Source: a bacterium
GTDB taxonomy: Bacteria > Chloroflexota > Dormibacteria > Aeolococcales > Bog-877
Direction of reading: 5' to 3'
Assembly: GCA_021795235.1 (NCBI GenBank)
Contig: JAJYPP010000004.1
Coordinates: forward strand, 1 to 64,000
Length of the DNA: 64,000 bases
Both the position numbers and the translations under genes were made by a program. The notes under the pieces were generated by a model. The model worked only from the letters and a program-made list of their open reading frames with translations, was not told the DNA's origin and ran no database searches. Numbering within the stretch: the first letter of the stretch is position 1; each line of letters opens with the position of its first letter. This document shows positions 1 through 64,000 of this stretch, in pieces.

Positions 1-102
1 GACGCGCCTGCAGGAGGAAGCTTCGTGACACGCTATCCACAGGTTCACAGGTTATCCAACCCTTCCCCCCGGACCCCCTATCCCACCTACTACGGCTACG
101 AC

Positions 103-131
103 TTGACAATCACCCACGTATCTACTACAAC
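103..131 (+). promoter_or_regulatory. Promoter-like TTGACA-17-TACAAC
   Basis: A perfect -35 hexamer (TTGACA, 103-108) is followed 17 nt later by TACAAC (126-131), a 4/6 match to the -10 consensus. It points rightwards, but the next rightward gene is the transposon resolvase at 619. It may drive antisense RNA across the GNAT remnant or be fortuitous. Confidence 0.25.
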
Positions 132-183
132 CCGCCCATGTCCGTGCAGCGCGGTGGCGCTTGCTGACTCCAATCTCCGGACG

Positions 184-209
184 CGCCTCGATGGGGCCCC
201 ATCGAGGCG
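184..209. repeat. Perfect 26-bp palindrome, possible terminator of the GNAT gene
   Basis: The two 13-nt halves, CGCCTCGATGGGG and its exact complement, meet with no spacer. The palindrome lies 27 bp beyond the stop of the leftward GNAT remnant, where a terminator would be expected. It has no T-run on either side, so it could equally be a protein-binding dyad. RNA would need to open a few central pairs to form a loop. Confidence 0.4.
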
Positions 210-235
210 ACCTGATCGCCTGGTCTCCGAAGCGT

Positions 236-573
236 TCAGTCCGTCCGGTTCATGCGCAGCGGCCAGGGGCACCCATTGGCATCCAGAGAGCGCCACTCAC
301 GGTCGAGCAGGGCAAAGTCGAGCTCATCGCTCCAGCGGTTCTTGAACCACCCATTTTCAATCTGGTGCGCCTCTTGGCGCATTCCAAGGCGAGTTGCGAG
401 TCGCGCCGAGGCCTCGTTCTCGCCGTCCACACGCGCAATAATCCGACGCAGCTTCAACTCGTCGAAGCCAAGATGCAGCATGGTGTGGACCGCTTCGGTG
501 GCATAGCCACGGCCACCGTAATCGGGATGAAACACGTAACCGATCTCACCGGTCCGGTGGAGCTCGGAGCTGA
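236..573 (-). pseudogene. GNAT acetyltransferase, C-terminal part (cut by IS607 copy 1)
   Basis: This is the C-terminal half of a RimJ/RimL-like GNAT N-acetyltransferase. Reading leftwards it encodes TGEIGYVFHPDYGGRGYATE, the acetyl-CoA pyrophosphate-binding motif (GGRGYA) of the family, then the usual ENxAS and LGM segments. The reading frame is open right up to the transposon edge near 573. The N-terminal half lies beyond the element at 2934-3204. Removing the element joins the halves in frame into about 202 codons, the normal length for this family. The gene was therefore intact before insertion and should now be non-functional. The substrate is unknown. Confidence 0.85.
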
Positions 574-618
574 AGAGTGACGATTAGCTACCATTTACAT
601 ACCAACAAGTGTGCTAAC

Positions 619-1224
619 ATGGCTTTCATGACCACGTATCCACCGCGGATCATCGGCCGGATGATCGGACGGTCCGTCTCCACGCTGCAGCGTTGGGATC
701 GTGAAGGGATCCTGAAAGCGCGCCGGACCCCCACCGACCGGCGCTACTACACCCACGACGACTACCTCGCGGTCATAGGCCAGAAGCCCAAAGAGCGCAC
801 GGTCGTGACCTACACACGGGTGTCGAGCGCGGGCCAGAAGTCCGATCTCGCTAGTCAACGGGCAGCGGTCGAGCAGTTCTGCGTCGCCTCCGGCAGGTCC
901 GTTGCTGAACGCTTCGAGGATGTGGGGAGCGGGCTGAACTACCGCCGCAGGAACTTCCTGCAACTGATGGAGAAGGTGGAGCAAGGTCTGGTTTCGGAGA
1001 TCGTCATCGCTCACAAGGACCGCCTGGTGCGATTCGGGTTCGAGTGGTTCGAGAAGTTCGCCCAGGATCATGGCTGCGCGATCGTGATCATGAACGCGCA
1101 GTCGCTCTCCCCCGAGGAAGAGATGGTTCAGGAGCTGCTGTCCATCGTGCACTGCTTCTCCTCGCGCCTTTACGGGCTTCGGCGCTACAAGAAAGCCGAC
1201 ATCGTGGCGATGGTGAGCCAGTGA
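619..1224 (+). CDS. tnpA: IS607-family serine recombinase (resolvase)
   Basis: This enzyme excises and integrates the element using an active-site serine and 2-bp staggered cuts. Residues ~8-50 form a MerR-type helix-turn-helix that ends in DRRYYTHDDY. The catalytic domain begins at TYTRVSSAGQKSDLASQ, where the RVSS serine is the nucleophile, and continues with the family's EIVIAHKDRLVRFGFEWFE and SPEEEMVQELLSIVHCFSSR segments. It appears complete at 201 aa. ATG 619 or 628 are the first good starts. The in-frame GTG at 577 would lie in the terminal repeat region. No clear Shine-Dalgarno is visible. Its stop overlaps the tnpB start by 4 nt (GTGA), so the two are probably translationally coupled. 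Confidence 0.92.
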   Translation: MAFMTTYPPRIIGRMIGRSVSTLQRWDREGILKARRTPTDRRYYTHDDYLAVIGQKPKERTVVTYTRVSSAGQKSDLASQRAAVEQFCVASGRSVAERFEDVGSGLNYRRRNFLQLMEKVEQGLVSEIVIAHKDRLVRFGFEWFEKFAQDHGCAIVIMNAQSLSPEEEMVQELLSIVHCFSSRLYGLRRYKKADIVAMVSQ

Positions 1225-2906
1225 CCGACGAAGACCTTCCCAAGCGCTGTGTGCGGAGACCCTCGAAGCGGCTGAACAAAGGCAAGGCTGCGGAGCTTCG
1301 ATCGCTGATCGGGCTGTACGCCAAGGAGAAGGACGACCATCTGCGGGCTCTTGCTCCCAAGACGTTTGCCGAGTACCGCGGTCATCGCGGCTACCGGGAC
1401 CAGCTGTTGCGCTCCGGCTATGCCAGTCCCCACGGACTGCAGGCCCGGATGTGGAAGATGGCTGTGCAAGACGCCCACGAGACGATGGGGAAGTTCTGGG
1501 CGGCGCAGGCGGAAGACGTGAAGCCATTGGTACACCGGAAGAAGCACTGGTCGGAGGCGATGCGCCACTACGCCTTCTGGCTGCTCTTCAGTCCCGGACG
1601 AGTGGCGGCCCTCTACGCGGGGGAGACACCTATCCCCTCCTTGTTCACCATCCCCAAGGAGGAGCGCTCGGCGGTCGTGAAGATCCTCGGGCGGGAGGTG
1701 CGCCGTCGCGTGCGGCGCCTGCCGCGGGTGCGGAAGGCGCGGAGCGCCTGTTTCGACACGGACATGTACACGGTCACGACCACCCCCACCGGGCTCCAGC
1801 AGGTCGAGCTCATGGGGCTCCGGCCTCGCCAGCGCATCCGGGTCCCGCTGCTTGGCGCTGCGACGATCGCGGGCAACCTTCGAGTGGTGATGGAGCCAGT
1901 AGAGAGAGTCGTGGAAGTCCACACCATGTTCGACCTGGATCAGCCTGCGGATGCGCCCGATGGTGGCGACGCCGCGGTGGACATCGGGCAGAGCGAGGTG
2001 CTGACCGACGACCACGGGAAGCGCTACGGCAAAGGGTTTGGAAAGTTGCTGGCGAGGGCGTCGCAGCGGGACCTCGACAAGGGGCGCGCCCGGGGCAAGC
2101 TCCACGCGGTCCGCAGGAAGGCCCTGGCCAGGGGCGAGCGAGCGAAAGCACGACGCGTCCGGGTCAACAACCTCGGCTATCAGAAGATGGACCGGAGGCG
2201 GCAGCGCGCTCAGGCCGAATGTGCCCGCCAGGTGAACACCGCCTACAACGAGTTCCTGGTCCACCGCACGCCGGGGCGCTTCGCTCAGGAGAAACTGGAC
2301 TTCCGCGGCAAGGCCAAGTCGAAGGCCATGTCCAGGCGCACCGTTCAGATGCGCAACACGACCATCAACGAACGATCTCACTTCAAGGCATCGGCAGCAG
2401 GTAGCTGTCGTCAGCGGGTCAACCCGGCTTATAGCTCGCAACCGTGTCCCCGGTGTGGGTACGTCCACGCCAACAACCGCAACGGGGACCGGTTCGTCTG
2501 CCTCTTCTGCGGGTGGGCGGGCTGTGCGGACTGGGTTGGAGCGCACAACCTGCGAAACAGGATGGATGATCCCGAGATCACCCTTTGGATGCCGAAGGAC
2601 CGGGTTCGGACCATCCTGCTCAGCAGGTTCTCGCAGCGGACGGGCGAGGCACCCGATTGGAAGCCGCAAGGTGACTGTTCCGGGGTGCAAGACTCCAGGC
2701 ACCAGGCGACCACGGCCAGACGTGCCGTGGGAGCGGAGACGCGAGTGGGAGGCGGCGGGGAATCGTCCACCGTCGCCGTCATGGACCACCCTGGTCAACC
2801 GGAGAGCGAAACGGGCAAGGAAATCCTCGGCCGGCGGCAGGGCCGTCGCGACGGGGGAAAACCATGCCGAAAAGGACAGGACCATGACGTGTCCGCAGCC
2901 AGATAG
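1221..2906 (+). CDS. tnpB: TnpB RNA-guided nuclease (IS607-associated, 561 aa)
   Basis: TnpB proteins are omega-RNA-guided, TAM-dependent DNA nucleases related to Cas12. The RuvC triad appears intact: D254 in AAVDIG, E357 in FAQEKLDFRG and D437 in GCADWVGAHN. A four-cysteine zinc ribbon (C409, C412, C427, C430) sits before the last motif. The length is well above the ~400 aa typical of the family. About 250 residues precede RuvC-I, and a basic tail of about 120 residues follows RuvC-III. That tail is encoded over the 3' end of the element, where omega-RNAs are normally specified, so part of it may be read-through coding of an RNA gene. GTG 1221 was chosen because of the GTGA overlap with the resolvase stop. 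Confidence 0.88.
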   Translation: MTDEDLPKRCVRRPSKRLNKGKAAELRSLIGLYAKEKDDHLRALAPKTFAEYRGHRGYRDQLLRSGYASPHGLQARMWKMAVQDAHETMGKFWAAQAEDVKPLVHRKKHWSEAMRHYAFWLLFSPGRVAALYAGETPIPSLFTIPKEERSAVVKILGREVRRRVRRLPRVRKARSACFDTDMYTVTTTPTGLQQVELMGLRPRQRIRVPLLGAATIAGNLRVVMEPVERVVEVHTMFDLDQPADAPDGGDAAVDIGQSEVLTDDHGKRYGKGFGKLLARASQRDLDKGRARGKLHAVRRKALARGERAKARRVRVNNLGYQKMDRRRQRAQAECARQVNTAYNEFLVHRTPGRFAQEKLDFRGKAKSKAMSRRTVQMRNTTINERSHFKASAAGSCRQRVNPAYSSQPCPRCGYVHANNRNGDRFVCLFCGWAGCADWVGAHNLRNRMDDPEITLWMPKDRVRTILLSRFSQRTGEAPDWKPQGDCSGVQDSRHQATTARRAVGAETRVGGGGESSTVAVMDHPGQPESETGKEILGRRQGRRDGGKPCRKGQDHDVSAAR

Positions 2907-2953
2907 CTGTGGCCACGTGTGGTTATGTTTTTGGGAACAGCAACAACACATCG
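2781..2953 (+). ncRNA. Candidate omega-RNA and guide, IS copy 1
   Basis: This placement is by analogy. TnpB omega-RNAs normally overlap the 3' end of tnpB, run to the right end of the element, and take their guide from the flanking DNA. The tnpB stop is at 2906 and the element ends near 2933, so the scaffold should lie mostly within the tail of the gene. The guide would begin at about 2934 with GGAACAGCAACAACACATCG from the GNAT gene. The 5' boundary given is nominal. I did not fold the RNA. Confidence 0.35.
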
Positions 2954-3204
2954 CCGATGAGCCCGCCCGTCTCCAGGAGCTCAGCGCCCAGGGTGATGTG
3001 CTGACCCTCGCCGTCCACCTGCTGCCGTACCGATGTGGTCGCGAGCTTCTGGCGCACCGTCTCAATGCCCATCGGCTCGAAGGGAACGTATCGGCAGACC
3101 TCTGGGAGTGATCGGTACGCGACCAGGGAGGCAGCGTCCGCTTCTCTGAGGTGTCGGAGCAACAGACGAGAGGCCATGACGGGGTAGTTCGGGCGGAGTT
3201 CCAT
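2934..3204 (-). pseudogene. GNAT acetyltransferase, N-terminal part (cut by IS607 copy 1)
   Basis: Leftward from ATG 3204 this encodes the start of a GNAT acetyltransferase: ASRLLLRHLREADAASLVAY, then the family's SLPEVCRYVPFEP and an LIGDVLLLF strand. The frame then runs into the transposon and stops after three more codons. The downstream half is at 236-573. With the element removed, the reading runs GDVLLLF, one ambiguous residue, SSELHRTGEIGY, which is the expected order of strands around the acetyl-CoA site. It probably lost function through the insertion, as the fragment lacks the cofactor-binding motif. Confidence 0.85.
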
Positions 3205-3306
3205 AGCGCTTGCCAGATTCTCTGTGTGACTGGGGGACCGTGACGTGCTGTGGGTGTCCGTGTTGGGCCAGCGCGATCCATGGCGCCCCGCCCACCCGTC
3301 GACGTC

Positions 3307-3747
3307 TCAGCCTGCCAGCCTGGCCTCCAAATTGATCTCGGTGCCGGTCAACGCCTTGCTCACCGGGCACTGCGACTTGGCATCCTCGGCGACCCGGAGG
3401 AACCCCTCCTGGTCGAGGCCCTGGAGGCGGCCGTCGACCGCCAGCTTGATCGAGGAGATCCTGAAACCGCCGGCCGGGTCCGGGTCCAAGGTCACAGCCG
3501 CGCTGACGTCGAGGCTGCCCGGGGTCCCCCCGGCCCGGGCGATCAGGGCGGAGAGCTGCATGGCATAACAGGAGGCGTGGGCGGCCGCGATCAGCTCCTC
3601 GGGGCTGGTGGTCCCCTGGGCGTCGTCCGCGGTGCGCTTGGGGAAGCTGACCTGAAAGCTGCCCGCCCCGCTGCTGCTCAGGTCCACCTCTCCCGATCCG
3701 TCCTGCAGCGTCCCGCTCCAGGCGACATGAGCCCTTCTCACTGGCAT
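3307..3747 (-). CDS. osmC: OsmC-family peroxiredoxin
   Basis: This is a 146-aa cytosolic thiol peroxidase that reduces organic hydroperoxides. Both family cysteines are present: one in AAHASCYAMQLSALI and one in AEDAKSQCPVSKALTG. The N-terminal half carries the usual SGTLQDGSGEVDL and TSPEELIAAAH segments that place it in the OsmC rather than the Ohr branch. The length is normal. The ATG at 3747 was chosen because a GGAGG lies about 6 nt upstream (CTGGAGGGCTTGGC); a longer upstream reading has no such site. It is divergent from the transketolase-like gene across about 216 bp. Nothing in its context indicates a specific stress regulator. Confidence 0.88.
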   Translation of the reverse strand: MPVRRAHVAWSGTLQDGSGEVDLSSSGAGSFQVSFPKRTADDAQGTTSPEELIAAAHASCYAMQLSALIARAGGTPGSLDVSAAVTLDPDPAGGFRISSIKLAVDGRLQGLDQEGFLRVAEDAKSQCPVSKALTGTEINLEARLAG

Positions 3748-3963
3748 GCCAAGCCCTCCAGATTGCGACTGGTGGCTGGAGCAGCCACCGGGCCTCGATG
3801 ATACGCGCGGGGTCGGGCAGCTCTGGGCCGGCGATCGACAGCCGGTGGCCTGGCCCAGCTGCCCTCTGCCACCGGCAGATAGACTCAAGTCAGGCGAAGC
3901 CGCCACGGACATGCCCTCGGCAGGGCCAGGCGCGGCCGTGCTGGAGTGCTGGAGGGTGTACCT

Positions 3964-6330
3964 GTGGGCGTGACCCCAACAACTGAGACGGAGAATCTGC
4001 TGGCTGTCGCCGAGTCGGCCTTCCCGCACTGGGAGGTGATCAAGGACCTGATCGACGAGATGATCGATCTCTCCCTCAACTACCGCCAGTCCGGACATCC
4101 CGGAGGATCCCGGTCCAAGGTCCACATCCTGGTCGCCACCCTCCTGTCGGGAGCGATGCGATGGGACATCCAGCGTCCCTGGCGGCGGTTCTCGGATCGG
4201 TTCGTGCTGTCCGCCGGGCACACCGTCCCTCTGGTCTACGCCACCATGGCGGTCTTCAACGAATCCCTGCGCGCCCGCCACCAGCGGGACTCGGACCAGC
4301 GCTTCGCCTTCCCCGACGGTGGACGCTTCGCTCTCACCTGGGAGGACCTGCTCACCCTGCGCCACCGGGGCGGCCTTCCCGGGCACGCCGAAATGAGCGG
4401 CAAGACCCTCTTCCTCAAGTTCAACACCGGGCCCTCGGGGCACGGGATGCCGCCGGCGGCCGGCGAGGCGCTGGCCCTGAAACTAGCCGGCGCCGGAGAG
4501 GTCAAGGTCTTCTGCGTCGAGGGCGAGGGCGGTCTGACTCCCGGAGCTGCCCACGAGACCAAGAATTCGGCCTGGGGGCTGGGGCTGGACAACCTGGTGT
4601 TCCTCTTGGACTGGAACGATTTCGGGATCGACCTGCGGCCGGCCTCGGCGGTGGTCCACGGAGATCCCCGACTCTGGTTCGAGCCCTATGGATGGCGGGT
4701 CAACGGCACCGAGCGAGGGATGGAGTGGGAGCCGGTCACCCAAGCTGTGGTGGAGGCCGCCCGCGGCCGCAACCCGGAGCACGTTCCCTCGGTGGCCTGG
4801 TTTCGCACCAGGAAGGGACGGGAGTACGGCAAGTACGACGCGCCCTCGCATGGCACCCCCCACCCCATGAACAGCGAGCCGTTCTGGGCCCTCCGCAAGC
4901 AGTTCATGGCCAAGTACGGAGTCAGCTACCAGGGCGTCGACGCGCCCGCCCCCGCCGATCCCGGTGAGCGCGAACGCCAGGCTCGCGCCAACTTCCAGGT
5001 CGCGCTGGAGGTGCTCCGGCAGGACCGGACCCTGGTGGACTACCTGAGCGATCGGCTGCTGGCGGTGGCCGCCACCGTGCCGGAGACCGTCCCCGCGTTC
5101 AACCTGGGCAGCCAGGCTGCCGCGGTCTTTGCGGACCCGCGCCTGACCGACGTCCACTCCTATCCCCCGGCCATGTTCCGGGCCCCCGGCGACCGACAGC
5201 CCAACCGGGCCGCCCTGGCCCAGTGGGGGGCCTGGGTGAACGCCTGGGCCCGGACCGAGTACGGCCGGCCGCTCTTCGTGGTCTGCTCGGCGGACCTGGC
5301 CGACTCCACCAACATCAGCGGTTTCGGCAAGGACTGGGAGCAGACCTCCGGCTGGGGCTGGTATGAGCGGGACAGCAACCCCAGAGGGGTGGTCCTGCCC
5401 CAGGAGATCACCGAGTTCAGCAACGCCGGGATCAGCGTGGGCATGGCCAGCGTCAACCTGGCCGAGGACCCCTTCTCAAACTTCGACGGCTTCTGGACGG
5501 CCTGCTCCACCTACGGCTCCTTCAGCTACCTCAAGTACGGGGAGATGCGGCTCTTCAGTCAGCTCGCCCAGGACTGTGAGCTCAAGGTGGGTCGGGTGCT
5601 CTGGATAGCGGGACACTCGGGGCCGGAGACCGCCGAGGACTCCAGGACTCACTTCGGCATCTTCGCCCCGGGGGTGACCCAGCTCTTCCCTGCGGGACAG
5701 GTCATCGACCTCCACCCCTGGGAGTACAACGAGGTCCCGGTGGTGCTGGCGGCAGCCCTGCGGACCGACGCTCCCATCATCGCCCTTCATCTCACCAGAC
5801 CGGCGGTGGAGATTCCCGACCGGGACCAACTCCGGATGCCGTCCCACCTCGAGGCCGCGCGCGGCGCGTATCTCATTCGCGACTTCCGGCCCGGCATTCC
5901 GCGCCAGGGCACAGTCTTCGTCAGGGGGACCCTGCCCACCGCCAACCTGGTGGCGGTCCTGCCCGAGCTGGACCGGATGGGGCTGAATCTCAAGATCGTC
6001 GCAGCCGTCAGCCCCCAGCTGTTCGCCCTCCAGGACCGCGGCTATCGGGAAGCCACCATCACCCCCGCTGACCGCCTGGACGCGATGGTGATCACCAACG
6101 GCGCCCTCCGCCTGATGGGGGACTGGGTCGGCGGAGCGGTCGTCGAGGAGTACTCCCTGTCGCCTGACTGGGATCAGCGCTGGCGCACCGGGGGCACTGT
6201 CGAGGAGGTGATGGAGGAGGCTCACCTCACCTCGGCGCACATCCTGGCCGGGCTGGAGCGCTTCGCCAGAGATCGCGGGCAGAGAATCCACTCGCACCGG
6301 GCTGCCCTGGAGTCGTTGCAGGCAGAGTAG
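3964..6330 (+). CDS. Transketolase-like thiamine-diphosphate enzyme
   Basis: This 788-aa protein has the transketolase/PDH-E1 fold order. The N-terminal ThDP domain has SGHPGGSRSK (~44-53) and RFVLSAGHTVPLVYA, and the second ThDP domain has EITEFSNAGISVGMASVNLA and WIAGHSGPETAEDS. The C-terminal transketolase domain has LHLTRPAVEIPDRDQL. It is longer than ordinary transketolase (~660 aa). The cofactor motif reads GEGGLTP...LLDWND, with Glu where the family has the Mg-binding Asp of GDG. It could be a transketolase paralogue or another ThDP transferase acting on sugar phosphates; the substrate cannot be told. GTG 3964 was chosen because GGAGGG lies 7 nt upstream. A small unknown gene follows 31 bp downstream on the same strand. 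Confidence 0.8.
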   Translation: MGVTPTTETENLLAVAESAFPHWEVIKDLIDEMIDLSLNYRQSGHPGGSRSKVHILVATLLSGAMRWDIQRPWRRFSDRFVLSAGHTVPLVYATMAVFNESLRARHQRDSDQRFAFPDGGRFALTWEDLLTLRHRGGLPGHAEMSGKTLFLKFNTGPSGHGMPPAAGEALALKLAGAGEVKVFCVEGEGGLTPGAAHETKNSAWGLGLDNLVFLLDWNDFGIDLRPASAVVHGDPRLWFEPYGWRVNGTERGMEWEPVTQAVVEAARGRNPEHVPSVAWFRTRKGREYGKYDAPSHGTPHPMNSEPFWALRKQFMAKYGVSYQGVDAPAPADPGERERQARANFQVALEVLRQDRTLVDYLSDRLLAVAATVPETVPAFNLGSQAAAVFADPRLTDVHSYPPAMFRAPGDRQPNRAALAQWGAWVNAWARTEYGRPLFVVCSADLADSTNISGFGKDWEQTSGWGWYERDSNPRGVVLPQEITEFSNAGISVGMASVNLAEDPFSNFDGFWTACSTYGSFSYLKYGEMRLFSQLAQDCELKVGRVLWIAGHSGPETAEDSRTHFGIFAPGVTQLFPAGQVIDLHPWEYNEVPVVLAAALRTDAPIIALHLTRPAVEIPDRDQLRMPSHLEAARGAYLIRDFRPGIPRQGTVFVRGTLPTANLVAVLPELDRMGLNLKIVAAVSPQLFALQDRGYREATITPADRLDAMVITNGALRLMGDWVGGAVVEEYSLSPDWDQRWRTGGTVEEVMEEAHLTSAHILAGLERFARDRGQRIHSHRAALESLQAE

Positions 6331-6361
6331 GCCCCGGCGCCCCCTGGCATGCCTCGACCCA

Positions 6362-6805
6362 GTGTGCGAGCATGGAGTGGTCGTGGACAAGGAGGGCTAC
6401 GGCGCCCGGCCCCAACAGACCGACCTGGATCGGTTGCTCGAGGATTGCCGCACGCTCTCTCCGGCCGGGGTCGAGCGCATTGCAGTGGCATGGGACCACC
6501 GGGGCGACCCGGCCACCTACCGCGCGGCGGAGAGAGCCGCCCTCCGCCAGCTGGAGTTGGCCGGCATGGGTGACAGCTGGGACGCGACTCGCAACCGCCT
6601 GCTGGGACTCACCGAACGCGGGACACCGCTGGTGGCCTGGAAGTCAGAGCGCGGCGCCGTCGGCCACAAGGCCGAGGACGCGCTCCTGGCGGCAGCGCTG
6701 GCGCTACTCGCCCGTCCCGGGCTGGCCCCCCATCAGGCCCGCATCCTGCTGGGCCCGATGGCCCGGGCCCTGCCCTGGCTTCTGCCGGACGCCGCTCCCG
6801 CCTGA
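6362..6805 (+). CDS. Hypothetical protein downstream of the transketolase-like gene
   Basis: I do not recognise a family. The 147-residue frame has ordinary protein composition: alternating helices rich in Ala, Leu, Arg and acidic residues, no membrane segment and no cysteine cluster. An aromatic/charged core includes VERIAVAWDHRGDPATYRAA, and the C-terminal helical half includes KAEDALLAAALALLARPGL. It follows the transketolase-like gene by 31 bp on the same strand and is probably co-transcribed. Starts at GTG 6362 or GTG 6383 are both possible and no clear Shine-Dalgarno decides between them. It converges with the aminotransferase gene. Confidence 0.6.
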   Translation: MCEHGVVVDKEGYGARPQQTDLDRLLEDCRTLSPAGVERIAVAWDHRGDPATYRAAERAALRQLELAGMGDSWDATRNRLLGLTERGTPLVAWKSERGAVGHKAEDALLAAALALLARPGLAPHQARILLGPMARALPWLLPDAAPA

Positions 6806-6875
6806 GGGCGCAGTCACCGGCGGAGCAGCGCTTGATCGCCATCTCCCGGGCACACCACAACTATTGGCCACCGGC

Positions 6876-8216
6876 TTAGCGGCAGTACCCGTCCGCCACC
6901 TCCAGCGCTTCGTCGATCCGCTCCAGGCCGGAGCGCAGCTCCTCCTCGGATATCACCAGGGGGGGCGCGACATGGAGACGGTTGAAGTGGGTGAACGGCC
7001 AGACCCCAAGCTCATGGCACCTGCTGGAGAGCGCCGCCATGGGCTGATTGCTGGGCCCGGAGGCGTTGAACGGCACCAGCATCTCTTTGGTCTTCCGATC
7101 GCGGACCAGCTCGATGGCCCACATCAAACCTCGGCCGCGCACCTCACCGACACAGGCGTGGGTCTCCGCGATCGCGTCCAGGGCAGGACGGACTACCCGC
7201 TCGCCGAGATCCCGAACGTGGGCCAGCAGCCCCGACTCCTCGAAGACCTTGATGCTGGCCACCCCGACCGCGCAGGCCAGGGGATGGCCCGAGTAGGTCA
7301 GGCCGCCGGGATACGGCCGATCCATGAAGGACTCCCTCACCCGCTCCGAGACCACCACTCCTCCCAGCGGAACATAGCCAGAGTTCACCCCCTTGGCGAA
7401 GGTGATCAGGTCGGGGGTGACACCCCAGGCGTTGACCGCAAACCACTCCCCGATGCGTCCGAACCCGACCATCACCTCGTCGCAGATGAGCGCGATCCCG
7501 AACTCGTCGCAGAGCGCCCTGACCCCGGGCAGGTAGCCCTCCGGCGGCAGCAATACCCCGTTGGTGCCGACCACCGTCTCCAGCAGGATCGCCGCCACCG
7601 TGTGTGGTCCCTCGAACTGCAGCACCTGACGCAGATGCTCCAGGGCGAACCGGCTCTCCTCCTCCTCGCTGGAGGCGTGGAACGCCGAGCGGTACAGGTA
7701 GGGCCCCAGGAAGTGGACCATGCCGGGCATCCCCGGCTCACTCCCCCAACGCCGGGGGTCCCCGGTCGCCGTGATCGAGGCGGCGGTCGCCCCGTGATAG
7801 CTGCGGTACGCGCTCAACACCTTTGAGCGACCGGTGTGCAGGCGGGCCATCCGGATGGCATGCTCATTGGCCTCGGTGCCACCGTTGGTGAAGAAGACAT
7901 GGTTGAGGTCGCCCGGGGCCCGCTCCGCGATCAGCCGCGCCAGCTCACCGCGGGCCGCATTGGCGAAGGACGGGCCCACCGTGCAGAGCCGGTCCGCCTG
8001 CTCCTTGATGGCCGCCACCAGGGCCGGATGCTGGTGGCCAAGATTGGTGAACACCAGCTGCGAGGCGAAGTCCAAATAGCGATTGCCCTGATAGTCCCAG
8101 AAGTAAGATCCCTGACCTCCTGCCACCGGCATGGAGTTGAGGTTGCGCTGCGCCGACCACGAGTGGAAGACGTGACTCTCATCGTCCTCCCGCACCACGG
8201 CCTCGGTGATCTCCAT
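6876..8216 (-). CDS. Class III (omega-amino acid) aminotransferase
   Basis: This is a PLP-dependent fold-type I transaminase of the omega-amino-acid:pyruvate group, 446 aa. Visible motifs are FTNGGTEANEHAIRMAR (phosphate-binding), YRSYHGATAASITATGDPR, the cofactor Asp in ALICDEVMVGFGRIGEW, and the PLP lysine in DLITFAKGVNSGYVPLGG (~272). The start ATG 8216 overlaps the aldehyde dehydrogenase stop by one base (TGATG) and has a GAGGACCAGG site upstream, so translation is probably coupled. With its partner it could convert beta-alanine or 3-aminoisobutyrate to a semialdehyde that the MmsA-type enzyme oxidises. The exact amino donor is inferred, not shown. Confidence 0.88.
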   Translation of the reverse strand: MEITEAVVREDDESHVFHSWSAQRNLNSMPVAGGQGSYFWDYQGNRYLDFASQLVFTNLGHQHPALVAAIKEQADRLCTVGPSFANAARGELARLIAERAPGDLNHVFFTNGGTEANEHAIRMARLHTGRSKVLSAYRSYHGATAASITATGDPRRWGSEPGMPGMVHFLGPYLYRSAFHASSEEEESRFALEHLRQVLQFEGPHTVAAILLETVVGTNGVLLPPEGYLPGVRALCDEFGIALICDEVMVGFGRIGEWFAVNAWGVTPDLITFAKGVNSGYVPLGGVVVSERVRESFMDRPYPGGLTYSGHPLACAVGVASIKVFEESGLLAHVRDLGERVVRPALDAIAETHACVGEVRGRGLMWAIELVRDRKTKEMLVPFNASGPSNQPMAALSSRCHELGVWPFTHFNRLHVAPPLVISEEELRSGLERIDEALEVADGYCR

Positions 8217-9760
8217 CACCTGGTCCTCGGAAAGCCGAGGTCGACCTGGCTCTGGCTGGGATCTGGCCATCTGCTGGTCACCACCTTGGTGCGGGTGTAG
8301 AAGTGAATCCCCTCCGGTCCGTAGATATGGCTGTCCCCGAACAGGGACTGCTTCCACCCTCCGAAGGAGTAGAACCCGACCGGTACCGGGATGGGCACGT
8401 TCACCCCGACCATGCCCGCCTCGACGTCGCGGGAGAACAGCCGGGCGGCGCCGCCATCCCTGGTGAAGATGGCGACCCCGTTGCCATAGGCGTTGGAGTT
8501 GACCACGTCCAGCGCCTGCTGGTAGGTGGCCACCCGCACCACCCCCAGAACCGGCCCGAAGATCTCATCCTCGTAGACCCGCATGCCGGGCTCGACCCCA
8601 TCGAGCAGCGAGGCTCCCAGGAAGAAGCCGGAGTGGGAGAACTCCCGCCGGCGCCCATCCACCACCACCCGCGCCCCCTCCTGCTCGCCGAGGCCAACGT
8701 AGGAGGCCACCCGATCCCGGTGCTGACCGGTGACCAAGGGACCCATCTCCGAGCGAGGGTCGCTCCCGGGCCCGATCCTCAGCTTTTCGATCCGCTTGGC
8801 GATCGCCTCCACCAGGGGATCGGCGACCTGGCCCACGGCCACCACCACCGAGATCGCCATGCAGCGCTCTCCGGCCGAGCCGTAGGCGGCCGAGACCGCG
8901 GCATCCGCGGTCAGGTCGAGGTCGGCGTCCGGCAGCACCACCATGTGGTTCTTGGCACCGCCCAGCGCCTGCACCCGCTTGCCGGCGGCTGCCGCTCGGG
9001 AGTAGATGGAGCGGGCGACCGGGGTGGACCCCACGAAGCTGATCGAGGCCACGTCGGGATGGTCCAGGATCCGCTCGACCGTCGACTGGTCCCCCTGGAT
9101 GACGTTGAGGACTCCTGGAGGCAGGCCCGCCTCCAGGAACATCTCCGCCACCAGCACCGAGGCGGAGGGGTCCTTCTCGCTGGGCTTGAGCAGAAACGCG
9201 TTGCCACAGGCGATCGCGTTGGTCAACATCCAGAGCGGCACCATCGCCGGGAAGTTGAACGGGGTTATCCCCGCCGCCACGCCCACCGGGTGCCGCTGCT
9301 CGTGGACATCCACGCCGGTGGCGGCGTCCAGGCTGTGCCCCCCCTTGAGCAGCTGGGGCAGGCCGCAGGCGAACTCGACGTTCTCGATCCCCCGCGCCAC
9401 CTCCCCCAGGGCGTCGGACGCAACCTTGCCGTGCTCGGCGGTGATGGCCCGGGCAACCTCCTCCCGGCGGCGCACCAGGATCTCTCTGAAGCTGAACAGC
9501 ACCTCCGCACGCCTGGACAGGCTGGTCCTCCCCCACCCCCGCTGCGCCACCACGCAGGACTCCACCGCCTCATCGACCTCCGCCGCCGAGGCGAACGGGA
9601 CCTCCTTGGTCACGACCCCCACCGCCGGGTCGTAAACCGGGCCCCTGCGGTCGGAGCTGCCGGGCGCAACCCTGCCGGACACGACATTGGGGATGAGCGG
9701 CAACTCCTGGTGGACCCTCGGCTCACCGGTCGTCGCCAACGGCGTGGCTGTCTTCGTCAT
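8216..9760 (-). CDS. mmsA: Methylmalonate-semialdehyde dehydrogenase (acylating), MmsA family
   Basis: MmsA-type enzymes oxidise malonate or methylmalonate semialdehyde to acetyl- or propionyl-CoA with NAD+ and CoA. This 514-aa protein carries the MmsA hallmarks: AAGITPFNFPAMVPLWM, the cofactor segment ISFVGSTPVARSIYSRAAA, and the catalytic Cys in AGERCMAIS (~299). C-terminal VNVPIPVPVGFYSFGGWKQS and FYTRTKVVTSRW match this subfamily. ATG 9760 is preceded by AGGAGG at a good distance. It is the first gene of a two-gene unit with the aminotransferase and is divergent from a PucR regulator across 227 bp, which suggests control by that regulator. Confidence 0.9.
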   Translation of the reverse strand: MTKTATPLATTGEPRVHQELPLIPNVVSGRVAPGSSDRRGPVYDPAVGVVTKEVPFASAAEVDEAVESCVVAQRGWGRTSLSRRAEVLFSFREILVRRREEVARAITAEHGKVASDALGEVARGIENVEFACGLPQLLKGGHSLDAATGVDVHEQRHPVGVAAGITPFNFPAMVPLWMLTNAIACGNAFLLKPSEKDPSASVLVAEMFLEAGLPPGVLNVIQGDQSTVERILDHPDVASISFVGSTPVARSIYSRAAAAGKRVQALGGAKNHMVVLPDADLDLTADAAVSAAYGSAGERCMAISVVVAVGQVADPLVEAIAKRIEKLRIGPGSDPRSEMGPLVTGQHRDRVASYVGLGEQEGARVVVDGRRREFSHSGFFLGASLLDGVEPGMRVYEDEIFGPVLGVVRVATYQQALDVVNSNAYGNGVAIFTRDGGAARLFSRDVEAGMVGVNVPIPVPVGFYSFGGWKQSLFGDSHIYGPEGIHFYTRTKVVTSRWPDPSQSQVDLGFPRTR

Positions 9761-9987
9761 GGTCCTGGACCTCCTCTGCCACCAGAGTGGCGTGCTCCTA
9801 GAAGCCCGGTGGGGCCCCGTCCGCACCTCAGATCCTCCCAACCAACGCGCTCTGAGTCAATACCCGCGGTGTAAACTGCGTGAGCTATTCCATTACTAGG
9901 TGTAAGCCAGCTCGTACCGCTCTGGCCTTGGACACGTGGCCGCCGGCGCGGCGGTCGGCCCCCAGTGAGCGGGAGTTCCTGACCGCA

Positions 9988-11610
9988 ATGGCACTGCCCA
10001 GGGTGGTCGACATCCTCTCGCTCCCGGAATTGGTGGCGGGCAGCCCCAGGGTGGTGGCCGGGCGGACCGGCCTCGACCGCGAAGTCCGATGGGTCCACGT
10101 TAGTGAGCTTGGCGATATCGCCCACCTGCTGAGCGGCGGTGAGCTCCTGCTCAGCACCGGGATCGCCCTGGATACCGCCGCCGGCGCTCTGGCCGAGTTC
10201 GTCGAGAGCCTGGACCGGGTCCAGGCGGCGGGTCTGGTGTTGGAGAGAGGCCGAAGATTCGCCCGGGTGCCTCCCGCCATGGTGAGGGCCGCAGATCGGG
10301 TCGGCCTGCCCCTCATCCTCCTGCAGCGCGAGGTGAAGTTCGTGGCCGTGACCGAGCAGGCGCACAGCTTCATCATCGACTCCCAGATTCAAGAGCTGCG
10401 AGCCCGGCAGGAGATCGACCAGATCTTCACCGAGCTGGCTGTGGAGGGGGCCTCCGCCGACGACATCGTCGGGCACGCCGCCCGGATGACCTCGCACCCC
10501 GTTCTGCTGGTGGGCCGCAGCCGCCAGGTCCTGGCCATCCACACCGGGGCCCAGAGCCCGGAATCCGTCCTCAGCTCCTGGCGCGCCGTCGCCAACACCG
10601 CGTCGGTGGCCGGCCGCGGCCACTTCATCGCCGGCTCCCCATCCTGGCTGGTGACCGCGGTCGGCGCCCGCGGCGACACCTGGGGCCTTCTGGCGATGAT
10701 GGTGCCCGGGGATCAACCGTCAGACCGATCCCGGACGGTCCTCGACCGCGCGGCGGTCGGGCTGGCGCTCAACCGTCTGGCCGAGCGCGATCGGGAGACC
10801 CTGGAGATGCAGTCCCAAAGGCTGTTCCTGGCCGACCTGCTGTCCGGCAGCGAGACCTCCAGGGCCCTTACCGCCAGGGCGGAGGCGCTGGGGCTGCGCC
10901 AGGCCGGACGCACATTGGTGGCTGGCTGCCTGCGCCCGCGAGGGGCGGGCCCACGCCCGTCGAGCCTCCGGGACGAAGCCCGGGTCAGAGACCTGGCCCA
11001 TCTGGTCGCCGCCGCGGCGCGCCAGGTGAGGATCGATTGCCTGGCGGGGGTCACGTCGCAGAACACGGTGGGCCTGGTGCTCAGCCTGCCCCAGCGGCCC
11101 TCACAGAGCGCCCACCTCACCGTCCTGGCGGAGACGATCCACCAGGCCCTCAAGGCCAACGGCACCGGGGACGCCGTCCTGGCCTTCGGATCGGAGGTGG
11201 CGGAGCTGCGGGAGGTGCGCCGATCCCTGGCGGAGGCGGAGCAGGTCCTGGACTCCCTTCGCGATCCCCAGCCCAAACCCTTCTATCAACTGCCGGACAT
11301 CCGCCTCAGAGGGTTGCTGCACCTGCTTCGGGACGACGAGCGGCTACAAATGTTCTGCGAGCGCGAGCTGGGTCCCTTGCTGGCACTCGACGGGGGCCAA
11401 GGAGCGCTGCTCGCGGCTCTGCGGGCGTTCCTGGACCAGGCTGGCAACAAGGCCCGAGCGGCGTCCGCCCTGGGGCTGAGCCGGCCCACCATCTACTCCC
11501 GGCTAGCTAGTGTCGAGGGCCTGCTGGGAGTAGACCTCGACTCCAGTGAGTCGCGGCTCTCCCTACAGGTTGCCCTGCTCGGCTTGGAGGAGGCTCGGAG
11601 GCCGAGCTGA
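9988..11610 (+). CDS. PucR-family transcriptional regulator
   Basis: PucR-type activators control purine, amino-acid and GABA catabolism genes. This 540-aa protein has the N-terminal PucR ligand domain beginning VVDILSLPELVAG, with ELGDIAHLLSGGELLLSTGI. A central GGDEF-like/CdaR region is followed by a C-terminal PucR helix-turn-helix: LRAFLDQAGNKARAASAL, then GLSRPTIYSRLASVEGLLG. That tail is diagnostic. The ATG at 9988 was chosen as the first start that leaves the PucR domain at the N-terminus, because longer readings add basic, low-quality sequence. Its divergent placement next to the MmsA/aminotransferase pair suggests it activates them. The inducer is not visible. Confidence 0.85.
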   Translation: MALPRVVDILSLPELVAGSPRVVAGRTGLDREVRWVHVSELGDIAHLLSGGELLLSTGIALDTAAGALAEFVESLDRVQAAGLVLERGRRFARVPPAMVRAADRVGLPLILLQREVKFVAVTEQAHSFIIDSQIQELRARQEIDQIFTELAVEGASADDIVGHAARMTSHPVLLVGRSRQVLAIHTGAQSPESVLSSWRAVANTASVAGRGHFIAGSPSWLVTAVGARGDTWGLLAMMVPGDQPSDRSRTVLDRAAVGLALNRLAERDRETLEMQSQRLFLADLLSGSETSRALTARAEALGLRQAGRTLVAGCLRPRGAGPRPSSLRDEARVRDLAHLVAAAARQVRIDCLAGVTSQNTVGLVLSLPQRPSQSAHLTVLAETIHQALKANGTGDAVLAFGSEVAELREVRRSLAEAEQVLDSLRDPQPKPFYQLPDIRLRGLLHLLRDDERLQMFCERELGPLLALDGGQGALLAALRAFLDQAGNKARAASALGLSRPTIYSRLASVEGLLGVDLDSSESRLSLQVALLGLEEARRPS

Positions 11611-11810
11611 GCATCCGCCCCCGGAACCGCAGCTATCCCTGATGGCCGCGGCAGCCACTACACGACGTGCTGGCTGGCTCGTGGCTGAGATCCGAGGTCG
11701 GGATCTCCTTGCCACAGGCATCGCGCCACCTCCGCGGCCAAACCTCCGATCAATGCCAACATTCTGAGGGCCCAGCCCCGGCGGTGCCCGGGTCTACCGC
11801 GGCCACGGCC

Positions 11811-13583
11811 TCAGCGGCCGGCCGCGTAGGCCTGCCCCTGGCGAGGGTCCGCCCCGGCTCTGAGCTGGCCGTCCAGACCCTGCTCGACCGCGCAGAGCCG
11901 CCCCAGCGACCACTCCGGGTGCAGCTTGACGTCGTGCCCCCGGCGCCTCAGGTCCTCGACCACCTCCCTGGCAAAACGACCCTCGAGGTGCACCTCCCGG
12001 AGCCCGGCGGCTCGAGGGTAGAACGAGCTGTGGAAGTGGGTCGAGTGGAAGGTTGGCGTCTCTATCGCCGTCTGCAGGTCCAGGCCGTGATGCAGGTGGC
12101 GCAGGAAGAACACCAATGACCACTGGTCCTGCTGGTCTCCGCCGGGGGTGCCGCAGGCCAGCCACGGCCTGCCGTCGCGCAAGACCAGGGTCGGGGTCAG
12201 AGTCGTGCGGGGGCGGTGCCCTCCTCGCAGGGAGCTCGCCAGTCCCTCCTCCAGCCAGAACATCTGGGAGCGGGTCGAGAGGGGGAACCCCAACCCGGGG
12301 ATCACCGGCGACCCGTGCAGCCAGCCACCGCTGGGGGTGGCGGAGACCATGTTGCCCTCCCGGTCCACGACGTCCAAGTGGCAGGTGTCCTTGCCCACCG
12401 GGTCCGGCGGCAGACCGGCCGCCTGCTCCATCCCCTGGGTCAGCGCGCGCAACTCGGGGCTGGGAAGCCGAGGCTCCCGGCCATCCGGGCTGCCGGGACG
12501 CATCTCGGATGATGCCTCCTCGCCCACCAGCCGCCGCCGCTCGGCGGCGTATTCCCGACTGATCAGAGTGGCGATCGGCACCTCGACGGCCCGGGGATCG
12601 CCGTAGTACGCCTCCCGGTCGGCGAAGGCCAGCTTGGCACACTCGGTGACCAGGTGCACGAAGTCGGCGGAGTCGGGCGCCAGCGAGCCCAGGTCGTACC
12701 CCGCCAGCAGCTGCAACTGCTGCAGGAACACGGGCCCCTGCCCCCACGGCCCGGTCTTGTGGACCCTGACTCCCTGGTAGTCGACGAAGAGCGGGCTCTC
12801 GAAGGACGACTGCCAAGACGCCAGATCGGCGCCCTCCAGAAATCCCGGGTGGGCAACCCCGGTCTCGTCCCAGAGCTCAGCTCCCGGGACAAAGCGGTCG
12901 ACGGCCTCGGCCACCACCCCCTCGTAGAAGGCGCGTCTGGCGCCCTCGATCTGCTGATCGCGGCCGCTGCCGGCGGACTCCGCACTGGCGAGGATCCCCT
13001 CGTAGACCGCGGCCAGTTGGAGATTCTGGAAACGGGTGCCGGCTCCCGGCGCCCGTCCCTGGCGGAGAAACACCTCCCCCGAACTCGGCCAGTGATCGGT
13101 GAACCGGGCCTCGCAATTCACGATCGCCTGATGGACCGCCGGTAGAATCGGCACCCCGTGGCGGGCGTAGTGGATGACCGGCTCCATCACCTCCCGCAGG
13201 CTGAGTCTCCCGTAGCGCTTCAGCATCAGCATCCAGGCAGAGAAGGCGCCCGGCACGTTGGCCGCCAGCAGGCCCGTGCCTGGGATCAGGGGGACCCCCA
13301 GCTGGCGGAAGCGCTCGATGCTGGCGGCCCGGGGTGCGGGGCCCTGTCCATCCACCACCACCACCTTCGCCAAGCCAGCGTCGTACAGGATGATGGGAAC
13401 CTCGCCTCCCGGCCCGTTGAGATGCGGCTCGACCACCTGCAGGACCAGGCCGGTGGCGGCCGCCGCGTCGAAGGCATTGCCTCCCCGCTCCAGCATCGCC
13501 ATCCCGCTGGCCGCCGCCAGCCAGTCCGAGGCCGCCACCATGCCGAAGCTCCCCACCAACTGGGGACGGGTGGGTGAGATCAT
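11811..13583 (-). CDS. ggt: Gamma-glutamyltransferase family protein
   Basis: This is an Ntn-hydrolase of the gamma-glutamyltransferase group, 590 aa, which should cleave itself into two subunits. The small subunit would begin at the Thr of GKDTCHLDVVDREGNMVSAT (~399). The N-terminal half shows MVAASDWLAAASGMAMLERG with GGNAFDAAAA and a GPGGE loop. No signal peptide is evident, so it is probably cytosolic. The start overlaps the upstream ABC ATPase stop (ATGA). It is the last gene of a peptide-importer operon, so it may hydrolyse imported gamma-glutamyl peptides such as glutathione. The substrate is inferred from context. It resembles the YwrD/GGT-like branch more than classical periplasmic Ggt. 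Confidence 0.85.
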   Translation of the reverse strand: MISPTRPQLVGSFGMVAASDWLAAASGMAMLERGGNAFDAAAATGLVLQVVEPHLNGPGGEVPIILYDAGLAKVVVVDGQGPAPRAASIERFRQLGVPLIPGTGLLAANVPGAFSAWMLMLKRYGRLSLREVMEPVIHYARHGVPILPAVHQAIVNCEARFTDHWPSSGEVFLRQGRAPGAGTRFQNLQLAAVYEGILASAESAGSGRDQQIEGARRAFYEGVVAEAVDRFVPGAELWDETGVAHPGFLEGADLASWQSSFESPLFVDYQGVRVHKTGPWGQGPVFLQQLQLLAGYDLGSLAPDSADFVHLVTECAKLAFADREAYYGDPRAVEVPIATLISREYAAERRRLVGEEASSEMRPGSPDGREPRLPSPELRALTQGMEQAAGLPPDPVGKDTCHLDVVDREGNMVSATPSGGWLHGSPVIPGLGFPLSTRSQMFWLEEGLASSLRGGHRPRTTLTPTLVLRDGRPWLACGTPGGDQQDQWSLVFFLRHLHHGLDLQTAIETPTFHSTHFHSSFYPRAAGLREVHLEGRFAREVVEDLRRRGHDVKLHPEWSLGRLCAVEQGLDGQLRAGADPRQGQAYAAGR

Positions 13584-14578
13584 GAGCGGGAAACCTCCAA
13601 TTGCTGTTGCTCTGCGATCCGGTGGCAGCGGACCAGATGGCCACTGGCGGAGACGGCGGTGGATCCGGGAGACTCGGCGCTGCAACGGGCATCGGCCAGC
13701 GGGCAGCGCGGGTTGAGGCTACAGCCTGGCGGAGGCTCGATCGCACTCGGTGGCTCCCCCGGCATGATGGAGCGCTCGCGCGTGCGCTGTTGCACCGGGT
13801 CGGCCAGCGGGGCCGCCCCCAGCAGGGACCGGCTGTAGGGATGGAGGGCCTCCCCGAAGACCTCGTCCCTCGTGCCCACCTCCACGATCTCGCCCAGGTA
13901 CATGACCGCCACCCGATCGCAGAGGAACTCCGCGACCGAGAGGTCATGGGTGATGAACAGACAGGAGAAGCCCATGGTCCGCTGGAGCTCCACCAGGAGG
14001 TTGAGGATTCCCGCCCTGACCGAGACATCCAGGGCCGAGACCGGCTCGTCGGCGATCAACAGCCGCGGCTCCAGCACCAGCGCCCGGGCCAGGCCCACCC
14101 GCTGCCGCTGACCGCCCGACAGCTCGTTGGGATAGCGGTCCAGCACCTGCCGCGAGAGACCCACCCGCTCCACGGTCCTGGCCACCAGGGTCTGGGCGTC
14201 CTGACGGGAGTGTCGGCCGTGGGCTCGCAAAGGCTCAGCCACGACCTGCGAGACCGTCATCCGCGGGTCCAGCGACGAGTAGGGATCCTGGAAGACCATC
14301 TGGATCTGGCTGCGAATGGGGCGGAGTTCGCGCGCGGACATGGTGGTGATCTCGCGTCCCATGAAGTGGATCGCGCCCGAGGTGGGTTGCAGCAGCCGTA
14401 CCACGCACTTGCCCACGGTGGTCTTTCCCGACCCGGTCTCGCCAACCAGGCCTAGGATCTCGCCCGGGGCAACCTCCAGGCTGACATCGCGGACCGCCTG
14501 CACCCGCCGGCCCCCGGAATTGCGCGGTGCACGGAACTCCATACGCAGCGACCTCACCTCCAAGAGCGGCTCAGTCAA
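13580..14578 (-). CDS. dppF: Peptide ABC transporter ATP-binding protein (OppF/DppF type)
   Basis: One of two ATPases of the peptide importer, 332 aa. It has Walker A GLVGETGSGKTTVGK, signature LSGGQRQRVGLARAL and Walker B LLIADEPVSALD. The C-terminal oligopeptide/dipeptide extension carries the cysteines typical of OppF/DppF (GCSLNPRCPLADARC and a final C in VRCHR). The gene overlaps both neighbours by 4 nt: its start with the OppD-type gene stop, and its stop with the gamma-glutamyltransferase start. Length and motif spacing are normal. Confidence 0.92.
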   Translation of the reverse strand: MTEPLLEVRSLRMEFRAPRNSGGRRVQAVRDVSLEVAPGEILGLVGETGSGKTTVGKCVVRLLQPTSGAIHFMGREITTMSARELRPIRSQIQMVFQDPYSSLDPRMTVSQVVAEPLRAHGRHSRQDAQTLVARTVERVGLSRQVLDRYPNELSGGQRQRVGLARALVLEPRLLIADEPVSALDVSVRAGILNLLVELQRTMGFSCLFITHDLSVAEFLCDRVAVMYLGEIVEVGTRDEVFGEALHPYSRSLLGAAPLADPVQQRTRERSIMPGEPPSAIEPPPGCSLNPRCPLADARCSAESPGSTAVSASGHLVRCHRIAEQQQLEVSRS

Positions 14579-15573
14579 GCGGAGGCACCGGCGAGGGCTG
14601 GCGGCTCGGGATGAAAGCAGGCGACCGAGTGGTCGGGCTCGCAGGCGTCCAATGTGGGGTGCTGCCTGGAGCAGTCGTCCTGACTTCTCGGGCAGCGCGG
14701 GGCGAAGGCGCAGGCGCTGGGCAGTTCGCGCAGGACCGGCACCAGACCGGGGATCTCGGTGAGCCGCTCCTGGGCATCCCCTGCCCGCCGCCCGCGCCGG
14801 GGCAGCGCCCGCAGCAGCCCGGCGGTGTAGGGATGGCGAGGCTGGGCGAAGAGACGATGCACCAGGGCATCCTCCACCTTGCTGCCGGCATACATGACCG
14901 CCACCCGATCGGCCAGATCCGCCACCACCCCCAGGTCATGGGTGATCAGCAGGATGGACATCCCCAGCCGCTCCCGCAGGTCGCGGACTATGTCGAGGAT
15001 CTGAGCCTGGGTGGTGACATCCAAGGCGGTGGTCGGCTCGTCCAGGATCAGAAGCTTGGGGTCGCAGGCCAGCGCCATGGCGATCATCGCGCGCTGGCGC
15101 ATTCCGCCCGACAGCTGATGGGGATAGGAGCGGAGCCGCTGCTCGGGGCTGCCGATCCGCACCAGGCTCAGCAGTTGGGCGGCGCGGTCGCGGGCGGCCC
15201 GGCCCCTCAGCCCCTGGTGCAGCCGCAACACCTCGCCGATCTGGTTGCCGATCGTGAACGAGGGGTTGAGCGAGGTCATCGGCTCCTGGAACACCATGGC
15301 AATGTCCCGGCCCCGAATGGCGCGCAGCTCCTTCAGGGGCAGCCGCAGCAGGTCGCGGCCCTGGAAGGTGACGCTGCCGGAGATGTGCGCATCCGGAGGG
15401 AGCAGCCGCAGCAGGGCCAGCGCGGTAACCGATTTGCCGCACCCTGACTCCCCCACCAGGGCCACCACCTCCCCCTCCTCGACCGACAGGCTCACGTCGC
15501 GAACGGCCACAACCACCCCCAGGCGGTCGGAGAGGCGAACCTCCAGGTCTCGGACGGAGATGAGCTCGGCCAT
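14575..15573 (-). CDS. dppD: Peptide ABC transporter ATP-binding protein (OppD/DppD type)
   Basis: The second ATPase of the importer, 332 aa. It has Walker [18 protein letters not shown], signature [15 protein letters not shown], Walker [17 protein letters not shown] and a switch His in [16 protein letters not shown]. The C-terminal extension has the family's cysteines ([15 protein letters not shown] and ACFHP). It starts 4 bp after the DppC-type permease stop and overlaps the DppF-type gene by 4 nt, so it lies in the middle of one transcript. Confidence 0.92.
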
Positions 15574-15576
15574 CTA

Positions 15577-16464
15577 TCAGCGCATCGAGGGATCGAAGAG
15601 ATCCCGGAGCCCGTCGCCCAACAAGTTGAAGGACAAAGTGGTGAGGAAGATGGCGACTCCCGGGAAGATGGCGATCCAGGGGTCGTTGTAGAGGTAGGTC
15701 TGGGCGTTGGCCAGCATGTTGCCCCAGGCGGGCGTGGGTGGCTGAACTCCCAGGCCCAGATAGGACAGCAGCGCCGACCCCAGGATCGCGCCCGGGATCG
15801 ACACCGACGCCTGCACCAGCAGGGGGCTCAGCATGTTGGGGAACAGGTGCCGGAATAGGATGACTCGGTCCCTGACCCCGGTCACGATCGCGGCCTGGAC
15901 AAAGTCCTGCTCTCGCAGCGCCATCGCCTCCGCCCGGGCTATGCGGATGGACCCCGGTAGCTGGGCCACACCCAGGGCGACGATGATGTTCTGCAGAGAG
16001 GGTCCGAAAATCGCCGCCAGTCCCACCGCTATCAAGAGGAAGGGGAAGGCCAGCACCACGTCGGTAATCCTCATCGCCACCATGTCTATGGCGCCTCGGT
16101 AGTAGCCGGACGCGATCCCGATCGGGACCGCGACCACCATCGCCAACATGGTTGCCAGGACCCCGACCTCAAGAGTGGACTGAGACCCATATATGAGCCG
16201 CGAGAGCTCGTCCTGCCCCAGTTGGTTGGTGCCCAGGATATGGCCGGGGCTGAAGGGACCCTCGAGCACGTGGCCGAACTGGCTCACGATCGGCGAGTAG
16301 TGGGCCAGCAACGGCGCCAGGAGAGCCACCGCCACCACCGCCACCACTCCCGCCAGGCCGATCACGGCCGGAGGGCGGCGCCGGAAGCGGCGCCACCAGC
16401 CCTGCCGGGAGGGCTGGCTGAGCACCACCGTGGGCTCGGTGCCGGGCATGGTGGCGATGGTCAT
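15577..16464 (-). CDS. dppC: Peptide ABC transporter permease (DppC type)
   Basis: An inner-membrane permease of 295 aa with an N-terminal cytoplasmic segment, a first membrane helix (IGLAGVVAVVAVALLAPLLA), the OppC_N-type linker ending HILGTNQLGQDELSRLIYG, and five further helices. The ABC-contact EAA loop reads RIARAEAMALREQDFVQAA. ATG 16464 overlaps the stop of the DppB-type gene (ATGA). Longer readings upstream lie over the DppB gene in another frame and are shadows. It is expected to pair with the DppB-type permease to form the channel. Confidence 0.92.
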   Translation of the reverse strand: MTIATMPGTEPTVVLSQPSRQGWWRRFRRRPPAVIGLAGVVAVVAVALLAPLLAHYSPIVSQFGHVLEGPFSPGHILGTNQLGQDELSRLIYGSQSTLEVGVLATMLAMVVAVPIGIASGYYRGAIDMVAMRITDVVLAFPFLLIAVGLAAIFGPSLQNIIVALGVAQLPGSIRIARAEAMALREQDFVQAAIVTGVRDRVILFRHLFPNMLSPLLVQASVSIPGAILGSALLSYLGLGVQPPTPAWGNMLANAQTYLYNDPWIAIFPGVAIFLTTLSFNLLGDGLRDLFDPSMR

Positions 16465-17420
16465 CCCGGCTCCCCCGCCAGACGGATTCTCGGGCTGAGC
16501 ACCATGTAGACGAAGTCCAGCACCAGGTTGATCAGGATCACGATCGCCGCCGTGAGCAGCGCCACCGCCTGGATGGTGGGGTAATCGCGCTGGAACACCG
16601 CGTTGATCATCAGCTGGCCGATCCCCGGCAGCCCGAAGACGCTCTCGGTCACGGCCACCCCCGACAGCAGGATCCCGAACTGCAGCCCGATGACGGTGGC
16701 GACGGTGACCAGGCTGTTGCGCAGGGCATGCTTCAGCACCACCACCCACTCGGAGAGCCCCTTGGCCCTGGCCGTGCGCACGTAATCCTGGCGGAGGGTT
16801 TCGAGCATCCCCGACCTGGTCTGGCGCATCAGCACCGCCGCCACCCCGGTGCCGAGGACGAAGGCTGGCATCAGCATGTGGGAGAGGTTCTGCGCCGGAC
16901 TCTGACTGAAGGGAATGAAGCCGGACGCGGGAAGCCACTTGAGGTAGACCGACAACAATAGGATCAGGAGGATTCCGAACCAGAAGCTCGGTATCGACAG
17001 ACCGAACAGCGCGAGTCCATTGCTGGCATAGTCAGCGGCACGTCCCCGGCGGACGGCGGCCACCACCCCGGTGGGGATGCCCAGCAGCAGCGCCACCAGC
17101 ATGGTCAGGACGGTCAGCTCAAAGGTGATAGGGAAGGCGTTGCCCAACTCCTCGGTGACCGGCATCCCGGTAACCGGGGATGCCCCCAGGTGGCCGGTGA
17201 CCACCTGCCCGACCCAGTCCACATACTGCACCGGAAGTGGGCTGTCCAAGCCGTACTCACGGTTGATGGCGGCCAGGGCAGCCGGGCTGAAGTTGGTGTT
17301 TCCGGTGAGGGCGGTCGCCGGACTGCCCGGCACCGCCCTCACCCCCAGGAACACCACGATGGAGGCGATCACCAGGGTGAGTAGCGAGATCCCGCCCCGC
17401 CGCAGGAGGTAGGTCCTCAC
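16461..17420 (-). CDS. dppB: Peptide ABC transporter permease (DppB type)
   Basis: An inner-membrane permease of 319 aa. The N-terminus is the typical MRTYLLRRGGISLLTLVIA helix, followed by a periplasmic loop with NREYGLDSPLPVQYVDWVGQ and at least five more helices. The EAA loop reads QTRSGMLETLRQDYVRTARA and KGLSEWVVVLKHALRNSLV. These are canonical DppB/OppB features, and length is normal. It lies 61 bp downstream of the binding-protein gene and overlaps the DppC-type gene by 4 nt. Confidence 0.92.
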   Translation of the reverse strand: MRTYLLRRGGISLLTLVIASIVVFLGVRAVPGSPATALTGNTNFSPAALAAINREYGLDSPLPVQYVDWVGQVVTGHLGASPVTGMPVTEELGNAFPITFELTVLTMLVALLLGIPTGVVAAVRRGRAADYASNGLALFGLSIPSFWFGILLILLLSVYLKWLPASGFIPFSQSPAQNLSHMLMPAFVLGTGVAAVLMRQTRSGMLETLRQDYVRTARAKGLSEWVVVLKHALRNSLVTVATVIGLQFGILLSGVAVTESVFGLPGIGQLMINAVFQRDYPTIQAVALLTAAIVILINLVLDFVYMVLSPRIRLAGEPG

Positions 17421-17481
17421 CGGTCACGCGCTCCGGTGGGGTCTCCTGCCGCGGCGGAGCTTCGCGGGATCCCGCGTGGCA

Positions 17482-19125
17482 TCAGGAGGCGGCCAGGCCC
17501 ACCGATCCCAGGTGCAGCAGCCCGTCCGGAGTGAACCCGAGGCCCAGCACCGACTTGGGGTACGCGATCTGGTTGGTCAGGTGGAAGAGGTAGATGATCC
17601 CGTTGTACTTCAGCATCGCCTTCTCGGCCTGGTAGTAGAGCGCCTTGCGCTGGCTGAGGTTGGTCGTGGCCCTCGCCTCCGCCAGCGGATTGAGGACCGA
17701 GGGGGGAGCCTGGCCGCTGTCGTCGAAGACGCTGCCCTGGGTGTAGAACGGCGTCGTGTTCTGATCGGGATCCACCCGGCCCGACCAGCCGATGTCGAAG
17801 AGCTGGTACTTGCCAGCCTCCGCCGTCGACAGGGCGGTGGTGAACTCCGTCGGCTGCACCGTGATCTTGAAGCCTGCCGCCGCGGCCTGGGTCGCCTCGA
17901 TCTCTCCCTGCTGCACGTTCACGGTCCCGGTGGGAACCATAAGAGTGAGCGGGATCGGCGTCTTGACCCCGGACGCCGCCACCAGCCTCTTGGCCTCGGC
18001 GAGATTGGGGCCTGGGCAGTTGAGCTTGGTGTAGAACGGGTTCAGGGGGCTGATCGGCCCGCAGCCCACCACGTTGGTGTTGGAGTACGCCACCTGATTG
18101 ATGGTCTGCCGGTCCAGTGACAGCGCCAGCGCCTCCCGCAGGGCGGGATGGGTCGCCAGCGGATTGTTGGCCGTAACCGACGGCTTGGATGTCCCATTGC
18201 CGTTGCCGACGTTGATGTCGATCCCCTCGTAGCCGTTCGAGGTCAGCTGCTGCGTGTGGTACGAGGAGTTCTGAGTCAGCAGCTTGTAGTCGTTGGGCGC
18301 CAGGCACCCCGGCCCGGCCACGTTGATGGAGCCCGAGAGCAGGTCCGAGTAGCAGGTGCTGGGATTGGTGATGGCCTGGAATATGAGGGTCTGGATGTGC
18401 GGAGCTCCCCCCAGCAGGGTGGGGATGCCGGCGGCCGCACCGTTGAAGTACTTGGAGCGGCTGAGGATCACCTCATCCAACGATGGCCTGGCCTTGAAGG
18501 CGAAGGGGCCGACGCAGACCGGGTTCTGGTAGAAGTTCGCGCCCTCGCGGGCCAGCGCGGTCGGGGACATGACGATCCCAGCTCGAGCGGCGAGGATGCT
18601 GGCCAGAGGAGCGTCCGGTGCCGACAGGTGCAGTTGGAAGGTGCTGGAGTTCACGACCGACACGCTTGACACCAGCTTCAGATTGGCGGCTCGGGCCGAG
18701 GTCGGGAAGGTCTTGTCCCGCTCCAGAGAGACCTTCGCCGCCTGGGCGTTGAGGGGCGTGCCATCGTTGAACCTCAGCCCCTTGCGCAGGTGAATCGTGT
18801 ACAGCAGCCCCCCGTCGGAGATCACCGGTAGGCCCGAGGCGAGCACCGGCACGACGGCCATCTGCTGGTTGATGCCGTAGAGGCTGAGGCACATGTTGGC
18901 GAAGACGATCCGGCCGACCAGTGACCCCTCGGTGGTGGGATCCAGCGCGGTCGGGGGGTTGGGCAGCCCCACGGTGACGGTGCCCCCATTTTGGACCTTG
19001 GGGCCGCTGGGCTTCTTGGTGGTGGCAGGGGCCGAGGAGCAGGCTGCCAGCAGGACGGCCCCGACCGCCAGCAAAGCCCCTGCTCGCAGCCCCCGGGGGA
19101 GTCTGCCGATGTGGTTCATGATCAC
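17482..19125 (-). CDS. dppA: Peptide ABC transporter substrate-binding lipoprotein (SBP family 5)
   Basis: This is the extracytoplasmic binding protein of the importer, 547 aa. The N-terminus is a lipoprotein signal: basic LPRGLRAG, hydrophobic ALLAVGAVLLAACSS with the lipobox Cys, then a Pro/Thr/Ser linker. The mature part has SBP_bac_5 features such as GLRFNDGTPLNAQAAKVSLER and HPALREALALSLDRQTINQV. GTG 19125 (GGAGG 7 nt upstream) and ATG 19119 (AAGGAG 5 nt upstream) are both well supplied with ribosome sites. It is the first gene of the binding protein-B-C-D-F-gamma-glutamyltransferase operon. The ligand is probably a peptide, possibly gamma-glutamyl, by context. Confidence 0.92.
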   Translation of the reverse strand: MIMNHIGRLPRGLRAGALLAVGAVLLAACSSAPATTKKPSGPKVQNGGTVTVGLPNPPTALDPTTEGSLVGRIVFANMCLSLYGINQQMAVVPVLASGLPVISDGGLLYTIHLRKGLRFNDGTPLNAQAAKVSLERDKTFPTSARAANLKLVSSVSVVNSSTFQLHLSAPDAPLASILAARAGIVMSPTALAREGANFYQNPVCVGPFAFKARPSLDEVILSRSKYFNGAAAGIPTLLGGAPHIQTLIFQAITNPSTCYSDLLSGSINVAGPGCLAPNDYKLLTQNSSYHTQQLTSNGYEGIDINVGNGNGTSKPSVTANNPLATHPALREALALSLDRQTINQVAYSNTNVVGCGPISPLNPFYTKLNCPGPNLAEAKRLVAASGVKTPIPLTLMVPTGTVNVQQGEIEATQAAAAGFKITVQPTEFTTALSTAEAGKYQLFDIGWSGRVDPDQNTTPFYTQGSVFDDSGQAPPSVLNPLAEARATTNLSQRKALYYQAEKAMLKYNGIIYLFHLTNQIAYPKSVLGLGFTPDGLLHLGSVGLAAS

Positions 19126-19648
19126 TCCTTGACCTCCTCTACGCCTTCTCGCCGCAGCTGGGCGATTCCCGCAAATTGGTCCGTCTGCCGATCACTCGGG
19201 CGCTGGGCCAGGCTGGTGCCGAGGCACGATGACACCTCCAGAACCCCGGTCGGCGGGGCGATCACAGCGACCGTCCCGGCCACCGGTCTGCTCGCCTTGA
19301 CCGCTCTGGGCCAGCCCCGATCGCAGGGCCCTGCCTCTCCGCACCAGCTGTCTCGCCCAACCGCCCGCCCTCCTGCTTCGAGAGTCCTCTGTCTACGTCC
19401 AATGCGCCCACTGCGTGCCTGCCTACAGGCCAGACAGAGTCCCGGGCAGCGAGCTCAGGCCGACTGTATGCCATCCACCAGCCCCCTGTAAAGTGGCGGA
19501 TGCGGCACGGCTGAGGCCCTCAGATGACACGTTGCCCAGGGTGGTAGAGTTCGCCGGGAGACATGTTGGTATTTATCACGCCAGAGGAGAGCTCCCGTCT
19601 AGGGGCTACCACCCGACAAGGACCGCCTGGCGCCGCGGAGGTATCACG
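19126..19648. other. Divergent intergenic region between the peptide importer and the lyase operon
   Basis: These 523 bp have no convincing gene. They must hold promoters for both divergent operons. The only local signals I can point to are the quasi-palindrome at 19567-19578 and the GGAGG at 19637-19641 that serves the rightward ATG at 19649. No riboswitch-like structure was recognised by eye. Confidence 0.5.
19567..19578. promoter_or_regulatory. Possible GntR-type operator before the lyase operon
   Basis: TGGTATTTATCA is a quasi-palindrome (4 of 6 base pairs match, form TGnTAnnTAnCA) in an AT-rich patch 71 bp before the lyase start. FCD-type GntR regulators often bind TG-N-CA dyads, and one is encoded downstream at 24941. 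No matching site was seen in front of the regulator gene itself. Confidence 0.3.
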
Positions 19649-21358
19649 ATGACCGAGACGCCGTCGGTGCTGCCCGCGGCCGGCGGCGCTGAAGCAGAGA
19701 TCTCTGGGGGCCACTTGGTGGCACGCGCCCTTCGGGCCGAGGGAGTGGACGTGATCTTCACCCTCTGCGGCGGTCACATCATCGACATCTATGACGGCTG
19801 CCTCGATGAGGGCATCCGGATCGTCGATGTCCGGCACGAGCAGGTCGCTGCCCATGCGGCCGACGGCTACGCCCGGGTCACGGGACGACCCGGCTGCGCG
19901 GTGGTGACCGCCGGGCCTGGGACCACGGATGCGGTGACAGGAGTGGCCAACGCGTTCCGGGCCGAGAGCCCAATGCTGCTCATCGGCGGCCAGGGCGCCA
20001 CCGCGCAGCACAAGATGGGGTCTCTCCAAGACCTTCCCCACGTGGACATGCTGCGGCCGATCACCAAGTTCGCGGCCACGGTGCCCACCACCTCCAGGGT
20101 TGCGGATATGGTGGCCATGGCCTTTCGGGAGTGCCATTTCGGAGCGCCCGGGCCAGCCTACCTGGAGATCCCCAGAGACGTGCTGGACGGGCACGTGCGC
20201 GCCGACCATGCCCAGATCCCAGCGGCGGGGCACTACCGGGCCTCCACCAGAAGCCTGGGGGACCCGGCCGACATCTTGCGGCTGGCCGACCTGCTCGCAC
20301 ATTCCAGCCGACCCTGCATCCTGCTGGGCCAGCAGGTCTGGACGTGCCGTGCGGCCGACCAGGCTCAGGCCCTGTGCCGCGAAGCAGCCGTCCCCGCCTT
20401 CATGAACGGGGCCGGACGCGGGACCCTGCCGCCCGACGACCCCCACCACTTCCAGCTCACCAGACGGTACGCCTTCGAGCGGGCCGACCTGATCATCGTG
20501 GTGGGAACCCCCTTCGACTTCCGGCTGGGTTACGGCCGCAGGCTCAACCCGAAGGCGCAGGTCGTGCAGATCGATCTCGACTACCGGACGGTGGGACGCA
20601 ACCGCGACATCGCCCTGGGCCTGGTCGGTGATTGTGCGGTCATCCTGGAGGCGGTCCGGCAGGCTCTCCCCGGCAGTGCCAGTGCGATGGCAGCAGGGCG
20701 CGCGGCCTGGCTGGCCGAACTCAGGCAAGAGGAGGACCGCCTGGCGGCGGCGCGGCAGTCGAAGTTGCTGTCCGGTGCCACGCCCATCCATCCCATGCGC
20801 CTGGCCCACGAACTCGACCAGTTTCTGACCGACCACACCATCTACATCGGTGATGGGGGCGACGTGGTGACCACCGCCGGCCAGGTCGTCAAGCCCCACC
20901 TGCCCGGCCACTGGATGGACCCGGGCCCGCTGGGGACCCTGGGAGTCGGCATCGGTTTCGCGATGGCGGCCAAGCTGGCCCGTCCGGACCAGGAAGTGCT
21001 GTGCTATTTCGGGGACGGCGCTCTCAGCCTCACCGGCTTCGACTTCGAGACGATGCTCCGCTTCAACCTGCCCTTCATCGGGGTGGTGGGCAACAACTCC
21101 CGCATGAACCAGATCCGCTTCGGCCAGCTAGCCCGCTACGGTCCAGAGCGCGGCGAGGTCGGGAACAAACTTGGGGATGTGGCCTACGGCCGGTTCGCCG
21201 AGACCCTGGGCGGTTATGGCGAGGAGGTCCGCGACCCGGAGGAGATCAGGCCCGCGCTGGAGCGAGCCCGGGAGTCGGGCAAGCCATCCCTGATCAACGT
21301 GTGGGTGGACCCCGATGAGTTCGCCCCAGGGACCATGAACCAGACCATGTACAAGTGA
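19649..21358 (+). CDS. ThDP-dependent 2-hydroxyacyl-CoA lyase / oxalyl-CoA decarboxylase-like enzyme
   Basis: This 569-aa ThDP enzyme has the acetolactate synthase/oxalyl-CoA decarboxylase architecture: Pyr domain with the catalytic Glu E64 in [19 protein letters not shown], a central domain, and a PP domain whose cofactor motif runs [10 protein letters not shown]...VVGNN (~455-483). The overall sequence departs from Oxalobacter-type oxalyl-CoA decarboxylase, and the C-terminus [11 protein letters not shown] resembles bacterial 2-hydroxyacyl-CoA lyases as I recall them. Either enzyme would yield formyl-CoA. The next gene is a formyl-CoA transferase, which supports this reading over acetolactate synthase. 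ATG 19649 has GGAGG 7 nt upstream. It is first of a three-gene unit. Confidence 0.7.
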
Positions 21359-21401
21359 GGGCGGGGACCGTCCTGCCCTCAGCAGCCCGAGGGGAGTCGT
21401 C

Positions 21402-22634
21402 ATGAGCAAGGCTTTGCAGGGGGTCCGGGTGGTGGACATGACCCACGTCCAGGCGGGGCCCGTGTGCACCCAGATGTTGGCCTGGCTAGGTGCCGACGTG
21501 ATCAAGGTGGAACCCCCCCGGCGCGGTGATGTGACCCGCTCCCAGCTGCGCGACATCCCCGACGTGGACAGCCTCTACTTCACCATGCTCAACTCCAACA
21601 AACGCAGCCTGACCCTCGACATCAAGCACGAGCGGGGCCGGGAGATCCTCTGGGAGCTGCTCCGGAAGTCCGATGTCCTGGTGGAAAACTTCGGCCCGGG
21701 AGCCCTGGACCGCCAGGGGATCACCTGGGAGAGGCTCCAGGAGGAGGCTCCCCGGCTCATCTACGCATCCATCAAGGGTTTCGGGCCCGGAAGCTACGAG
21801 CAGGCCAAGGCCTACGAGACCATCGCCCAGGCGATGGGAGGCGCCATGAGCACCACCGGCTTCGAGGATGGCCCCCCCACCTCGACCGGAGCCCAGATCG
21901 GCGACTCCGGGTCGGCAGTGCACCTCCTGGCGGCCATCCTGGCGGCGCTCCTGCAACGGCACCAGACCGGTCGCGGCCAGCGGGTCCAGATCGCCATGCA
22001 GCATGCGGTCCTCAACCTGTGCCGGGTCAAGATCCGCGACCACCAGCGACTCCAGCGCGGTCCCCTGGCCGAGTACCCCAACCAGGAGTTCGGTCACGCG
22101 GTGCCCCGCTCTGGCAACGCCTCCGGCGGGGGGCAGCCGGGATGGGCCCTGCGCTGCCGTCCGGGCGGGCCCAACGACTTCATCTATGTCATCATCCAGC
22201 CCCACGTCTGGGACCGCCTGCTGCGCCAGATCGGCAGAGAGGACCTGCTCCAGAACCCCGCCTGGGACACCCCCGAGGCGCGGCTCTCCCATCTGGACGA
22301 TGTCTTCGCCACCATCGAGGCTTGGACCTCCCAGCACACCAAGTGGGAGGTCTTCGAGCAGTTCAACGCCATCGATGTCCCTTGCGGCCCGGTCTTCGAC
22401 ACCGGGGACATCGTTGAGGACCAGTCCCTGCGGGCCACCGGCATGATCGTGGAGGTGGAGCATCCCCAGCGCGGTTCCTACCTCAATGTCGGGTCCCCGC
22501 TCCGGCTCTCCGACTCATCAGTCGAGGTGCGACGCGCACCGCTGCTGGGCGAGCACTCGGACGAGGTGCTCCAGGAGGTGCTCGGCCTCGAGCCCCAAGA
22601 GCTCGAGGCCATGCATCTCCAGGGCGTGATCTGA
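21402..22634 (+). CDS. frc: Formyl-CoA transferase (class III CoA-transferase, Frc-like)
   Basis: Family III CoA-transferases move CoA between acids through an aspartyl-CoA intermediate. The 410-aa sequence follows known Frc closely: [57 protein letters not shown], the catalytic Asp D168 in [13 protein letters not shown], and the glycine-rich loop SGGGQPGW typical of formyl-CoA transferases. It is probably formyl-CoA-dependent, with oxalate or a 2-hydroxy acid as acceptor. A GGGGAG site precedes ATG 21402, and the spacing to the lyase gene is 43 bp. Acceptor specificity cannot be read from sequence. Confidence 0.82.
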
Positions 22635-22672
22635 CCCCAGAACCCATCAGCTCGACTCAAGGAGTCACGCGC

Positions 22673-24820
22673 GTGCCAGACACATCACTTGCCGGCCGGG
22701 CGGCCACGGTGATCCACAGCTCCCTGGCGGCGGGACGGACGGCCCTGCTGGGAGCGGATCTGGACCTGGTGTGCGAGGCCTACTGGATACCTGTCCCAAG
22801 GCAGGTGGTCGCCCGATCCGCGGAGGAGGCGTCCCGGAGGGCAGCCGAGATCGGCTTTCCGGTGGCGGTCAAGGTGATATCCCAAGATGTCCTGCACAAG
22901 ACCGAAGCGGGTGGGGTGGCGATCGACCTGCGCACGGAGCCTGAGGTGGCGGCCGCCTACGCGACCGCCGTCGCCTCAGTCCTTGGCCACCTCACTCAGG
23001 CCCGCCTCGAAGGAGTGCTGGTCCAGGCAATGGCCCCGCCCGGCCGCGAGGTCCTGATCGGCGCGACCCGTGACCCCACCTTCGGCCCTCTGGTCGCCTT
23101 CGGAATGGGGGGCACCGATGTCGAGCTGAGCCGCGATCTCACTTTCGCGCTGGCCCCCCTGGGGCCCGGAGAGGCGCGCGGGATGCTGGACCGGGTCGCA
23201 GGCGCGCCGCTCCTGCGCGGCTGGCGGGGGCAACCGCCGGTCGACCGCGAAGCCCTGACGCGGCTTCTGAACTCGGTATCGAACCTACTGGCGGAGAACC
23301 CCGAAGTCTCCGAGGTCGACCTCAATCCGGTCGTCGCCTCCCCCCAGGGCGCGGTGGCCGTCGACGTGAGGATCCTGCTGGCACCGCCCCCACCCCGTCG
23401 GGAGTCGCCGCCGCGGGAGGAGATCCTGGCGAGCATGACCAAGCTCTTCCGGCCCGCCTCCATCGCCGTGATCGGGGCCTCCGCGGAGCCTGGCAAGATC
23501 GGTAACTCGGTGATGCGCAACCTTATAGATGGCGGCTACCAGGGGCGCATCCACCCGGTCAATCCCAGAGCGAAGGAGATCCTGGGCGTCCCCTGCAGTG
23601 CCAGCGTGGGTGACATCGACGACGAGGTCGACGTCGCCATCTTCGCCATCCCCGCCGCGGCGGTGGCTCAAGGGTTGGAGGAGGTCGGCCGCAAGGGCAT
23701 CCCGGCGGCGGTGCTCATCCCCTCGGGGTTCGCCGAGACCGGCCGGGCGGACCTGCAGGTGGAGGTCCAGGCGGTCGCCCACCGCTATGGAGTGCGCTTC
23801 CTCGGCCCCAACATCTACGGCTACTACTACACCCCGGACCATATCTGTGCGACCTTCTGCACCCCCTACGACGTCGCCGGATCGGTGGCCCTCTCCTCCC
23901 AGTCCGGAGGGATCGGGATGGCCATCCTGGGATTCGCCAGGTCGGCCGGGATGGGGGTCTCGGCCATCGTGGGCCTGGGGAACAAGGCCGATGTCGATGA
24001 GGACGACCTGCTCACCTTCTTCGAGAGCGACACCGCCACCTCCTGCGTCGCCATGCACATGGAGGACCTGAAGGACGGTCGCGCCTTCCTCGGTGCTGCG
24101 GCCCGGGTCTCGCCGCGGAAACCGGTGATAGTGCTGAAGGCGGGCCGGACCGGAGTCGGGGCCCGAGCCGCCCGTTCGCACACGGGGGCACTGGCCGGTG
24201 ACGACAAGGTCTACGACGACCTCTTCCGAGCCCACGGGGTGGTGCGCGCTCCTGGACTTCGCGACCTGCTGGAGTACGCCAGGGCGCTGCCGGCGATGCC
24301 CACGCCCAAGGGTGAAAACGTGGTCATAATCACCGGCGCCGGCGGCTCCGGGGTGCTGCTGTCAGACGCCTGCGTCGAGTCCGGACTGCGACTGATGCGA
24401 ATGCCAGAGGATCTCGACCGGGCCTTCCGCCGCTTCATCCCACCCTTCGGAGCCGCCGGCAACCCCGTCGACATCACCGGGGGGGAGCCACCAAGCACCT
24501 ACCGATCAACCATCGAACTTGGCCTCAGCGATCCACGTATCCACGCACTGGTGATCGGGTACTGGCACACCATCGTCACCCCACCCCTGGTCTTCGCCAA
24601 GCTGATGGTCGAGGTGATGGCCCAGTCCAGAGCCCGGGGAGTCGACAAGCCGGTGGTGGTCTCGATGGCGGGCGACATGGAGGTAGAGCGGGCCTGCGAC
24701 CTGCTCTTTGCCAGCGACATCCCCGCCTACCCGTACACCACCGAGACCCCGGTCGCGGTCCTGGGCGCCAAGTACCGCTGGGCCAGGGCCAACCGCCTGA
24801 TCCCCCAGGCCGACGGATGA
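22673..24820 (+). CDS. Acyl-CoA synthetase, NDP-forming (ADP-forming), ATP-grasp first
   Basis: These enzymes interconvert acyl-CoA + ADP + Pi and acid + CoA + ATP. The 715-aa protein has an N-terminal ATP-grasp domain (FPVAVKVISQDVLHKTEAGG; EVDLNPVVASPQG), then a CoA-binding Rossmann domain (PASIAVIGASAEPGKIGNSV), then succinyl-CoA-ligase-like domains. The phosphorylated His is in ARSHTGALAGDDKVYDDLF. The ATP-grasp unit comes first, whereas the commoner bacterial arrangement places it last. GTG 22673 has AAGGAG 8 nt upstream. As third gene of the unit it could reclaim ATP from formyl-CoA or activate the acid that enters the cycle; neither is proven. Confidence 0.85.
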   Translation: MPDTSLAGRAATVIHSSLAAGRTALLGADLDLVCEAYWIPVPRQVVARSAEEASRRAAEIGFPVAVKVISQDVLHKTEAGGVAIDLRTEPEVAAAYATAVASVLGHLTQARLEGVLVQAMAPPGREVLIGATRDPTFGPLVAFGMGGTDVELSRDLTFALAPLGPGEARGMLDRVAGAPLLRGWRGQPPVDREALTRLLNSVSNLLAENPEVSEVDLNPVVASPQGAVAVDVRILLAPPPPRRESPPREEILASMTKLFRPASIAVIGASAEPGKIGNSVMRNLIDGGYQGRIHPVNPRAKEILGVPCSASVGDIDDEVDVAIFAIPAAAVAQGLEEVGRKGIPAAVLIPSGFAETGRADLQVEVQAVAHRYGVRFLGPNIYGYYYTPDHICATFCTPYDVAGSVALSSQSGGIGMAILGFARSAGMGVSAIVGLGNKADVDEDDLLTFFESDTATSCVAMHMEDLKDGRAFLGAAARVSPRKPVIVLKAGRTGVGARAARSHTGALAGDDKVYDDLFRAHGVVRAPGLRDLLEYARALPAMPTPKGENVVIITGAGGSGVLLSDACVESGLRLMRMPEDLDRAFRRFIPPFGAAGNPVDITGGEPPSTYRSTIELGLSDPRIHALVIGYWHTIVTPPLVFAKLMVEVMAQSRARGVDKPVVVSMAGDMEVERACDLLFASDIPAYPYTTETPVAVLGAKYRWARANRLIPQADG

Positions 24821-24892
24821 CGGCTTCGACGGGCCCACGCCCGGCGGCCCCAAGGCGAGCCGTGATCCGGGCGCCTATCCCCGCCATGAGAC

Positions 24893-24921
24893 GGCCTCGG
24901 ACCGTCATCCGCGCCGAGGCC
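24893..24921. repeat. Inverted repeat before the GntR gene
   Basis: GGCCTCGG (24893-24900) and CCGAGGCC (24914-24921) are perfect 8-bp arms separated by 13 nt. They lie between the synthetase stop and the GntR start. They could form a terminator-like hairpin without a T-run or serve as a binding dyad. Confidence 0.3.
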
Positions 24922-24940
24922 TGTAGTAGGATGGCGGCCA

Positions 24941-25678
24941 GTGGTTTCTGATGGGCTTGCCGCTGCCTCGAAGCTCAAGACGGCGACGGAATCCAAGAGC
25001 GGCATCAACCTGGAGCGCCTGGAAGTCGAATGGTCGCTCCCGGATCGTGCTTACGACGCTCTGAAGCGGGCCATTATGGGCATGCGCATCTACGACAGCC
25101 AGGAGGATCTGCGTCTAGATGAGCGCGGCCTGGCCCATGATCTGGGGATCAGCCGGACGCCTGTCAGAGAGGCGCTGGTGCGTTTGCAGCACGAGGGGCT
25201 GGTGCGGACCGTACCGCGACGCGGTGTGTTCGTGGTCCGCAAACACAAGTCGGAGATCGTGGAAATCGTGATGGCCAGCGCCGCCCTTGAGGGGGTCGCC
25301 GGGCGACTGGCGGCGGCCAGGGCAACTGATGCCGAGGTCGCCTCCGTCCGCCACCGGTTCGACGACGTCATCAGCACCCCGTCCCGGCTGGACGCGGAGC
25401 AGTACTCGGCCATCAATCTCCAGTTCCACCAGTACATCGTCGACCTCGCCCACTCGCAGATGCTCTCCGGGCTGGTGGAGTCGCTCAAGATCCACATGCG
25501 CGCGATCAGGGCTCGCACCATGGGGGACAGCGATCGGATGCGGCGCTCGCCCATGGAGCACCTGCGGATCGTGGAGGCGCTGGAGGCTCGCGACGCCGAG
25601 GCGCTGGATCGCCACGCGCGCCAGCACGGACTCAACCTGGCGGAGCACGTGGAGCGCTTCGTCGACTACCTGGAGTGA
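24941..25678 (+). CDS. GntR-family regulator with FCD domain
   Basis: A 245-aa DNA-binding regulator. The N-terminal winged helix has LRLDERGLAHDLGISRTPVR and EALVRLQHEGLVRTVPRRGV, the GntR signature. The C-terminal all-helical FCD domain has metal-binding-type positions in NLQFHQYIVDLAHS and EHLRIVEALEARDAEALDRH. It lies 120 bp after the synthetase on the same strand and probably controls the lyase/transferase/synthetase operon in response to a carboxylate. GTG 24941 starts the frame. An unusually long tail of about 30 residues precedes the first helix, so the start could be slightly later. Confidence 0.85.
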   Translation: MVSDGLAAASKLKTATESKSGINLERLEVEWSLPDRAYDALKRAIMGMRIYDSQEDLRLDERGLAHDLGISRTPVREALVRLQHEGLVRTVPRRGVFVVRKHKSEIVEIVMASAALEGVAGRLAAARATDAEVASVRHRFDDVISTPSRLDAEQYSAINLQFHQYIVDLAHSQMLSGLVESLKIHMRAIRARTMGDSDRMRRSPMEHLRIVEALEARDAEALDRHARQHGLNLAEHVERFVDYLE

Positions 25679-25824
25679 CGGGCCCCGGGTGGGTGGCGCC
25701 TGATAGGCGAAGTTGTGGCTACCGCCTATGTCTGGCCCGCAGAGGTATAGGAGTACCGAGTCAGCTGGACCATCAATCCCTGTTGGTCCGGGTGTGGGCC
25801 CCGCCCAGCGGTTAGGATCTTGGA

Positions 25825-26394
25825 GTGTTCTACATCCAGGCTGATCACTTCGCCGGACCTGGCCTGCGCACCTCGCCCGCCCACCGCTTCGCGGTCTACC
25901 TGAGCCAGATCGTCGGAGCAGCCAGCGTCGGGCCATCCGGCGTGCGCCTGGAGACCGGGATCCCCTGCCGCCGGCGGCCCGCTCACAAACCCTGCCCGGG
26001 GTTCGTCGACACGGTGCGGGTGGACGTGCCCGCCACGATCGAATGGATCTGCCCTGTCTGCGCCGACTCGGGAGTGGTGAGCAACTGGAAGCACGGCGAC
26101 TGGAACCTGGCCGAAGCGATGCCGGACCCCGGTGAGACGACCACGATCCTGGTTCCGGGACCCATCTACCGGGCGCTCCTGAGCTGCCTGTTTGTCGAGG
26201 TCACCACCCTGCAGGCGGTTCTGAGCGGACGGCGGACGGCTGATGGCATGGTGCGGATGCGCGCGAGCGATGACCAGCTCATCTCGTTGACCGGCGAGCT
26301 CTCGCTCCAGATCCTCCACGCTCGCTCTACGGGTCGGCGCCGCCAGCTGGCGGAGGCCCTGCAGCTGATGGAGCAGGTCCAGTCCCTGGGGTGA
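25825..26394 (+). CDS. Hypothetical zinc-ribbon-like protein
   Basis: I do not recognise a named family. The 189-aa protein has two cysteine pairs that could form a zinc site: C in GIPCRRRPAHKPCPGFV and in IEWICPVCADSGVVSNWKHG. The WxCPxC...GxVSxW pattern looks conserved in character. An Arg-rich C-terminal helix (HARSTGRRRQLAEALQLMEQ) follows. There is no membrane segment or signal. GTG 25825 starts 3 nt after a GGA and gives a sensible N-terminus (FYIQADHF). It stands alone between the GntR gene and a convergent unit. Confidence 0.6.
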   Translation: MFYIQADHFAGPGLRTSPAHRFAVYLSQIVGAASVGPSGVRLETGIPCRRRPAHKPCPGFVDTVRVDVPATIEWICPVCADSGVVSNWKHGDWNLAEAMPDPGETTTILVPGPIYRALLSCLFVEVTTLQAVLSGRRTADGMVRMRASDDQLISLTGELSLQILHARSTGRRRQLAEALQLMEQVQSLG

Positions 26395-26437
26395 CCGGGA
26401 GCCGGCCCAGCCGGCCGGCGGTGTCCGCAGGCGCCGA

Positions 26438-26698
26438 TTACCCCATCCAACTGCTCGATCCCGCCAACATCTCCGAAATCGCCAACGCCAGAGCCCTGGC
26501 GGACTCCCGGTCCAGCTCCACGGCCACCCTGGCAGAGGGGCCCAACCCAGGGTTCAGAAAGTCGATGTTGAGGGAGTGGTCCAGGGGCGCGCTCACCGGA
26601 TGATCGAAGTAGACCGTGGCATCGGTGACCGGGAACCATCCCTGGGGGCCCTTGCCACTGCCGTGAAGGGCGAGCCGCTCGGTGCGATAGGTGCACAT
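26438..26698 (-). CDS. Small DUF6295-like protein
   Basis: An 86-aa protein beginning MCTYRTERLALHGSGKGP, followed by GWFPVTDATVYFDHPVSAPL and an acidic-helical tail with ARVAVELDRESARALALAI. This opening and the DHPVxAPxxHSLNIDF block fit the small DUF6295 family as I remember it. Function is unknown. It ends the leftward unit, 11 bp after the dienelactone hydrolase gene, so the two are probably co-transcribed. Confidence 0.65.
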   Translation of the reverse strand: MCTYRTERLALHGSGKGPQGWFPVTDATVYFDHPVSAPLDHSLNIDFLNPGLGPSARVAVELDRESARALALAISEMLAGSSSWMG

Positions 26699-26709
26699 GC
26701 CGGATCCCC

Positions 26710-27453
26710 TCAGGCGCTCAGGTTGGCGGCCAGGAAGGCCCAGATCCGCCCCCAGGCATCCTTGGCCACCTCCGGGCGGTAACTGGGCCGGTCGGTGGCG
26801 AAGAACGCGTGCCCGGCGCCATCGTAAGTGTGGAACTCGTGCTCCTTGCCAGCGGCGGTGAGGATCGCCTCGAGCTCCGCCACATCGCCCGGCGAGGGGT
26901 GCTGGTCGTCGGCTCCGAACAGGCCCAGGAGCGGGCAGGCAAGCTGCGGCGCGCGGTCGGCGATGGGACCGACCTTGATGGGCATACCTTCTGGCGGGTT
27001 GCCCACCACAAAGGCCCCGTAGCAGTCGACCGCAGCCTGCAGGGGCAGGCTGGTGGCGGCCAGGAAAGCCTGGCGGCCACCGGAGCAGTAGCCGATGACC
27101 CCCACCCGGCCGTTCGACTGGGGCAGCTGCCGCAGGTGCGCGGCGCAGGCGGCGACGTCTCCCACCAGTCTTTGGTCCGGCACCCCACCCTTCGCCCTGA
27201 CGGCGGCCGCGGCATCATCAGGGCTGGCCCCGGGTGCCTCTCTGGTGTAGAGGTTGGGGCAGATGGCCAGGTAGCCCTCCGCGGCGAAACGCCTGGCTAT
27301 CTCCTTGGTCCCCTCGTCGTAGCCGGGCATGTGGTGAATGACCACCATGGCCCCGGTGGGTCGCTGATCCAGAGGCTCCGCCAGGTAGGCCTCGATCCGT
27401 TGGCCCTCATGGCCGTCGAGCCAGGTCGTCTCCGCGCGCAGGTCTCCCTTCAA
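26710..27453 (-). CDS. Dienelactone hydrolase family protein (TTG start)
   Basis: An alpha/beta hydrolase of 247 aa with the dienelactone hydrolase triad: nucleophile Cys in GVIGYCSGGRQAFLA, Asp in LFGADDQHPSPGD and His in GAGHAFFATDRPSYRP. The family acts on dienelactones and related esters; the true substrate is unknown. The start is a TTG at 27453, decided by AGGAGG 6 nt upstream (TTTAGGAGGCTAGCC) and by the absence of ATG or GTG nearby in frame. It lies 70 bp downstream of the acetamidase gene in the same direction. Confidence 0.85.
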   Translation of the reverse strand: MKGDLRAETTWLDGHEGQRIEAYLAEPLDQRPTGAMVVIHHMPGYDEGTKEIARRFAAEGYLAICPNLYTREAPGASPDDAAAAVRAKGGVPDQRLVGDVAACAAHLRQLPQSNGRVGVIGYCSGGRQAFLAATSLPLQAAVDCYGAFVVGNPPEGMPIKVGPIADRAPQLACPLLGLFGADDQHPSPGDVAELEAILTAAGKEHEFHTYDGAGHAFFATDRPSYRPEVAKDAWGRIWAFLAANLSA

Positions 27454-27523
27454 GGCTAGCCTCCTAAAGCACTCCGGCCGCACCGGCACCGACCGGGCGG
27501 CGGCGATGTCGCCTGCCTCAAGC

Positions 27524-28546
27524 TTATGGGTGCAAACGCAGGTACTCCGCCGCCAGCGCGCGCAGATGGGAGTGGATACCACCCATCGCTGAGCCACCGG
27601 GCAGGTACTGCTTGGGGAACTTGGCGACCGATGTGTAGTTGGTGTCGCACACATTGGCCAGGGGGCTCAGCACCGCCTGGGTCACCAGCTGGTAGGCGTC
27701 CAGAGTCTCCAGATGGTAGTCCTCGGTCATCCAGTGCACCAGGTCCGCCTGGGCGATCCGGAAGGCGTCCTCCAGGGGCCGGACCGAACCGGTGGAGATG
27801 ATGTGGGTGTCCGACTCCAGCCGCGGCCACGGGCACCCTCTCCGCTTGATCAGATCGACCGCGATCACAGTGTTCATGGCGCACTCCACCGCCACTCCAC
27901 AGGTCTCCCCCTCCCCCTGGCGGGCGTGCCCATCCCCCAGCGACAGCAGGGCGCCGGGGACGTTGACCCCCAGGTAACAGGTGACCCCCGCCCTCATCTC
28001 GGGCGTGTCCATGTTGCCTCCGAAGGCATCCGGGACCAGCGCCGACCTGACCTCCAGATTGGCCGGGGCCACGCCCACCGTGCCGTGCATCGGGTCCATC
28101 GGCAGGTCGACTTGGAAGTCCCCGGCGTGGGCGCGGAATCGGCAGGTGCGCCGGGCGCGGTCCAGCTGCCAGATCCACACCACCTCCGGCAGGGGATCGT
28201 GCAGAAGAGCGGTCAGATGGGTTCCGGTCAGAGCGCCGAACAGAGGCACCGTGGTGGAGGCGGCCCAGTCGCGGGCGGGCTCGATCGAAATGAAGTGGAC
28301 GGCTATGGTGTCACCCACCTCGGCACCCTCGATGTGGAAGGGACCGGTCTGCGGGTTGAGGAATGGGAACTCGCAGACCTCGGACACCAGATCCCTCTCG
28401 CTGTGGACCCGGCCCGCGAAGCAGTCCTCAGTGAACAGCTGCAGGATTGAGCCGGGCCGGATCCGCGCCACCGGGGCCGCGCCCCCGAAGGTCCAGGCGT
28501 ACCGGCTGGGGTCCGGCGCCACCGTAACCACTTCCAATCCGCTCAT
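27524..28546 (-). CDS. fmdA: Acetamidase/formamidase family protein
   Basis: FmdA_AmdA-family enzymes hydrolyse short amides such as formamide or acetamide to ammonia and the acid. The 340-aa protein shows the family's DCFAGRVHSERDL, GPFHIEGAEVGDTIAVHFI, DLPMDPMHGTVGVAP and GDGHARQGEGETCGVAVEC segments. The start overlaps the stop of the APC permease gene (ATGA), so the two are coupled and the permease may import the amide or the related amine. The length is near the short end of the family (~310-400). Confidence 0.88.
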   Translation of the reverse strand: MSGLEVVTVAPDPSRYAWTFGGAAPVARIRPGSILQLFTEDCFAGRVHSERDLVSEVCEFPFLNPQTGPFHIEGAEVGDTIAVHFISIEPARDWAASTTVPLFGALTGTHLTALLHDPLPEVVWIWQLDRARRTCRFRAHAGDFQVDLPMDPMHGTVGVAPANLEVRSALVPDAFGGNMDTPEMRAGVTCYLGVNVPGALLSLGDGHARQGEGETCGVAVECAMNTVIAVDLIKRRGCPWPRLESDTHIISTGSVRPLEDAFRIAQADLVHWMTEDYHLETLDAYQLVTQAVLSPLANVCDTNYTSVAKFPKQYLPGGSAMGGIHSHLRALAAEYLRLHP

Positions 28547-30027
28547 GACGGCTCCCCCGCCTCGGGGTCCAGGTCCAGGTGCACCATCCCCACCTGGGTC
28601 ACCCGCTCGGGATGGCGTTGGTAGAGGAAGCCCATGTAGATCAACCCAAGCAGTATCCATGCTCCCATCGCTGGCCCCATGTAGGAGTAGGGCGCCGGCA
28701 GAGGCGAGATGAAGGAGAAGACGGGAATGCCGGCACCGCTGAACCAGGCCGGCAGGAAGGCGATGATGCCCAGGACCGGGATCACGATGTGGAGCAACCA
28801 GTTCACCCGCCGGCCGCGGGTCTTGAGGAAGTACCCGACGCAGGCCGCGTTGACCAAGAGGTAGATCGCCACCAGCAGGATCACGATCCCGGTCCCGACC
28901 ATGCCGAAGGCCACGAAAGGATTGAAGTGGAGACCCAGCCCGACCGCGACCACAACGCTGGTCACGAAGGCGGCCAGAATCCCGTAGTGCGGGGTCCGGT
29001 GACGGGAGTGCACCGTCGCGAAGAATCGGGGAAAGGCCCCGATCCGTCCCATCGCGTAGGCGGTCCGGCTGGAGACGTTCACCCCAGCGTTGGAGTTGGC
29101 AATGGTGGAGTTGACGATGGCCAGGAACACGAACAGCCAGAAGATCCCGTACGAGGCCCTGGCGATGCCCTCCCACGAAGCAGCGCCGGCGCTGCTGAAG
29201 GTCGCGAAGTGCCCGGGGCCGAACATGACGTCGGCGGCATAGGTCGTGAAGATGTAGATCACGCCGACCCCGAGGGTCGCCCCCAGGACAGCCCTGCGGA
29301 TGGTCTTGCGAGGATCCTTGGCCTCCTCCGCAAGCGGAGCGGCTCCCTCGAAACCGCCGAAGGCCAAGATGGTGAAGACCGAGCCGGCAATGATGCCGCT
29401 CAGGCCGTGGAAGTGGGCGGGCGTGAACTTGGCGGTGAACACCGCCAAGGTGTTGGCGTGACCGGCGTGGATCACGAAGAGCACGGCCAGAACCACGAAG
29501 ACCACAATCTCAAAGGAGCCCAGAATCGTCCCCAGCCGGGCCGACGTCCGGATCCCGTAGTAGCCCGCCGCCAGCACGATCAGCGCCCCCGCGATCGTGA
29601 ACAGCCACCACAGATTGAGGGAGAACCCGGGGTCGTAGCTATTGACGGTGGCGGCGACCGTGTATCCCAGCTGGAGCAGCACCAGGGGCGGGATCAGGCC
29701 GCCCACCGCCACGTACGCCCAGTTGACCAGGAAGCCGATCGACGGATGAAGTCCCCGAGCCGTGTACGTGCCCATCGACCCAGCCGAGGGCAGCTCACGG
29801 GCCAGCTCGCCGATGCAGGAGGCGCACAAGAGGCAAGCGATCAGGGCGATGAGAACAGACAGGGGCAGGGCGCCGCCCGCAAAGGCCACGCCCGCCGGGA
29901 TCGAGGCGGCGATCGCCGCCCCCGGAGCCATGTCGGTCACGCTCTGGAAGAGCACCTCGCGAAGGCCGATGGCACCCCGCCGCAGGCCGGGCGCGTCCGC
30001 CGCACGCTCGCTCCCAATCGCTGTCAT
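28543..30027 (-). CDS. APC-superfamily amino acid/polyamine permease
   Basis: A 494-aa inner-membrane transporter with about 12-13 hydrophobic helices. The first-helix motif DMAPGAAIAASIPAGVAFAG and the helix-2/3 GELARELPSAGSMGTYTARG are typical of APC permeases. A conserved loop, LAEEAKDPRKTIRRAVLGA, follows helix 6. It is the first gene of the permease/acetamidase pair. ATG 30027 follows a GGATGGGG ribosome-site-like sequence. The substrate is unknown, but an amide or amino acid feeding the downstream amidase is plausible. Confidence 0.88.
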   Translation of the reverse strand: MTAIGSERAADAPGLRRGAIGLREVLFQSVTDMAPGAAIAASIPAGVAFAGGALPLSVLIALIACLLCASCIGELARELPSAGSMGTYTARGLHPSIGFLVNWAYVAVGGLIPPLVLLQLGYTVAATVNSYDPGFSLNLWWLFTIAGALIVLAAGYYGIRTSARLGTILGSFEIVVFVVLAVLFVIHAGHANTLAVFTAKFTPAHFHGLSGIIAGSVFTILAFGGFEGAAPLAEEAKDPRKTIRRAVLGATLGVGVIYIFTTYAADVMFGPGHFATFSSAGAASWEGIARASYGIFWLFVFLAIVNSTIANSNAGVNVSSRTAYAMGRIGAFPRFFATVHSRHRTPHYGILAAFVTSVVVAVGLGLHFNPFVAFGMVGTGIVILLVAIYLLVNAACVGYFLKTRGRRVNWLLHIVIPVLGIIAFLPAWFSGAGIPVFSFISPLPAPYSYMGPAMGAWILLGLIYMGFLYQRHPERVTQVGMVHLDLDPEAGEPS

Positions 30028-30311
30028 GGCCCCATCCTCTGAGCAACCGCCGCCGTGAAATTATTGGCATACTACCTACCAGACTCTCCGTCCAGCAAGG
30101 ACCAGCCGCCCACCGCCAGCCCCTCAGATCGGCCGCCTCGAGACCTCCGGCCCCAGGTCCGGGACCCGCCCGGCGGTCGCTAAGATTGGCCGAGGCGCTC
30201 AGCGACCCCGCTGGTGAAACGCGAGGCCCCAGCGGACGTTGAAATGGGCGTGCCCCGAGGCGCTCCCGCCCCCTGGCCATGGCGGGCGAGCACCGACCGA
30301 GGAGATCCGCA

Positions 30312-32414
30312 GTGATCCGAGATCCGTTTGAGTCCGATTGGGACAGGGCCAGGACCATCGCAGCCCACGGTGCCGCCCGCCTGCGCCGCTCTCTGGGCGC
30401 CCGCCGACGACCGATGCGCCTGCTGGCGCTGCTCGGGATGGGAGGGTTGGCGGCTATGGTGCTGCTGGCGGTGCCGTTCACCGCCCTGGCCGACTCCTAC
30501 AGCTCGCTGCCGGCCGTGGCCCGAAGCTTCCCATCCAACACCCTGGTCTACGCCCAAGGAGGCCAGCAGATAGCCGACCTCCACGCCCTGGGGGGAAGCC
30601 GGGTCCCGGTCTCCCTCGGCCAGGTGGCGCCGGTCATGCAGCAGGCAGTCGTCGCCATCGAGGACCATGGCTACTGGACCTCTCCCAGCTTCGACCTGGC
30701 CAGGATCGTGAAGGCAGCCTTCTACGACGTGGCCCACAGGGCCCCGGTGCAGGGAGCCAGCACGATCGAGGAGCAGCTGGCCAAGATCCTCTACCTCCAG
30801 GACAACAAGTCCCTGATCTACAAGATCAAAGAGATCGTCTATGGCAACGACCTCACCACCCACTACAGCCGTCGGCAGATCCTGCAGCAGTACCTGAACG
30901 ATGTCTACTTCGGCCAGGGAGCGACCGGAGTCCAGGCCGCCGCCCAGACCTACTTTGGAGTCCCGGCCAGCCGCCTCGACACCGCCCAGGCAACCCTCCT
31001 GGCCGGGCTCCTCCCGGCCCCCTCCGCCCTCGACCCCTTCGTCAACCCGAAGGCCGCTCGCCAGCGCCAGAGCCTGGTGGTGGCGGCGATGGTCGCGCAG
31101 GGAGAGCTCACCAGGAGCCAGGCGGCGGCGGTACTGGCCAAGCCCACACCGCTCCGCCAGACCGCCCCTGCCAACCCCGCGCCCTACTTCGTGGACCAGG
31201 TCGAGCAGTGGCTGCAGGCGCACTTCGGGAGCTCGTACCAGACCAAGGGTCTGCGGGTCTACACCACCCTCAACCTCCCACTCGACGAGAAGGCCCAGCA
31301 GATGGTCACCCAGGTGATCTCGGCGCGCTCTGCCATGCACATGACCGACGGCGCCCTGGTGGCTGAGAATCCCCAGAACGGGAACATCGAGACGTGGGTG
31401 GGAGGCGCCGGTCCCAAGGTCCCAGGCGGCCAGATCGACATGGCGGCGGTCCCGCGCCAGACCGGATCGACCTTCAAGGTCTTCACCTACTCCGCGGCGA
31501 TCGCCACCAGGACCATAACCATGACCACCCCGATCCTCGACAACCGGCTCACCCTGCCCAGCGGCGGCCCCAACGGCACGCCCTACGTGGTCCACGACTA
31601 CAACGGCCAGTATTTCGGGGTAGTGCCGGCCGAGGTCGCGCTCGGGAACTCGTTGAACGTGCCCGCAGTCAGGGTGGAGCTGGCGACCGGGATCCCCAGG
31701 GTCCTGTCCCTGGCCCGCAGCTTCGGAGTGACCACCCTCAACCACTCCAACTCCACCTACGGGCCCAGCCTCACCCTGGGGGCCTATCCCATCCCGCTCT
31801 GGGAGATGGCCCAGGCCGGGTCGGTGCTGGCGGCCCAGGGCACCCTCCATCCCGCCCGGTTCATCCTGTCGGTGAAGAGTCAGAGCGGATCCTCGCTGTA
31901 CTCCGCCCCCGCCACCAGCCGTACAGTCATGTCCTCATCGGCGGCGTTCATCATGAACACCATCCTGTCCCGGAACAGCAACCGCCAGCTGGCCTTCGGC
32001 CCCAACACCCCTCTGGTCATCCCGGGCCGCCGGGTAGCGGTCAAGACCGGCACCTCCAACAGCTTCCGGGACAACCTGGCCGTCGGCTGGACTCCAGGCC
32101 TGGTGGGGGCGGTTTGGGTGGGCAACGCCAACGACTCCCCGATGTACGGTGGGGGCATCAACGGGATAAGCGGGGCGGCCATCCTCTGGCATGACTTCAT
32201 GGAGCAGGCACTGCACGGCCAGCCGGCCACCTGGTACCAGCCACCGGCCGGCCTGACCTCGGCCCAGTACCAGGGCCAGACTGTGTACTACCTTGCCGGC
32301 ACCGGCCCCAGCTATCAGGTCCTGGGTGGCGGGAGCACCGGTGGCGGTCCTCCCGGCCAGGGCGGCCCCCCGGGCAAGGGGCCAGACCACAAGCACAAGG
32401 GGCACGGGCACTGA
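30312..32414 (+). CDS. Class A penicillin-binding protein (glycosyltransferase-transpeptidase)
   Basis: This bifunctional peptidoglycan synthase polymerises lipid II and cross-links peptides outside the membrane. Of 700 aa, residues ~34-62 form the membrane anchor (RLLALLGMGGLAAMVLLAVP). The GT51 domain has EDHGYW (~115), GASTIEEQLAKILYLQ and LQQYLNDVYFGQG. The transpeptidase domain has the STFK serine motif (~385), SLN (~447) and KTG (~577). A Gly/Pro then Lys/His-rich tail ends the protein. GTG 30312 was chosen because GAGGAG lies about 10 nt upstream; ATG 30279 is also in frame. The gene is monocistronic or followed by the amidohydrolase 118 bp on. Confidence 0.92.
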   Translation: MIRDPFESDWDRARTIAAHGAARLRRSLGARRRPMRLLALLGMGGLAAMVLLAVPFTALADSYSSLPAVARSFPSNTLVYAQGGQQIADLHALGGSRVPVSLGQVAPVMQQAVVAIEDHGYWTSPSFDLARIVKAAFYDVAHRAPVQGASTIEEQLAKILYLQDNKSLIYKIKEIVYGNDLTTHYSRRQILQQYLNDVYFGQGATGVQAAAQTYFGVPASRLDTAQATLLAGLLPAPSALDPFVNPKAARQRQSLVVAAMVAQGELTRSQAAAVLAKPTPLRQTAPANPAPYFVDQVEQWLQAHFGSSYQTKGLRVYTTLNLPLDEKAQQMVTQVISARSAMHMTDGALVAENPQNGNIETWVGGAGPKVPGGQIDMAAVPRQTGSTFKVFTYSAAIATRTITMTTPILDNRLTLPSGGPNGTPYVVHDYNGQYFGVVPAEVALGNSLNVPAVRVELATGIPRVLSLARSFGVTTLNHSNSTYGPSLTLGAYPIPLWEMAQAGSVLAAQGTLHPARFILSVKSQSGSSLYSAPATSRTVMSSSAAFIMNTILSRNSNRQLAFGPNTPLVIPGRRVAVKTGTSNSFRDNLAVGWTPGLVGAVWVGNANDSPMYGGGINGISGAAILWHDFMEQALHGQPATWYQPPAGLTSAQYQGQTVYYLAGTGPSYQVLGGGSTGGGPPGQGGPPGKGPDHKHKGHGH

Positions 32415-32532
32415 GGGCACCGACCGTCCGTGGTGGGTTCGGCGGCGCCTGACCACGGCCCTCAACTCCAGGTCCCCGTGGCCGCTGGGTGCCGGCGGCG
32501 GGATCTGCGCTAACGGTCAGTACGATGGTCCG

Positions 32533-33534
32533 GTGCGAGTGATAGCCATAGAGGAACACCTGCTGCCCAAGGACGTGGCCTCCGCCATCGGTATGGATCC
32601 CGCCAGCCTGCGCGGCACCGCCGACGCACTCGATGACCTGGGTGAAGGCCGCCTGAGGGTCATGGACGCTGCCGGGATCGATGTCCAGGTCCTGTCCGCC
32701 CTGGCCCACGAGGTCCAGGAGCTCGACCCGGTCCGATCCGTGGCAGTGGCTCGGGACCTCAACGACCGGATAGCCGCCGCCGTGGCGGCGCACCCGGATC
32801 GCTTTCGGGCCTTCGCCACCCTGCCCATGGCCGACCCCAGGGCAGCCGACGACGAGCTGCGCCGGGCGGTCGCCGAGCTGGGGTTTGTGGGCGCGATGAT
32901 CCACGGCCAGACCCACGGGGTATTCCTCGACGATCCCACGGTGGCACCCGTGCTCCGCACCGCAGAGGACTTGGGGGTCCCGCTCTACCTGCACCCGGCG
33001 GCCCCGCCCCCGGCCGTGCGTCGGGCCTACTTCTCCGGCCTCGACCCGGCGGTGGCGGCGACGCTGGCGACCTCGGCGTGGGGTTGGCACGCCGAGTGCG
33101 GCCTGCACGTGCTGAGGATGGTGGTGTCCGGAGTCTTCGAGCGGCTGCCCCGGCTGCAGATCATCGTCGGTCACATGGGAGAGATGCTGCCGTTCTCCCT
33201 GGCTCGGGCCGACGAGCGGTTGACCCCGCTAACCCCGGAGCTCTCAATGACAGTGGCCGAAACCTTCCACCAGCACGTCCACGTCACGACCTGCGGCTAC
33301 ACAACCGATCCTCCCCTCCTCTGCGGCTTGATGGTGGTGGGCGCCGATCGCATTCTGTTCTCGGTGGACCACCCCTTCTCCGACAGCTCTCAGGCCACCG
33401 GCTTCCTCAGGGGGGCCCCGCTGAGCCCGGGCGACAAAGAGAAGATCGCCCACACCAACGCCGAGCGCCTGCTCGGCCTCGTCGCCCAGCCGGCGCCGTC
33501 CAAGCCACCCGCGACGGTGTCCGACCGTCCCTGA
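32533..33534 (+). CDS. Amidohydrolase-2 family protein (decarboxylase/hydrolase type)
   Basis: A 333-aa TIM-barrel metalloenzyme of the amidohydrolase-2 group, which includes gamma-resorcylate and ACMS decarboxylases. It opens VIAIEEHLLP, as resorcylate-decarboxylase relatives do. Other motifs are FVGAMIHGQTHGVFLDD, VPLYLHPAAPPPAVR (metal His), LQIIVGHMGEMLPF (metal His) and ILFSVDHPFSDSSQA (metal Asp). The substrate is not identifiable. GTG 32533 or GTG 32539 are both possible; neither has a strong ribosome site. It faces the membrane-protein gene tail to tail. Confidence 0.85.
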   Translation: MRVIAIEEHLLPKDVASAIGMDPASLRGTADALDDLGEGRLRVMDAAGIDVQVLSALAHEVQELDPVRSVAVARDLNDRIAAAVAAHPDRFRAFATLPMADPRAADDELRRAVAELGFVGAMIHGQTHGVFLDDPTVAPVLRTAEDLGVPLYLHPAAPPPAVRRAYFSGLDPAVAATLATSAWGWHAECGLHVLRMVVSGVFERLPRLQIIVGHMGEMLPFSLARADERLTPLTPELSMTVAETFHQHVHVTTCGYTTDPPLLCGLMVVGADRILFSVDHPFSDSSQATGFLRGAPLSPGDKEKIAHTNAERLLGLVAQPAPSKPPATVSDRP

Positions 33535-33582
33535 AGACCCGGGCGTCGCGGGCCAATTGCTCCCCAACCTCGCAGCTGCGAG

Positions 33583-33729
33583 TCAGACGACAGCCCAGAC
33601 CACCAAAGTCGCGGCCGCAGCCGCCACGGCCGCCAGCAGCAGGCAGCAGGACAGCGCCTCCAGTCCGCAGCAGCCAGCGCGCCTGACGGTCCGGGCGGTC
33701 CGACGGCCGTAGTGGCGCCGATGAGGCAT
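33583..33729 (-). CDS. Possible 48-aa Cys-rich single-helix membrane protein
   Basis: ATG 33729 opens a short frame with a basic N-terminus (MPHRRHYGRRTARTVRRAG), two Cys pairs (GCCGLEALSCC) and a hydrophobic helix (LLLAAVAAAAATLVVWAVV) at the very C-terminus. That layout, basic then hydrophobic, is that of a small single-pass protein. It follows the large membrane-protein gene by 39 bp. No clear Shine-Dalgarno is present and GC-rich sequence easily gives Ala/Val runs, so this is a low-confidence call. Confidence 0.3.
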   Translation of the reverse strand: MPHRRHYGRRTARTVRRAGCCGLEALSCCLLLAAVAAAAATLVVWAVV

Positions 33730-33768
33730 GTCCGGCACGATACGCCACCTGCCGGTGGCGGCGCCCGC

Positions 33769-35091
33769 TCATGACCTCTTGAAGATGCTGAGGCCGTGTG
33801 CCTGGAGGTACTCGGCCCGGGGCACGAAGACGGCGGGGTCCTGGATGGCGTACTGGCGGATCGCGGCTGTGCTGGCCGAGCGGTAGTGCAGCAGCAGGGC
33901 CACCTCTTGGTGGTGTTGGCTGCGCAGCTCCGAGCCGGCCGCGATCCCGCTGTGGAGGGAGCCCGCGACCTGAACCAGACAGATGGCTCCGACAGCAGCC
34001 AAGCCCAGAGCGTGGCGCCACCGGCGGTGGCTGAGGAAGATCTCGGCCCAGCCCAGGAACACCGCGGCCAGGAGCCAGACGTTGAAGACGGTGTAGCGGG
34101 AGTCGAGAGCGAAGCCCAGTCCCAGAACCGCCCGGCCCATGACGATGGCGAGATCAATGGCTGCGACCATGCCAATCACGGCGGCGGGCAGAGCCAGAGC
34201 CTGCTGCCGGCCCCTGGCCCTCAGGCTCTTGACCACGACCACTGTGGCCAGCAGCCAGAGGATGGCTCCCAGAGCAACCAACCAGTTGAGATTGAGCCCG
34301 AGCCTGGGCACCGTGGGAACGACGGCCCCGGCCAGCAGCAGGAAGTAGGCCATGGAGAGCCCAGGATGGGTCAGGGCCACGGCCACACCGTGGCCGTCGT
34401 GACCCATCTGCAGCCCCACCAGGTAAAGAACGAGCGCCGCCATCCCGACCGTCACCCACAGGAGGCCGACCCGAGGCTGGCGGCCGCGGGCCACCAGTAG
34501 CACCAGGCCCGCGGGCCAGATCGCGACACCCTGCAGGGACGAGTACGAGGCCACCAGACCCAGCAGCATCGCGGCCACCAGCCATCCTGGGCCAGAGGAC
34601 TCCGAGCGCAGCAGGCAGAGCAGGGCCAGCATGAAGGCCGCCACGATCAGGTACAGAGAGACTGCGTAACCGTGGAGCGCGGTGACGTACTGGATCAGGC
34701 TGAAGACCAGGAAGGCGACCGGGATCAGGAGCTCGAGCGGCCGCGAGGAGATCCGCCGCTGGGCCAATCCCAGCGCCAGGAAGCCCAGGAGCAGCAGCCC
34801 GGCGCCGCAGAACATCTCCACCTTGGTGTTGAAGCGGGTCAACTTCAGGACCGCCAGCATCAAGACGTTGGGCACCAGCACCCGGTTTTGCAGATGCTGC
34901 GCCCAGAGCGCGGCGAGCGTGAGGTGGCCCTGGTTGAGCAGCCTCAGGAGCGGCACCAAAGACCAATCGTCCTGGTAGGGGACGCTCACTCCGTAGCTCC
35001 AGATGAACCATAGGTAGAGTGCCACCGGCAGTGCCAGCAGGCCCAGGCGGGCCCTGACTCGGGACGCGGCCGCGGTGCCAACGGATCCCAC
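33769..35091 (-). CDS. Polytopic membrane protein, glycosyltransferase-like
   Basis: About 440 aa with roughly 9-11 predicted membrane helices. The first helix (LGLLALPVALYLWFIWSYG) is followed by a loop with SVPYQDDWSLVPLLRLLNQG and AQHLQNRVLVPNVLML. The acidic QDDW pair in the first periplasmic loop is reminiscent of GT-C glycosyltransferases, but no specific family is certain. The C-terminal soluble part (AIQDPAVFVPRAEYLQAHGL) is short. GTG 35091 is the likeliest start because upstream frame sequence is Pro/Arg/Ser-rich and not protein-like; no good ribosome site decides it. No partner genes indicate a pathway. Confidence 0.7.
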   Translation of the reverse strand: MGSVGTAAASRVRARLGLLALPVALYLWFIWSYGVSVPYQDDWSLVPLLRLLNQGHLTLAALWAQHLQNRVLVPNVLMLAVLKLTRFNTKVEMFCGAGLLLLGFLALGLAQRRISSRPLELLIPVAFLVFSLIQYVTALHGYAVSLYLIVAAFMLALLCLLRSESSGPGWLVAAMLLGLVASYSSLQGVAIWPAGLVLLVARGRQPRVGLLWVTVGMAALVLYLVGLQMGHDGHGVAVALTHPGLSMAYFLLLAGAVVPTVPRLGLNLNWLVALGAILWLLATVVVVKSLRARGRQQALALPAAVIGMVAAIDLAIVMGRAVLGLGFALDSRYTVFNVWLLAAVFLGWAEIFLSHRRWRHALGLAAVGAICLVQVAGSLHSGIAAGSELRSQHHQEVALLLHYRSASTAAIRQYAIQDPAVFVPRAEYLQAHGLSIFKRS

Positions 35092-35414
35092 CGGATCGGT
35101 TTGAGGGTCGATGGGGGGCCTCCGGAGTCGACCTTGAGACTGCCTGCAGCCAGGTGGCCCAGGACTGGAACCGGGCGAGTGTACCCAACCGCGCCCTGAG
35201 CCCGAACCGTGGACACCCCAGCTGGTCGAGGATCGCTCTGCCCGGTCAGGGCCACTCGCCGGCAACACCAGTTGACCGTGATGGGCCCGTGGCTGGGGAT
35301 CGGGGAGACGCAGAGCCCGCGGCCGTGCCCTGCTGTCTTTGGGCATCGATCAGCGCCGAGGCCGTCGGGAGTGGAGGGGGCACCCACCTACGGGGGACCG
35401 GGGGACCCGGACAC
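35092..35414. other. Intergenic stretch without a recognised gene
   Basis: Between the membrane-protein start and the end of the broken uroporphyrinogen-decarboxylase-like gene I see no supportable gene. It presumably contains the promoter of the leftward membrane-protein gene. GGAGG at about 35120 on the minus strand is the only ribosome-site-like match. Confidence 0.5.
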
Positions 35415-36158
35415 TTACCTCGCCCGTTCGGACCTCACCAGTTGGCGCAGAGTCAGCAGAGTCTCGCTCGAGACGTCGTCGGGGAGCGAGCAGCCGGGCG
35501 CCACCAGCAGTCGGCCCGGAAGCGATCGGTGGAGCTCCAGCAGCCGGACGCGCTCCGCGGGGCCCACCGGGTCCACTTGGCGCTCGGAGATCCCGCCCAT
35601 CAGGATCCGGCCGGGCAGTTGCGCCGCCCCATCGGCCAGGGAGACCGAGCTCTCGTCATCGCTCCAGCCCAGCGCCTTGACCGGGTACTCAAAGTAGCGC
35701 TCCACCCTCTCCCCCCAACGCGCCGTGGATGTGCAGAACCCGTAAGCCGACATCCCGGGCGCCCACGAGGCCGGCGAGGTCGTAGGGCACCCCGAACTCG
35801 GCGTACTCCGAGTCGGTGAGGACATCCTGACCCCAACAGGAGTAGTAAATCCCATCCGCCCCCAGGCGCACACATTCCTGGGCCAGCTGGCAGACCAAGG
35901 CCCCCAGGGCACCCAGGACCTGATGGGAGACCGCCCTGGGCTCGGCCAGGAGCTCCGGGATCGCCTGCTTGCCACACCAGAGCCCGACCAGCCCAAGTGG
36001 CGAGAAAAGAGTGACCAGAAGCGGATCCGTCGGCTCCAGCTGCTGGCGCAGAAGTTCCACACAGTGGAGATACTCCCGGGCCCGGCCCACGTCTGTGACG
36101 TCGCCGAATGAACGCAGGTGCCGAAGCTGGCGAAATGAGGAGAGCGAAAAGTCCTCGA
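35415..36158 (-). pseudogene. Uroporphyrinogen decarboxylase-family protein, C-terminal part (IS insertion and frameshift)
   Basis: This is the main part of a UroD/MtaA-like (betaine/alpha) barrel protein. The first frame, from the transposon edge, encodes FEDFSLSSFRQLRHLRSFGD, AREYLHCVELLRQQL and IYYSCWGQDVLTDSEYAEF, ending LRVLHIHGALGG and a premature stop. The second frame continues with GERVERYFEYPVKALGWSDD and GRILMGGISERQVDPVGPAE, the usual UroD C-terminal order. One extra C in the C-run at 35711-35716 (G-run in the coding strand) explains the break. The N-terminus is at 38519-38675 beyond IS607 copy 2. Removing the element and one base gives about 300 codons. The family handles porphyrins, methylated amines or one-carbon groups; the role here is unknown. 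Confidence 0.82.
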
Positions 36159-36203
36159 AGAGTGACGATTAGCTACCATTTCCGTACCAACAAGTGTGCT
36201 AAT

Positions 36204-36809
36204 ATGGCTTTCATGACCACGTATCCACCGCGGATCATCGGCCGGATGATCGGACGGTCCGTCTCCACGCTGCAGCGTTGGGATCGTGAAGGGATCCTGA
36301 AAGCGCGCCGGACCCCCACCGACCGGCGCTACTACACCCACGACGACTACCTCGCGGTCATAGGCCAGAAGCCCAAAGAGCGCACGGTCGTGACCTACAC
36401 ACGGGTGTCGAGCGCGGGCCAGAAGTCCGATCTCGCTAGTCAACGGGCAGCGGTCGAGCAGTTCTGCGTCGCCTCCGGCAGGTCCGTTGCTGAACGCTTC
36501 GAGGATGTGGGGAGCGGGCTGAACTACCGCCGCAGGAACTTCCTGCAACTGATGGAGAAGGTGGAGCAAGGTCTGGTTTCGGAGATCGTCATCGCTCACA
36601 AGGACCGCCTGGTGCGATTCGGGTTCGAGTGGTTCGAGAAGTTCGCCCAGGATCATGGCTGCGCGATCGTGATCATGAACGCGCAGTCGCTCTCCCCCGA
36701 GGAAGAGATGGTTCAGGAGCTGCTGTCCATCGTGCACTGCTTCTCCTCGCGCCTTTACGGGCTTCGGCGCTACAAGAAAGCCGACATCGTGGCGATGGTG
36801 AGCCAGTGA
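36204..36809 (+). CDS. tnpA: IS607-family serine recombinase, copy 2
   Basis: Identical in translation to the 619-1224 protein: MerR-type helix-turn-helix followed by the serine recombinase domain with the nucleophile in RVSS. In this copy the frame stays open upstream to 36108, but that extra N-terminal sequence comes from the interrupted host gene and is not part of the element. One silent or non-coding difference (36203, T for C) sits just before the start. The stop overlaps tnpB by 4 nt, as in copy 1. Confidence 0.92.
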   Translation: MAFMTTYPPRIIGRMIGRSVSTLQRWDREGILKARRTPTDRRYYTHDDYLAVIGQKPKERTVVTYTRVSSAGQKSDLASQRAAVEQFCVASGRSVAERFEDVGSGLNYRRRNFLQLMEKVEQGLVSEIVIAHKDRLVRFGFEWFEKFAQDHGCAIVIMNAQSLSPEEEMVQELLSIVHCFSSRLYGLRRYKKADIVAMVSQ

Positions 36810-38491
36810 CCGACGAAGACCTTCCCAAGCGCTGTGTGCGGAGACCCTCGAAGCGGCTGAACAAAGGCAAGGCTGCGGAGCTTCGATCGCTGATCGGGCT
36901 GTACGCCAAGGAGAAGGACGACCATCTGCGGGCTCTTGCTCCCAAGACGTTTGCCGAGTACCGCGGTCATCGCGGCTACCGGGACCAGCTGTTGCGCTCC
37001 GGCTATGCCAGTCCCCACGGACTGCAGGCCCGGATGTGGAAGATGGCTGTGCAAGACGCCCACGAGACGATGGGGAAGTTCTGGGCGGCGCAGGCGGAAG
37101 ACGTGAAGCCATTGGTACACCGGAAGAAGCACTGGTCGGAGGCGATGCGCCACTACGCCTTCTGGCTGCTCTTCAGTCCCGGACGAGTGGCGGCCCTCTA
37201 CGCGGGGGAGACACCTATCCCCTCCTTGTTCACCATCCCCAAGGAGGAGCGCTCGGCGGTCGTGAAGATCCTCGGGCGGGAGGTGCGCCGTCGCGTGCGG
37301 CGCCTGCCGCGGGTGCGGAAGGCGCGGAGCGCCTGTTTCGACACGGACATGTACACGGTCACGACCACCCCCACCGGGCTCCAGCAGGTCGAGCTCATGG
37401 GGCTCCGGCCTCGCCAGCGCATCCGGGTCCCGCTGCTTGGCGCTGCGACGATCGCGGGCAACCTTCGAGTGGTGATGGAGCCAGTAGAGAGAGTCGTGGA
37501 AGTCCACACCATGTTCGACCTGGATCAGCCTGCGGATGCGCCCGATGGTGGCGACGCCGCGGTGGACATCGGGCAGAGCGAGGTGCTGACCGACGACCAC
37601 GGGAAGCGCTACGGCAAAGGGTTTGGAAAGTTGCTGGCGAGGGCGTCGCAGCGGGACCTCGACAAGGGGCGCGCCCGGGGCAAGCTCCACGCGGTCCGCA
37701 GGAAGGCCCTGGCCAGGGGCGAGCGAGCGAAAGCACGACGCGTCCGGGTCAACAACCTCGGCTATCAGAAGATGGACCGGAGGCGGCAGCGCGCTCAGGC
37801 CGAATGTGCCCGCCAGGTGAACACCGCCTACAACGAGTTCCTGGTCCACCGCACGCCGGGGCGCTTCGCTCAGGAGAAACTGGACTTCCGCGGCAAGGCC
37901 AAGTCGAAGGCCATGTCCAGGCGCACCGTTCAGATGCGCAACACGACCATCAACGAACGATCTCACTTCAAGGCATCGGCAGCAGGTAGCTGTCGTCAGC
38001 GGGTCAACCCGGCTTATAGCTCGCAACCGTGTCCCCGGTGTGGGTACGTCCACGCCAACAACCGCAACGGGGACCGGTTCGTCTGCCTCTTCTGCGGGTG
38101 GGCGGGCTGTGCGGACTGGGTTGGAGCGCACAACCTGCGAAACAGGATGGATGATCCCGAGATCACCCTTTGGATGCCGAAGGACCGGGTTCGGACCATC
38201 CTGCTCAGCAGGTTCTCGCAGCGGACGGGCGAGGCACCCGATTGGAAGCCGCAAGGTGACTGTTCCGGGGTGCAAGACTCCAGGCACCAGGCGACCACGG
38301 CCAGACGTGCCGTGGGAGCGGAGACGCGAGTGGGAGGCGGCGGGGAATCGTCCACCGTCGCCGTCATGGACCACCCTGGTCAACCGGAGAGCGAAACGGG
38401 CAAGGAAATCCTCGGCCGGCGGCAGGGCCGTCGCGACGGGGGAAAACCATGCCGAAAAGGACAGGACCATGACGTGTCCGCAGCCAGATAG
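36806..38491 (+). CDS. tnpB: TnpB RNA-guided nuclease, copy 2
   Basis: Identical in translation to the 1221-2906 protein, with the RuvC D/E/D residues and four-Cys zinc ribbon intact and the same long N- and C-terminal extensions. Conservation of both copies without stops suggests recent duplication rather than long-term selection. The 3' end should template an omega-RNA whose guide differs from that of copy 1 after the first seven bases. Confidence 0.88.
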   Translation: MTDEDLPKRCVRRPSKRLNKGKAAELRSLIGLYAKEKDDHLRALAPKTFAEYRGHRGYRDQLLRSGYASPHGLQARMWKMAVQDAHETMGKFWAAQAEDVKPLVHRKKHWSEAMRHYAFWLLFSPGRVAALYAGETPIPSLFTIPKEERSAVVKILGREVRRRVRRLPRVRKARSACFDTDMYTVTTTPTGLQQVELMGLRPRQRIRVPLLGAATIAGNLRVVMEPVERVVEVHTMFDLDQPADAPDGGDAAVDIGQSEVLTDDHGKRYGKGFGKLLARASQRDLDKGRARGKLHAVRRKALARGERAKARRVRVNNLGYQKMDRRRQRAQAECARQVNTAYNEFLVHRTPGRFAQEKLDFRGKAKSKAMSRRTVQMRNTTINERSHFKASAAGSCRQRVNPAYSSQPCPRCGYVHANNRNGDRFVCLFCGWAGCADWVGAHNLRNRMDDPEITLWMPKDRVRTILLSRFSQRTGEAPDWKPQGDCSGVQDSRHQATTARRAVGAETRVGGGGESSTVAVMDHPGQPESETGKEILGRRQGRRDGGKPCRKGQDHDVSAAR

Positions 38492-38538
38492 CTGTGGGCA
38501 CGTGTGGTTATGTTTTTAGGAACAGGACGGGGATATCC
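38366..38538 (+). ncRNA. Candidate omega-RNA and guide, IS copy 2
   Basis: Placed by analogy with TnpB systems, as for copy 1. The tnpB stop is at 38491 and the element ends near 38518. The guide would begin at about 38519 with GGAACAGGACGGGGATATCC from the uroporphyrinogen-decarboxylase-like gene. The scaffold would match copy 1 except at 38498 and 38518. The 5' boundary is nominal and no folding was done. Confidence 0.35.
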
Positions 38539-38675
38539 GGCATCAGCTTGGCGGCGGCCAACTCGTGCTCCCGGTAGAACTCCGCGGTCGACCGCGCCAG
38601 TTCGCGGGGAGAGTCCTGGCGGAAGTGCTTCCAGTACAGCACCGGCAGGACGTCCCCCGTGCGGGGTTGGAGCAT
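38519..38675 (-). pseudogene. Uroporphyrinogen decarboxylase-family protein, N-terminal part
   Basis: From ATG 38675 (TGGAG three bases upstream) this encodes LPVLYWKHFRQDSPRELARS, then STAEFYREHELAAAKLMPDI and PVLF, typical of the UroD-family N-terminus in which the first barrel strand leads to KLMPDIP. The frame runs into the transposon and stops. A longer upstream start near 38762 is possible. Joined with 35415-36158 it reads DIPVLFLEDFSLSS across the junction. Confidence 0.8.
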
Positions 38676-39050
38676 CCGCTCCAGTGGATCTGGACGATTT
38701 CCCACGGGACAGATGATCGGGCTTAGCCGCCGCCATCGCTCGGGTGCGCCTCGACCAACCAAGCCGGCTCCAATCGGAGCAGCCCGAGCGTGGTTCTGCC
38801 GTTGCCGCCCAGTGATCTAGCGGGCGCGCTCCTGCGGCACCCCTGCTGGGGCTCCACTCACTGGTCTTGGCCTCGTCGGATGCCGCCCGAGCCGTTGGCT
38901 CTGGTCTTGGGCAACCGGCCACGGATGGTCCGGCGTCCTGGCCGTCGCTGCATTCACGGGCGGTTGGGCTGGCTCGGCCCTGCCAGTCACGGGGATCTTC
39001 CGCAGTGGCCACCAGCCCTTCGAGCTCTTCAGCGCCGACCACCGCACCTC
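38676..39050. other. Intergenic stretch without a recognised gene
   Basis: This lies between the UroD-family N-terminus and the stop of the Gfo/Idh/MocA gene. I see no gene that can be supported. It is GC-rich, with open frames of low-complexity Arg/Pro composition only. It should contain the promoter of the broken UroD-family gene if that gene is not co-transcribed with the oxidoreductase. Confidence 0.45.
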
Positions 39051-40130
39051 TTACGAGCGACTGTTCCCCGCCCCGCCGATCCGCACGACCTGCCCGCTGG
39101 TGGCAGATTGCCGCGCCGCCTCGATCACCTCCTGGGTGCGGACCCCAGCAATGGCAGCCACAGGGACCTCGCCTTGGCTCTGGACCGCCCTTTCCATCGC
39201 CTGGTAGAAATCCAGGTACCGTCCCGCGGTGAGCTCCAGTGGCACACCCTCCCCCGAGGTCTGCCCGGCCTCGAGCCACTCCGCCCGACGCCCCTCCCCT
39301 CCCCTCCCGAACCCGGGTTCATGCGGACCCATCCCCTGGCGGAGCTGCTCCTCTTGGGGATCCAGCCCCCAAGTCTCAAGGGCGCCCCTCATCCCCAGGG
39401 CCCGAAACCGCGGGCCGACCGAGGCGGCGACAGCCGACAGGTGCAGGTGGCAGCTGGAGCCGTCGGCGAACCGCAGCGCCAGAAAGCAGTCATCCTCGGC
39501 TGAGCCGCCGCGCCTCTGAGCCAGCTCACTGTAGATGGAGACCGGCTCCCCCAGGAGCTGGAGGGCCTGGTCTATCAGGTGGCTGCCCAGATCCAGGAGC
39601 AGTCCCCCACCCTGCTCCGGGGAGCGCTCCTCCCGCCAGGATCCTGGCCGCAGGCTGGGCCGCCAGCGCTCGAAACGGCTCTCGAGCACACGCAGCTCCC
39701 CCAGCCGGCCCTGCTGCAGGAGGCGGCCAAGGAGCAGGAAGTCACCATCCCAACGACGGTTGAAGAACACGGTCAGCAGCAGCCCCCTATCGGCGGCGGT
39801 GCGGATCAGGATCTCGCCCTCCTTGGGGCTGAGCGCCAGGGGCTTGTCCACCACCACATGCCAGCCGCCCTCGAGAGCGGCCTGGGCCTGAGGCAGGTGG
39901 AGATGGTTGGGAGTCGCCACCACCAGAAGACCGGTTGGGCCCGGCTCCCGGAGGAGAGCCTCGAAGGTGGGTAGGACGCGCACCCCGGGGTAGCGCAGCT
40001 GGGCCCTGGTCGCCCGGTCGTGGTTCCCGGTCACTATGGCGGCGAGCTCGAGCCCGGGCGTCGCCTCTATCAACGGGCAGTGGAAGACCTCGCCCGCCAG
40101 CCCATAGCCGACCACCCCCACCCTGGTCAC
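39051..40130 (-). CDS. Gfo/Idh/MocA-family NAD(P)-dependent oxidoreductase
   Basis: A 359-aa dehydrogenase acting on sugars, inositols or related polyols. The N-terminal Rossmann fold begins VTRVGVVGYGLAGEVFHCPL (GxGxxG variant). The catalytic segment is HVVVDKPLALSPKEGE, the EKP-like motif with Asp for Glu, followed by FFNRRWDGDFLLL. The C-terminal domain has EQGGGLLLDLGSHLIDQALQ, the His of which is part of the usual active site. GTG 40130 fits the Rossmann start; no strong ribosome site is visible. The gene lies upstream of the broken UroD-family gene on the same strand. The substrate is unknown. Confidence 0.87.
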   Translation of the reverse strand: MTRVGVVGYGLAGEVFHCPLIEATPGLELAAIVTGNHDRATRAQLRYPGVRVLPTFEALLREPGPTGLLVVATPNHLHLPQAQAALEGGWHVVVDKPLALSPKEGEILIRTAADRGLLLTVFFNRRWDGDFLLLGRLLQQGRLGELRVLESRFERWRPSLRPGSWREERSPEQGGGLLLDLGSHLIDQALQLLGEPVSIYSELAQRRGGSAEDDCFLALRFADGSSCHLHLSAVAASVGPRFRALGMRGALETWGLDPQEEQLRQGMGPHEPGFGRGGEGRRAEWLEAGQTSGEGVPLELTAGRYLDFYQAMERAVQSQGEVPVAAIAGVRTQEVIEAARQSATSGQVVRIGGAGNSRS

Positions 40131-40221
40131 AGTCGCTTCAGTGTAATCGGCGCAGATCCGAGACCCGCCCCGATCTCGACCCCGAGGTGCCCTGGTGCCC
40201 GCGAATGGGTATGGTCTTGGT

Positions 40222-41364
40222 GTGACCAACCAAACGATCCGGCTGGGACGGATCTTCGGGCTCGAGATCAGCTGCAACTGGACCCTGCTGCTCATCTACC
40301 TGGTCATCGCCTGGACCATGGCGACCTCAGTCCTACCGGCCGCGGCTGGGGGCCAGTCGACCCTCGCCTACTGGGTGGCGGGACTGGTGGGAGCTGCGCT
40401 CTTCTACCTCGGCCTGCTCGCCCACGAGATCTCGCACGCCCTGGTGGCCAGGCTCAACGGGGTCAGGGTGACTGGCATCACCCTCTGGCTCTTCGGCGGC
40501 GTGACCCAGTTGGACGGGCAACCGGCCAGCGCCGCCAGGGAGGCCCTGATCACCGTGGTCGGACCGGCCACCAGCCTGGTGATCGGGGGGGCGGGCTTCG
40601 GCTTGGCGGCGGCACTGGGGGCGCTTGGCGCCCCGGCGCTCATCGCCAGCCTGGTGGCCTGGCTGGCCGTCATGAATGTGGTCCTGGGAGTCTTCAACCT
40701 GATCCCCGCACTTCCCCTCGATGGAGGGCGCCTCCTCAGCGCCCTGCTGTGGTGGCGCACCGGCTCCCGCCAGGCAGGGGTGCACGGGGCAGTGCGGGTG
40801 GGCCAGGTGTTCGCCTCCCTCCTGATCGCCGCCGGAGTCCTGGAGGCGGCCACTGGTGCCGTGGTGACCGGGATATGGCTGGCCTTCGTGGGCTGGTTCC
40901 TACTGTCTGCGGGCAGGGCCGAGGACCGCCAGACCAAGGTTCTGGCCCGGCTCAAGGGAGTGCCGGTCAGCGCCGCCATGGCGGCGCCTCTGATCCGCCT
41001 TCCCGACTGGCTGACGGTGGATCAGCTCCTCCCAGCCGGGGGAGGTCAGGCCCCGCTGGCGGTATACGCCCTGCAGGACCGCACCGGCCAGCCCTCCGGC
41101 TTCGTCAGCCTGATGGACCTGGTGGCACTGGCCCCACCGGCGCGCATCCACCACCGGCTCAGCGACTTCGCACTGCCAGCGAGCGCTGTCCCCACCGCCG
41201 ACATCCAGGAGGACCTGGACAGCGTTCTGCGGCGGGTGGGCGGGGCTCTGGAGCGAGGGGTGCTGGTGGTTAACGGATCCGAATTGGTGGGAATCCTGAG
41301 CGGAGCGGGAGTCGCCCGGCTGGCAGCCCAATCTTCGGTTCCAGGGTGGCGCCGACCGGCCTGA
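40222..41364 (+). CDS. Site-2 protease family zinc metalloprotease
   Basis: An intramembrane zinc protease of 380 aa (M50, rip-like group). It has the HExxH motif in LLAHEISHALVARLNGV within a hydrophobic segment, and the third ligand motif NLIPALPLDGGRLL. About six membrane helices cover the first ~230 residues. The C-terminal ~140 residues resemble paired CBS domains, as in SpoIVFB-like proteases of actinobacteria. GTG 40222 or 40195 could start it; no strong ribosome site decides. It is divergent from the oxidoreductase gene across 91 bp. Its target may be a membrane-anchored regulator. Confidence 0.88.
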   Translation: MTNQTIRLGRIFGLEISCNWTLLLIYLVIAWTMATSVLPAAAGGQSTLAYWVAGLVGAALFYLGLLAHEISHALVARLNGVRVTGITLWLFGGVTQLDGQPASAAREALITVVGPATSLVIGGAGFGLAAALGALGAPALIASLVAWLAVMNVVLGVFNLIPALPLDGGRLLSALLWWRTGSRQAGVHGAVRVGQVFASLLIAAGVLEAATGAVVTGIWLAFVGWFLLSAGRAEDRQTKVLARLKGVPVSAAMAAPLIRLPDWLTVDQLLPAGGGQAPLAVYALQDRTGQPSGFVSLMDLVALAPPARIHHRLSDFALPASAVPTADIQEDLDSVLRRVGGALERGVLVVNGSELVGILSGAGVARLAAQSSVPGWRRPA

Positions 41365-41538
41365 GACGACTCGGCCGCGCCATCGGTAGCAACCGTGGTA
41401 GCCCACCACCGGCCGGAGCACGGCGACACCTACGGAACTCTTGGACACACCGGCTCAATTGCCCGCGCCCCGAGGGGAAGCTGGTCGGCCGCGGCGATGT
41501 CGCACCCCAGAACCCGGGGACTGCGGTCCAGCTTGGGA

Positions 41539-42150
41539 TCAGCTCTGAACCGGTCCCACCTGGAGCAGTAGCGCCTTGGAGTCGCGACATCCCTGCAGAC
41601 CGCTATGGGATATGAACAGGGCTGCGGTCTGGCCCGGGGGATATACCCGCAGTCCCGCCACCGAGGTGATGCCGCACGAGCTGGAGGGATAGTTGCCAGC
41701 CTGCGCAATCTGCAGCAGCGCGCTGGCGTGCCCCCCCGGAGGAATTGTGACCGTGGTGGCCGAGTTCCGGTTCACGAAGACGGCGGCTGCCCCCACCTGG
41801 GCCCCACCAGAACCCGCCACCATGGACACCCCCGGGTTGCCGTAGAGGGTGCAACTGGTCGAACTCACATTTGTGAAGTCAAGGTCGTAGATGATGCTAC
41901 CGGCGGCACCCTGCCCGTTGGCGAGCGACCCCACCAGCTGCGAGGTCGAGCACGCCGCGACAACCGAGGGATTGGAGGGGCTGGGGCTGGCGTTCGTCGG
42001 CGAGGGGCTCGGGCTGGCTGTGCTCGAGCCGGACCCGGTTCCCGGACTGGATGTCCGAGGAGTTGGAGTGGCCGACGGAGTGGCATTGCCACAGGCGGCC
42101 AGGAGAAGCCCAAGTGCCACCACCATCGAACCTGCCAGTGAGCCCCGCAT
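41539..42150 (-). CDS. DUF4232 lipoprotein
   Basis: A 203-aa secreted lipoprotein. The signal peptide SMVVALGLLLAACGN ends in a lipobox Cys and is followed by a Ser/Pro/Thr-rich linker. The DUF4232 core has a Cys in VVAACSTSQL, then YDLDFTNVSSTSCTLYGNPG, GHASALLQIAQAGNYPSSSC and a late Cys near LQGCRDSK, presumably forming disulfides. This domain is common in actinobacterial-type envelopes, but its function is not established. ATG 42150 follows GGGAGGTGA at good spacing. Confidence 0.85.
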   Translation of the reverse strand: MRGSLAGSMVVALGLLLAACGNATPSATPTPRTSSPGTGSGSSTASPSPSPTNASPSPSNPSVVAACSTSQLVGSLANGQGAAGSIIYDLDFTNVSSTSCTLYGNPGVSMVAGSGGAQVGAAAVFVNRNSATTVTIPPGGHASALLQIAQAGNYPSSSCGITSVAGLRVYPPGQTAALFISHSGLQGCRDSKALLLQVGPVQS

Positions 42151-42364
42151 CAGTCACCTCCCACCGAATCGCCTCGGTCCAATCCTGACCACCAGCGCCC
42201 CGGACGGCCTCGGGAGCTGAAACGCCAACCGGATCTCGGTGGTTACACGCCGGCGCCGCCCCCCGACCCCCGGGGCCCGACCCGCCCTCCCCGACCACGA
42301 GCCGCTGCGAGCAACCATCGGCTCCCCAGCCTCGTCCTCCGCCGAGGCGCCCCCGAGCCATCGG

Positions 42365-44713
42365 CTACCCGGCCAGGGGGCCCAACAGCTCCACGAGGCG
42401 CGCCGGAGGTAGGTGCTGCTCGGTGATCCGGACCCCAAGTGGCGCCAAGGCATCCGCGATGGCGTTGCAGAGAGTGGGCGGGGCGACGATCATCCCGCCC
42501 TCCCCGACGCCGCGAAAGTTGACGTGGTCGTCCGTGGGGATGCTCTGCAGGTGCTCGATCTCAATCTTCGGCACATCCGTCGCGGTCGGAAGGAGGTAGT
42601 CCATCAGCGTCGAGGAGAGATACTGGCCCGAATCATCGTAGGCGGAGCGCTCCAACAGCACCGCTCCCAAGCCCTGGGCAACGCCTCCCCTGATCTGTCC
42701 CTCCACCACCGCCGGATTGATCACATCCCCGCAATCCTCCACCACCAGGTAGCGCAGCACCTTGACCAGCCCGGTGGCGGGATCCACCTCGACCACACAG
42801 CAGTGGGTGCCGCCCGACCACCCGCCCTGCCCGCCGTCGAAGGTGCAGCTGACCTGGAGGTCCCTGTCGATCCCCGGCGGCAGGCCGGTGCCGTCCTCGG
42901 CCGCCTGGGCCACCTGTGCCAGTGGCAGGGAAGCCCCGGGCCCCACCACCTCCCCGTGGCGGATCTCAAGCTCGGTGGGACTCAGATCGATCAACTGGGC
43001 CGCCACCTCCACGATCTTCCGCCTGAGCTCTGCGGCCGCGTGCCAGGTGGCTCCACCCGCCATGGTCGCGAAGCGGCTGCCACCGGTCCCGAAGCCCGGG
43101 GGCACCTGGTCGGTGTCACCGACCACCACTCGCACCGCCTCGAAATCCACCCCCAACTGGTCCGCCGCGACCTGTGCCAGGGTGGTCTGATGGCTCTGCC
43201 CGTGGGGCATCTGGGCGGTGAAGACCGAGACGGTGCCGTCTAGCTCCAGCCGCATCCTGACCCGCTCCGACCCCGCCTCGCCGCGCCCCTCCTCGGGACG
43301 GGGCCCGGGAGCGGGCTCGATGTAGGTGGCCAGGCCCAAGCCCAGATAGCGGCCCTGGAGCCGGGCCTCGGTCTGGGTGCGGCGGAACTCCGGCCAGTCG
43401 ACCAGGGTTTGGATGCGCAGCAGCGACTCCCTGGCCGTCAGCCCGGCCAGACTCGGCCCCGTCACCATCCGCGCCGGCTCCTGGCCCCGGACGGCGACAT
43501 TGCGCAGCCGGACCTCCAGTGGGTCCAGGCCCAGCTCGGCTGCGATGATGTCGATCATCCGCTCGCGGACGAAGGTCTCCGACGCCCAGGGCCCCCGGTA
43601 GGCAACGTAGCTCGCCTTGTTGGTCACGATCCCGGAAGCGGTGAACGAGAGCGCCTCCATCCGGTAGGGGCCGGGGATCATCTCTCGAATGGTCGAGACC
43701 ACCAGCGGAGCAAACCCCGGATAGGCTCCGGAGTCGATCACCATCCCCACCCGAAGCCCGAGGATGTCGCCCTGGGTCGTGACCGCGGCCTCCACCTGGA
43801 AGGATTCCTCGCGAGCCTGACCCGAGACGGTCAGGTTCTCGCTACGGTCCTCGATCCACTGCACCGGGCAGCCCAGTACCCGGCTGGCAGCGCAGCAGGC
43901 GACCTCCTCCCGGCTCGCCCCGAACTTGAGCCCGAACGACCCTCCGATGTCCGCGGCGAGCACCCGCACCTTCTCCAACGGCATCTGCAGTTGGGCGGCG
44001 ATCACCGCCCTGGTGGTGTTGACACCCTGGGTGGCAGCGTGGACCAGGAGCGTTCCAGTCGCCTGGTCGAAGCTGGCCAGGATCGCCCTTCCCTCCATGG
44101 GAACGTTCTGGTGGCGGTGTTGGGAGATCTTGGCGGTCACGATCCGGTCTGCCCGCGCGAAGACCTGTTCGAAATCTCCCACCACCTCTCGGTCGGGCCC
44201 GAAGAGGAGGTTGCTGCCCAGATCCTCGAAGATCGGAGGCCGACTGGGATCGAGGGCCTGCTCCGCGGTCATCACCGCCGCCAGCTCCTCGTACTCCACC
44301 TCGATCAGCTCGCAGGCATCCTCGGCCAGGGCTCGGCTCCGAGCGACCACCACGGCGACGGGGTCCCCCATCAGCCGAACCTTGTCGGTCGCCAGGAGGC
44401 TGAAGCTGGGCAGGCCCGAGGAACCTGCGCCCAACTGTTCCATCATGCCTCCCTGCACGGTCGCCAGCCGGGCCATGTCATGGCCGTCGAAGACCGCCAC
44501 CACGCCGGGGGCCGAGCGAGCCGCCCGGGTCTCCACGCCGAGCACCCTGGCGTGGGCCAGGGGGCTGCGGTGGAAGGCGGCGAAGAGCATGCCGGGCAGG
44601 TGGACGTCGGCGACGAACTGGCCCCGCCCGGTGAGCAGGCGCCCGTCCTCGGTGCGCCGGACCGAGTGGCCCGTGTACCGCTCCCCCGGGCGTGCAGGAG
44701 ATGCGGTGGTCAT
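42365..44713 (-). CDS. Molybdenum hydroxylase large subunit (CoxL/XdhA-like)
   Basis: The 782-aa molybdopterin-binding subunit of an xanthine oxidase-family enzyme. Motifs include GQFVADVHLPGMLFAAFHRS (N-terminus), DIGGSFGLKFGASREEVACC, QMPHGQSHQTTLAQVAADQL, GGSRFATMAGGATWHAA and the catalytic Glu in FRGVGEGGMIVAPP near the C-terminus. The active-site loop reads VAYRGPWASETFVRERMIDI. It lacks the AYxCSFR of form I CO dehydrogenase and is not the AYRGAGR of form II, so the substrate is more likely an aldehyde, purine or N-heterocycle. ATG 44713 overlaps the small-subunit stop (ATGA) and has GGAGGAGG upstream. Confidence 0.9.
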   Translation of the reverse strand: MTTASPARPGERYTGHSVRRTEDGRLLTGRGQFVADVHLPGMLFAAFHRSPLAHARVLGVETRAARSAPGVVAVFDGHDMARLATVQGGMMEQLGAGSSGLPSFSLLATDKVRLMGDPVAVVVARSRALAEDACELIEVEYEELAAVMTAEQALDPSRPPIFEDLGSNLLFGPDREVVGDFEQVFARADRIVTAKISQHRHQNVPMEGRAILASFDQATGTLLVHAATQGVNTTRAVIAAQLQMPLEKVRVLAADIGGSFGLKFGASREEVACCAASRVLGCPVQWIEDRSENLTVSGQAREESFQVEAAVTTQGDILGLRVGMVIDSGAYPGFAPLVVSTIREMIPGPYRMEALSFTASGIVTNKASYVAYRGPWASETFVRERMIDIIAAELGLDPLEVRLRNVAVRGQEPARMVTGPSLAGLTARESLLRIQTLVDWPEFRRTQTEARLQGRYLGLGLATYIEPAPGPRPEEGRGEAGSERVRMRLELDGTVSVFTAQMPHGQSHQTTLAQVAADQLGVDFEAVRVVVGDTDQVPPGFGTGGSRFATMAGGATWHAAAELRRKIVEVAAQLIDLSPTELEIRHGEVVGPGASLPLAQVAQAAEDGTGLPPGIDRDLQVSCTFDGGQGGWSGGTHCCVVEVDPATGLVKVLRYLVVEDCGDVINPAVVEGQIRGGVAQGLGAVLLERSAYDDSGQYLSSTLMDYLLPTATDVPKIEIEHLQSIPTDDHVNFRGVGEGGMIVAPPTLCNAIADALAPLGVRITEQHLPPARLVELLGPLAG

Positions 44714-45246
44714 GAAGGACCTCCTCCGGTTGCCCGATCGCCGAGGGCCCGGTTGCTGGCCGCAGCCGCGAGCACCCCTTTGACAATGCTCTGGTAGCCG
44801 GTGCAGCGGCAGAGGTTGCCGGCCAGCGCCTCCCGCACCTGCTCCTCGCTGGGGTCTGGGTTGTCGCGCAGGAGAGCGGATGCCTGGATCAGGAATCCGG
44901 GGGTGCAGAACCCGCACTGGAAGCTGTGGTTGTCCCACATCGCCTGCTGCAGCGAGGAGAGTCGGTCGGGGGTCCCCAGCCCCTCCACGGTCTGAACCTC
45001 GGCGCCATCCGCCTGCACCGCCAGGATCAGGCAGGAACGGGCCGGCTCCTTGTCCACCAGCACCGTGCAGGCGCCGCAGACCCCGTGCTCACAGCCGAGG
45101 TGGGTGCCGGTCAGGCCCATCTGGTCCCTCAGGAGGTCGGCCAGGGTGCAGCGGGCCTCCACCGTCGCTGTCCGCCATTGGCCATTGACCAGCAGGCGGA
45201 TCGGGAGCAGAGTGTCGGCGGAGATGCCGTCCATGGGCGCGCTCAC
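44710..45246 (-). CDS. Molybdenum hydroxylase [2Fe-2S] small subunit (CoxS-like)
   Basis: A 178-aa electron-transfer subunit with two [2Fe-2S] clusters. The plant-ferredoxin-type cysteines are in GTHLGCEHGVCGACTVLVD and the following LILAV region. The second cluster uses FQCGFCTPGFLIQ and GNLCRCTGYQSIV. It passes electrons from the molybdenum centre to the FAD subunit. The start overlaps the FAD-subunit stop by 4 nt and the stop overlaps the large-subunit start, so the order on the transcript is M-S-L. Confidence 0.92.
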   Translation of the reverse strand: MSAPMDGISADTLLPIRLLVNGQWRTATVEARCTLADLLRDQMGLTGTHLGCEHGVCGACTVLVDKEPARSCLILAVQADGAEVQTVEGLGTPDRLSSLQQAMWDNHSFQCGFCTPGFLIQASALLRDNPDPSEEQVREALAGNLCRCTGYQSIVKGVLAAAASNRALGDRATGGGPS

Positions 45247-46175
45247 GGGCTCAGACCGCCGCCATCGATGGGGCCAACCCCGGCCCTGGCGCTCGCCTCC
45301 TCGAGCGCCCTGGGCACCAGGACGGAGACCAGCTGGCGGCGGTACCCAGCTGTCCCGTGCAGGTCGGATGGGGGCCGGACGACAGCCGCCAGCTGCTGAG
45401 CCACCGCCCGGAACAGCTTCGGGGTGGGCTCCTCCCCCACCATCCCGAGCTCGGTCCCGCTCCCGGGGACGGGCCGGTCCGACACCCCGGTGAGAGCGAC
45501 ACGGCAGCCCTTGATCCGGCCACGCTCAAGCTCGACGGTGGCCGCCACCCCGACCAGCGCGAAGTCCCCGTGCCGGCGAGCGACCTCCTGGAAGGAGAAC
45601 CCACCGGACGAGCTGGGGATCCTGATCTCAGTCAGGATCTCATCGGAAGCCAGTGCGGTGGTGTACGGCCCCAGGAAGAAGTCCAGGGCGGCGATGGTAC
45701 GCTCGCCGCGCCCTTTGCTCTGCGCCACCAGCTCCGCCTGCAGTGCGAGTGCCACCGCAGGCAGCTCGGCCGCGGGGTCGGCGTGGGCCAGGCTGCCGCC
45801 GACCGTTCCCCGGCTGCGAATGGCGGAATGGCCGATGAACCGCAGCGCCGCCCCCAGCAGCGGCCACCCCCGGGCCACCAGCGCCGAGCGTTCGGCCTGG
45901 AGCTCCCGGGTCATCGAGCCCAGCACCAGCCAGCCCTCCCGCTCCTGGACCTCCGCCAGGCTGGCGATTCTGCCCAAGTCGACCAGCACTCCGGGGCGGG
46001 CCAGGCGCAGCGCCAAGAGGGGGATCAGGCTCTGCCCCCCGGCCAGGACCCTGGCATCCTCCCCAAGCTCGGCCAGGTGATCGAGGGCGTCCGCCAGGCG
46101 CAGGGGTGCGAGATACGCGAATGGTGCTGACTTCAGAGCATGCGCAGCATAGCTGGCGATCTGGTTGGGCGGCAA
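45243..46175 (-). CDS. Molybdenum hydroxylase FAD-binding subunit (CoxM-like)
   Basis: The ~300-aa flavin subunit, with FAD-binding segments AGGQSLIPLLALRLARPGVL, SAIRSRGTVGGSLAHADPAAEL and the C-terminal CO_deh_flav_C-type domain (SFQEVARRHGDFALVGVAAT). The start is uncertain. Homologues usually begin close to the K-x-A-P-F-x-Y segment, here at ~46133. The only standard in-frame start before it is TTG 46175, with no ribosome site, and a CTG sits at 46136 just before the Lys codon. It is the first gene of the M-S-L operon. Confidence 0.88.
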   Translation of the reverse strand: MPPNQIASYAAHALKSAPFAYLAPLRLADALDHLAELGEDARVLAGGQSLIPLLALRLARPGVLVDLGRIASLAEVQEREGWLVLGSMTRELQAERSALVARGWPLLGAALRFIGHSAIRSRGTVGGSLAHADPAAELPAVALALQAELVAQSKGRGERTIAALDFFLGPYTTALASDEILTEIRIPSSSGGFSFQEVARRHGDFALVGVAATVELERGRIKGCRVALTGVSDRPVPGSGTELGMVGEEPTPKLFRAVAQQLAAVVRPPSDLHGTAGYRRQLVSVLVPRALEEASARAGVGPIDGGGLSP

Positions 46176-46559
46176 GGCCCATGGCCCGACCGCTGGCGCG
46201 GGCGGCCGACACGGCCCACACCGCCGCGACGGTCCTCAGTCTCACCACGGTATTAGCAGATTCGACCCGGCCGCTGCCGTCCTCCCCGCGCACGCGCCTC
46301 CCCTGCGCCCAGCCAGGTAGTGGTCTGGTTCGAGTGGACGGTCGGAGCGACCGGCTGGCATCTGCTCCGCCGAGAGACATCTCGCCGTTGTTCTCCTCAG
46401 CCGCAGATGAGTACCGCCGGGGCAGGGTCCCGTGGACTTGGTGCGGCGCGGCACTTCCTTCCCGCGGTCGGGGTTGGGTCTGCCCGCTGACGCTCACGCA
46501 GCTCCCGCCGATGTCGGTGGTCACCCGGTAGCCGTCAGGCGGCACGTACCTCGCGGCGA
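46176..46559. other. Intergenic stretch before the molybdenum hydroxylase operon
   Basis: Between the WYL-regulator stop (46560) and the flavin-subunit start, 384 bp contain no gene I can support. Both flanking genes read leftward, so the operon promoter should lie here. The AT-richer patch around 46245-46265 (ACGGTATTAGCAGATTCGA) is the most promoter-like piece. Confidence 0.45.
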
Positions 46560-47525
46560 TCAGTCCCCACCGTTGGCGGCGATGAGCCGCCTGCCCAGCG
46601 TCAGCAAGTGCTCCCGCAGCTCGGCCGGCTCCTGGACAAAGAAGGGAAGCCCCAGGTCGATCAGAAAGGCGGCCGCCCAATCCAACCGGCGGGCGCCGAA
46701 GGTGAGCCGGGTCCGCACCCCCGTCTCAGCCTCCGCTGGCTCCACCATGGAAGCACTCGCTGGGACCAACCTGGACACCTCGTCGGCGGGGGCAGCCACC
46801 TCAACCACCACGCGGTACCGGTAGGGCGCGACGGTCACCGCCTGCGCCACCAGGCGGGCGGGGTCGGCCAACTCCCGGGGAAAGAAAGTCTGGCCGGTTC
46901 GCTCCAGGTCGCACATGCGGTCGACGCGGAAGGTTCGCCAGTCCGACCGTTCCAGATCATGGGCCACCAGGTACCAGTTCTGTTCGGTCGCGACCAGCCG
47001 GTAGGGCTCCACCTGGCGCCCGCCGCCGCGGCCGTCGCCGGTCTGGTAACGGAACCGCACCTTCTCCCGGACGTGGCAGCACTCCGCCAGGACCACCAGC
47101 CGCTCGGTCGGGACCGTGGGTCGGGAATGGTCGATGGAGAGCGTGGTAGCTCGCAGAGTCGTCACCTGGCGCCGCAGGCGAGCTGGCAGCAGGCGGTCGA
47201 GCTTGGCCAAGGAGGTGAGAGCCGCCGCCTCGCTCCGCGCCAGTCCGGTCGGCGCTGGAGCCGCCAGAGCGAGCGCCACCGCCATCGTCTCGGCGTCGTC
47301 CAGGGGGAGCGGCGGTAGCGACCCGGGGCTCCCCAGGCGGTATCCTCCGCCGCTTGCTCCCGGCGCCGCGGTGATGGCGTACCCCAGCGAGCGGAGCCGC
47401 TCCACATCGCGGCGCAGGGTGCGCTCGGTTACTCCTAGATCTCCGGCCAGCTGCCGGCCGGGAAGTCCGGGCCGCCTCTGCAGGAGACCGAGCAGACGGA
47501 GCAGGCGCACTGCGGCGTCGGACAT
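46560..47525 (-). CDS. WYL-domain transcriptional regulator (DeoR/YafY type)
   Basis: A 321-aa regulator with an N-terminal HTH_11-type helix-turn-helix (GRQLAGDLGVTERTLRRDVE) and a middle WYL domain (RFRYQTGDGRGGGRQVEPYR then LVATEQNWYLVAHDLERSDW; the WYL motif reads WYLVAHD). A C-terminal WCX-like extension has PYRYRVVVEVAAPADEVSRL. ATG 47525 was chosen because an upstream in-frame start would overlap the palindromic operator at 47540-47568. It is divergent from the hydrolase-DinB fusion, with only 88 bp between starts, and most likely controls that gene and itself. Confidence 0.88.
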   Translation of the reverse strand: MSDAAVRLLRLLGLLQRRPGLPGRQLAGDLGVTERTLRRDVERLRSLGYAITAAPGASGGGYRLGSPGSLPPLPLDDAETMAVALALAAPAPTGLARSEAAALTSLAKLDRLLPARLRRQVTTLRATTLSIDHSRPTVPTERLVVLAECCHVREKVRFRYQTGDGRGGGRQVEPYRLVATEQNWYLVAHDLERSDWRTFRVDRMCDLERTGQTFFPRELADPARLVAQAVTVAPYRYRVVVEVAAPADEVSRLVPASASMVEPAEAETGVRTRLTFGARRLDWAAAFLIDLGLPFFVQEPAELREHLLTLGRRLIAANGGD

Positions 47526-47539
47526 GAGCCCATCATGGA

Positions 47540-47568
47540 CCGATGCGGACATCAGGTGTCCGCATCGG
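47540..47568. promoter_or_regulatory. Perfect 12-bp inverted-repeat operator between the WYL regulator and hydrolase-DinB gene
   Basis: CCGATGCGGACA (47540-47551) and its exact complement TGTCCGCATCGG (47557-47568) flank a 5-nt spacer. It is centred in the 88-bp divergent intergenic region. The length and symmetry are typical of a dimer-binding site. The WYL regulator at 46560-47525 is the obvious candidate to bind it. Confidence 0.65.
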
Positions 47569-47613
47569 CACCTAGCATGGTCGGCCTACGCCAGCCGAAG
47601 CAGGAGACCAGCC

Positions 47614-48699
47614 ATGACCGACGTGATCCTGTTCCACCACGCCCAGGGCCTCACCGCGGGGGTGCGCCAGTTCGCCGAGGAGCTACGCGCCGCCGGCCAT
47701 CGCGTGACCGCACCTGACCTCTACGAGGGGCACACATTCCCAACCATTCCCGAGGGGGTCGCCTATGCCCGGGAGATCGGCTTCGACACCATCCTCGAGC
47801 GCGGCCGGCAGGCGGTCCAGGGGCTTCCCGAGAAGCTCGTCTATGCCGGCTTCTCGCTTGGGGTCATGCCGGCACAGATGTTGGCCCAGACCAGACCAGG
47901 GGCCAACGGAGCTCTCCTATTCCACGGATGCCTGCCTGTATCCGAGTTCGGTGACGGAGCGTGGCCCGCGGGAGTGCCGGTCCAGATCCACGCCATGGAG
48001 CGGGACCCCTATTTCGTTGACGACGGTGACCAGGATGCTGCCCGCGAGCTCGTCGCCAAGGTCCACGGAGCTCAGCTCTTCCTCTACCCCGGGGACCTGC
48101 ACCTCTTTACTGACAGCAGTCTGCCCGCCTACGAAGGGGGAGCGGCCCGGCTCCTCCTCCAACGGGTGCTGGCATTCCTCGCCCTGGTCGGTCGAACCGA
48201 GCCTGAGCCGCAAGGCGGGGACCTGGAGATGCTGGAACAGGTCCTCGACCTCCAGCGGCAGACGGTGCTGGCGAAAGCTGCAGGGCTGGACCGGGACGCG
48301 ATGGCCCGGCGCCTGCCGAGCTCAAGCCTGAGCCTGGGCGGCATCCTCTATCACCTGGCCCTGGTGGAGGAGAGCTGGATGGAGGTTCGGTTCTGCGGAC
48401 GGGACCTGCCCGAGCCCTGGTCCGAGGTGGACTTTGACGCCGATCCGGAGTGGGAGTTCCGTACCGGGGCCGAGCTGGACCCCGAGGCGGTTCGCCAACG
48501 CTACCGCGTGGCCTGCGAGCGAAGTCGCGAGGTGGTGGCCCAAGCCGGCGGCCCAGGCCAGCTCTCCGCCAAGCCCCACTGGGAAGGCCACCTCTTTTCG
48601 CTACGCTGGGTTCTGCTCCATCTCATAGAGGAGACGGCCCGGCACATAGGTCACGCCGACCTGCTTCGCGAGGCCATCGATGGCAGCGTCGGAGAATAG
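47614..48699 (+). CDS. Dienelactone hydrolase-like / DinB-DUF664 fusion protein
   Basis: The 361-aa protein joins two domains. Residues 1-~195 form an alpha/beta hydrolase of the dienelactone hydrolase type: TDVILFHHAQGLTAGVRQFA, nucleophile elbow VYAGFSLGVMPAQML (Ser in place of the usual Cys), IHAMERDPYFVDDGDQDA, and a His in YPGDLHLFTDSSLPAY. Residues ~205-361 form a DinB/DUF664 four-helix domain: SLGGILYHLALVEESWMEVR (metal His) and LHLIEETARHIGHADLLRE (two metal His). DinB-like domains often bind mycothiol or bacillithiol, or other thiols. ATG 47614 follows AGGAGA. It is divergent from the WYL regulator. Its substrate is unknown. Confidence 0.82.
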   Translation: MTDVILFHHAQGLTAGVRQFAEELRAAGHRVTAPDLYEGHTFPTIPEGVAYAREIGFDTILERGRQAVQGLPEKLVYAGFSLGVMPAQMLAQTRPGANGALLFHGCLPVSEFGDGAWPAGVPVQIHAMERDPYFVDDGDQDAARELVAKVHGAQLFLYPGDLHLFTDSSLPAYEGGAARLLLQRVLAFLALVGRTEPEPQGGDLEMLEQVLDLQRQTVLAKAAGLDRDAMARRLPSSSLSLGGILYHLALVEESWMEVRFCGRDLPEPWSEVDFDADPEWEFRTGAELDPEAVRQRYRVACERSREVVAQAGGPGQLSAKPHWEGHLFSLRWVLLHLIEETARHIGHADLLREAIDGSVGE

Positions 48700-49058
48700 G
48701 CGGCGCTGGCCGGAATCAATCGGCGTTCGGGGAGGTAGAGGCTGGCAGGCCAGGCGCCATCCGCACGCGGACCGGGACCGCTCCCGACGGCTTCTGGACG
48801 ATCGCTCGGTACAGGTCGGCGGCGCGGGCCAACCCCGGTTTCGCCAATCCATGAACGGTATGGCGACGGTCATGAGGTTGCAACCGCCTTCGAAGCAGGC
48901 CCTACCTACCGTGCGGCCAGCAGGAGTGGGGCCGGTCAAGAAACCCGACCACGGTAGGAATCGGAACCAGGCGCGGGCGCCACCCACCTGCCCAATTCGG
49001 ATCCAGCCCACCGGGTCTGGCGACGGCAGCCCGGCCGGCGCCCCGCTGAATATCTCCT
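48700..49058. other. Intergenic stretch without a recognised gene
   Basis: The tail-to-tail gap between the fusion gene and the HAD phosphatase has no gene I can support. Frames across it have Arg/Gly/Pro-rich composition. An imperfect dyad (GGCGCTGGCC near 48702 and GGCCAGGCGCC near 48750) could be part of a terminator. Confidence 0.4.
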
Positions 49059-49877
49059 TCAGCTCCGGAGGGGATCGAGGATGAAGTGCTCCACGGCCTT
49101 GGCGAAGCCCTCCTCCGCGTTGGAGTCGGTGACCTGGTGAGCCGCCTGCTTGACCTCGTCATCGGCCTGACCCATGGCAATGCTGAGGCCCGAATCGGCG
49201 AACATCAGAATGTCGTTGGGCATATCTCCGATGGTGGCTATCTCCTCCTTCTGGATCCCATAGCGGAGGGCCAGATATGAGACCACCTCCCCTTTGTTGG
49301 CCAAGGGATGAGTGAGGTCCAGGTAGTACGGCTGGGACAAAGCGGCCGAGACATGCTCTCCGAACCTCTCGTGGGCAGCCCTGGCAGCCGCCTCGACCGC
49401 CTGGTGGTCGTCGCTAACTCCCACAATCTTGGCGACGTGTTTGGCAAGGCCCTCGTACGAGGTGACCACCTTGGGCTCGAACTCGACGGTATTCGCCTCT
49501 CGGTCGACGTGGGAGCCGCGCCGGACCTGCACGTACCAATCCGCACCCCGGTAGAGCCATGTGGCCTCCAGCGTGTCGCCCAGCCAGGAGACTATCGGAG
49601 TCACCAGGTCTTCGGGAATCACCTTCTGGTCCAGGACTTTGAGCTCAGAGTCCACGATGAGGCCACCGTTGAATGCCGCCATTGGGGTCTCCAACTGCAG
49701 TGGCTCGATCAGCATGCTCATTCCCCGGGGTGGGCGTCCACTGGTGATGGCGAAGCGGACCCCCGCCTCCTTCAACCTGGCAACGGCGGCAACCGCGCGC
49801 TCGGTGAGGACCTTGTCAGGGGTTACCAGCGTCCCGTCGACATCGGCCAGTAGCAGCTTGACCGATGGGGCACTCAC
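49059..49877 (-). CDS. Cof-type HAD-family hydrolase
   Basis: A 272-aa cytosolic phosphatase of the Cof/HAD-IIB group acting on sugar or nucleotide phosphates. Motif I is LLLADVDGTLVTPDK (nucleophile and acid Asp), motif II FAITSGRPPRG, motif III Lys near LANKGEVVSYLA, and motif IV IATIGDMPNDILMFADSG. These four are in canonical order with the C2B cap between II and III. GTG 49877 starts the frame, preceded by a G-rich site. No partner is evident nearby. Confidence 0.88.
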   Translation of the reverse strand: MSAPSVKLLLADVDGTLVTPDKVLTERAVAAVARLKEAGVRFAITSGRPPRGMSMLIEPLQLETPMAAFNGGLIVDSELKVLDQKVIPEDLVTPIVSWLGDTLEATWLYRGADWYVQVRRGSHVDREANTVEFEPKVVTSYEGLAKHVAKIVGVSDDHQAVEAAARAAHERFGEHVSAALSQPYYLDLTHPLANKGEVVSYLALRYGIQKEEIATIGDMPNDILMFADSGLSIAMGQADDEVKQAAHQVTDSNAEEGFAKAVEHFILDPLRS

Positions 49878-50313
49878 CGCACCCCGCCGGCGCGCCCGCG
49901 CCGAGCGCGCCCCGAGCCCACCGGCGGCCCAATCTGAGGATCGCGAAACACCACTTGGGCCTCCCTTGTTTCACGCAGTTTACCGGGCTCTGACAGCCGC
50001 CCTGGGGCCGCTCGTGGAATTGGTACCCCGGGGCGGTCGTGTGACCGCACCAGCAAACGGTCAGGGGGCTGGCGACGGACCGATTGGCGGGGCGCTGGGT
50101 CTTGAGTGGCCCGGGGTGCCATTGACCTCCCAATCTCGACAGGCACAGCGTCCGCGCCCGCGAGCAGCCGAGTGGGCCACCTGGCAGCGGAGAGAGGCCC
50201 ACGTTCGTGGCCCGACGCCTGACTTTGCCCAGCTGTCGCCGCTGGTGGCTTGCCTGGGACTGACCGTGAACCGCTGGCGACCGGCCCTGTACTGGGCACG
50301 CCATGGCTCGGGG
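49878..50313. other. Intergenic stretch without a recognised gene
   Basis: Upstream of the HAD gene and downstream of the CoA-transferase, 436 bp contain only low-quality open frames. It should hold the promoter for the leftward HAD gene. I see no repeat or RNA structure worth naming. Confidence 0.45.
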
Positions 50314-51555
50314 TCATCGGGGGTCACCCTTCGACGGGGGCATCAATGCCGCGACCTGGGAGGCATCGTAGCCCAGGATGTCGTGAAGCACCTCGGCGGT
50401 ATGCTGCCCGAGGGTCGGCGGCGGCATGCGGACGGGGCTGGAGGCGCCGTCCAGTTTCCACGGCGCTCCCACCTGGCTGATCACCCCAGCGGTGGGATGG
50501 TCGATGTCGACGCGCATCGCGCGATCCGCTGCCAACGGGCTAGCGAACGCCTCCTCGATATCGAAAATCGGACCGGCCGGGATCCCAAACGCCTCAAGCC
50601 GTTCCAGCCACTCCTGTCGGGTCCGGCTCCTAAAGCGACGCTGCACCTCGGGAATCAGCTCCTGCAGAGCCGCTTGGCGCAGTGCGTTGGTCTCGAAGCG
50701 CGAATCCGTGGCCAGCTCCGGCGCGTCCAGAGCCTCGCAGAAGCGCTGGAACTGGGCATCCAAACCCACGGCGACGTTGACGTACCCGTCGGCGGCCTCG
50801 AAGGTGCCATATGGCGCGATCGTCGCATGGCTGTTGCCGATCCTGGAAGGCGACTCGCCGGTCGCGAACAGGCGCCCAGCCTGGTACGTGAGCAGCGCCA
50901 AGAGCGAGTCGTTGAGGGCGACGTCAATGGCCCGGCCAACGCCGGTCCGCGCGCGCTCGACCAGCGCTGCAAGGATCGCGTGGGCGGCAAACATGCCAGC
51001 CGTAATGTCTCCCACCGGCACCCCCACCTTGGTTGGTGGTCCGTCCGATGACCCGGTCAGGCTCATGAGCCCGGATGTGCCTTGGGCGATCTGGTCGTAC
51101 CCCGCCAGAGTGGGCCGATTCTGGCCGAACCCGCTTATCGAAGCATAGATCAGCTCCGGCCGCATGCCGCGCAGGGTCTGGACGTCGAGCTTCAGCCGTG
51201 CCGCCGTCCCGGGCCTGAAGTTCTCGACCACCACGTCAGATGCCAGCGCCAGGACGGTGGCGGCAGCCCGGCCCGCCTCAGTCTTCAGGTCAAGGCTAAT
51301 GCTCCGCTTGTTGCGGTTCACGGAGAGAAAGTAGGATGACTCGCCGTTAAGAAACGGGGGCCCCCATAGCCGCGCATGGTCCCCGAGCCCGGGCGGCTCC
51401 ACCTTGATCACGTCAGCCCCGAGGTCCGCCAACAGCATCGTGCAGTAAGGACCCGACAGCGCGTGGGTAAAGTCGAGCACCCGCAATCCGCCCAACGGCA
51501 GGGGCGGCGTAGGGTTAGCCCGGACGTCAGGCGCTGACAGGCTGCCCACCTTCAT
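50314..51555 (-). CDS. Class III CoA-transferase (CaiB/BaiF family)
   Basis: About 413 aa. It shows [71 protein letters not shown] and the catalytic Asp in VGVPVGDITAGMFAAHAILA. It lacks the SGGGQPGW-type loop of the Frc-like protein at 21402, so it should have a different acyl specificity. ATG 51555 lies within the end of the carboxyltransferase gene (29-nt overlap); an upstream in-frame start reaches 51600. It is third in a leftward unit after the FadR-type regulator and AccDA, suggesting CoA activation of a carboxylic acid. Confidence 0.85.
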   Translation of the reverse strand: MKVGSLSAPDVRANPTPPLPLGGLRVLDFTHALSGPYCTMLLADLGADVIKVEPPGLGDHARLWGPPFLNGESSYFLSVNRNKRSISLDLKTEAGRAAATVLALASDVVVENFRPGTAARLKLDVQTLRGMRPELIYASISGFGQNRPTLAGYDQIAQGTSGLMSLTGSSDGPPTKVGVPVGDITAGMFAAHAILAALVERARTGVGRAIDVALNDSLLALLTYQAGRLFATGESPSRIGNSHATIAPYGTFEAADGYVNVAVGLDAQFQRFCEALDAPELATDSRFETNALRQAALQELIPEVQRRFRSRTRQEWLERLEAFGIPAGPIFDIEEAFASPLAADRAMRVDIDHPTAGVISQVGAPWKLDGASSPVRMPPPTLGQHTAEVLHDILGYDASQVAALMPPSKGDPR

Positions 51556-53242
51556 CCGGGTGGCTGCGTTCGTTGGGAGCGGAGTTACGCTCCTCCGCAC
51601 GACGGCGGGGGCGCTGGACCAGCAGGTGGAGCCTGCCCTGAGCCTGGCTCACGTGCCGGAACTTGGCCTGCCGCCGTTTCAACAACGAGCTCGGCGGGAC
51701 ACGGGATAGGCGTCCGACCTCTTCCACCAGGGCCTGCCTCAGGAGCGCGATCGTCGCGTCCGGCGCTTCGTGGAAGGGACGCTGCTCGGGGACGACCCGA
51801 TCGACTAGGTGAAGGTCGACCAGGTCCGACGCGGTGACTTTGAGCTGTCCCGCCAGTTCGTGGGCATGTTCTCCGTCGTGATAGAGGATGGCCGAAGCGG
51901 CCTCCGGCGCGATTACCGAAAAAATCGCATTCTCCAGCATCAGCAGTCGATCCCCGATGGATAGCGCGAGCGCCCCGCCACTCCCACCCTCACCCACCAC
52001 GGTCGCGACTATCGGGACCCGCAGAAGCGCCATCCGGGCCAGGCATTCCGCGATCGCAGCAGTGACGCCATCAGCCTCAGACTGAGCGTCGGCGGCCGCG
52101 CCGGGGGTGTCGACAAAGGTTACCACCGGAAGGCGAAACCGTTCCGCCAGTGTGAATGCCCGCAGGGCCTTGCGGTACCCGCTGGCTTGGGTGTGCCCCT
52201 CATCGCCGCCGTCGCGATCCTGCGCCACGAAGACGACCGCGCGCTCGCCCAGGCGCCCCAGTCCGGCCGCGATCGCCAGGTCATCCCCGCCCGCACGGTC
52301 CCCGTGCAACTCGAAGACATCCGTGAGCAGCCGGGACACGAGCATCCGCCCACTGGGACGCTTGACATGGCGAGCCAATTCCACCGTCTTCCAGACGGGT
52401 CGTGGACTCCTCGCCGGGATGACCGCCTTGAATGTGTCTCGCCCCGCGGCCCGCGACGGTTCTTGACTCAGCATCGACACCAGGGCACCGAGAACGGACC
52501 TCAGCTCGGCTCGCTCAACGATGGCGTCAACGCTGCCGTGGCGAAACGCGAACTCGGCGGTTCCCGGAGGAGTTGGATCGTGAATGAAGCGCTCGTGCAC
52601 CCTCGGGCCCACGAAGGAAACCCGAGCCCCGGGCTCGGCCAGGATGATGTCTCCGAGGCTGGCAAAGGAGGCCAGCACGCCGCCCATGGTCGGATCGGCC
52701 AGGACTGTCACCAGGGGAACGGCCCTTTCGCGCAGACGCGCGGTGGCCGCCGCGGTCTTCGCCATCTGGAACAGGGCTACCATCCCCTCCTGGAGCCTGG
52801 CGCCGCCGCTCGAGCAGATCACCACTGCCGGGATTCGCTCCCGACTGGCGACATCGAAGGCTCGACAGACCTTCTCTCCGACCACACTGCCCATGCTCCC
52901 GCCGAGGAAACGGAAGTCAAAGACGATCAGGACCACGGCTTTGTTGAGCACCTGCGCGCGGCCGGTCACCACTGCGTCGAGCAGATCTGTGGCCGCCTGC
53001 GCCTCAGCGATGCGCTGCTTGTAGCTGACTTCGTCGGAGAACGCGATGGGATCTGAGGACCACAGGTAGCGGTCGGTCTCGCGGAAGGTTTCCCGATCGA
53101 CCAGCTGGTCAATGCGCTGGCGAGCAGTCAACCGTGCGTGGCGGTGGCAGGCAGGACACACCGAGAGGTCGTCGAGCACTGTCCCACATGCCGAACAGGT
53201 GGCTGCCGTCGGCTCCTCCTGGACCTCTGCTGGCTTAGACAT
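51527..53242 (-). CDS. accDA: Fused acetyl-CoA carboxylase carboxyltransferase beta-alpha (AccD-AccA)
   Basis: A 571-aa fusion. The beta (AccD) half begins with a zinc ribbon, C16/C19 and C29/C32, with a shorter loop than the usual AccD ribbon. It continues LVDRETFRETDRYLWSSDPI, VVICSSGGARLQEGMVALFQ and VLADPTMGGVLASFASLGD. The alpha (AccA) half has SRLLTDVFELHGDRAGGDDL, VTFVDTPGAAADAQSEADGV and VVGEGGSGGALALSIGDRLL. It transfers carboxyl from carboxybiotin to an acyl-CoA. Biotin carboxylase and biotin carrier genes are not in this window. The start overlaps the FadR-type gene stop by 8 nt, so this copy may serve a catabolic or specialised pathway. Confidence 0.88.
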   Translation of the reverse strand: MSKPAEVQEEPTAATCSACGTVLDDLSVCPACHRHARLTARQRIDQLVDRETFRETDRYLWSSDPIAFSDEVSYKQRIAEAQAATDLLDAVVTGRAQVLNKAVVLIVFDFRFLGGSMGSVVGEKVCRAFDVASRERIPAVVICSSGGARLQEGMVALFQMAKTAAATARLRERAVPLVTVLADPTMGGVLASFASLGDIILAEPGARVSFVGPRVHERFIHDPTPPGTAEFAFRHGSVDAIVERAELRSVLGALVSMLSQEPSRAAGRDTFKAVIPARSPRPVWKTVELARHVKRPSGRMLVSRLLTDVFELHGDRAGGDDLAIAAGLGRLGERAVVFVAQDRDGGDEGHTQASGYRKALRAFTLAERFRLPVVTFVDTPGAAADAQSEADGVTAAIAECLARMALLRVPIVATVVGEGGSGGALALSIGDRLLMLENAIFSVIAPEAASAILYHDGEHAHELAGQLKVTASDLVDLHLVDRVVPEQRPFHEAPDATIALLRQALVEEVGRLSRVPPSSLLKRRQAKFRHVSQAQGRLHLLVQRPRRRAEERNSAPNERSHPDEGGQPVSA

Positions 53243-53969
53243 GGAACGGGGCCTTGCCGGATGGCGGTTCCTCGCGCAGCAGAGCGACATCCCCAACCTC
53301 ACGGAGGTGATCCAGCATCGCCTTCCCCGCCGCCGCCTCGTCGTGATCCGTGATCGCGTCCAGGATCCGCTGGTGCGCCGCCACAGACCGCAGGGGTCGG
53401 CCGGGTTCTGACAGCGATTCGAGCCGGCTCTCATGCACCGACTCCGCGATCGCGTCGATCAGATGCTGGAGCACTCGGTTGCCAGCGGCCTCAGCCACTG
53501 CGTGATGGAAGTCGCGGTCCCCCGCGATTCCGAGCCCTCCCAGGGCAATCTCCACCCGCATTCGCTCGAGAGCCGCCCGCGCTTCCAGCAACTGGTCGGC
53601 AGTCCCGCGAAGCGCCGCCAGCATCGCGATCTTGACCTCCAGTCCCTCCCTGGCTTCCAGCACTTCGGGGAGATGATGCCGGCGCTCCATCAGGCGTGGC
53701 AGAGACTCCCCGAAGCCGCGGGATCGGCGCAAGAACGTGCCGCCTCCGTGGCGGATCTCGACAAAGCGTTGAGATTGGAGGACGACCATTGCCTGACGAA
53801 CCGACGTTCTGCTGACCCCCAGTTGCCCGGCCAGGTCACGTTCGGCTGGGAAGCGATCGCCGACCACCATCCCGGCCTCCTTGACGTATTCCCCGAGCCG
53901 CTCGACCAACTCTTCGTACAGTCGACTCCGCTCGAGAGTCCGAAGTGCCGGCAAGGATTCCTTTCCCAC
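53235..53969 (-). CDS. FadR/GntR-family regulator with FCD domain
   Basis: A 244-aa regulator. The winged helix has GDRFPAERDLAGQLGVSRTS and VRQAMVVLQSQRFVEIRHGG, and the FCD ligand domain has FHHAVAEAAGNRVLQHLID and HQRILDAITDHDEAAAGKAM. It heads a leftward unit with accDA and a CoA-transferase and is divergent from the Liv transporter. An 11-bp palindrome of the FadR type lies 38 bp before the start. GTG 53969 starts the frame. The effector is probably an acyl-CoA or carboxylate. Confidence 0.87.
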   Translation of the reverse strand: MGKESLPALRTLERSRLYEELVERLGEYVKEAGMVVGDRFPAERDLAGQLGVSRTSVRQAMVVLQSQRFVEIRHGGGTFLRRSRGFGESLPRLMERRHHLPEVLEAREGLEVKIAMLAALRGTADQLLEARAALERMRVEIALGGLGIAGDRDFHHAVAEAAGNRVLQHLIDAIAESVHESRLESLSEPGRPLRSVAAHQRILDAITDHDEAAAGKAMLDHLREVGDVALLREEPPSGKAPFHV

Positions 53970-54007
53970 ACTTCAGAGCCTATCAGACCAGAGGACCAGA
54001 GGATCAG

Positions 54008-54018
54008 TGGTAGTACCA
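54008..54018. promoter_or_regulatory. FadR-type operator palindrome
   Basis: TGGTAGTACCA is a perfect dyad (TGGT-AGT-ACCA), the spacing and half-site typical of FadR-subfamily GntR operators. It lies 38 bp upstream of the FadR-type gene, which suggests autoregulation and possibly control of the divergent Liv operon. Confidence 0.6.
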
Positions 54019-54021
54019 TTC

Positions 54022-54045
54022 AGGACTCAAGTGAGGACTCGAGTG
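54022..54045. repeat. Tandem 12-nt repeat beside the operator
   Basis: AGGACTCAAGTG is followed directly by AGGACTCGAGTG, one mismatch in 12, then another AGG. It starts 4 bp after the palindrome. It may be an additional binding site or a slippage product. Confidence 0.5.
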
Positions 54046-54462
54046 AGGCGTAGGCGGACAGGGGCCAGAGAGGGTCTACAGAAGAGATGGAGAGCGTGGC
54101 TGGTTGATGGCCACCGTCACCGCCACCTGCCCATGGCGTCCCCTCACCTCTCCAATGCCCTTGAGCCAGGCGTCTCCGCTCCTTACTCAGTCAAGCGGCG
54201 AGATCCTGATACGGTCGGTGGCTTTCCTGCCCGATCCCGGGGAGCCAGGGTTCCACCGGCTGGACTTCCATCTGGCTGCGGAGCCACCGCCAGACCACCC
54301 CCAACTCAATTATCTCTGACCGAACTGGCTCGCTCTTCCGCCATACCCAAAACCCATGTACTGGGTGGTGTCCTGCCAGAGCGATGCCTATAATCCGCCA
54401 AAGGTCTGGAGCAGCCATACGTTCTATCTCCTGCTGGCAGACCAGAGCAGAAGGAGGAAGCC

Positions 54463-55704
54463 ATGAAAAGATATCTGGTTGCATCAGCCGGCCTGGGGCT
54501 CTTGGGGCTGCTGGTGTCCGCCTGTGGGGCAGCCACCACGGTCACGTCGAAGGCGCCTGCAGCTATAACTATTGGCACACTGTACTCAGGGTCGGGTCCC
54601 TTCGCGACCTCTTCGCTACCCCAGTTGGCCGGCCTGAAGTTCTGGATCAGCCAGGAGAACAGCAAGGGCGGGGTCTATGTCAAAGCCTACAAGAAGCGGA
54701 TCCCGATCAAGCTGGTGACCTACAACGACCAGAGCTCTGCCACCACCGCCGCCACCCTGTACACCCAGCTGATCACTCAGAACAAGGTCAACATCTTGGC
54801 GGCCGACTTCGGCTCGGTGCTGACGGCGCCGGCGGTCACCATCGCGCAGGAACACCACCAACTCCTGTTCGACCAGACGGGGACCGGCACCGTCTTCTTC
54901 ACCCCTGGCAACAAGTACATCGTGCTGACGGCGCTGCCGACGTCTGGGATCTGGCCGCACCCCCTGGTCAAGTTCCTCTTGGCAGAGAAGATCTCCAGGG
55001 TCGCGATCGTCTACTGCTCCAACGACTTTGACGCCAGCCAGGCCACAACCACCAGCAAGGGCCTTGCCGCCGCCGGCCTTCATCCCGTCTACTACCAGGC
55101 GGTGCCGACCTCCACCACCAGCTACGGCACCCTGATCCAGAGCATCAAGGCGACCCACCCGCAGGCTGTCCTGGAGTTCGGGTTCCCCCCCAACGACATC
55201 GCCTTCCTGCAGGCCCTGCGGTCAAGCGGGGTGAAGTTCCCGATGGTGTTCACCGCCTTCCCCGGGCAGCTCCACCACCTGCTGGAGACCAATGTCGGTC
55301 AGGCGGGCCTCGCCTACACCTTTTCCTACGGGTACCCGCCCATCCTCGCCTACAACACCGTCAATGAGGGGCTGGGGGCCGCAGCCTTCGTGAAGGCGTT
55401 CGCTCCCTCGGATCCCGCCAGCGTCAACTTCCTGAACGTGGCGGGCTACCAGACTGGGTTGGTCATCCAGGCCGCCCTCGACCATGCCACCAGCCTGAGC
55501 CAGCTGGCGCTGCGCAACGCGGTGGCCTCGGTCTCGGGCAAACTCAAGACCATCGACGGGAGTTACCAGATCAACTCTCAAGGGGCCGAGACGGGTGAGC
55601 TGCTGCCGGTGTCACAGATGTTCCCGTCGGGCAGCACCACCAAGATTGAGATGGTCTACCCGCCCTCCCTGGCAACCCACAGCGTCGCCTACCCAGCGCC
55701 TTGA
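54463..55704 (+). CDS. livJ: Branched-chain amino acid type ABC substrate-binding lipoprotein
   Basis: The 413-aa extracytoplasmic binding protein of a HAAT-family importer. The signal SAGLGLLGLLVSACGAA ends in a lipobox Cys. The mature domain has ITIGTLYSGSGPFATSSLPQ, then LKFWISQENSKGGVYVKAYK, YNDQSSATTAATLYTQLIT and the mid-domain YYQAVPTSTTSYGTLIQSIK, all Peripla_BP_6 features. The ligand may be an amino acid, amide, urea or aromatic acid; it is not determinable. ATG 54463 has AAGGAGG about 6 nt upstream. It is the first gene of a complete Liv operon (J-H-M-G-F). Confidence 0.9.
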   Translation: MKRYLVASAGLGLLGLLVSACGAATTVTSKAPAAITIGTLYSGSGPFATSSLPQLAGLKFWISQENSKGGVYVKAYKKRIPIKLVTYNDQSSATTAATLYTQLITQNKVNILAADFGSVLTAPAVTIAQEHHQLLFDQTGTGTVFFTPGNKYIVLTALPTSGIWPHPLVKFLLAEKISRVAIVYCSNDFDASQATTTSKGLAAAGLHPVYYQAVPTSTTSYGTLIQSIKATHPQAVLEFGFPPNDIAFLQALRSSGVKFPMVFTAFPGQLHHLLETNVGQAGLAYTFSYGYPPILAYNTVNEGLGAAAFVKAFAPSDPASVNFLNVAGYQTGLVIQAALDHATSLSQLALRNAVASVSGKLKTIDGSYQINSQGAETGELLPVSQMFPSGSTTKIEMVYPPSLATHSVAYPAP

Positions 55705-55708
55705 TTCA

Positions 55709-55745
55709 CGGCCCGGGGCCCCGGTCGGACCGGGGCCCCGGGCCG
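55709..55745. terminator. Perfect 17-bp GC hairpin between the livJ and livH genes
   Basis: A stem of 17 perfect base pairs with a 3-nt loop (CGG) starts 5 bp after the binding-protein stop. The left arm is CGGCCCGGGGCCCCGGT. It has no T-run, so it is more likely an mRNA-processing or 3'-end-stabilising element that raises binding-protein levels above the permeases than a strong intrinsic terminator. Partial read-through would set the ratio. Confidence 0.65.
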
Positions 55746-55782
55746 AGCTGGGTGGCGGTAACGAGTAGGAGACTCTTGACCG

Positions 55783-56661
55783 ATGCTACTTGAGTACGCG
55801 ATCACGGCTGGGGTGCTCTTCGGAGTCTTCTACGCCTACATGGCGATTGGGCTCAACCTGATCTTCGCCGTCCTGCGGGTCGTCAACCTGGCCCACGGAG
55901 ATCTGGTCATGTTGGGTGCATATCTCGCTTTCGAGCTCTACTACGCCTGGCATTGGAGCCCGCTGCTGGCGATATTGGTGGCGGTCATCCCCGCCATCTT
56001 GGTGGGAGGAGCGGTCTACCTGGGCGTCGCCCCCCGGCTGGCCCGAGCCTCGGATCCGGAGATGATGTCCCTGGTGCTTTTCTTCGGAATTTCCCAGATC
56101 ATCGAGGCGCTGGCGACCTTCGGTTTCGGGAGCAACCAGCGTTCGATAAGCTCCACCGCCTTCGGTCCTCATCCCGTCTTCCTCCTCGGGCAGGGATATC
56201 CGGTCACGTGGGTGGTCGCGGCGGTGACCTCGGTGCCGGTGCTCCTGATCCTCTTCGCCTACCTCGGCCGGACCAAGCTGGGGCGCGCCACCAGGGCGGT
56301 GATGGCCAGCGCCGACGAGGCGGCAGCGGTGGGGATCAACGTGCGCAGGATCTCGGGCCTCACCTTCGGAATCGGTGTGACGCTGGCGGTTGGGGCCGGC
56401 TCGCTCGCCATCTTCATGCTCGGTGGGGTCAATCCCACCGAGGGGGTGTCGATCACGGTCATCAGCTTCGCGGTGATCGTGATCGGCGGGCTGGGCAACA
56501 CCATAGGGACCCTGGTGGGCGGGCTTGTCTTTGGGCTCGCCTCTCAGATCACGTTGACTTTCCAACCCAATTGGGCGGCGCTGGTGCCATATGTGCTGCT
56601 GCTGGCAGTGGTATTGATCCGCCCCAGCGGGATACTGTCCAGGAGCAGGCGGCTTGCCTAA
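55783..56661 (+). CDS. livH: Branched-chain amino acid type ABC permease LivH
   Basis: A 292-aa inner-membrane permease with about 8 helices. The N-terminus YAITAGVLFGVFYAYMAIGL and the motif VNLAHGDLVMLGAYLAFELY are diagnostic of LivH. The EAA-type loop is GRATRAVMASADEAAAVGIN, then VRRISGLTFGIGVTLAVGAG. It lies 78 bp after the binding-protein stop, across the hairpin, and overlaps livM by 8 nt. ATG 55783 has GTAGGAG upstream with slightly long spacing. Confidence 0.92.
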   Translation: MLLEYAITAGVLFGVFYAYMAIGLNLIFAVLRVVNLAHGDLVMLGAYLAFELYYAWHWSPLLAILVAVIPAILVGGAVYLGVAPRLARASDPEMMSLVLFFGISQIIEALATFGFGSNQRSISSTAFGPHPVFLLGQGYPVTWVVAAVTSVPVLLILFAYLGRTKLGRATRAVMASADEAAAVGINVRRISGLTFGIGVTLAVGAGSLAIFMLGGVNPTEGVSITVISFAVIVIGGLGNTIGTLVGGLVFGLASQITLTFQPNWAALVPYVLLLAVVLIRPSGILSRSRRLA

Positions 56662-57703
56662 GCTGACCTGGCCGCGCAGGGCAGACGGAAGAGCGAGCGG
56701 AGCCACCGACTCAGTGGTCGGACGGATCTCCAAGCCCGCCTCCGCGGCTGCCATCCTGGTGCCCGTGGTGGGGTTCGCGGTGGCCAACATCTTCTACCCC
56801 AACCAGCAGGAGCTGGTGATGATGATGGTTTATGTGGTCATGGCCCAGGGCATCAACGTGATGTATGGGTTCACGGGCTACCTTCCCTTCGGGTACTTTG
56901 GTTTCTTCGGAGTTGGGGCCTACGGGCTCTCCCTTTCGGTCATCTACCTGCATGTTCCCGCTGAGGTAGGGCTCCTGTGCGCGATCGTGGCGGCGGTTGT
57001 GGTGGCTGCCATCATGTCGCCGCTGCTGCGGCTGGAAGGGGTCTACTTCGCGATCTCCAGCCTGGCGGCTGCGTATGCCATCTACGTGGTGATCTCCAAC
57101 CCCGCCCTCACGCCGATCACCAAGGGTCCCTACGGGATCAATCTGATCGTGATCTACAACTCCACGGCCAGCTTCATCGCGGCCCTGGCATTGGTGGGCG
57201 TGGCGATGGCGGTGGTGGTGTATCTGCGGGTATCCAGATTCGGCTTGGCCCTGCGCGCCATTCGCAGCGACCCCGTCAGCGCCGAGTACGCGGGCATCAT
57301 GGTGGTGCAGGAACGGGCCAGAGCCTGGTTGGTTTCGGCCGCTCTCGCGGGGGCGGCCGGCGGCGTCTTCGCCTGGTACACCTCGACCTTTTACCCCAGC
57401 GCGGTCTTCGACATCTCGGTCAGCATCTTTGCCATCGTGTTCGCCCTATTCGGGGGGGTGGGAACGGTCTGGGGGCCCGCCCTGGGGGCCGTCCTCCTAT
57501 TTGGGATTTACAACACTGTGGGCATCTCCCAGCCGCAGTACTTCCAGCTCATTTACGGGATCCTGATCGTGCTGCTGGTGCTCTTCCTGCCGGGTGGTCT
57601 GGCCGGATTGGCGCGGGCCCTGGTGGCGGGCTCCAATCGCCTTCGCAGTGGCAGGGGCAAGATCACAAACCTTCCGGTGGCGCCGGGGACCGGCGATGGC
57701 TGA
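56654..57703 (+). CDS. livM: Branched-chain amino acid type ABC permease LivM (TTG start)
   Basis: A 349-aa permease with about 9-10 helices. The LivM signature QGINVMYGFTGYLPFGYFGF is present, with the second half showing FGLALRAIRSDPVSAEYAGI, the EAA loop region, and ALFGGVGTVWGPALGAVLLF. The start is a TTG at 56654 with AGGAG 9 nt upstream, overlapping the livH stop by 8 nt. A short basic N-terminal stretch precedes the first helix. It pairs with LivH to form the channel. Confidence 0.9.
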   Translation: MPKLTWPRRADGRASGATDSVVGRISKPASAAAILVPVVGFAVANIFYPNQQELVMMMVYVVMAQGINVMYGFTGYLPFGYFGFFGVGAYGLSLSVIYLHVPAEVGLLCAIVAAVVVAAIMSPLLRLEGVYFAISSLAAAYAIYVVISNPALTPITKGPYGINLIVIYNSTASFIAALALVGVAMAVVVYLRVSRFGLALRAIRSDPVSAEYAGIMVVQERARAWLVSAALAGAAGGVFAWYTSTFYPSAVFDISVSIFAIVFALFGGVGTVWGPALGAVLLFGIYNTVGISQPQYFQLIYGILIVLLVLFLPGGLAGLARALVAGSNRLRSGRGKITNLPVAPGTGDG

Positions 57704-58400
57704 CCCAATCCTGAAAATTGCCGATCTGGCCAAGTCCTTCGGTGGCTTCACCGCCCTGGACGGCGTGAGTCTGGACCTGCGGCCGGGAGAGGTGGTCGGA
57801 CTGGTGGGGCCGAATGGCTCTGGCAAGACCACCTTGATCAACGTGGTCTCGGGGCTCTACGTGCCGACTCGCGGCACCGTGACCCTCTCTGGTCATCCGA
57901 TCCATGGTGGTCCGCCCCACCGGGTGGTACGGAGTGGCATGAATCGGACCTTCCAAATCCCCAAGCCGCTCGGCAGTCTCACGGTGAGCGAGAACCTGCG
58001 AGTGGCGGCTGCCCATGGCGCTAATGGCCGACCCGTGGAGACAGATCCTCTCGAGGTCGTGGGCTTGGCCGGTCTTGAACGGCGGCTCGCCAGCAGCCTC
58101 AATGCCTCCCAGCAGAAGCGGCTGGACCTTGCCAGAGCCCTGGTGACCGGGCCGCGCGTCTTGCTGATCGACGAACTGGGAGCCGGTCTATCACCAGCAG
58201 AGCTGGACGACGCTGCCGGGACCCTGAGGCGGCTCGCCGCGGGAGGGATTGCCCTGCTGGTGGTCGAGCATCTGATGGGCTTTCTGGCCAAGATCACCAG
58301 CCGGGTGATGGTGTTGAATGCGGGGCGGCGGATCTTTGAGGGCAGCCTTGAGGACGCTGTCCACGACCCTCAGGTGGTGCAGGTGTTTCTGGGTGGCTAG
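57696..58400 (+). CDS. livG: Branched-chain amino acid type ABC ATPase LivG
   Basis: The first of two ATPases, 234 aa. Walker A is GLVGPNGSGKTTLINVVSGL, Walker B VLLIDELGAGLSPAE, and the switch His is in LLVVEHLMGFL. The signature segment reads LNASQQKRLDLARAL rather than the family's LSYGQQRRLEIARAL, so the canonical Ser-Gly-Gly pattern is weakened. It is about 20 residues shorter than usual LivG. ATG 57696 overlaps livM by 8 nt, and the stop overlaps livF by 8 nt. Confidence 0.9.
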   Translation: MADPILKIADLAKSFGGFTALDGVSLDLRPGEVVGLVGPNGSGKTTLINVVSGLYVPTRGTVTLSGHPIHGGPPHRVVRSGMNRTFQIPKPLGSLTVSENLRVAAAHGANGRPVETDPLEVVGLAGLERRLASSLNASQQKRLDLARALVTGPRVLLIDELGAGLSPAELDDAAGTLRRLAAGGIALLVVEHLMGFLAKITSRVMVLNAGRRIFEGSLEDAVHDPQVVQVFLGG

Positions 58401-59133
58401 CGAGCCCAGTCCCACGGCCACGGATGACCTGCTCTCCCTGGAGGGAGTCGGTGCCGGTTATGGCACCATGCAGGTGCTCTGGGATGTGAGCCTGCACGTG
58501 GCCGACGGGGAGGGCGTGCTCTTGCTGGGCGCCAATGGGGCCGGGAAGACGACCCTCCTCAAGGCTATCTCCGGCCTCCTGCCCCTCAAGTCCGGGTCGA
58601 TCCAACTCGGTGGCGCCCGCATCGACCGCCTGCGGACCGACCAACGCGTCAAGCTGGGTGCTGGCGTCATGACTGAGCAGGGAGTCTTTCCCACCCTGTC
58701 GGTCGAGGACAACCTGCTTCTGGGTGCGTATACCCTGCCGCGCGCGGCCGTCGCTGGAGTGATGAAGGATGTCTACCAGCTCTTCCCTGAGCTTCATGAG
58801 CGTCGACACGACGCCGTTGGCAGTCTGTCCGGCGGCCAGCGCAAATTGGTGGCCGTCGGCAAGGCGTTGATGTGCCGCCCCCAGGTGCTGGTCATGGACG
58901 AGCCCTCAGCGGGGCTCTCGCCCCGCTATGTCAAGGAGGTGGTGGCCCAGCTCGCGGAGGTCCGCCAACGAGGGCTGTCCCTCCTGATCGCAGAGCAGAA
59001 CATCGCCTTCCTCGAACTTGCCGACAGGGTCTACGTGCTGGAGGGTGGGCGGGTCCGGTTCGAGGGAACCGTCAGCGCCCTGGAGGGCAACCAGGAGGTC
59101 AGGGAGGCGTTCTTCGGCCTGGGGGGCCCGTAA
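58393..59133 (+). CDS. livF: Branched-chain amino acid type ABC ATPase LivF
   Basis: The second ATPase, 246 aa, with Walker A LLLGANGAGKTTLLKAISGL, a canonical signature GSLSGGQRKLVAVGKAL, and Walker B VLVMDEPSAGLSPRYVKE. The intact signature contrasts with the degraded one in its LivG partner. GTG 58393 overlaps the livG stop. It completes the J-H-M-G-F set. Confidence 0.92.
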   Translation: MASEPSPTATDDLLSLEGVGAGYGTMQVLWDVSLHVADGEGVLLLGANGAGKTTLLKAISGLLPLKSGSIQLGGARIDRLRTDQRVKLGAGVMTEQGVFPTLSVEDNLLLGAYTLPRAAVAGVMKDVYQLFPELHERRHDAVGSLSGGQRKLVAVGKALMCRPQVLVMDEPSAGLSPRYVKEVVAQLAEVRQRGLSLLIAEQNIAFLELADRVYVLEGGRVRFEGTVSALEGNQEVREAFFGLGGP

Positions 59134-59763
59134 CCTCCGACCCGAGTGCGAGCGCAAGTCCGGTCCTTCACGGCCAGGGCCAGTGAGTCCGCGAATGGTC
59201 GGCGGTCCCCCAAAGCAGCCCGGCCCACGCCGGGAGCGATCAACACCGCCAACGAGCCTGTGCCGCAGAACACGGGCGAATCCCGGTCCAGCAGGTCATG
59301 GATGAGGTCAGCCTTTCGAAGCCCCTCGGAGGCAGGCATCGCCTTGGACTTCCTGCGGCAGCTCTCGTGGAACGTGGGCCTCCTCGTGCTGGACAGGGCC
59401 CCTCGGTCGGGCTGGCCCGGGCGTCAACGTCATCTTCGGCTTCACCGGCTACCTCCCATTCGGCCACGCGGGCTTCTTGGGGGCGGGAGCGCACGGGGCC
59501 GCTCTCAGCACCAACCTGCTGCATGTGCCGATCGTGGCGACGGCCCTGCTGGGAGACGTGGCAGGGGCGACGGTCGTCAGCAGCAGCCCGAGGCCTCCGT
59601 GAGGCCGCCCACCTCAATGGATTCTGATCGTCCCATCGCACCTGGGGCGATACCTCATCGGCCAGTTCCGCCGCCCCCCTGTCCCGCGCTGTCCTCCGGC
59701 TGATATCCTCTCGGCTGCGAGCGGCCAGACACCCGCTCTGGATTCGGAGTTGGAGGTGAGGGG
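59134..59763. other. Degenerate region after the Liv operon
   Basis: These 630 bp contain no intact gene. A fragment resembling LivM lies at 59420-59602 and is listed separately. On the opposite strand, about 59160-59330 can be read as a short frame with protein-like composition (DLLDRDSPVFCGTGSLAVLI), but it has no recognisable family and no complete ends. The right end carries the GGAGGTGAGG ribosome site of the DUF805 gene. Confidence 0.5.
59420..59602 (+). pseudogene. LivM-like permease fragment
   Basis: The frame from 59420 encodes GVNVIFGFTGYLPFGHAGFL, then GAGAHGAALSTNLLHVPIVA, before running to a stop at 59602. It aligns with the LivM gene at 56654 (GINVMYGFTGYLPFGYFGFF, then GVGAYGLSLSVIYLHVP). 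The upstream frame is broken just before GVNV, and no further LivM sequence follows. It appears to be the remnant of a second permease, perhaps from a diverged duplicate. Confidence 0.7.
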
Positions 59764-60114
59764 ATGACCTACGGCGAGGCTTATCAGCGAATGTGGCAGA
59801 ACTACGTCGCTTTCAGCGGTAGGGCCACCCGGACGGAGTACTGGAAGCCGTTCCTGATCAACTTCGTGATCGGCCTGGTCCTGGTCATCCTGGCCCACGT
59901 GCTGGCTTTCCTGCTCGCGGTCTACTACCTCTACTTCTTGGCCGTGCTCCTACCCGCCCTGGGGCTCACCTTCCGGCGCCTCCACGACGCCGGCCACAGC
60001 GGCTGGTGGTGGCTGATCGCGTTCATCCCGCTCCTGGGCTCGCTGTACCTGATCTACCTGCTGGCCCAGCCGACCTCGCCAGCTGCCGATCGGTTCGGGC
60101 CACCCTCGGCCTGA
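59764..60114 (+). CDS. DUF805 membrane protein
   Basis: A 116-aa membrane protein with three to four helices. The family's opening YGEAYQRMWQNYVAFSGRAT (RxxRxxYW: RATRTEYW) and the late TFRRLHDAGHSGWWWLIAFI are characteristic of DUF805. Function is unknown. ATG 59764 follows GGAGGTGAGG. Its 3' third overlaps the 3' end of the opposite-strand YczE-like gene by 165 bp. Confidence 0.88.
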   Translation: MTYGEAYQRMWQNYVAFSGRATRTEYWKPFLINFVIGLVLVILAHVLAFLLAVYYLYFLAVLLPALGLTFRRLHDAGHSGWWWLIAFIPLLGSLYLIYLLAQPTSPAADRFGPPSA

Positions 60115-60810
60115 AGCGCCGTCCGCCGACCCGGTGGGAGAGAGATCTTCCGGGGCAACCAGGGAGGGGCCGTTCGGCGGCACGCTGAAGCGCGGGATGA
60201 AGATATGGGCCAGCGGGCCGATGGCCACCGCGTAGGCCAGGGTGCCAACCCCGACCGTGCCGCCGAGTAGCCAGCCCACCACCAGCACGGTGGCCTCGAT
60301 GGCGGAGCGCACCACCCACAGTCGGTGGCCCCGGGCCGCCATGCCAACCATCAGGCCGTCGCGGGGGCCGGGACCAAGGCCGGCACCGATGTAGCAGCCG
60401 GTGGCGACCCCGTTCAGCCCTACCCCTGAAGCCATGAGGACCCAGCGCATGCCGATGGCGTGCGGGACTGGAGCCAGACTCAAGACGACATCCATCGTGG
60501 TCCCGATCAGCACCGCGTTGGCGAGTGTGCCAACACCCGGGCGCTGCCGCAGCGGCACCCACAGTCCCAAGACCGCGACACCGACCAGGATGCTCCAGGT
60601 GCCGATGGGAACGCCACTGTGGCGGGACAACCCCTGCTGGAATACATCCCATGGATCCAGGCCCAACCCGGCCAGCACCAGCAGGGAGTCGCTGACGCCG
60701 TAGAGCACGAGCCCGGCCAGAAGTTGCACGACCCTCCGGGGCCGGTGCCCGGGCGGCGGGGTCGATATCCAAGCCAACGGCCCCCGGGCTGCCCGGCGCC
60801 AGCTAGTCAC
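59950..60810 (-). CDS. yczE: YczE/YitT-like membrane protein with C-terminal extension
   Basis: About 286 aa as read from GTG 60810. Residues ~20-215 form five to six membrane helices with YczE features: LVLYGVSDSLLVLAGLGLDP, WDVFQQGLSRHSGVPIGTWS, and GLGPGPRDGLMVGMAARG. The normal family ends near HIFIPRFSVPP. Here the frame continues for about 75 residues of Gly/Pro/Gln-rich sequence antisense to the DUF805 gene before a stop at 59950. The extension may be meaningless read-through coding. It is divergent from a MocR regulator across 45 bp, a pairing known from Bacillus yczR-yczE. Confidence 0.75.
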   Translation of the reverse strand: MTSWRRAARGPLAWISTPPPGHRPRRVVQLLAGLVLYGVSDSLLVLAGLGLDPWDVFQQGLSRHSGVPIGTWSILVGVAVLGLWVPLRQRPGVGTLANAVLIGTTMDVVLSLAPVPHAIGMRWVLMASGVGLNGVATGCYIGAGLGPGPRDGLMVGMAARGHRLWVVRSAIEATVLVVGWLLGGTVGVGTLAYAVAIGPLAHIFIPRFSVPPNGPSLVAPEDLSPTGSADGASGRGWPEPIGSWRGRLGQQVDQVQRAQERDERDQPPPAAVAGVVEAPEGEPQGG

Positions 60811-60855
60811 GCCGCGCTTGCCTTCGCTCCAGCATCGTGCGATCATGCGACCAAA

Positions 60856-62346
60856 ATGGCATTCGAAACAATAGCCAATTTCACCAAAGCGGCCTATCCG
60901 GCCCAGTCCATTTCCACCGGACAGCTGACGCGCCTCCTCGGCGACTGGCGGAGGGGCTCGACCAGAGGGTCCACCCACCGCCGCTTGACGGATGCGGTGC
61001 GAAGCCTGGTTCTGGATGCCCGCCTGCCACTCGGGACCCGCCTGCCGGCGGAACGCCCCCTGGCGGTCTCCCTGCGGGTGAGCCGGACCACCGTCTCCGC
61101 CGCCTATGGCCTGCTGCGGGAAGAAGGATTCCTGCGCAGCCGTACCGGTGCCGGAAGCTGGGTCACGATGCCCCCGGGGCGTTGGCGCCGGGGGGCTCCG
61201 TGGGGGCCTGCGGTGGCCGATACCCCGGACTGGCTGGATCTGGCAGTGGCCGCGCCCGAGGCCGGACCGGAGATCCTGGTCGCGGTCGCAGAGGCGACGA
61301 CGATGCTCCCCGGTTATCTGCGCGGCCACGGGTATGACCCCCGAGGGCTGGCGCTGCTCCGGGAGGAGGTCGCCCGCCACTACTGCGCGCGCGGCCTCCC
61401 GACGACACCCCAGGAGGTCCTCATCACCAACGGCGCCCAACAGGGGCTGGACCTGGTGATCCGGGCACTGGTCTCCGCCCTCGACCCGGTTGTGGTCGAC
61501 TGCCCCAGCTACCCCGGAGCCCTCGATGCTCTGGCCCGAGCCCAGACGCGGCTCATCCCGGTGAGCATGGGCCCCGGCGGCTTTGACACCGAGGCACTGG
61601 TGGGAGCGCTGCGCCGGGGTCTTCCGCGACTCGCCTATCTGATGCCGGACTTCCATAACCCGACCGGCCACCTGATGCCCGAGGCCACGCGGCAGGCGGT
61701 GGTCGAGGCCGCCCGCGCCAGCGCCACCTGCCTGGTCGTGGACGAGACCTTCGCCGACCTCGCCCTGGACGATGTCGGCCTGCCCCCACCCCTGGCCGGG
61801 TGTGGGACCCAAGCCACCGTGCTCAGCCTGGGTTCCATGAGCAAGATCTTCTGGGCGGGTTTGCGCGTGGGATGGGTCCGTGGCGATCCCGGCCTGCTGG
61901 CCCGGCTCGCCGAGGCCCGCGGCCTGGTGGACATGGCAAGTCCCACCCTCGAACAGCTGGTCGCCGCGCGCCTGCTGGCCCGCGGGCCCGAACTTTTCCC
62001 CGCGCGCCGCCACCTGCTGCGGGCCCGGCGCGACTTTCTGGTGGGGGCCCTGGCGGAGCACCTCCCAAACTGGCGCCTGCGCATTCCGGCCGGGGGCCTG
62101 TCTTTGTGGATCGACCTTGGCGCCCCGCTGAGCACACCCCTGGTCGCCGCCGCCGAGGGGCAGCTACTGCGCCTGGGCGGCGGCCCCCGGTTCGGGCCAC
62201 CGGGAACTCTCGAGCGCTTCCTGCGCCTGCCTTTCACCCTCCCCGAACCCCAACTTCGCGACGCCGTGGAGAGACTCGCCACGGCCTGGGACGAGGTGGC
62301 CGTCGGCCGCAATCCCTCGTCACTCGGGCCCGTCCAGATTGCCTGA
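60856..62346 (+). CDS. MocR-family (GntR/aminotransferase) transcriptional regulator
   Basis: A 496-aa regulator with an N-terminal GntR winged helix (HRRLTDAVRSLVLDARLPLG, then TRLPAERPLAVSLRVSRTTV) and a C-terminal aminotransferase I-like domain. The PLP lysine is in VLSLGSMSKIFWAGLRVGW; other contacts are NGAQQGLDLVIRAL and YLMPDFHNPTGHLMPEATR. Such regulators sense PLP or amino compounds. Divergent placement next to the YczE-like gene suggests it controls that membrane protein. ATG 60856 has no good ribosome site in the 45-bp gap, so translation may be leaderless or start a little downstream. Confidence 0.88.
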   Translation: MAFETIANFTKAAYPAQSISTGQLTRLLGDWRRGSTRGSTHRRLTDAVRSLVLDARLPLGTRLPAERPLAVSLRVSRTTVSAAYGLLREEGFLRSRTGAGSWVTMPPGRWRRGAPWGPAVADTPDWLDLAVAAPEAGPEILVAVAEATTMLPGYLRGHGYDPRGLALLREEVARHYCARGLPTTPQEVLITNGAQQGLDLVIRALVSALDPVVVDCPSYPGALDALARAQTRLIPVSMGPGGFDTEALVGALRRGLPRLAYLMPDFHNPTGHLMPEATRQAVVEAARASATCLVVDETFADLALDDVGLPPPLAGCGTQATVLSLGSMSKIFWAGLRVGWVRGDPGLLARLAEARGLVDMASPTLEQLVAARLLARGPELFPARRHLLRARRDFLVGALAEHLPNWRLRIPAGGLSLWIDLGAPLSTPLVAAAEGQLLRLGGGPRFGPPGTLERFLRLPFTLPEPQLRDAVERLATAWDEVAVGRNPSSLGPVQIA

Positions 62347-62350
62347 TCAT

Positions 62351-62368
62351 CGGGCCCTGCGGGGCCCG
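62351..62368. terminator. Hairpin after the MocR gene
   Basis: CGGGCCC (62351-62357) and GGGCCCG (62362-62368) form a 7-bp perfect stem with a 4-nt loop, starting 4 bp after the MocR stop. No T-run follows. Likely a terminator of the GC-rich type. Confidence 0.45.
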
Positions 62369-62912
62369 GTCCGGCCCCGCTCCCGTGGGCCCGGGTGAGA
62401 CCCGACGCTCACCTGACCGCAGACCACATACGGTGTCGCGGGCACTGCCGACGGCTTCGAGGCCGCGGGGCGAGCTGGCGAACCACGGCCCAGCCCCACC
62501 CGCCCCCAGGTGAGCCCGGCGACCAGGGTGAGCGGCTGGATCGGATCATGCCCCGCCGCGCGGGCGTCAGAGCTTCGTGCGCGACTGCCGGCCTCCGCGA
62601 GCGCCTGGATCCCGGCCCCACCGCGACCCCATTCCGAGGTCCTCCAGTGCGTGTTCTGAGCTCGCGAGCCGGGCAGTCATCTCGCCCCAACACTCACCTG
62701 GCGGTCCCGCCACCGAGCCTGGACCGCGGATCGGGGCCATCGACAGCGACGTCGCTCGCTTTCCTGGGGAGCCCTGGGTCGATTCCCTGCCCCGAGGAGA
62801 CGGAGCGCGGCAGGAAGGACTCGCGTTCCTCTCCGCCGTGCTCTGGGCCACCGGATTGGGGCGGCGCGGCCATCGGCTGGCGCAGTCCGCAGCGACGACT
62901 GGATCGAGGGGC
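62369..62912. other. Stretch without a recognised gene, MocR to recombinase
   Basis: About 540 bp between the MocR hairpin and the recombinase stop hold only Arg/Pro/Ser-rich frames in every reading. I see no repeat pair, integrase attachment-like sequence or RNA gene. Confidence 0.45.
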
Positions 62913-63920
62913 TCACTCTGGGATCGCCTCGGACCACGAGGCCCCCTCCAGGCCCTGGTCCAGAGGATCCGCCGACAGCCCGCGCTCCAGGTCGTGAGCG
63001 GTCACGGAGGCGTAGTGGTCGAGGGTCGTCGACGGACGCGAGTGCCCGAGAGTCCTGGAGACGACCACCAGGGGAATCCCCGCCCGCAGCCACCTGGCGC
63101 AGGCCGCGTGGCGGAGGTCATGGGGACTCTGGAGCGGCAGGTTGGCCAGCCGGCAGCAGCCTTCGAGGATCTCCCTGGCCCGGCGGTCCGAGAGCCGCCC
63201 CTGACGGGAGCGGAACAAGGGGGCGGAGCCATCCTGGTCACTCCTGGCGGAGAGCTCCGCCTCCAGCTGGGAGCGCACGCTCCTGGCCAACGGGACCGCC
63301 CTGGTCCCGGTCTTGCCGGAGAGATAGAGCAGCCCGTCCTGGTAGGAGGAGAGGTCGCACGAGAGCAGCTCCGAGATCCGCGCCCCGGTCCCGAGCAGCA
63401 GCAGAACCAGCAGCCCCGCCCGCCGGTCGGGCGCGGCGGAGATGAGGCGCAGCGAGTCGCCCAGGGACAGCGCCGGGCGGGGATGGTGGGGCGGCACCGG
63501 CTGCACGCGGAGCCCGTCCGCCAGCCCCGGCCGCACCAACCGGGAGCGCTCCGCAAAGCGCAGGAACTGGCGCAGAAAGAGCAGCCGGTGGCGCCTCGTG
63601 GAGGGCGCCAGCCAGGCCAGACTCGCCTGATAGGCGAGGAGCAGTGGAAAGTCCAGCTCCGAGCAGAGGACGATCCCCTCCCCCCTGGCAAACCGGCTGA
63701 AGGAGAGCAGCACGCCCCGGTACTCGCGACTACTGCTCTCCTTGCCGGTGCTCTTGGAGAACAGCTCCACCAGTTCGTCGAGAGTCGGGGCCGAAGCCGG
63801 GATGGCCACCAGGCGTAAGTCCGCCAGTCGAGATCCCCGGGGCCGCCCGTCCTTCGCAACCTGGATCGGAGGTCTTAGGCCGCGTCCCCGGGCCCCAACG
63901 TCCAACGGTCGGGGCACCAT
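62913..63920 (-). CDS. Tyrosine recombinase (XerC/XerD-like phage integrase family)
   Basis: A 335-aa site-specific recombinase. The SAM-like N-terminal domain spans ~45-135 (TLDELVELFSKSTGKESSS to RHRLLFLRQFLRFAERSRLV). The catalytic domain has all expected residues: R in LLLGTGARISELLSCDL, K in YLSGKTGTRAVPLA, H and R in LQSPHDLRHAACARWL, H in SRTLGHSRPSTTLDHYASV and Tyr in DHY. A disordered basic N-terminus of about 40 residues is unusual for Xer, so it may be an integrase of a mobile element or island. ATG 63920 opens the frame. Its neighbours beyond the window are unknown. Confidence 0.88.
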   Translation of the reverse strand: MVPRPLDVGARGRGLRPPIQVAKDGRPRGSRLADLRLVAIPASAPTLDELVELFSKSTGKESSSREYRGVLLSFSRFARGEGIVLCSELDFPLLLAYQASLAWLAPSTRRHRLLFLRQFLRFAERSRLVRPGLADGLRVQPVPPHHPRPALSLGDSLRLISAAPDRRAGLLVLLLLGTGARISELLSCDLSSYQDGLLYLSGKTGTRAVPLARSVRSQLEAELSARSDQDGSAPLFRSRQGRLSDRRAREILEGCCRLANLPLQSPHDLRHAACARWLRAGIPLVVVSRTLGHSRPSTTLDHYASVTAHDLERGLSADPLDQGLEGASWSEAIPE

Positions 63921-64000
63921 GGGTCCCGCCCGCAGTTGCCGCGAGCTCCGCGCCGGGGCCTATTCCGGGGCGACTCGCAGCCCGGCCGGCCGGAGCAGCA

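What the first reader, a model, noticed from the sequence alone, without database searches (positions are those of the whole stretch)
573..2940. Both IS607 insertions can be reversed on paper to restore intact genes
Deleting copy 1 rejoins a GNAT acetyltransferase in frame (about 203 codons). Deleting copy 2 rejoins a UroD-family protein in frame (about 300 codons once a one-base frameshift is also corrected). There is no target duplication, as known for IS607 serine recombinases. The left junction of both starts GAAGAGTGACG and the right junction of both continues GGAACAG, so both target sites carry GGAACAG next to the insertion point. That hints at a real target preference in a family usually described as having little.
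Basis: partly seen in the sequence, partly recalled or inferred. Interest (0 to 1): 0.65.

Follow-up and report, generated by a model that had tools for sequence, protein, structure and literature searches.

The report
IS607 element: GGAACAG is its end
Two copies of a jumping gene interrupt two bacterial genes that are whole in related genomes, but the shared letters GGAACAG that looked like a chosen landing site turn out to be the element's own tail, and the true landing motif is a short GAG on the other side, much as already seen in related elements.

Summary
The sequence facts hold. Two nearly identical IS607-family (tnpA+tnpB) copies interrupt a GNAT gene (572-2940) and a UroD-family gene (36157-38525). 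Removing 2,363 bp from each restores in-frame genes that align without gaps to uninterrupted relatives.

The inference that both targets carry GGAACAG is wrong; it is the element's right end. (1) Two further copies in the same genome end in it before unrelated flanks. (2) Relatives with only 37-47% TnpB identity also end in GGAACAG, although their left flanks differ. (3) In the gene hit by one further copy, 15 of 15 uninterrupted orthologues encode Tyr (TAC) where GGAACAG requires TTC, so the empty site lacks it. (4) It pairs perfectly with CTGTTCC about 260 nt upstream, as the last stem of a TnpB guide RNA would.

The crossover dinucleotide is most likely AG. The real target preference is on the left, 5'-(R)GAG, here GAAGAG in both copies. 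It resembles the purine-rich TAM (AGGAG) already measured for other IS607 TnpBs. GAAGAG (target) and GAACAG (element) differ by one base, which produced the illusion. New member of a known kind. In passing: AGGAG-type relatives insert mostly between Shine-Dalgarno and start codon.

The parts
572..577 (+). Copy 1: GAAGAG, target-derived left flank (TAM-like motif); 576-577 AG is the inferred crossover dinucleotide
   Evidence: Register of 2,363 bp fixed by orthologues; left flanks of relatives all end in GAG; right copy excluded as target by C112 orthologues
578..2940 (+). Copy 1 of the IS607-family element (2,363 bp counting one AG)
631..1224 (+). tnpA, serine transposase with N-terminal MerR-type domain
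   Evidence: NF033518 transpos_IS607 E 2.9e-61; PF00239 and PF13411
1221..2906 (+). tnpB, RNA-guided-nuclease-type protein, 561 aa
   Evidence: PF07282 E 1.2e-10, above gathering; NF040570 E 8.5e-13, below its cut-off
2675..2681 (+). CTGTTCC, 5' arm of the stem that pairs with the right end
   Evidence: 7/7 complement of GGAACAG; same context in L156, L157, L164 and, as CTGCTC/GAGCAG, in Methylobacter copies
2934..2940 (+). GGAACAG, right end of copy 1 (2939-2940 AG = inferred crossover), 3' arm of the stem
   Evidence: Same in C171, C112, L156, L157, L164 before unrelated flanks
2941..2960 (+). Host flank of copy 1 that would be the TnpB guide
   Evidence: Inference from known TnpB architecture; flanks after AG are unrelated among copies
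236..571 (-). C-terminal half of the interrupted GNAT gene
2941..3204 (-). N-terminal half of the interrupted GNAT gene (start codon at 3204)
36157..36162 (+). Copy 2: GAAGAG, target-derived left flank
36163..38525 (+). Copy 2 of the element
38260..38266 (+). Copy 2: CTGTTCC stem arm
38519..38525 (+). Copy 2: GGAACAG right end
35430..36156 (-). C-terminal part of the interrupted UroD-family gene, with a reading-frame change near 35712
38526..38675 (-). N-terminal part of the interrupted UroD-family gene

Best explanation
An IS607-family transposon inserted independently into a GNAT gene and a UroD-family gene. TnpA, a serine recombinase, is inferred to have recombined a circular form of the element with the targets across a 2-bp AG. 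The element runs from TGACGATTAG (578) to GGAAC-AG (2940). GGAACAG is its right end and most likely the last stretch of the TnpB guide-RNA scaffold, base-paired to CTGTTCC at 2675-2681; the host DNA after it would be the guide. The target contributed the left-hand GAAGAG, a purine-rich (R)GAG motif that would serve as the TnpB TAM. After excision, TnpB could recognise the rejoined site through GAAGAG plus the sequence matching the guide. Shown here: ends, register, orthologue lengths, conservation of the right end, absence of GGAACAG from the C112 empty site, and pairing potential. Inferred: crossover at AG, circle intermediate, guide-RNA and TAM function.
For: Orthologues fix the register at 2,363 bp. 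Four of four right junctions in this genome read GGAACAG before unrelated flanks. Relatives L156 (TnpB 47%), L157 and L164 (36-37%, two copies of one genome) keep GGAACAG while their left flanks read GGAGGAG, TAGGAG and TTAGAG. Fifteen of 15 orthologues of the C112 target gene lack GGAACAG and 11 of 15 read GTAGAG at the junction. GGAACAG is the exact complement of CTGTTCC in the same context in six of six copies with that end tested apart from L164 (one G-U), with a compensatory GAGCAG/CTGCTC in Methylobacter copies. Left flanks of the relatives end in GAG and all right ends of this wider group end in AG. The AGGAG TAM was measured for the related ISFba1 group (PMC11061315).
Against: No same-species empty site is held. 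The nearest UroD orthologue (G002) and five family members carry CTG (GAACAG) rather than CTC (GAAGAG) at the ambiguous codon, although the codons are synonymous and order-level relatives have CTC. The left ends of C171 and C112 are missing from the assembly. In some relatives the left boundary was placed by eye. The stem does not extend clearly to L159, L161, L170 and L043.
Confidence: 0.9

Rival explanations
1. One reading: the targets carried (G)GAACAG. Crossover was at GA or AA, the right-hand CAG is target DNA, and TnpA prefers GAACAG.
For: Four of four right junctions in this genome carry it. The nearest UroD orthologues read GAACAG at the site.
Against: C112 orthologues have GTA-NAG, not GAACAG (15/15). 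Relatives as distant as 36% TnpB identity keep GGAACAG with different left flanks. L159 and L161 end CAGTAACAG with no GA. The bases pair with an internal arm. The first G of GGAACAG is outside the 2,363-bp register in any case.
Confidence: 0.07
2. The whole 572-2940 block, GAAGAG and GGAACAG included, is element (2,369 bp) and the flanks were simply joined.
For: Both ends are shared by both copies, and 2,369 bp also preserves both reading frames.
Against: It would leave both genes two codons shorter than their orthologues; UroD orthologues carry Leu/Val-Phe at that place without gaps. No dinucleotide would be shared between the junctions for serine recombination. Left flanks of relatives vary upstream of GAG.
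Confidence: 0.03

Closest known systems
ISFba1-type IS607 elements (RAGATH-18-associated TnpB; Ren et al. 2024, PMC11061315)
   Same: tnpA-tnpB order; purine-rich motif ending in GAG left of the left end; right end ending in AG with unrelated flanks after it (four Baileyella copies: AGGAG on the left, GAGTGGCAG on the right).
   Different: TnpB only about 22-25% identical over part of its length; no RAGATH-18 match in the window element; motif here GAAGAG rather than AGGAG; host GC-rich.
ISXfa1 (IS607 TnpB, NAR 2023, PMC10711439)
   Same: Nucleotides at the right junction belong to the guide-RNA scaffold, not to the guide; a base-pairing (pseudoknot) involves the bases next to the guide.
   Different: GG crossover and GGG TAM there; here the inferred crossover is AG and the inferred scaffold end is GGAACAG.
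IS607 and ISC1926 (PMC4058570, PMC6188088)
   Same: Serine transposase with N-terminal DNA-binding domain, no terminal inverted repeats, no target duplication, recombination across a shared dinucleotide.
   Different: GG termini and (G)GG targets there; AG here.

Membership tests
IS607 family | tnpA is a serine recombinase with N-terminal MerR-like DNA-binding domain | tested here: met
   NF033518 E 2.9e-61, above cut-off; PF13411 at 10-45 and PF00239 at 58-184
IS607 family | tnpB of the RNA-guided nuclease type downstream of tnpA | tested here: met
   PF07282 E 1.2e-10 above gathering; NF040570 E 8.5e-13 but below its cut-off of 100 bits, so divergent
IS607 family | No target duplication; a shared crossover dinucleotide at both junctions | tested here: met
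   Register of 2,363 bp with AG at both junctions; AG as the actual crossover is inferred
IS607 family | Crossover dinucleotide GG (most described members) | tested here: not met
   GG is absent from the left junction GAAGAGTGACG; GG is described for most, not all, members (PMC6188088), so it is not treated as defining
ISFba1/RAGATH-18 group | RAGATH-18 RNA downstream of tnpB | tested here: not met
   No RAGATH-18 match at E up to 10 in 1200-3100
TnpB RNA-guided nuclease system | Guide RNA expressed from the right end; cleavage next to a TAM | not testable with these tools
   Needs small-RNA sequencing and a TAM depletion assay

The most novel reading that the evidence does not exclude
An AG-crossover branch of IS607 in which one dinucleotide serves three purposes: the transposase overlap, the last bases of the TAM, and the closing pairs of the guide-RNA stem (CU...AG). 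Transposase and TnpB RNA would then have to change together. A by-product in the AGGAG-type sister group is insertion exactly between Shine-Dalgarno and start codon.
Probability: 0.4. Interest if true: 0.5.

Novelty: new member of a known kind. Interest (0 to 1): 0.3.

Why it matters
It corrects a tempting misreading: letters shared on the outer side of two insertions look like a target preference but are the element's own end. It also gives borders (2,363 bp, inferred AG crossover, GAAGAG target, GGAACAG end) for a divergent IS607 group with large TnpBs, and so a predicted TAM that can be tested directly.

Tried and rejected
Frame restoration as the only test: rejected, because 2,363 and 2,369 bp both keep frame. 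Reading the GAACAG codons in the nearest UroD orthologues as proof of the target: set aside, because CTG/CTC is synonymous and order-level relatives have CTC. Rfam search of the element: only chance hits. Viral contigs and plasmids: no close TnpB relative. Class-wide search of 110 genomes for TnpB: no hit outside the own genome at E 1e-20. DNA search of 150 relatives for the element: only short weak matches. Left ends of C171 and C112: absent from the assembly. A seven-pair count on alignment A2 is not used as evidence, because the L156 stretch given there had its 5' arm cut off and the stem is otherwise invariant; one search replaces it. A short alignment with typed-in loops is likewise not used.

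Full report
What is there. Two copies of one element lie on the + strand at 572-2940 and 36157-38525, 2364 of 2369 bases identical. Each carries an IS607-family serine transposase (NF033518, E 2.9e-61) and a TnpB-type protein (PF07282, E 1.2e-10). Copy 1 interrupts a GNAT acetyltransferase and copy 2 a UroD-family gene, both read on the - strand. The UroD remnant also changes reading frame near 35712 relative to its orthologues.

Register of the insertion. Deleting 2,363 bp or 2,369 bp would each restore both frames, so frame alone cannot say whether the six bases GAASAG belong to the target. Uninterrupted orthologues decide it. Fifteen close UroD orthologues in the same genus, family and order align without gaps and have a Leu-Phe or Val-Phe pair at the junction. 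The close GNAT orthologues likewise match the 2,363-bp register. Hence the target held six bases of the form GAA-(C/G)-AG between the two flanks. The left copy of these six (GAAGAG) and the right copy (GAACAG) differ at one base, and only one of them is target DNA. The leading G of GGAACAG is outside this register, so GGAACAG as a whole was never in the target.

Which copy is target. The own genome has two more copies, cut at their left by contig ends (C171, C112; 94 and 93% identity). Both end TTTTT(G/A)GGAACAG and then diverge. The C112 copy lies in a gene whose orthologues are present in relatives; it looks like an FMN-dependent hydroxy-acid dehydrogenase (assignment from sequence and memory, no database test). 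In 15 of 15 uninterrupted orthologues the residues after W-(F/Y)-Q are Leu-Tyr-Trp, with codons CTN-TAC-TGG. On the element strand the empty site therefore reads CCA-GTA-NAG, in 11 of 15 CCAGTAGAG, and never GGAACAG.

Relatives agree. A copy in a Methylacidiphilaceae MAG (TnpB 47% identical) and two copies in one Nitrospirae MAG (36-37%) end in GGAACAG before unrelated flanks, although their left flanks read GGAGGAG, TAGGAG and TTAGAG. More distant relatives have other constant right ends (CAGTAACAG, AAGAGCAG, GAGTGGCAG), each ending in AG, and left flanks ending in GAG. The dinucleotide common to both junctions in all of them is AG, so AG is the inferred crossover; this step is inference.

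Why GGAACAG is kept. It is the exact reverse complement of CTGTTCC about 260 nt upstream (2675-2681) in c1, c2, C171 and C112. The same 7-bp match is present in L156 and L157, and in L164 with one G-U pair. In Methylobacter copies the right end is GAGCAG and the upstream arm CTGCTC, a compensatory change. The consensus fold also closes on this stem, although one of its six sequences had its 5' arm cut off. The scaffold of an IS607 guide RNA includes the junction nucleotide (PMC10711439), so GGAACAG most likely closes the scaffold and the flank after it is the guide. Expression was not tested.

Target preference. The real preference is on the left: GAAGAG in both window copies and (R)GAG in the wider group. 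For the related ISFba1 group, AGGAG next to the left end is the measured TAM (PMC11061315), and classical IS607 inserts at GG with (G)GG preferred (PMC6188088). The notion that IS607 targets are nearly random has thus already been replaced by a short motif; this element is another case, with AG instead of GG.

Caveats. No same-species empty site was available. The nearest UroD orthologues carry CTG rather than CTC at the ambiguous codon. The window lies in a fragmented assembly (174 contigs, 92% complete, 7% contamination). The two window copies are identical over their interior but differ at five positions all within about 75 terminal bases, which hints at gene conversion or assembly collapse.

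Side result. In the AGGAG-type sister group, 16 of 19 right junctions lie 3-12 nt before an ATG that opens a frame of at least 50 codons, against 18% (64/359) of AGGAG sites in the same contigs (binomial p about 6e-10; selection against hits inside genes not controlled, copies of one genome counted separately). The motif is the Shine-Dalgarno sequence. The ISFba1 paper has no occurrence of 'ribosome', 'Shine-Dalgarno' or 'start codon' in its text. The window copies themselves lie inside genes.

Noticed in passing
L021-L077 (IS607 relatives in Lachnospiraceae and other Bacillota): 16 of 19 insertions sit directly after AGGAG and 3-12 nt before an ATG opening a frame of at least 50 codons, that is, between Shine-Dalgarno and start codon; background for AGGAG sites is 18%.
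   Followed up: partly
597, 599, 618, 2913, 2933 (and +35585): All five differences between the two copies lie in the terminal 47 and 28 nt; 2.29 kb of interior is identical. The right-end pair (C,G) or (G,A) is shared crosswise with C171 and C112, which differ from c1/c2 by about 6% elsewhere. Gene conversion or assembly collapse.
   Followed up: partly
L160, L165, L166, L169: Relatives with TnpB fragments 37-58% identical have a different right end (TTTCAGAGCGG), which may mean a GG crossover in that branch.
   Followed up: no
L009:1908-2267: The C171 copy sits just upstream of a small helix-turn-helix protein gene that looks like the antitoxin of a HigBA-type pair (by eye).
   Followed up: no
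2672-2906: The tnpB reading frame stays open about 78 codons beyond its last residue aligned to relatives, through most of the inferred guide-RNA region, in all four copies of this genome.
   Followed up: no
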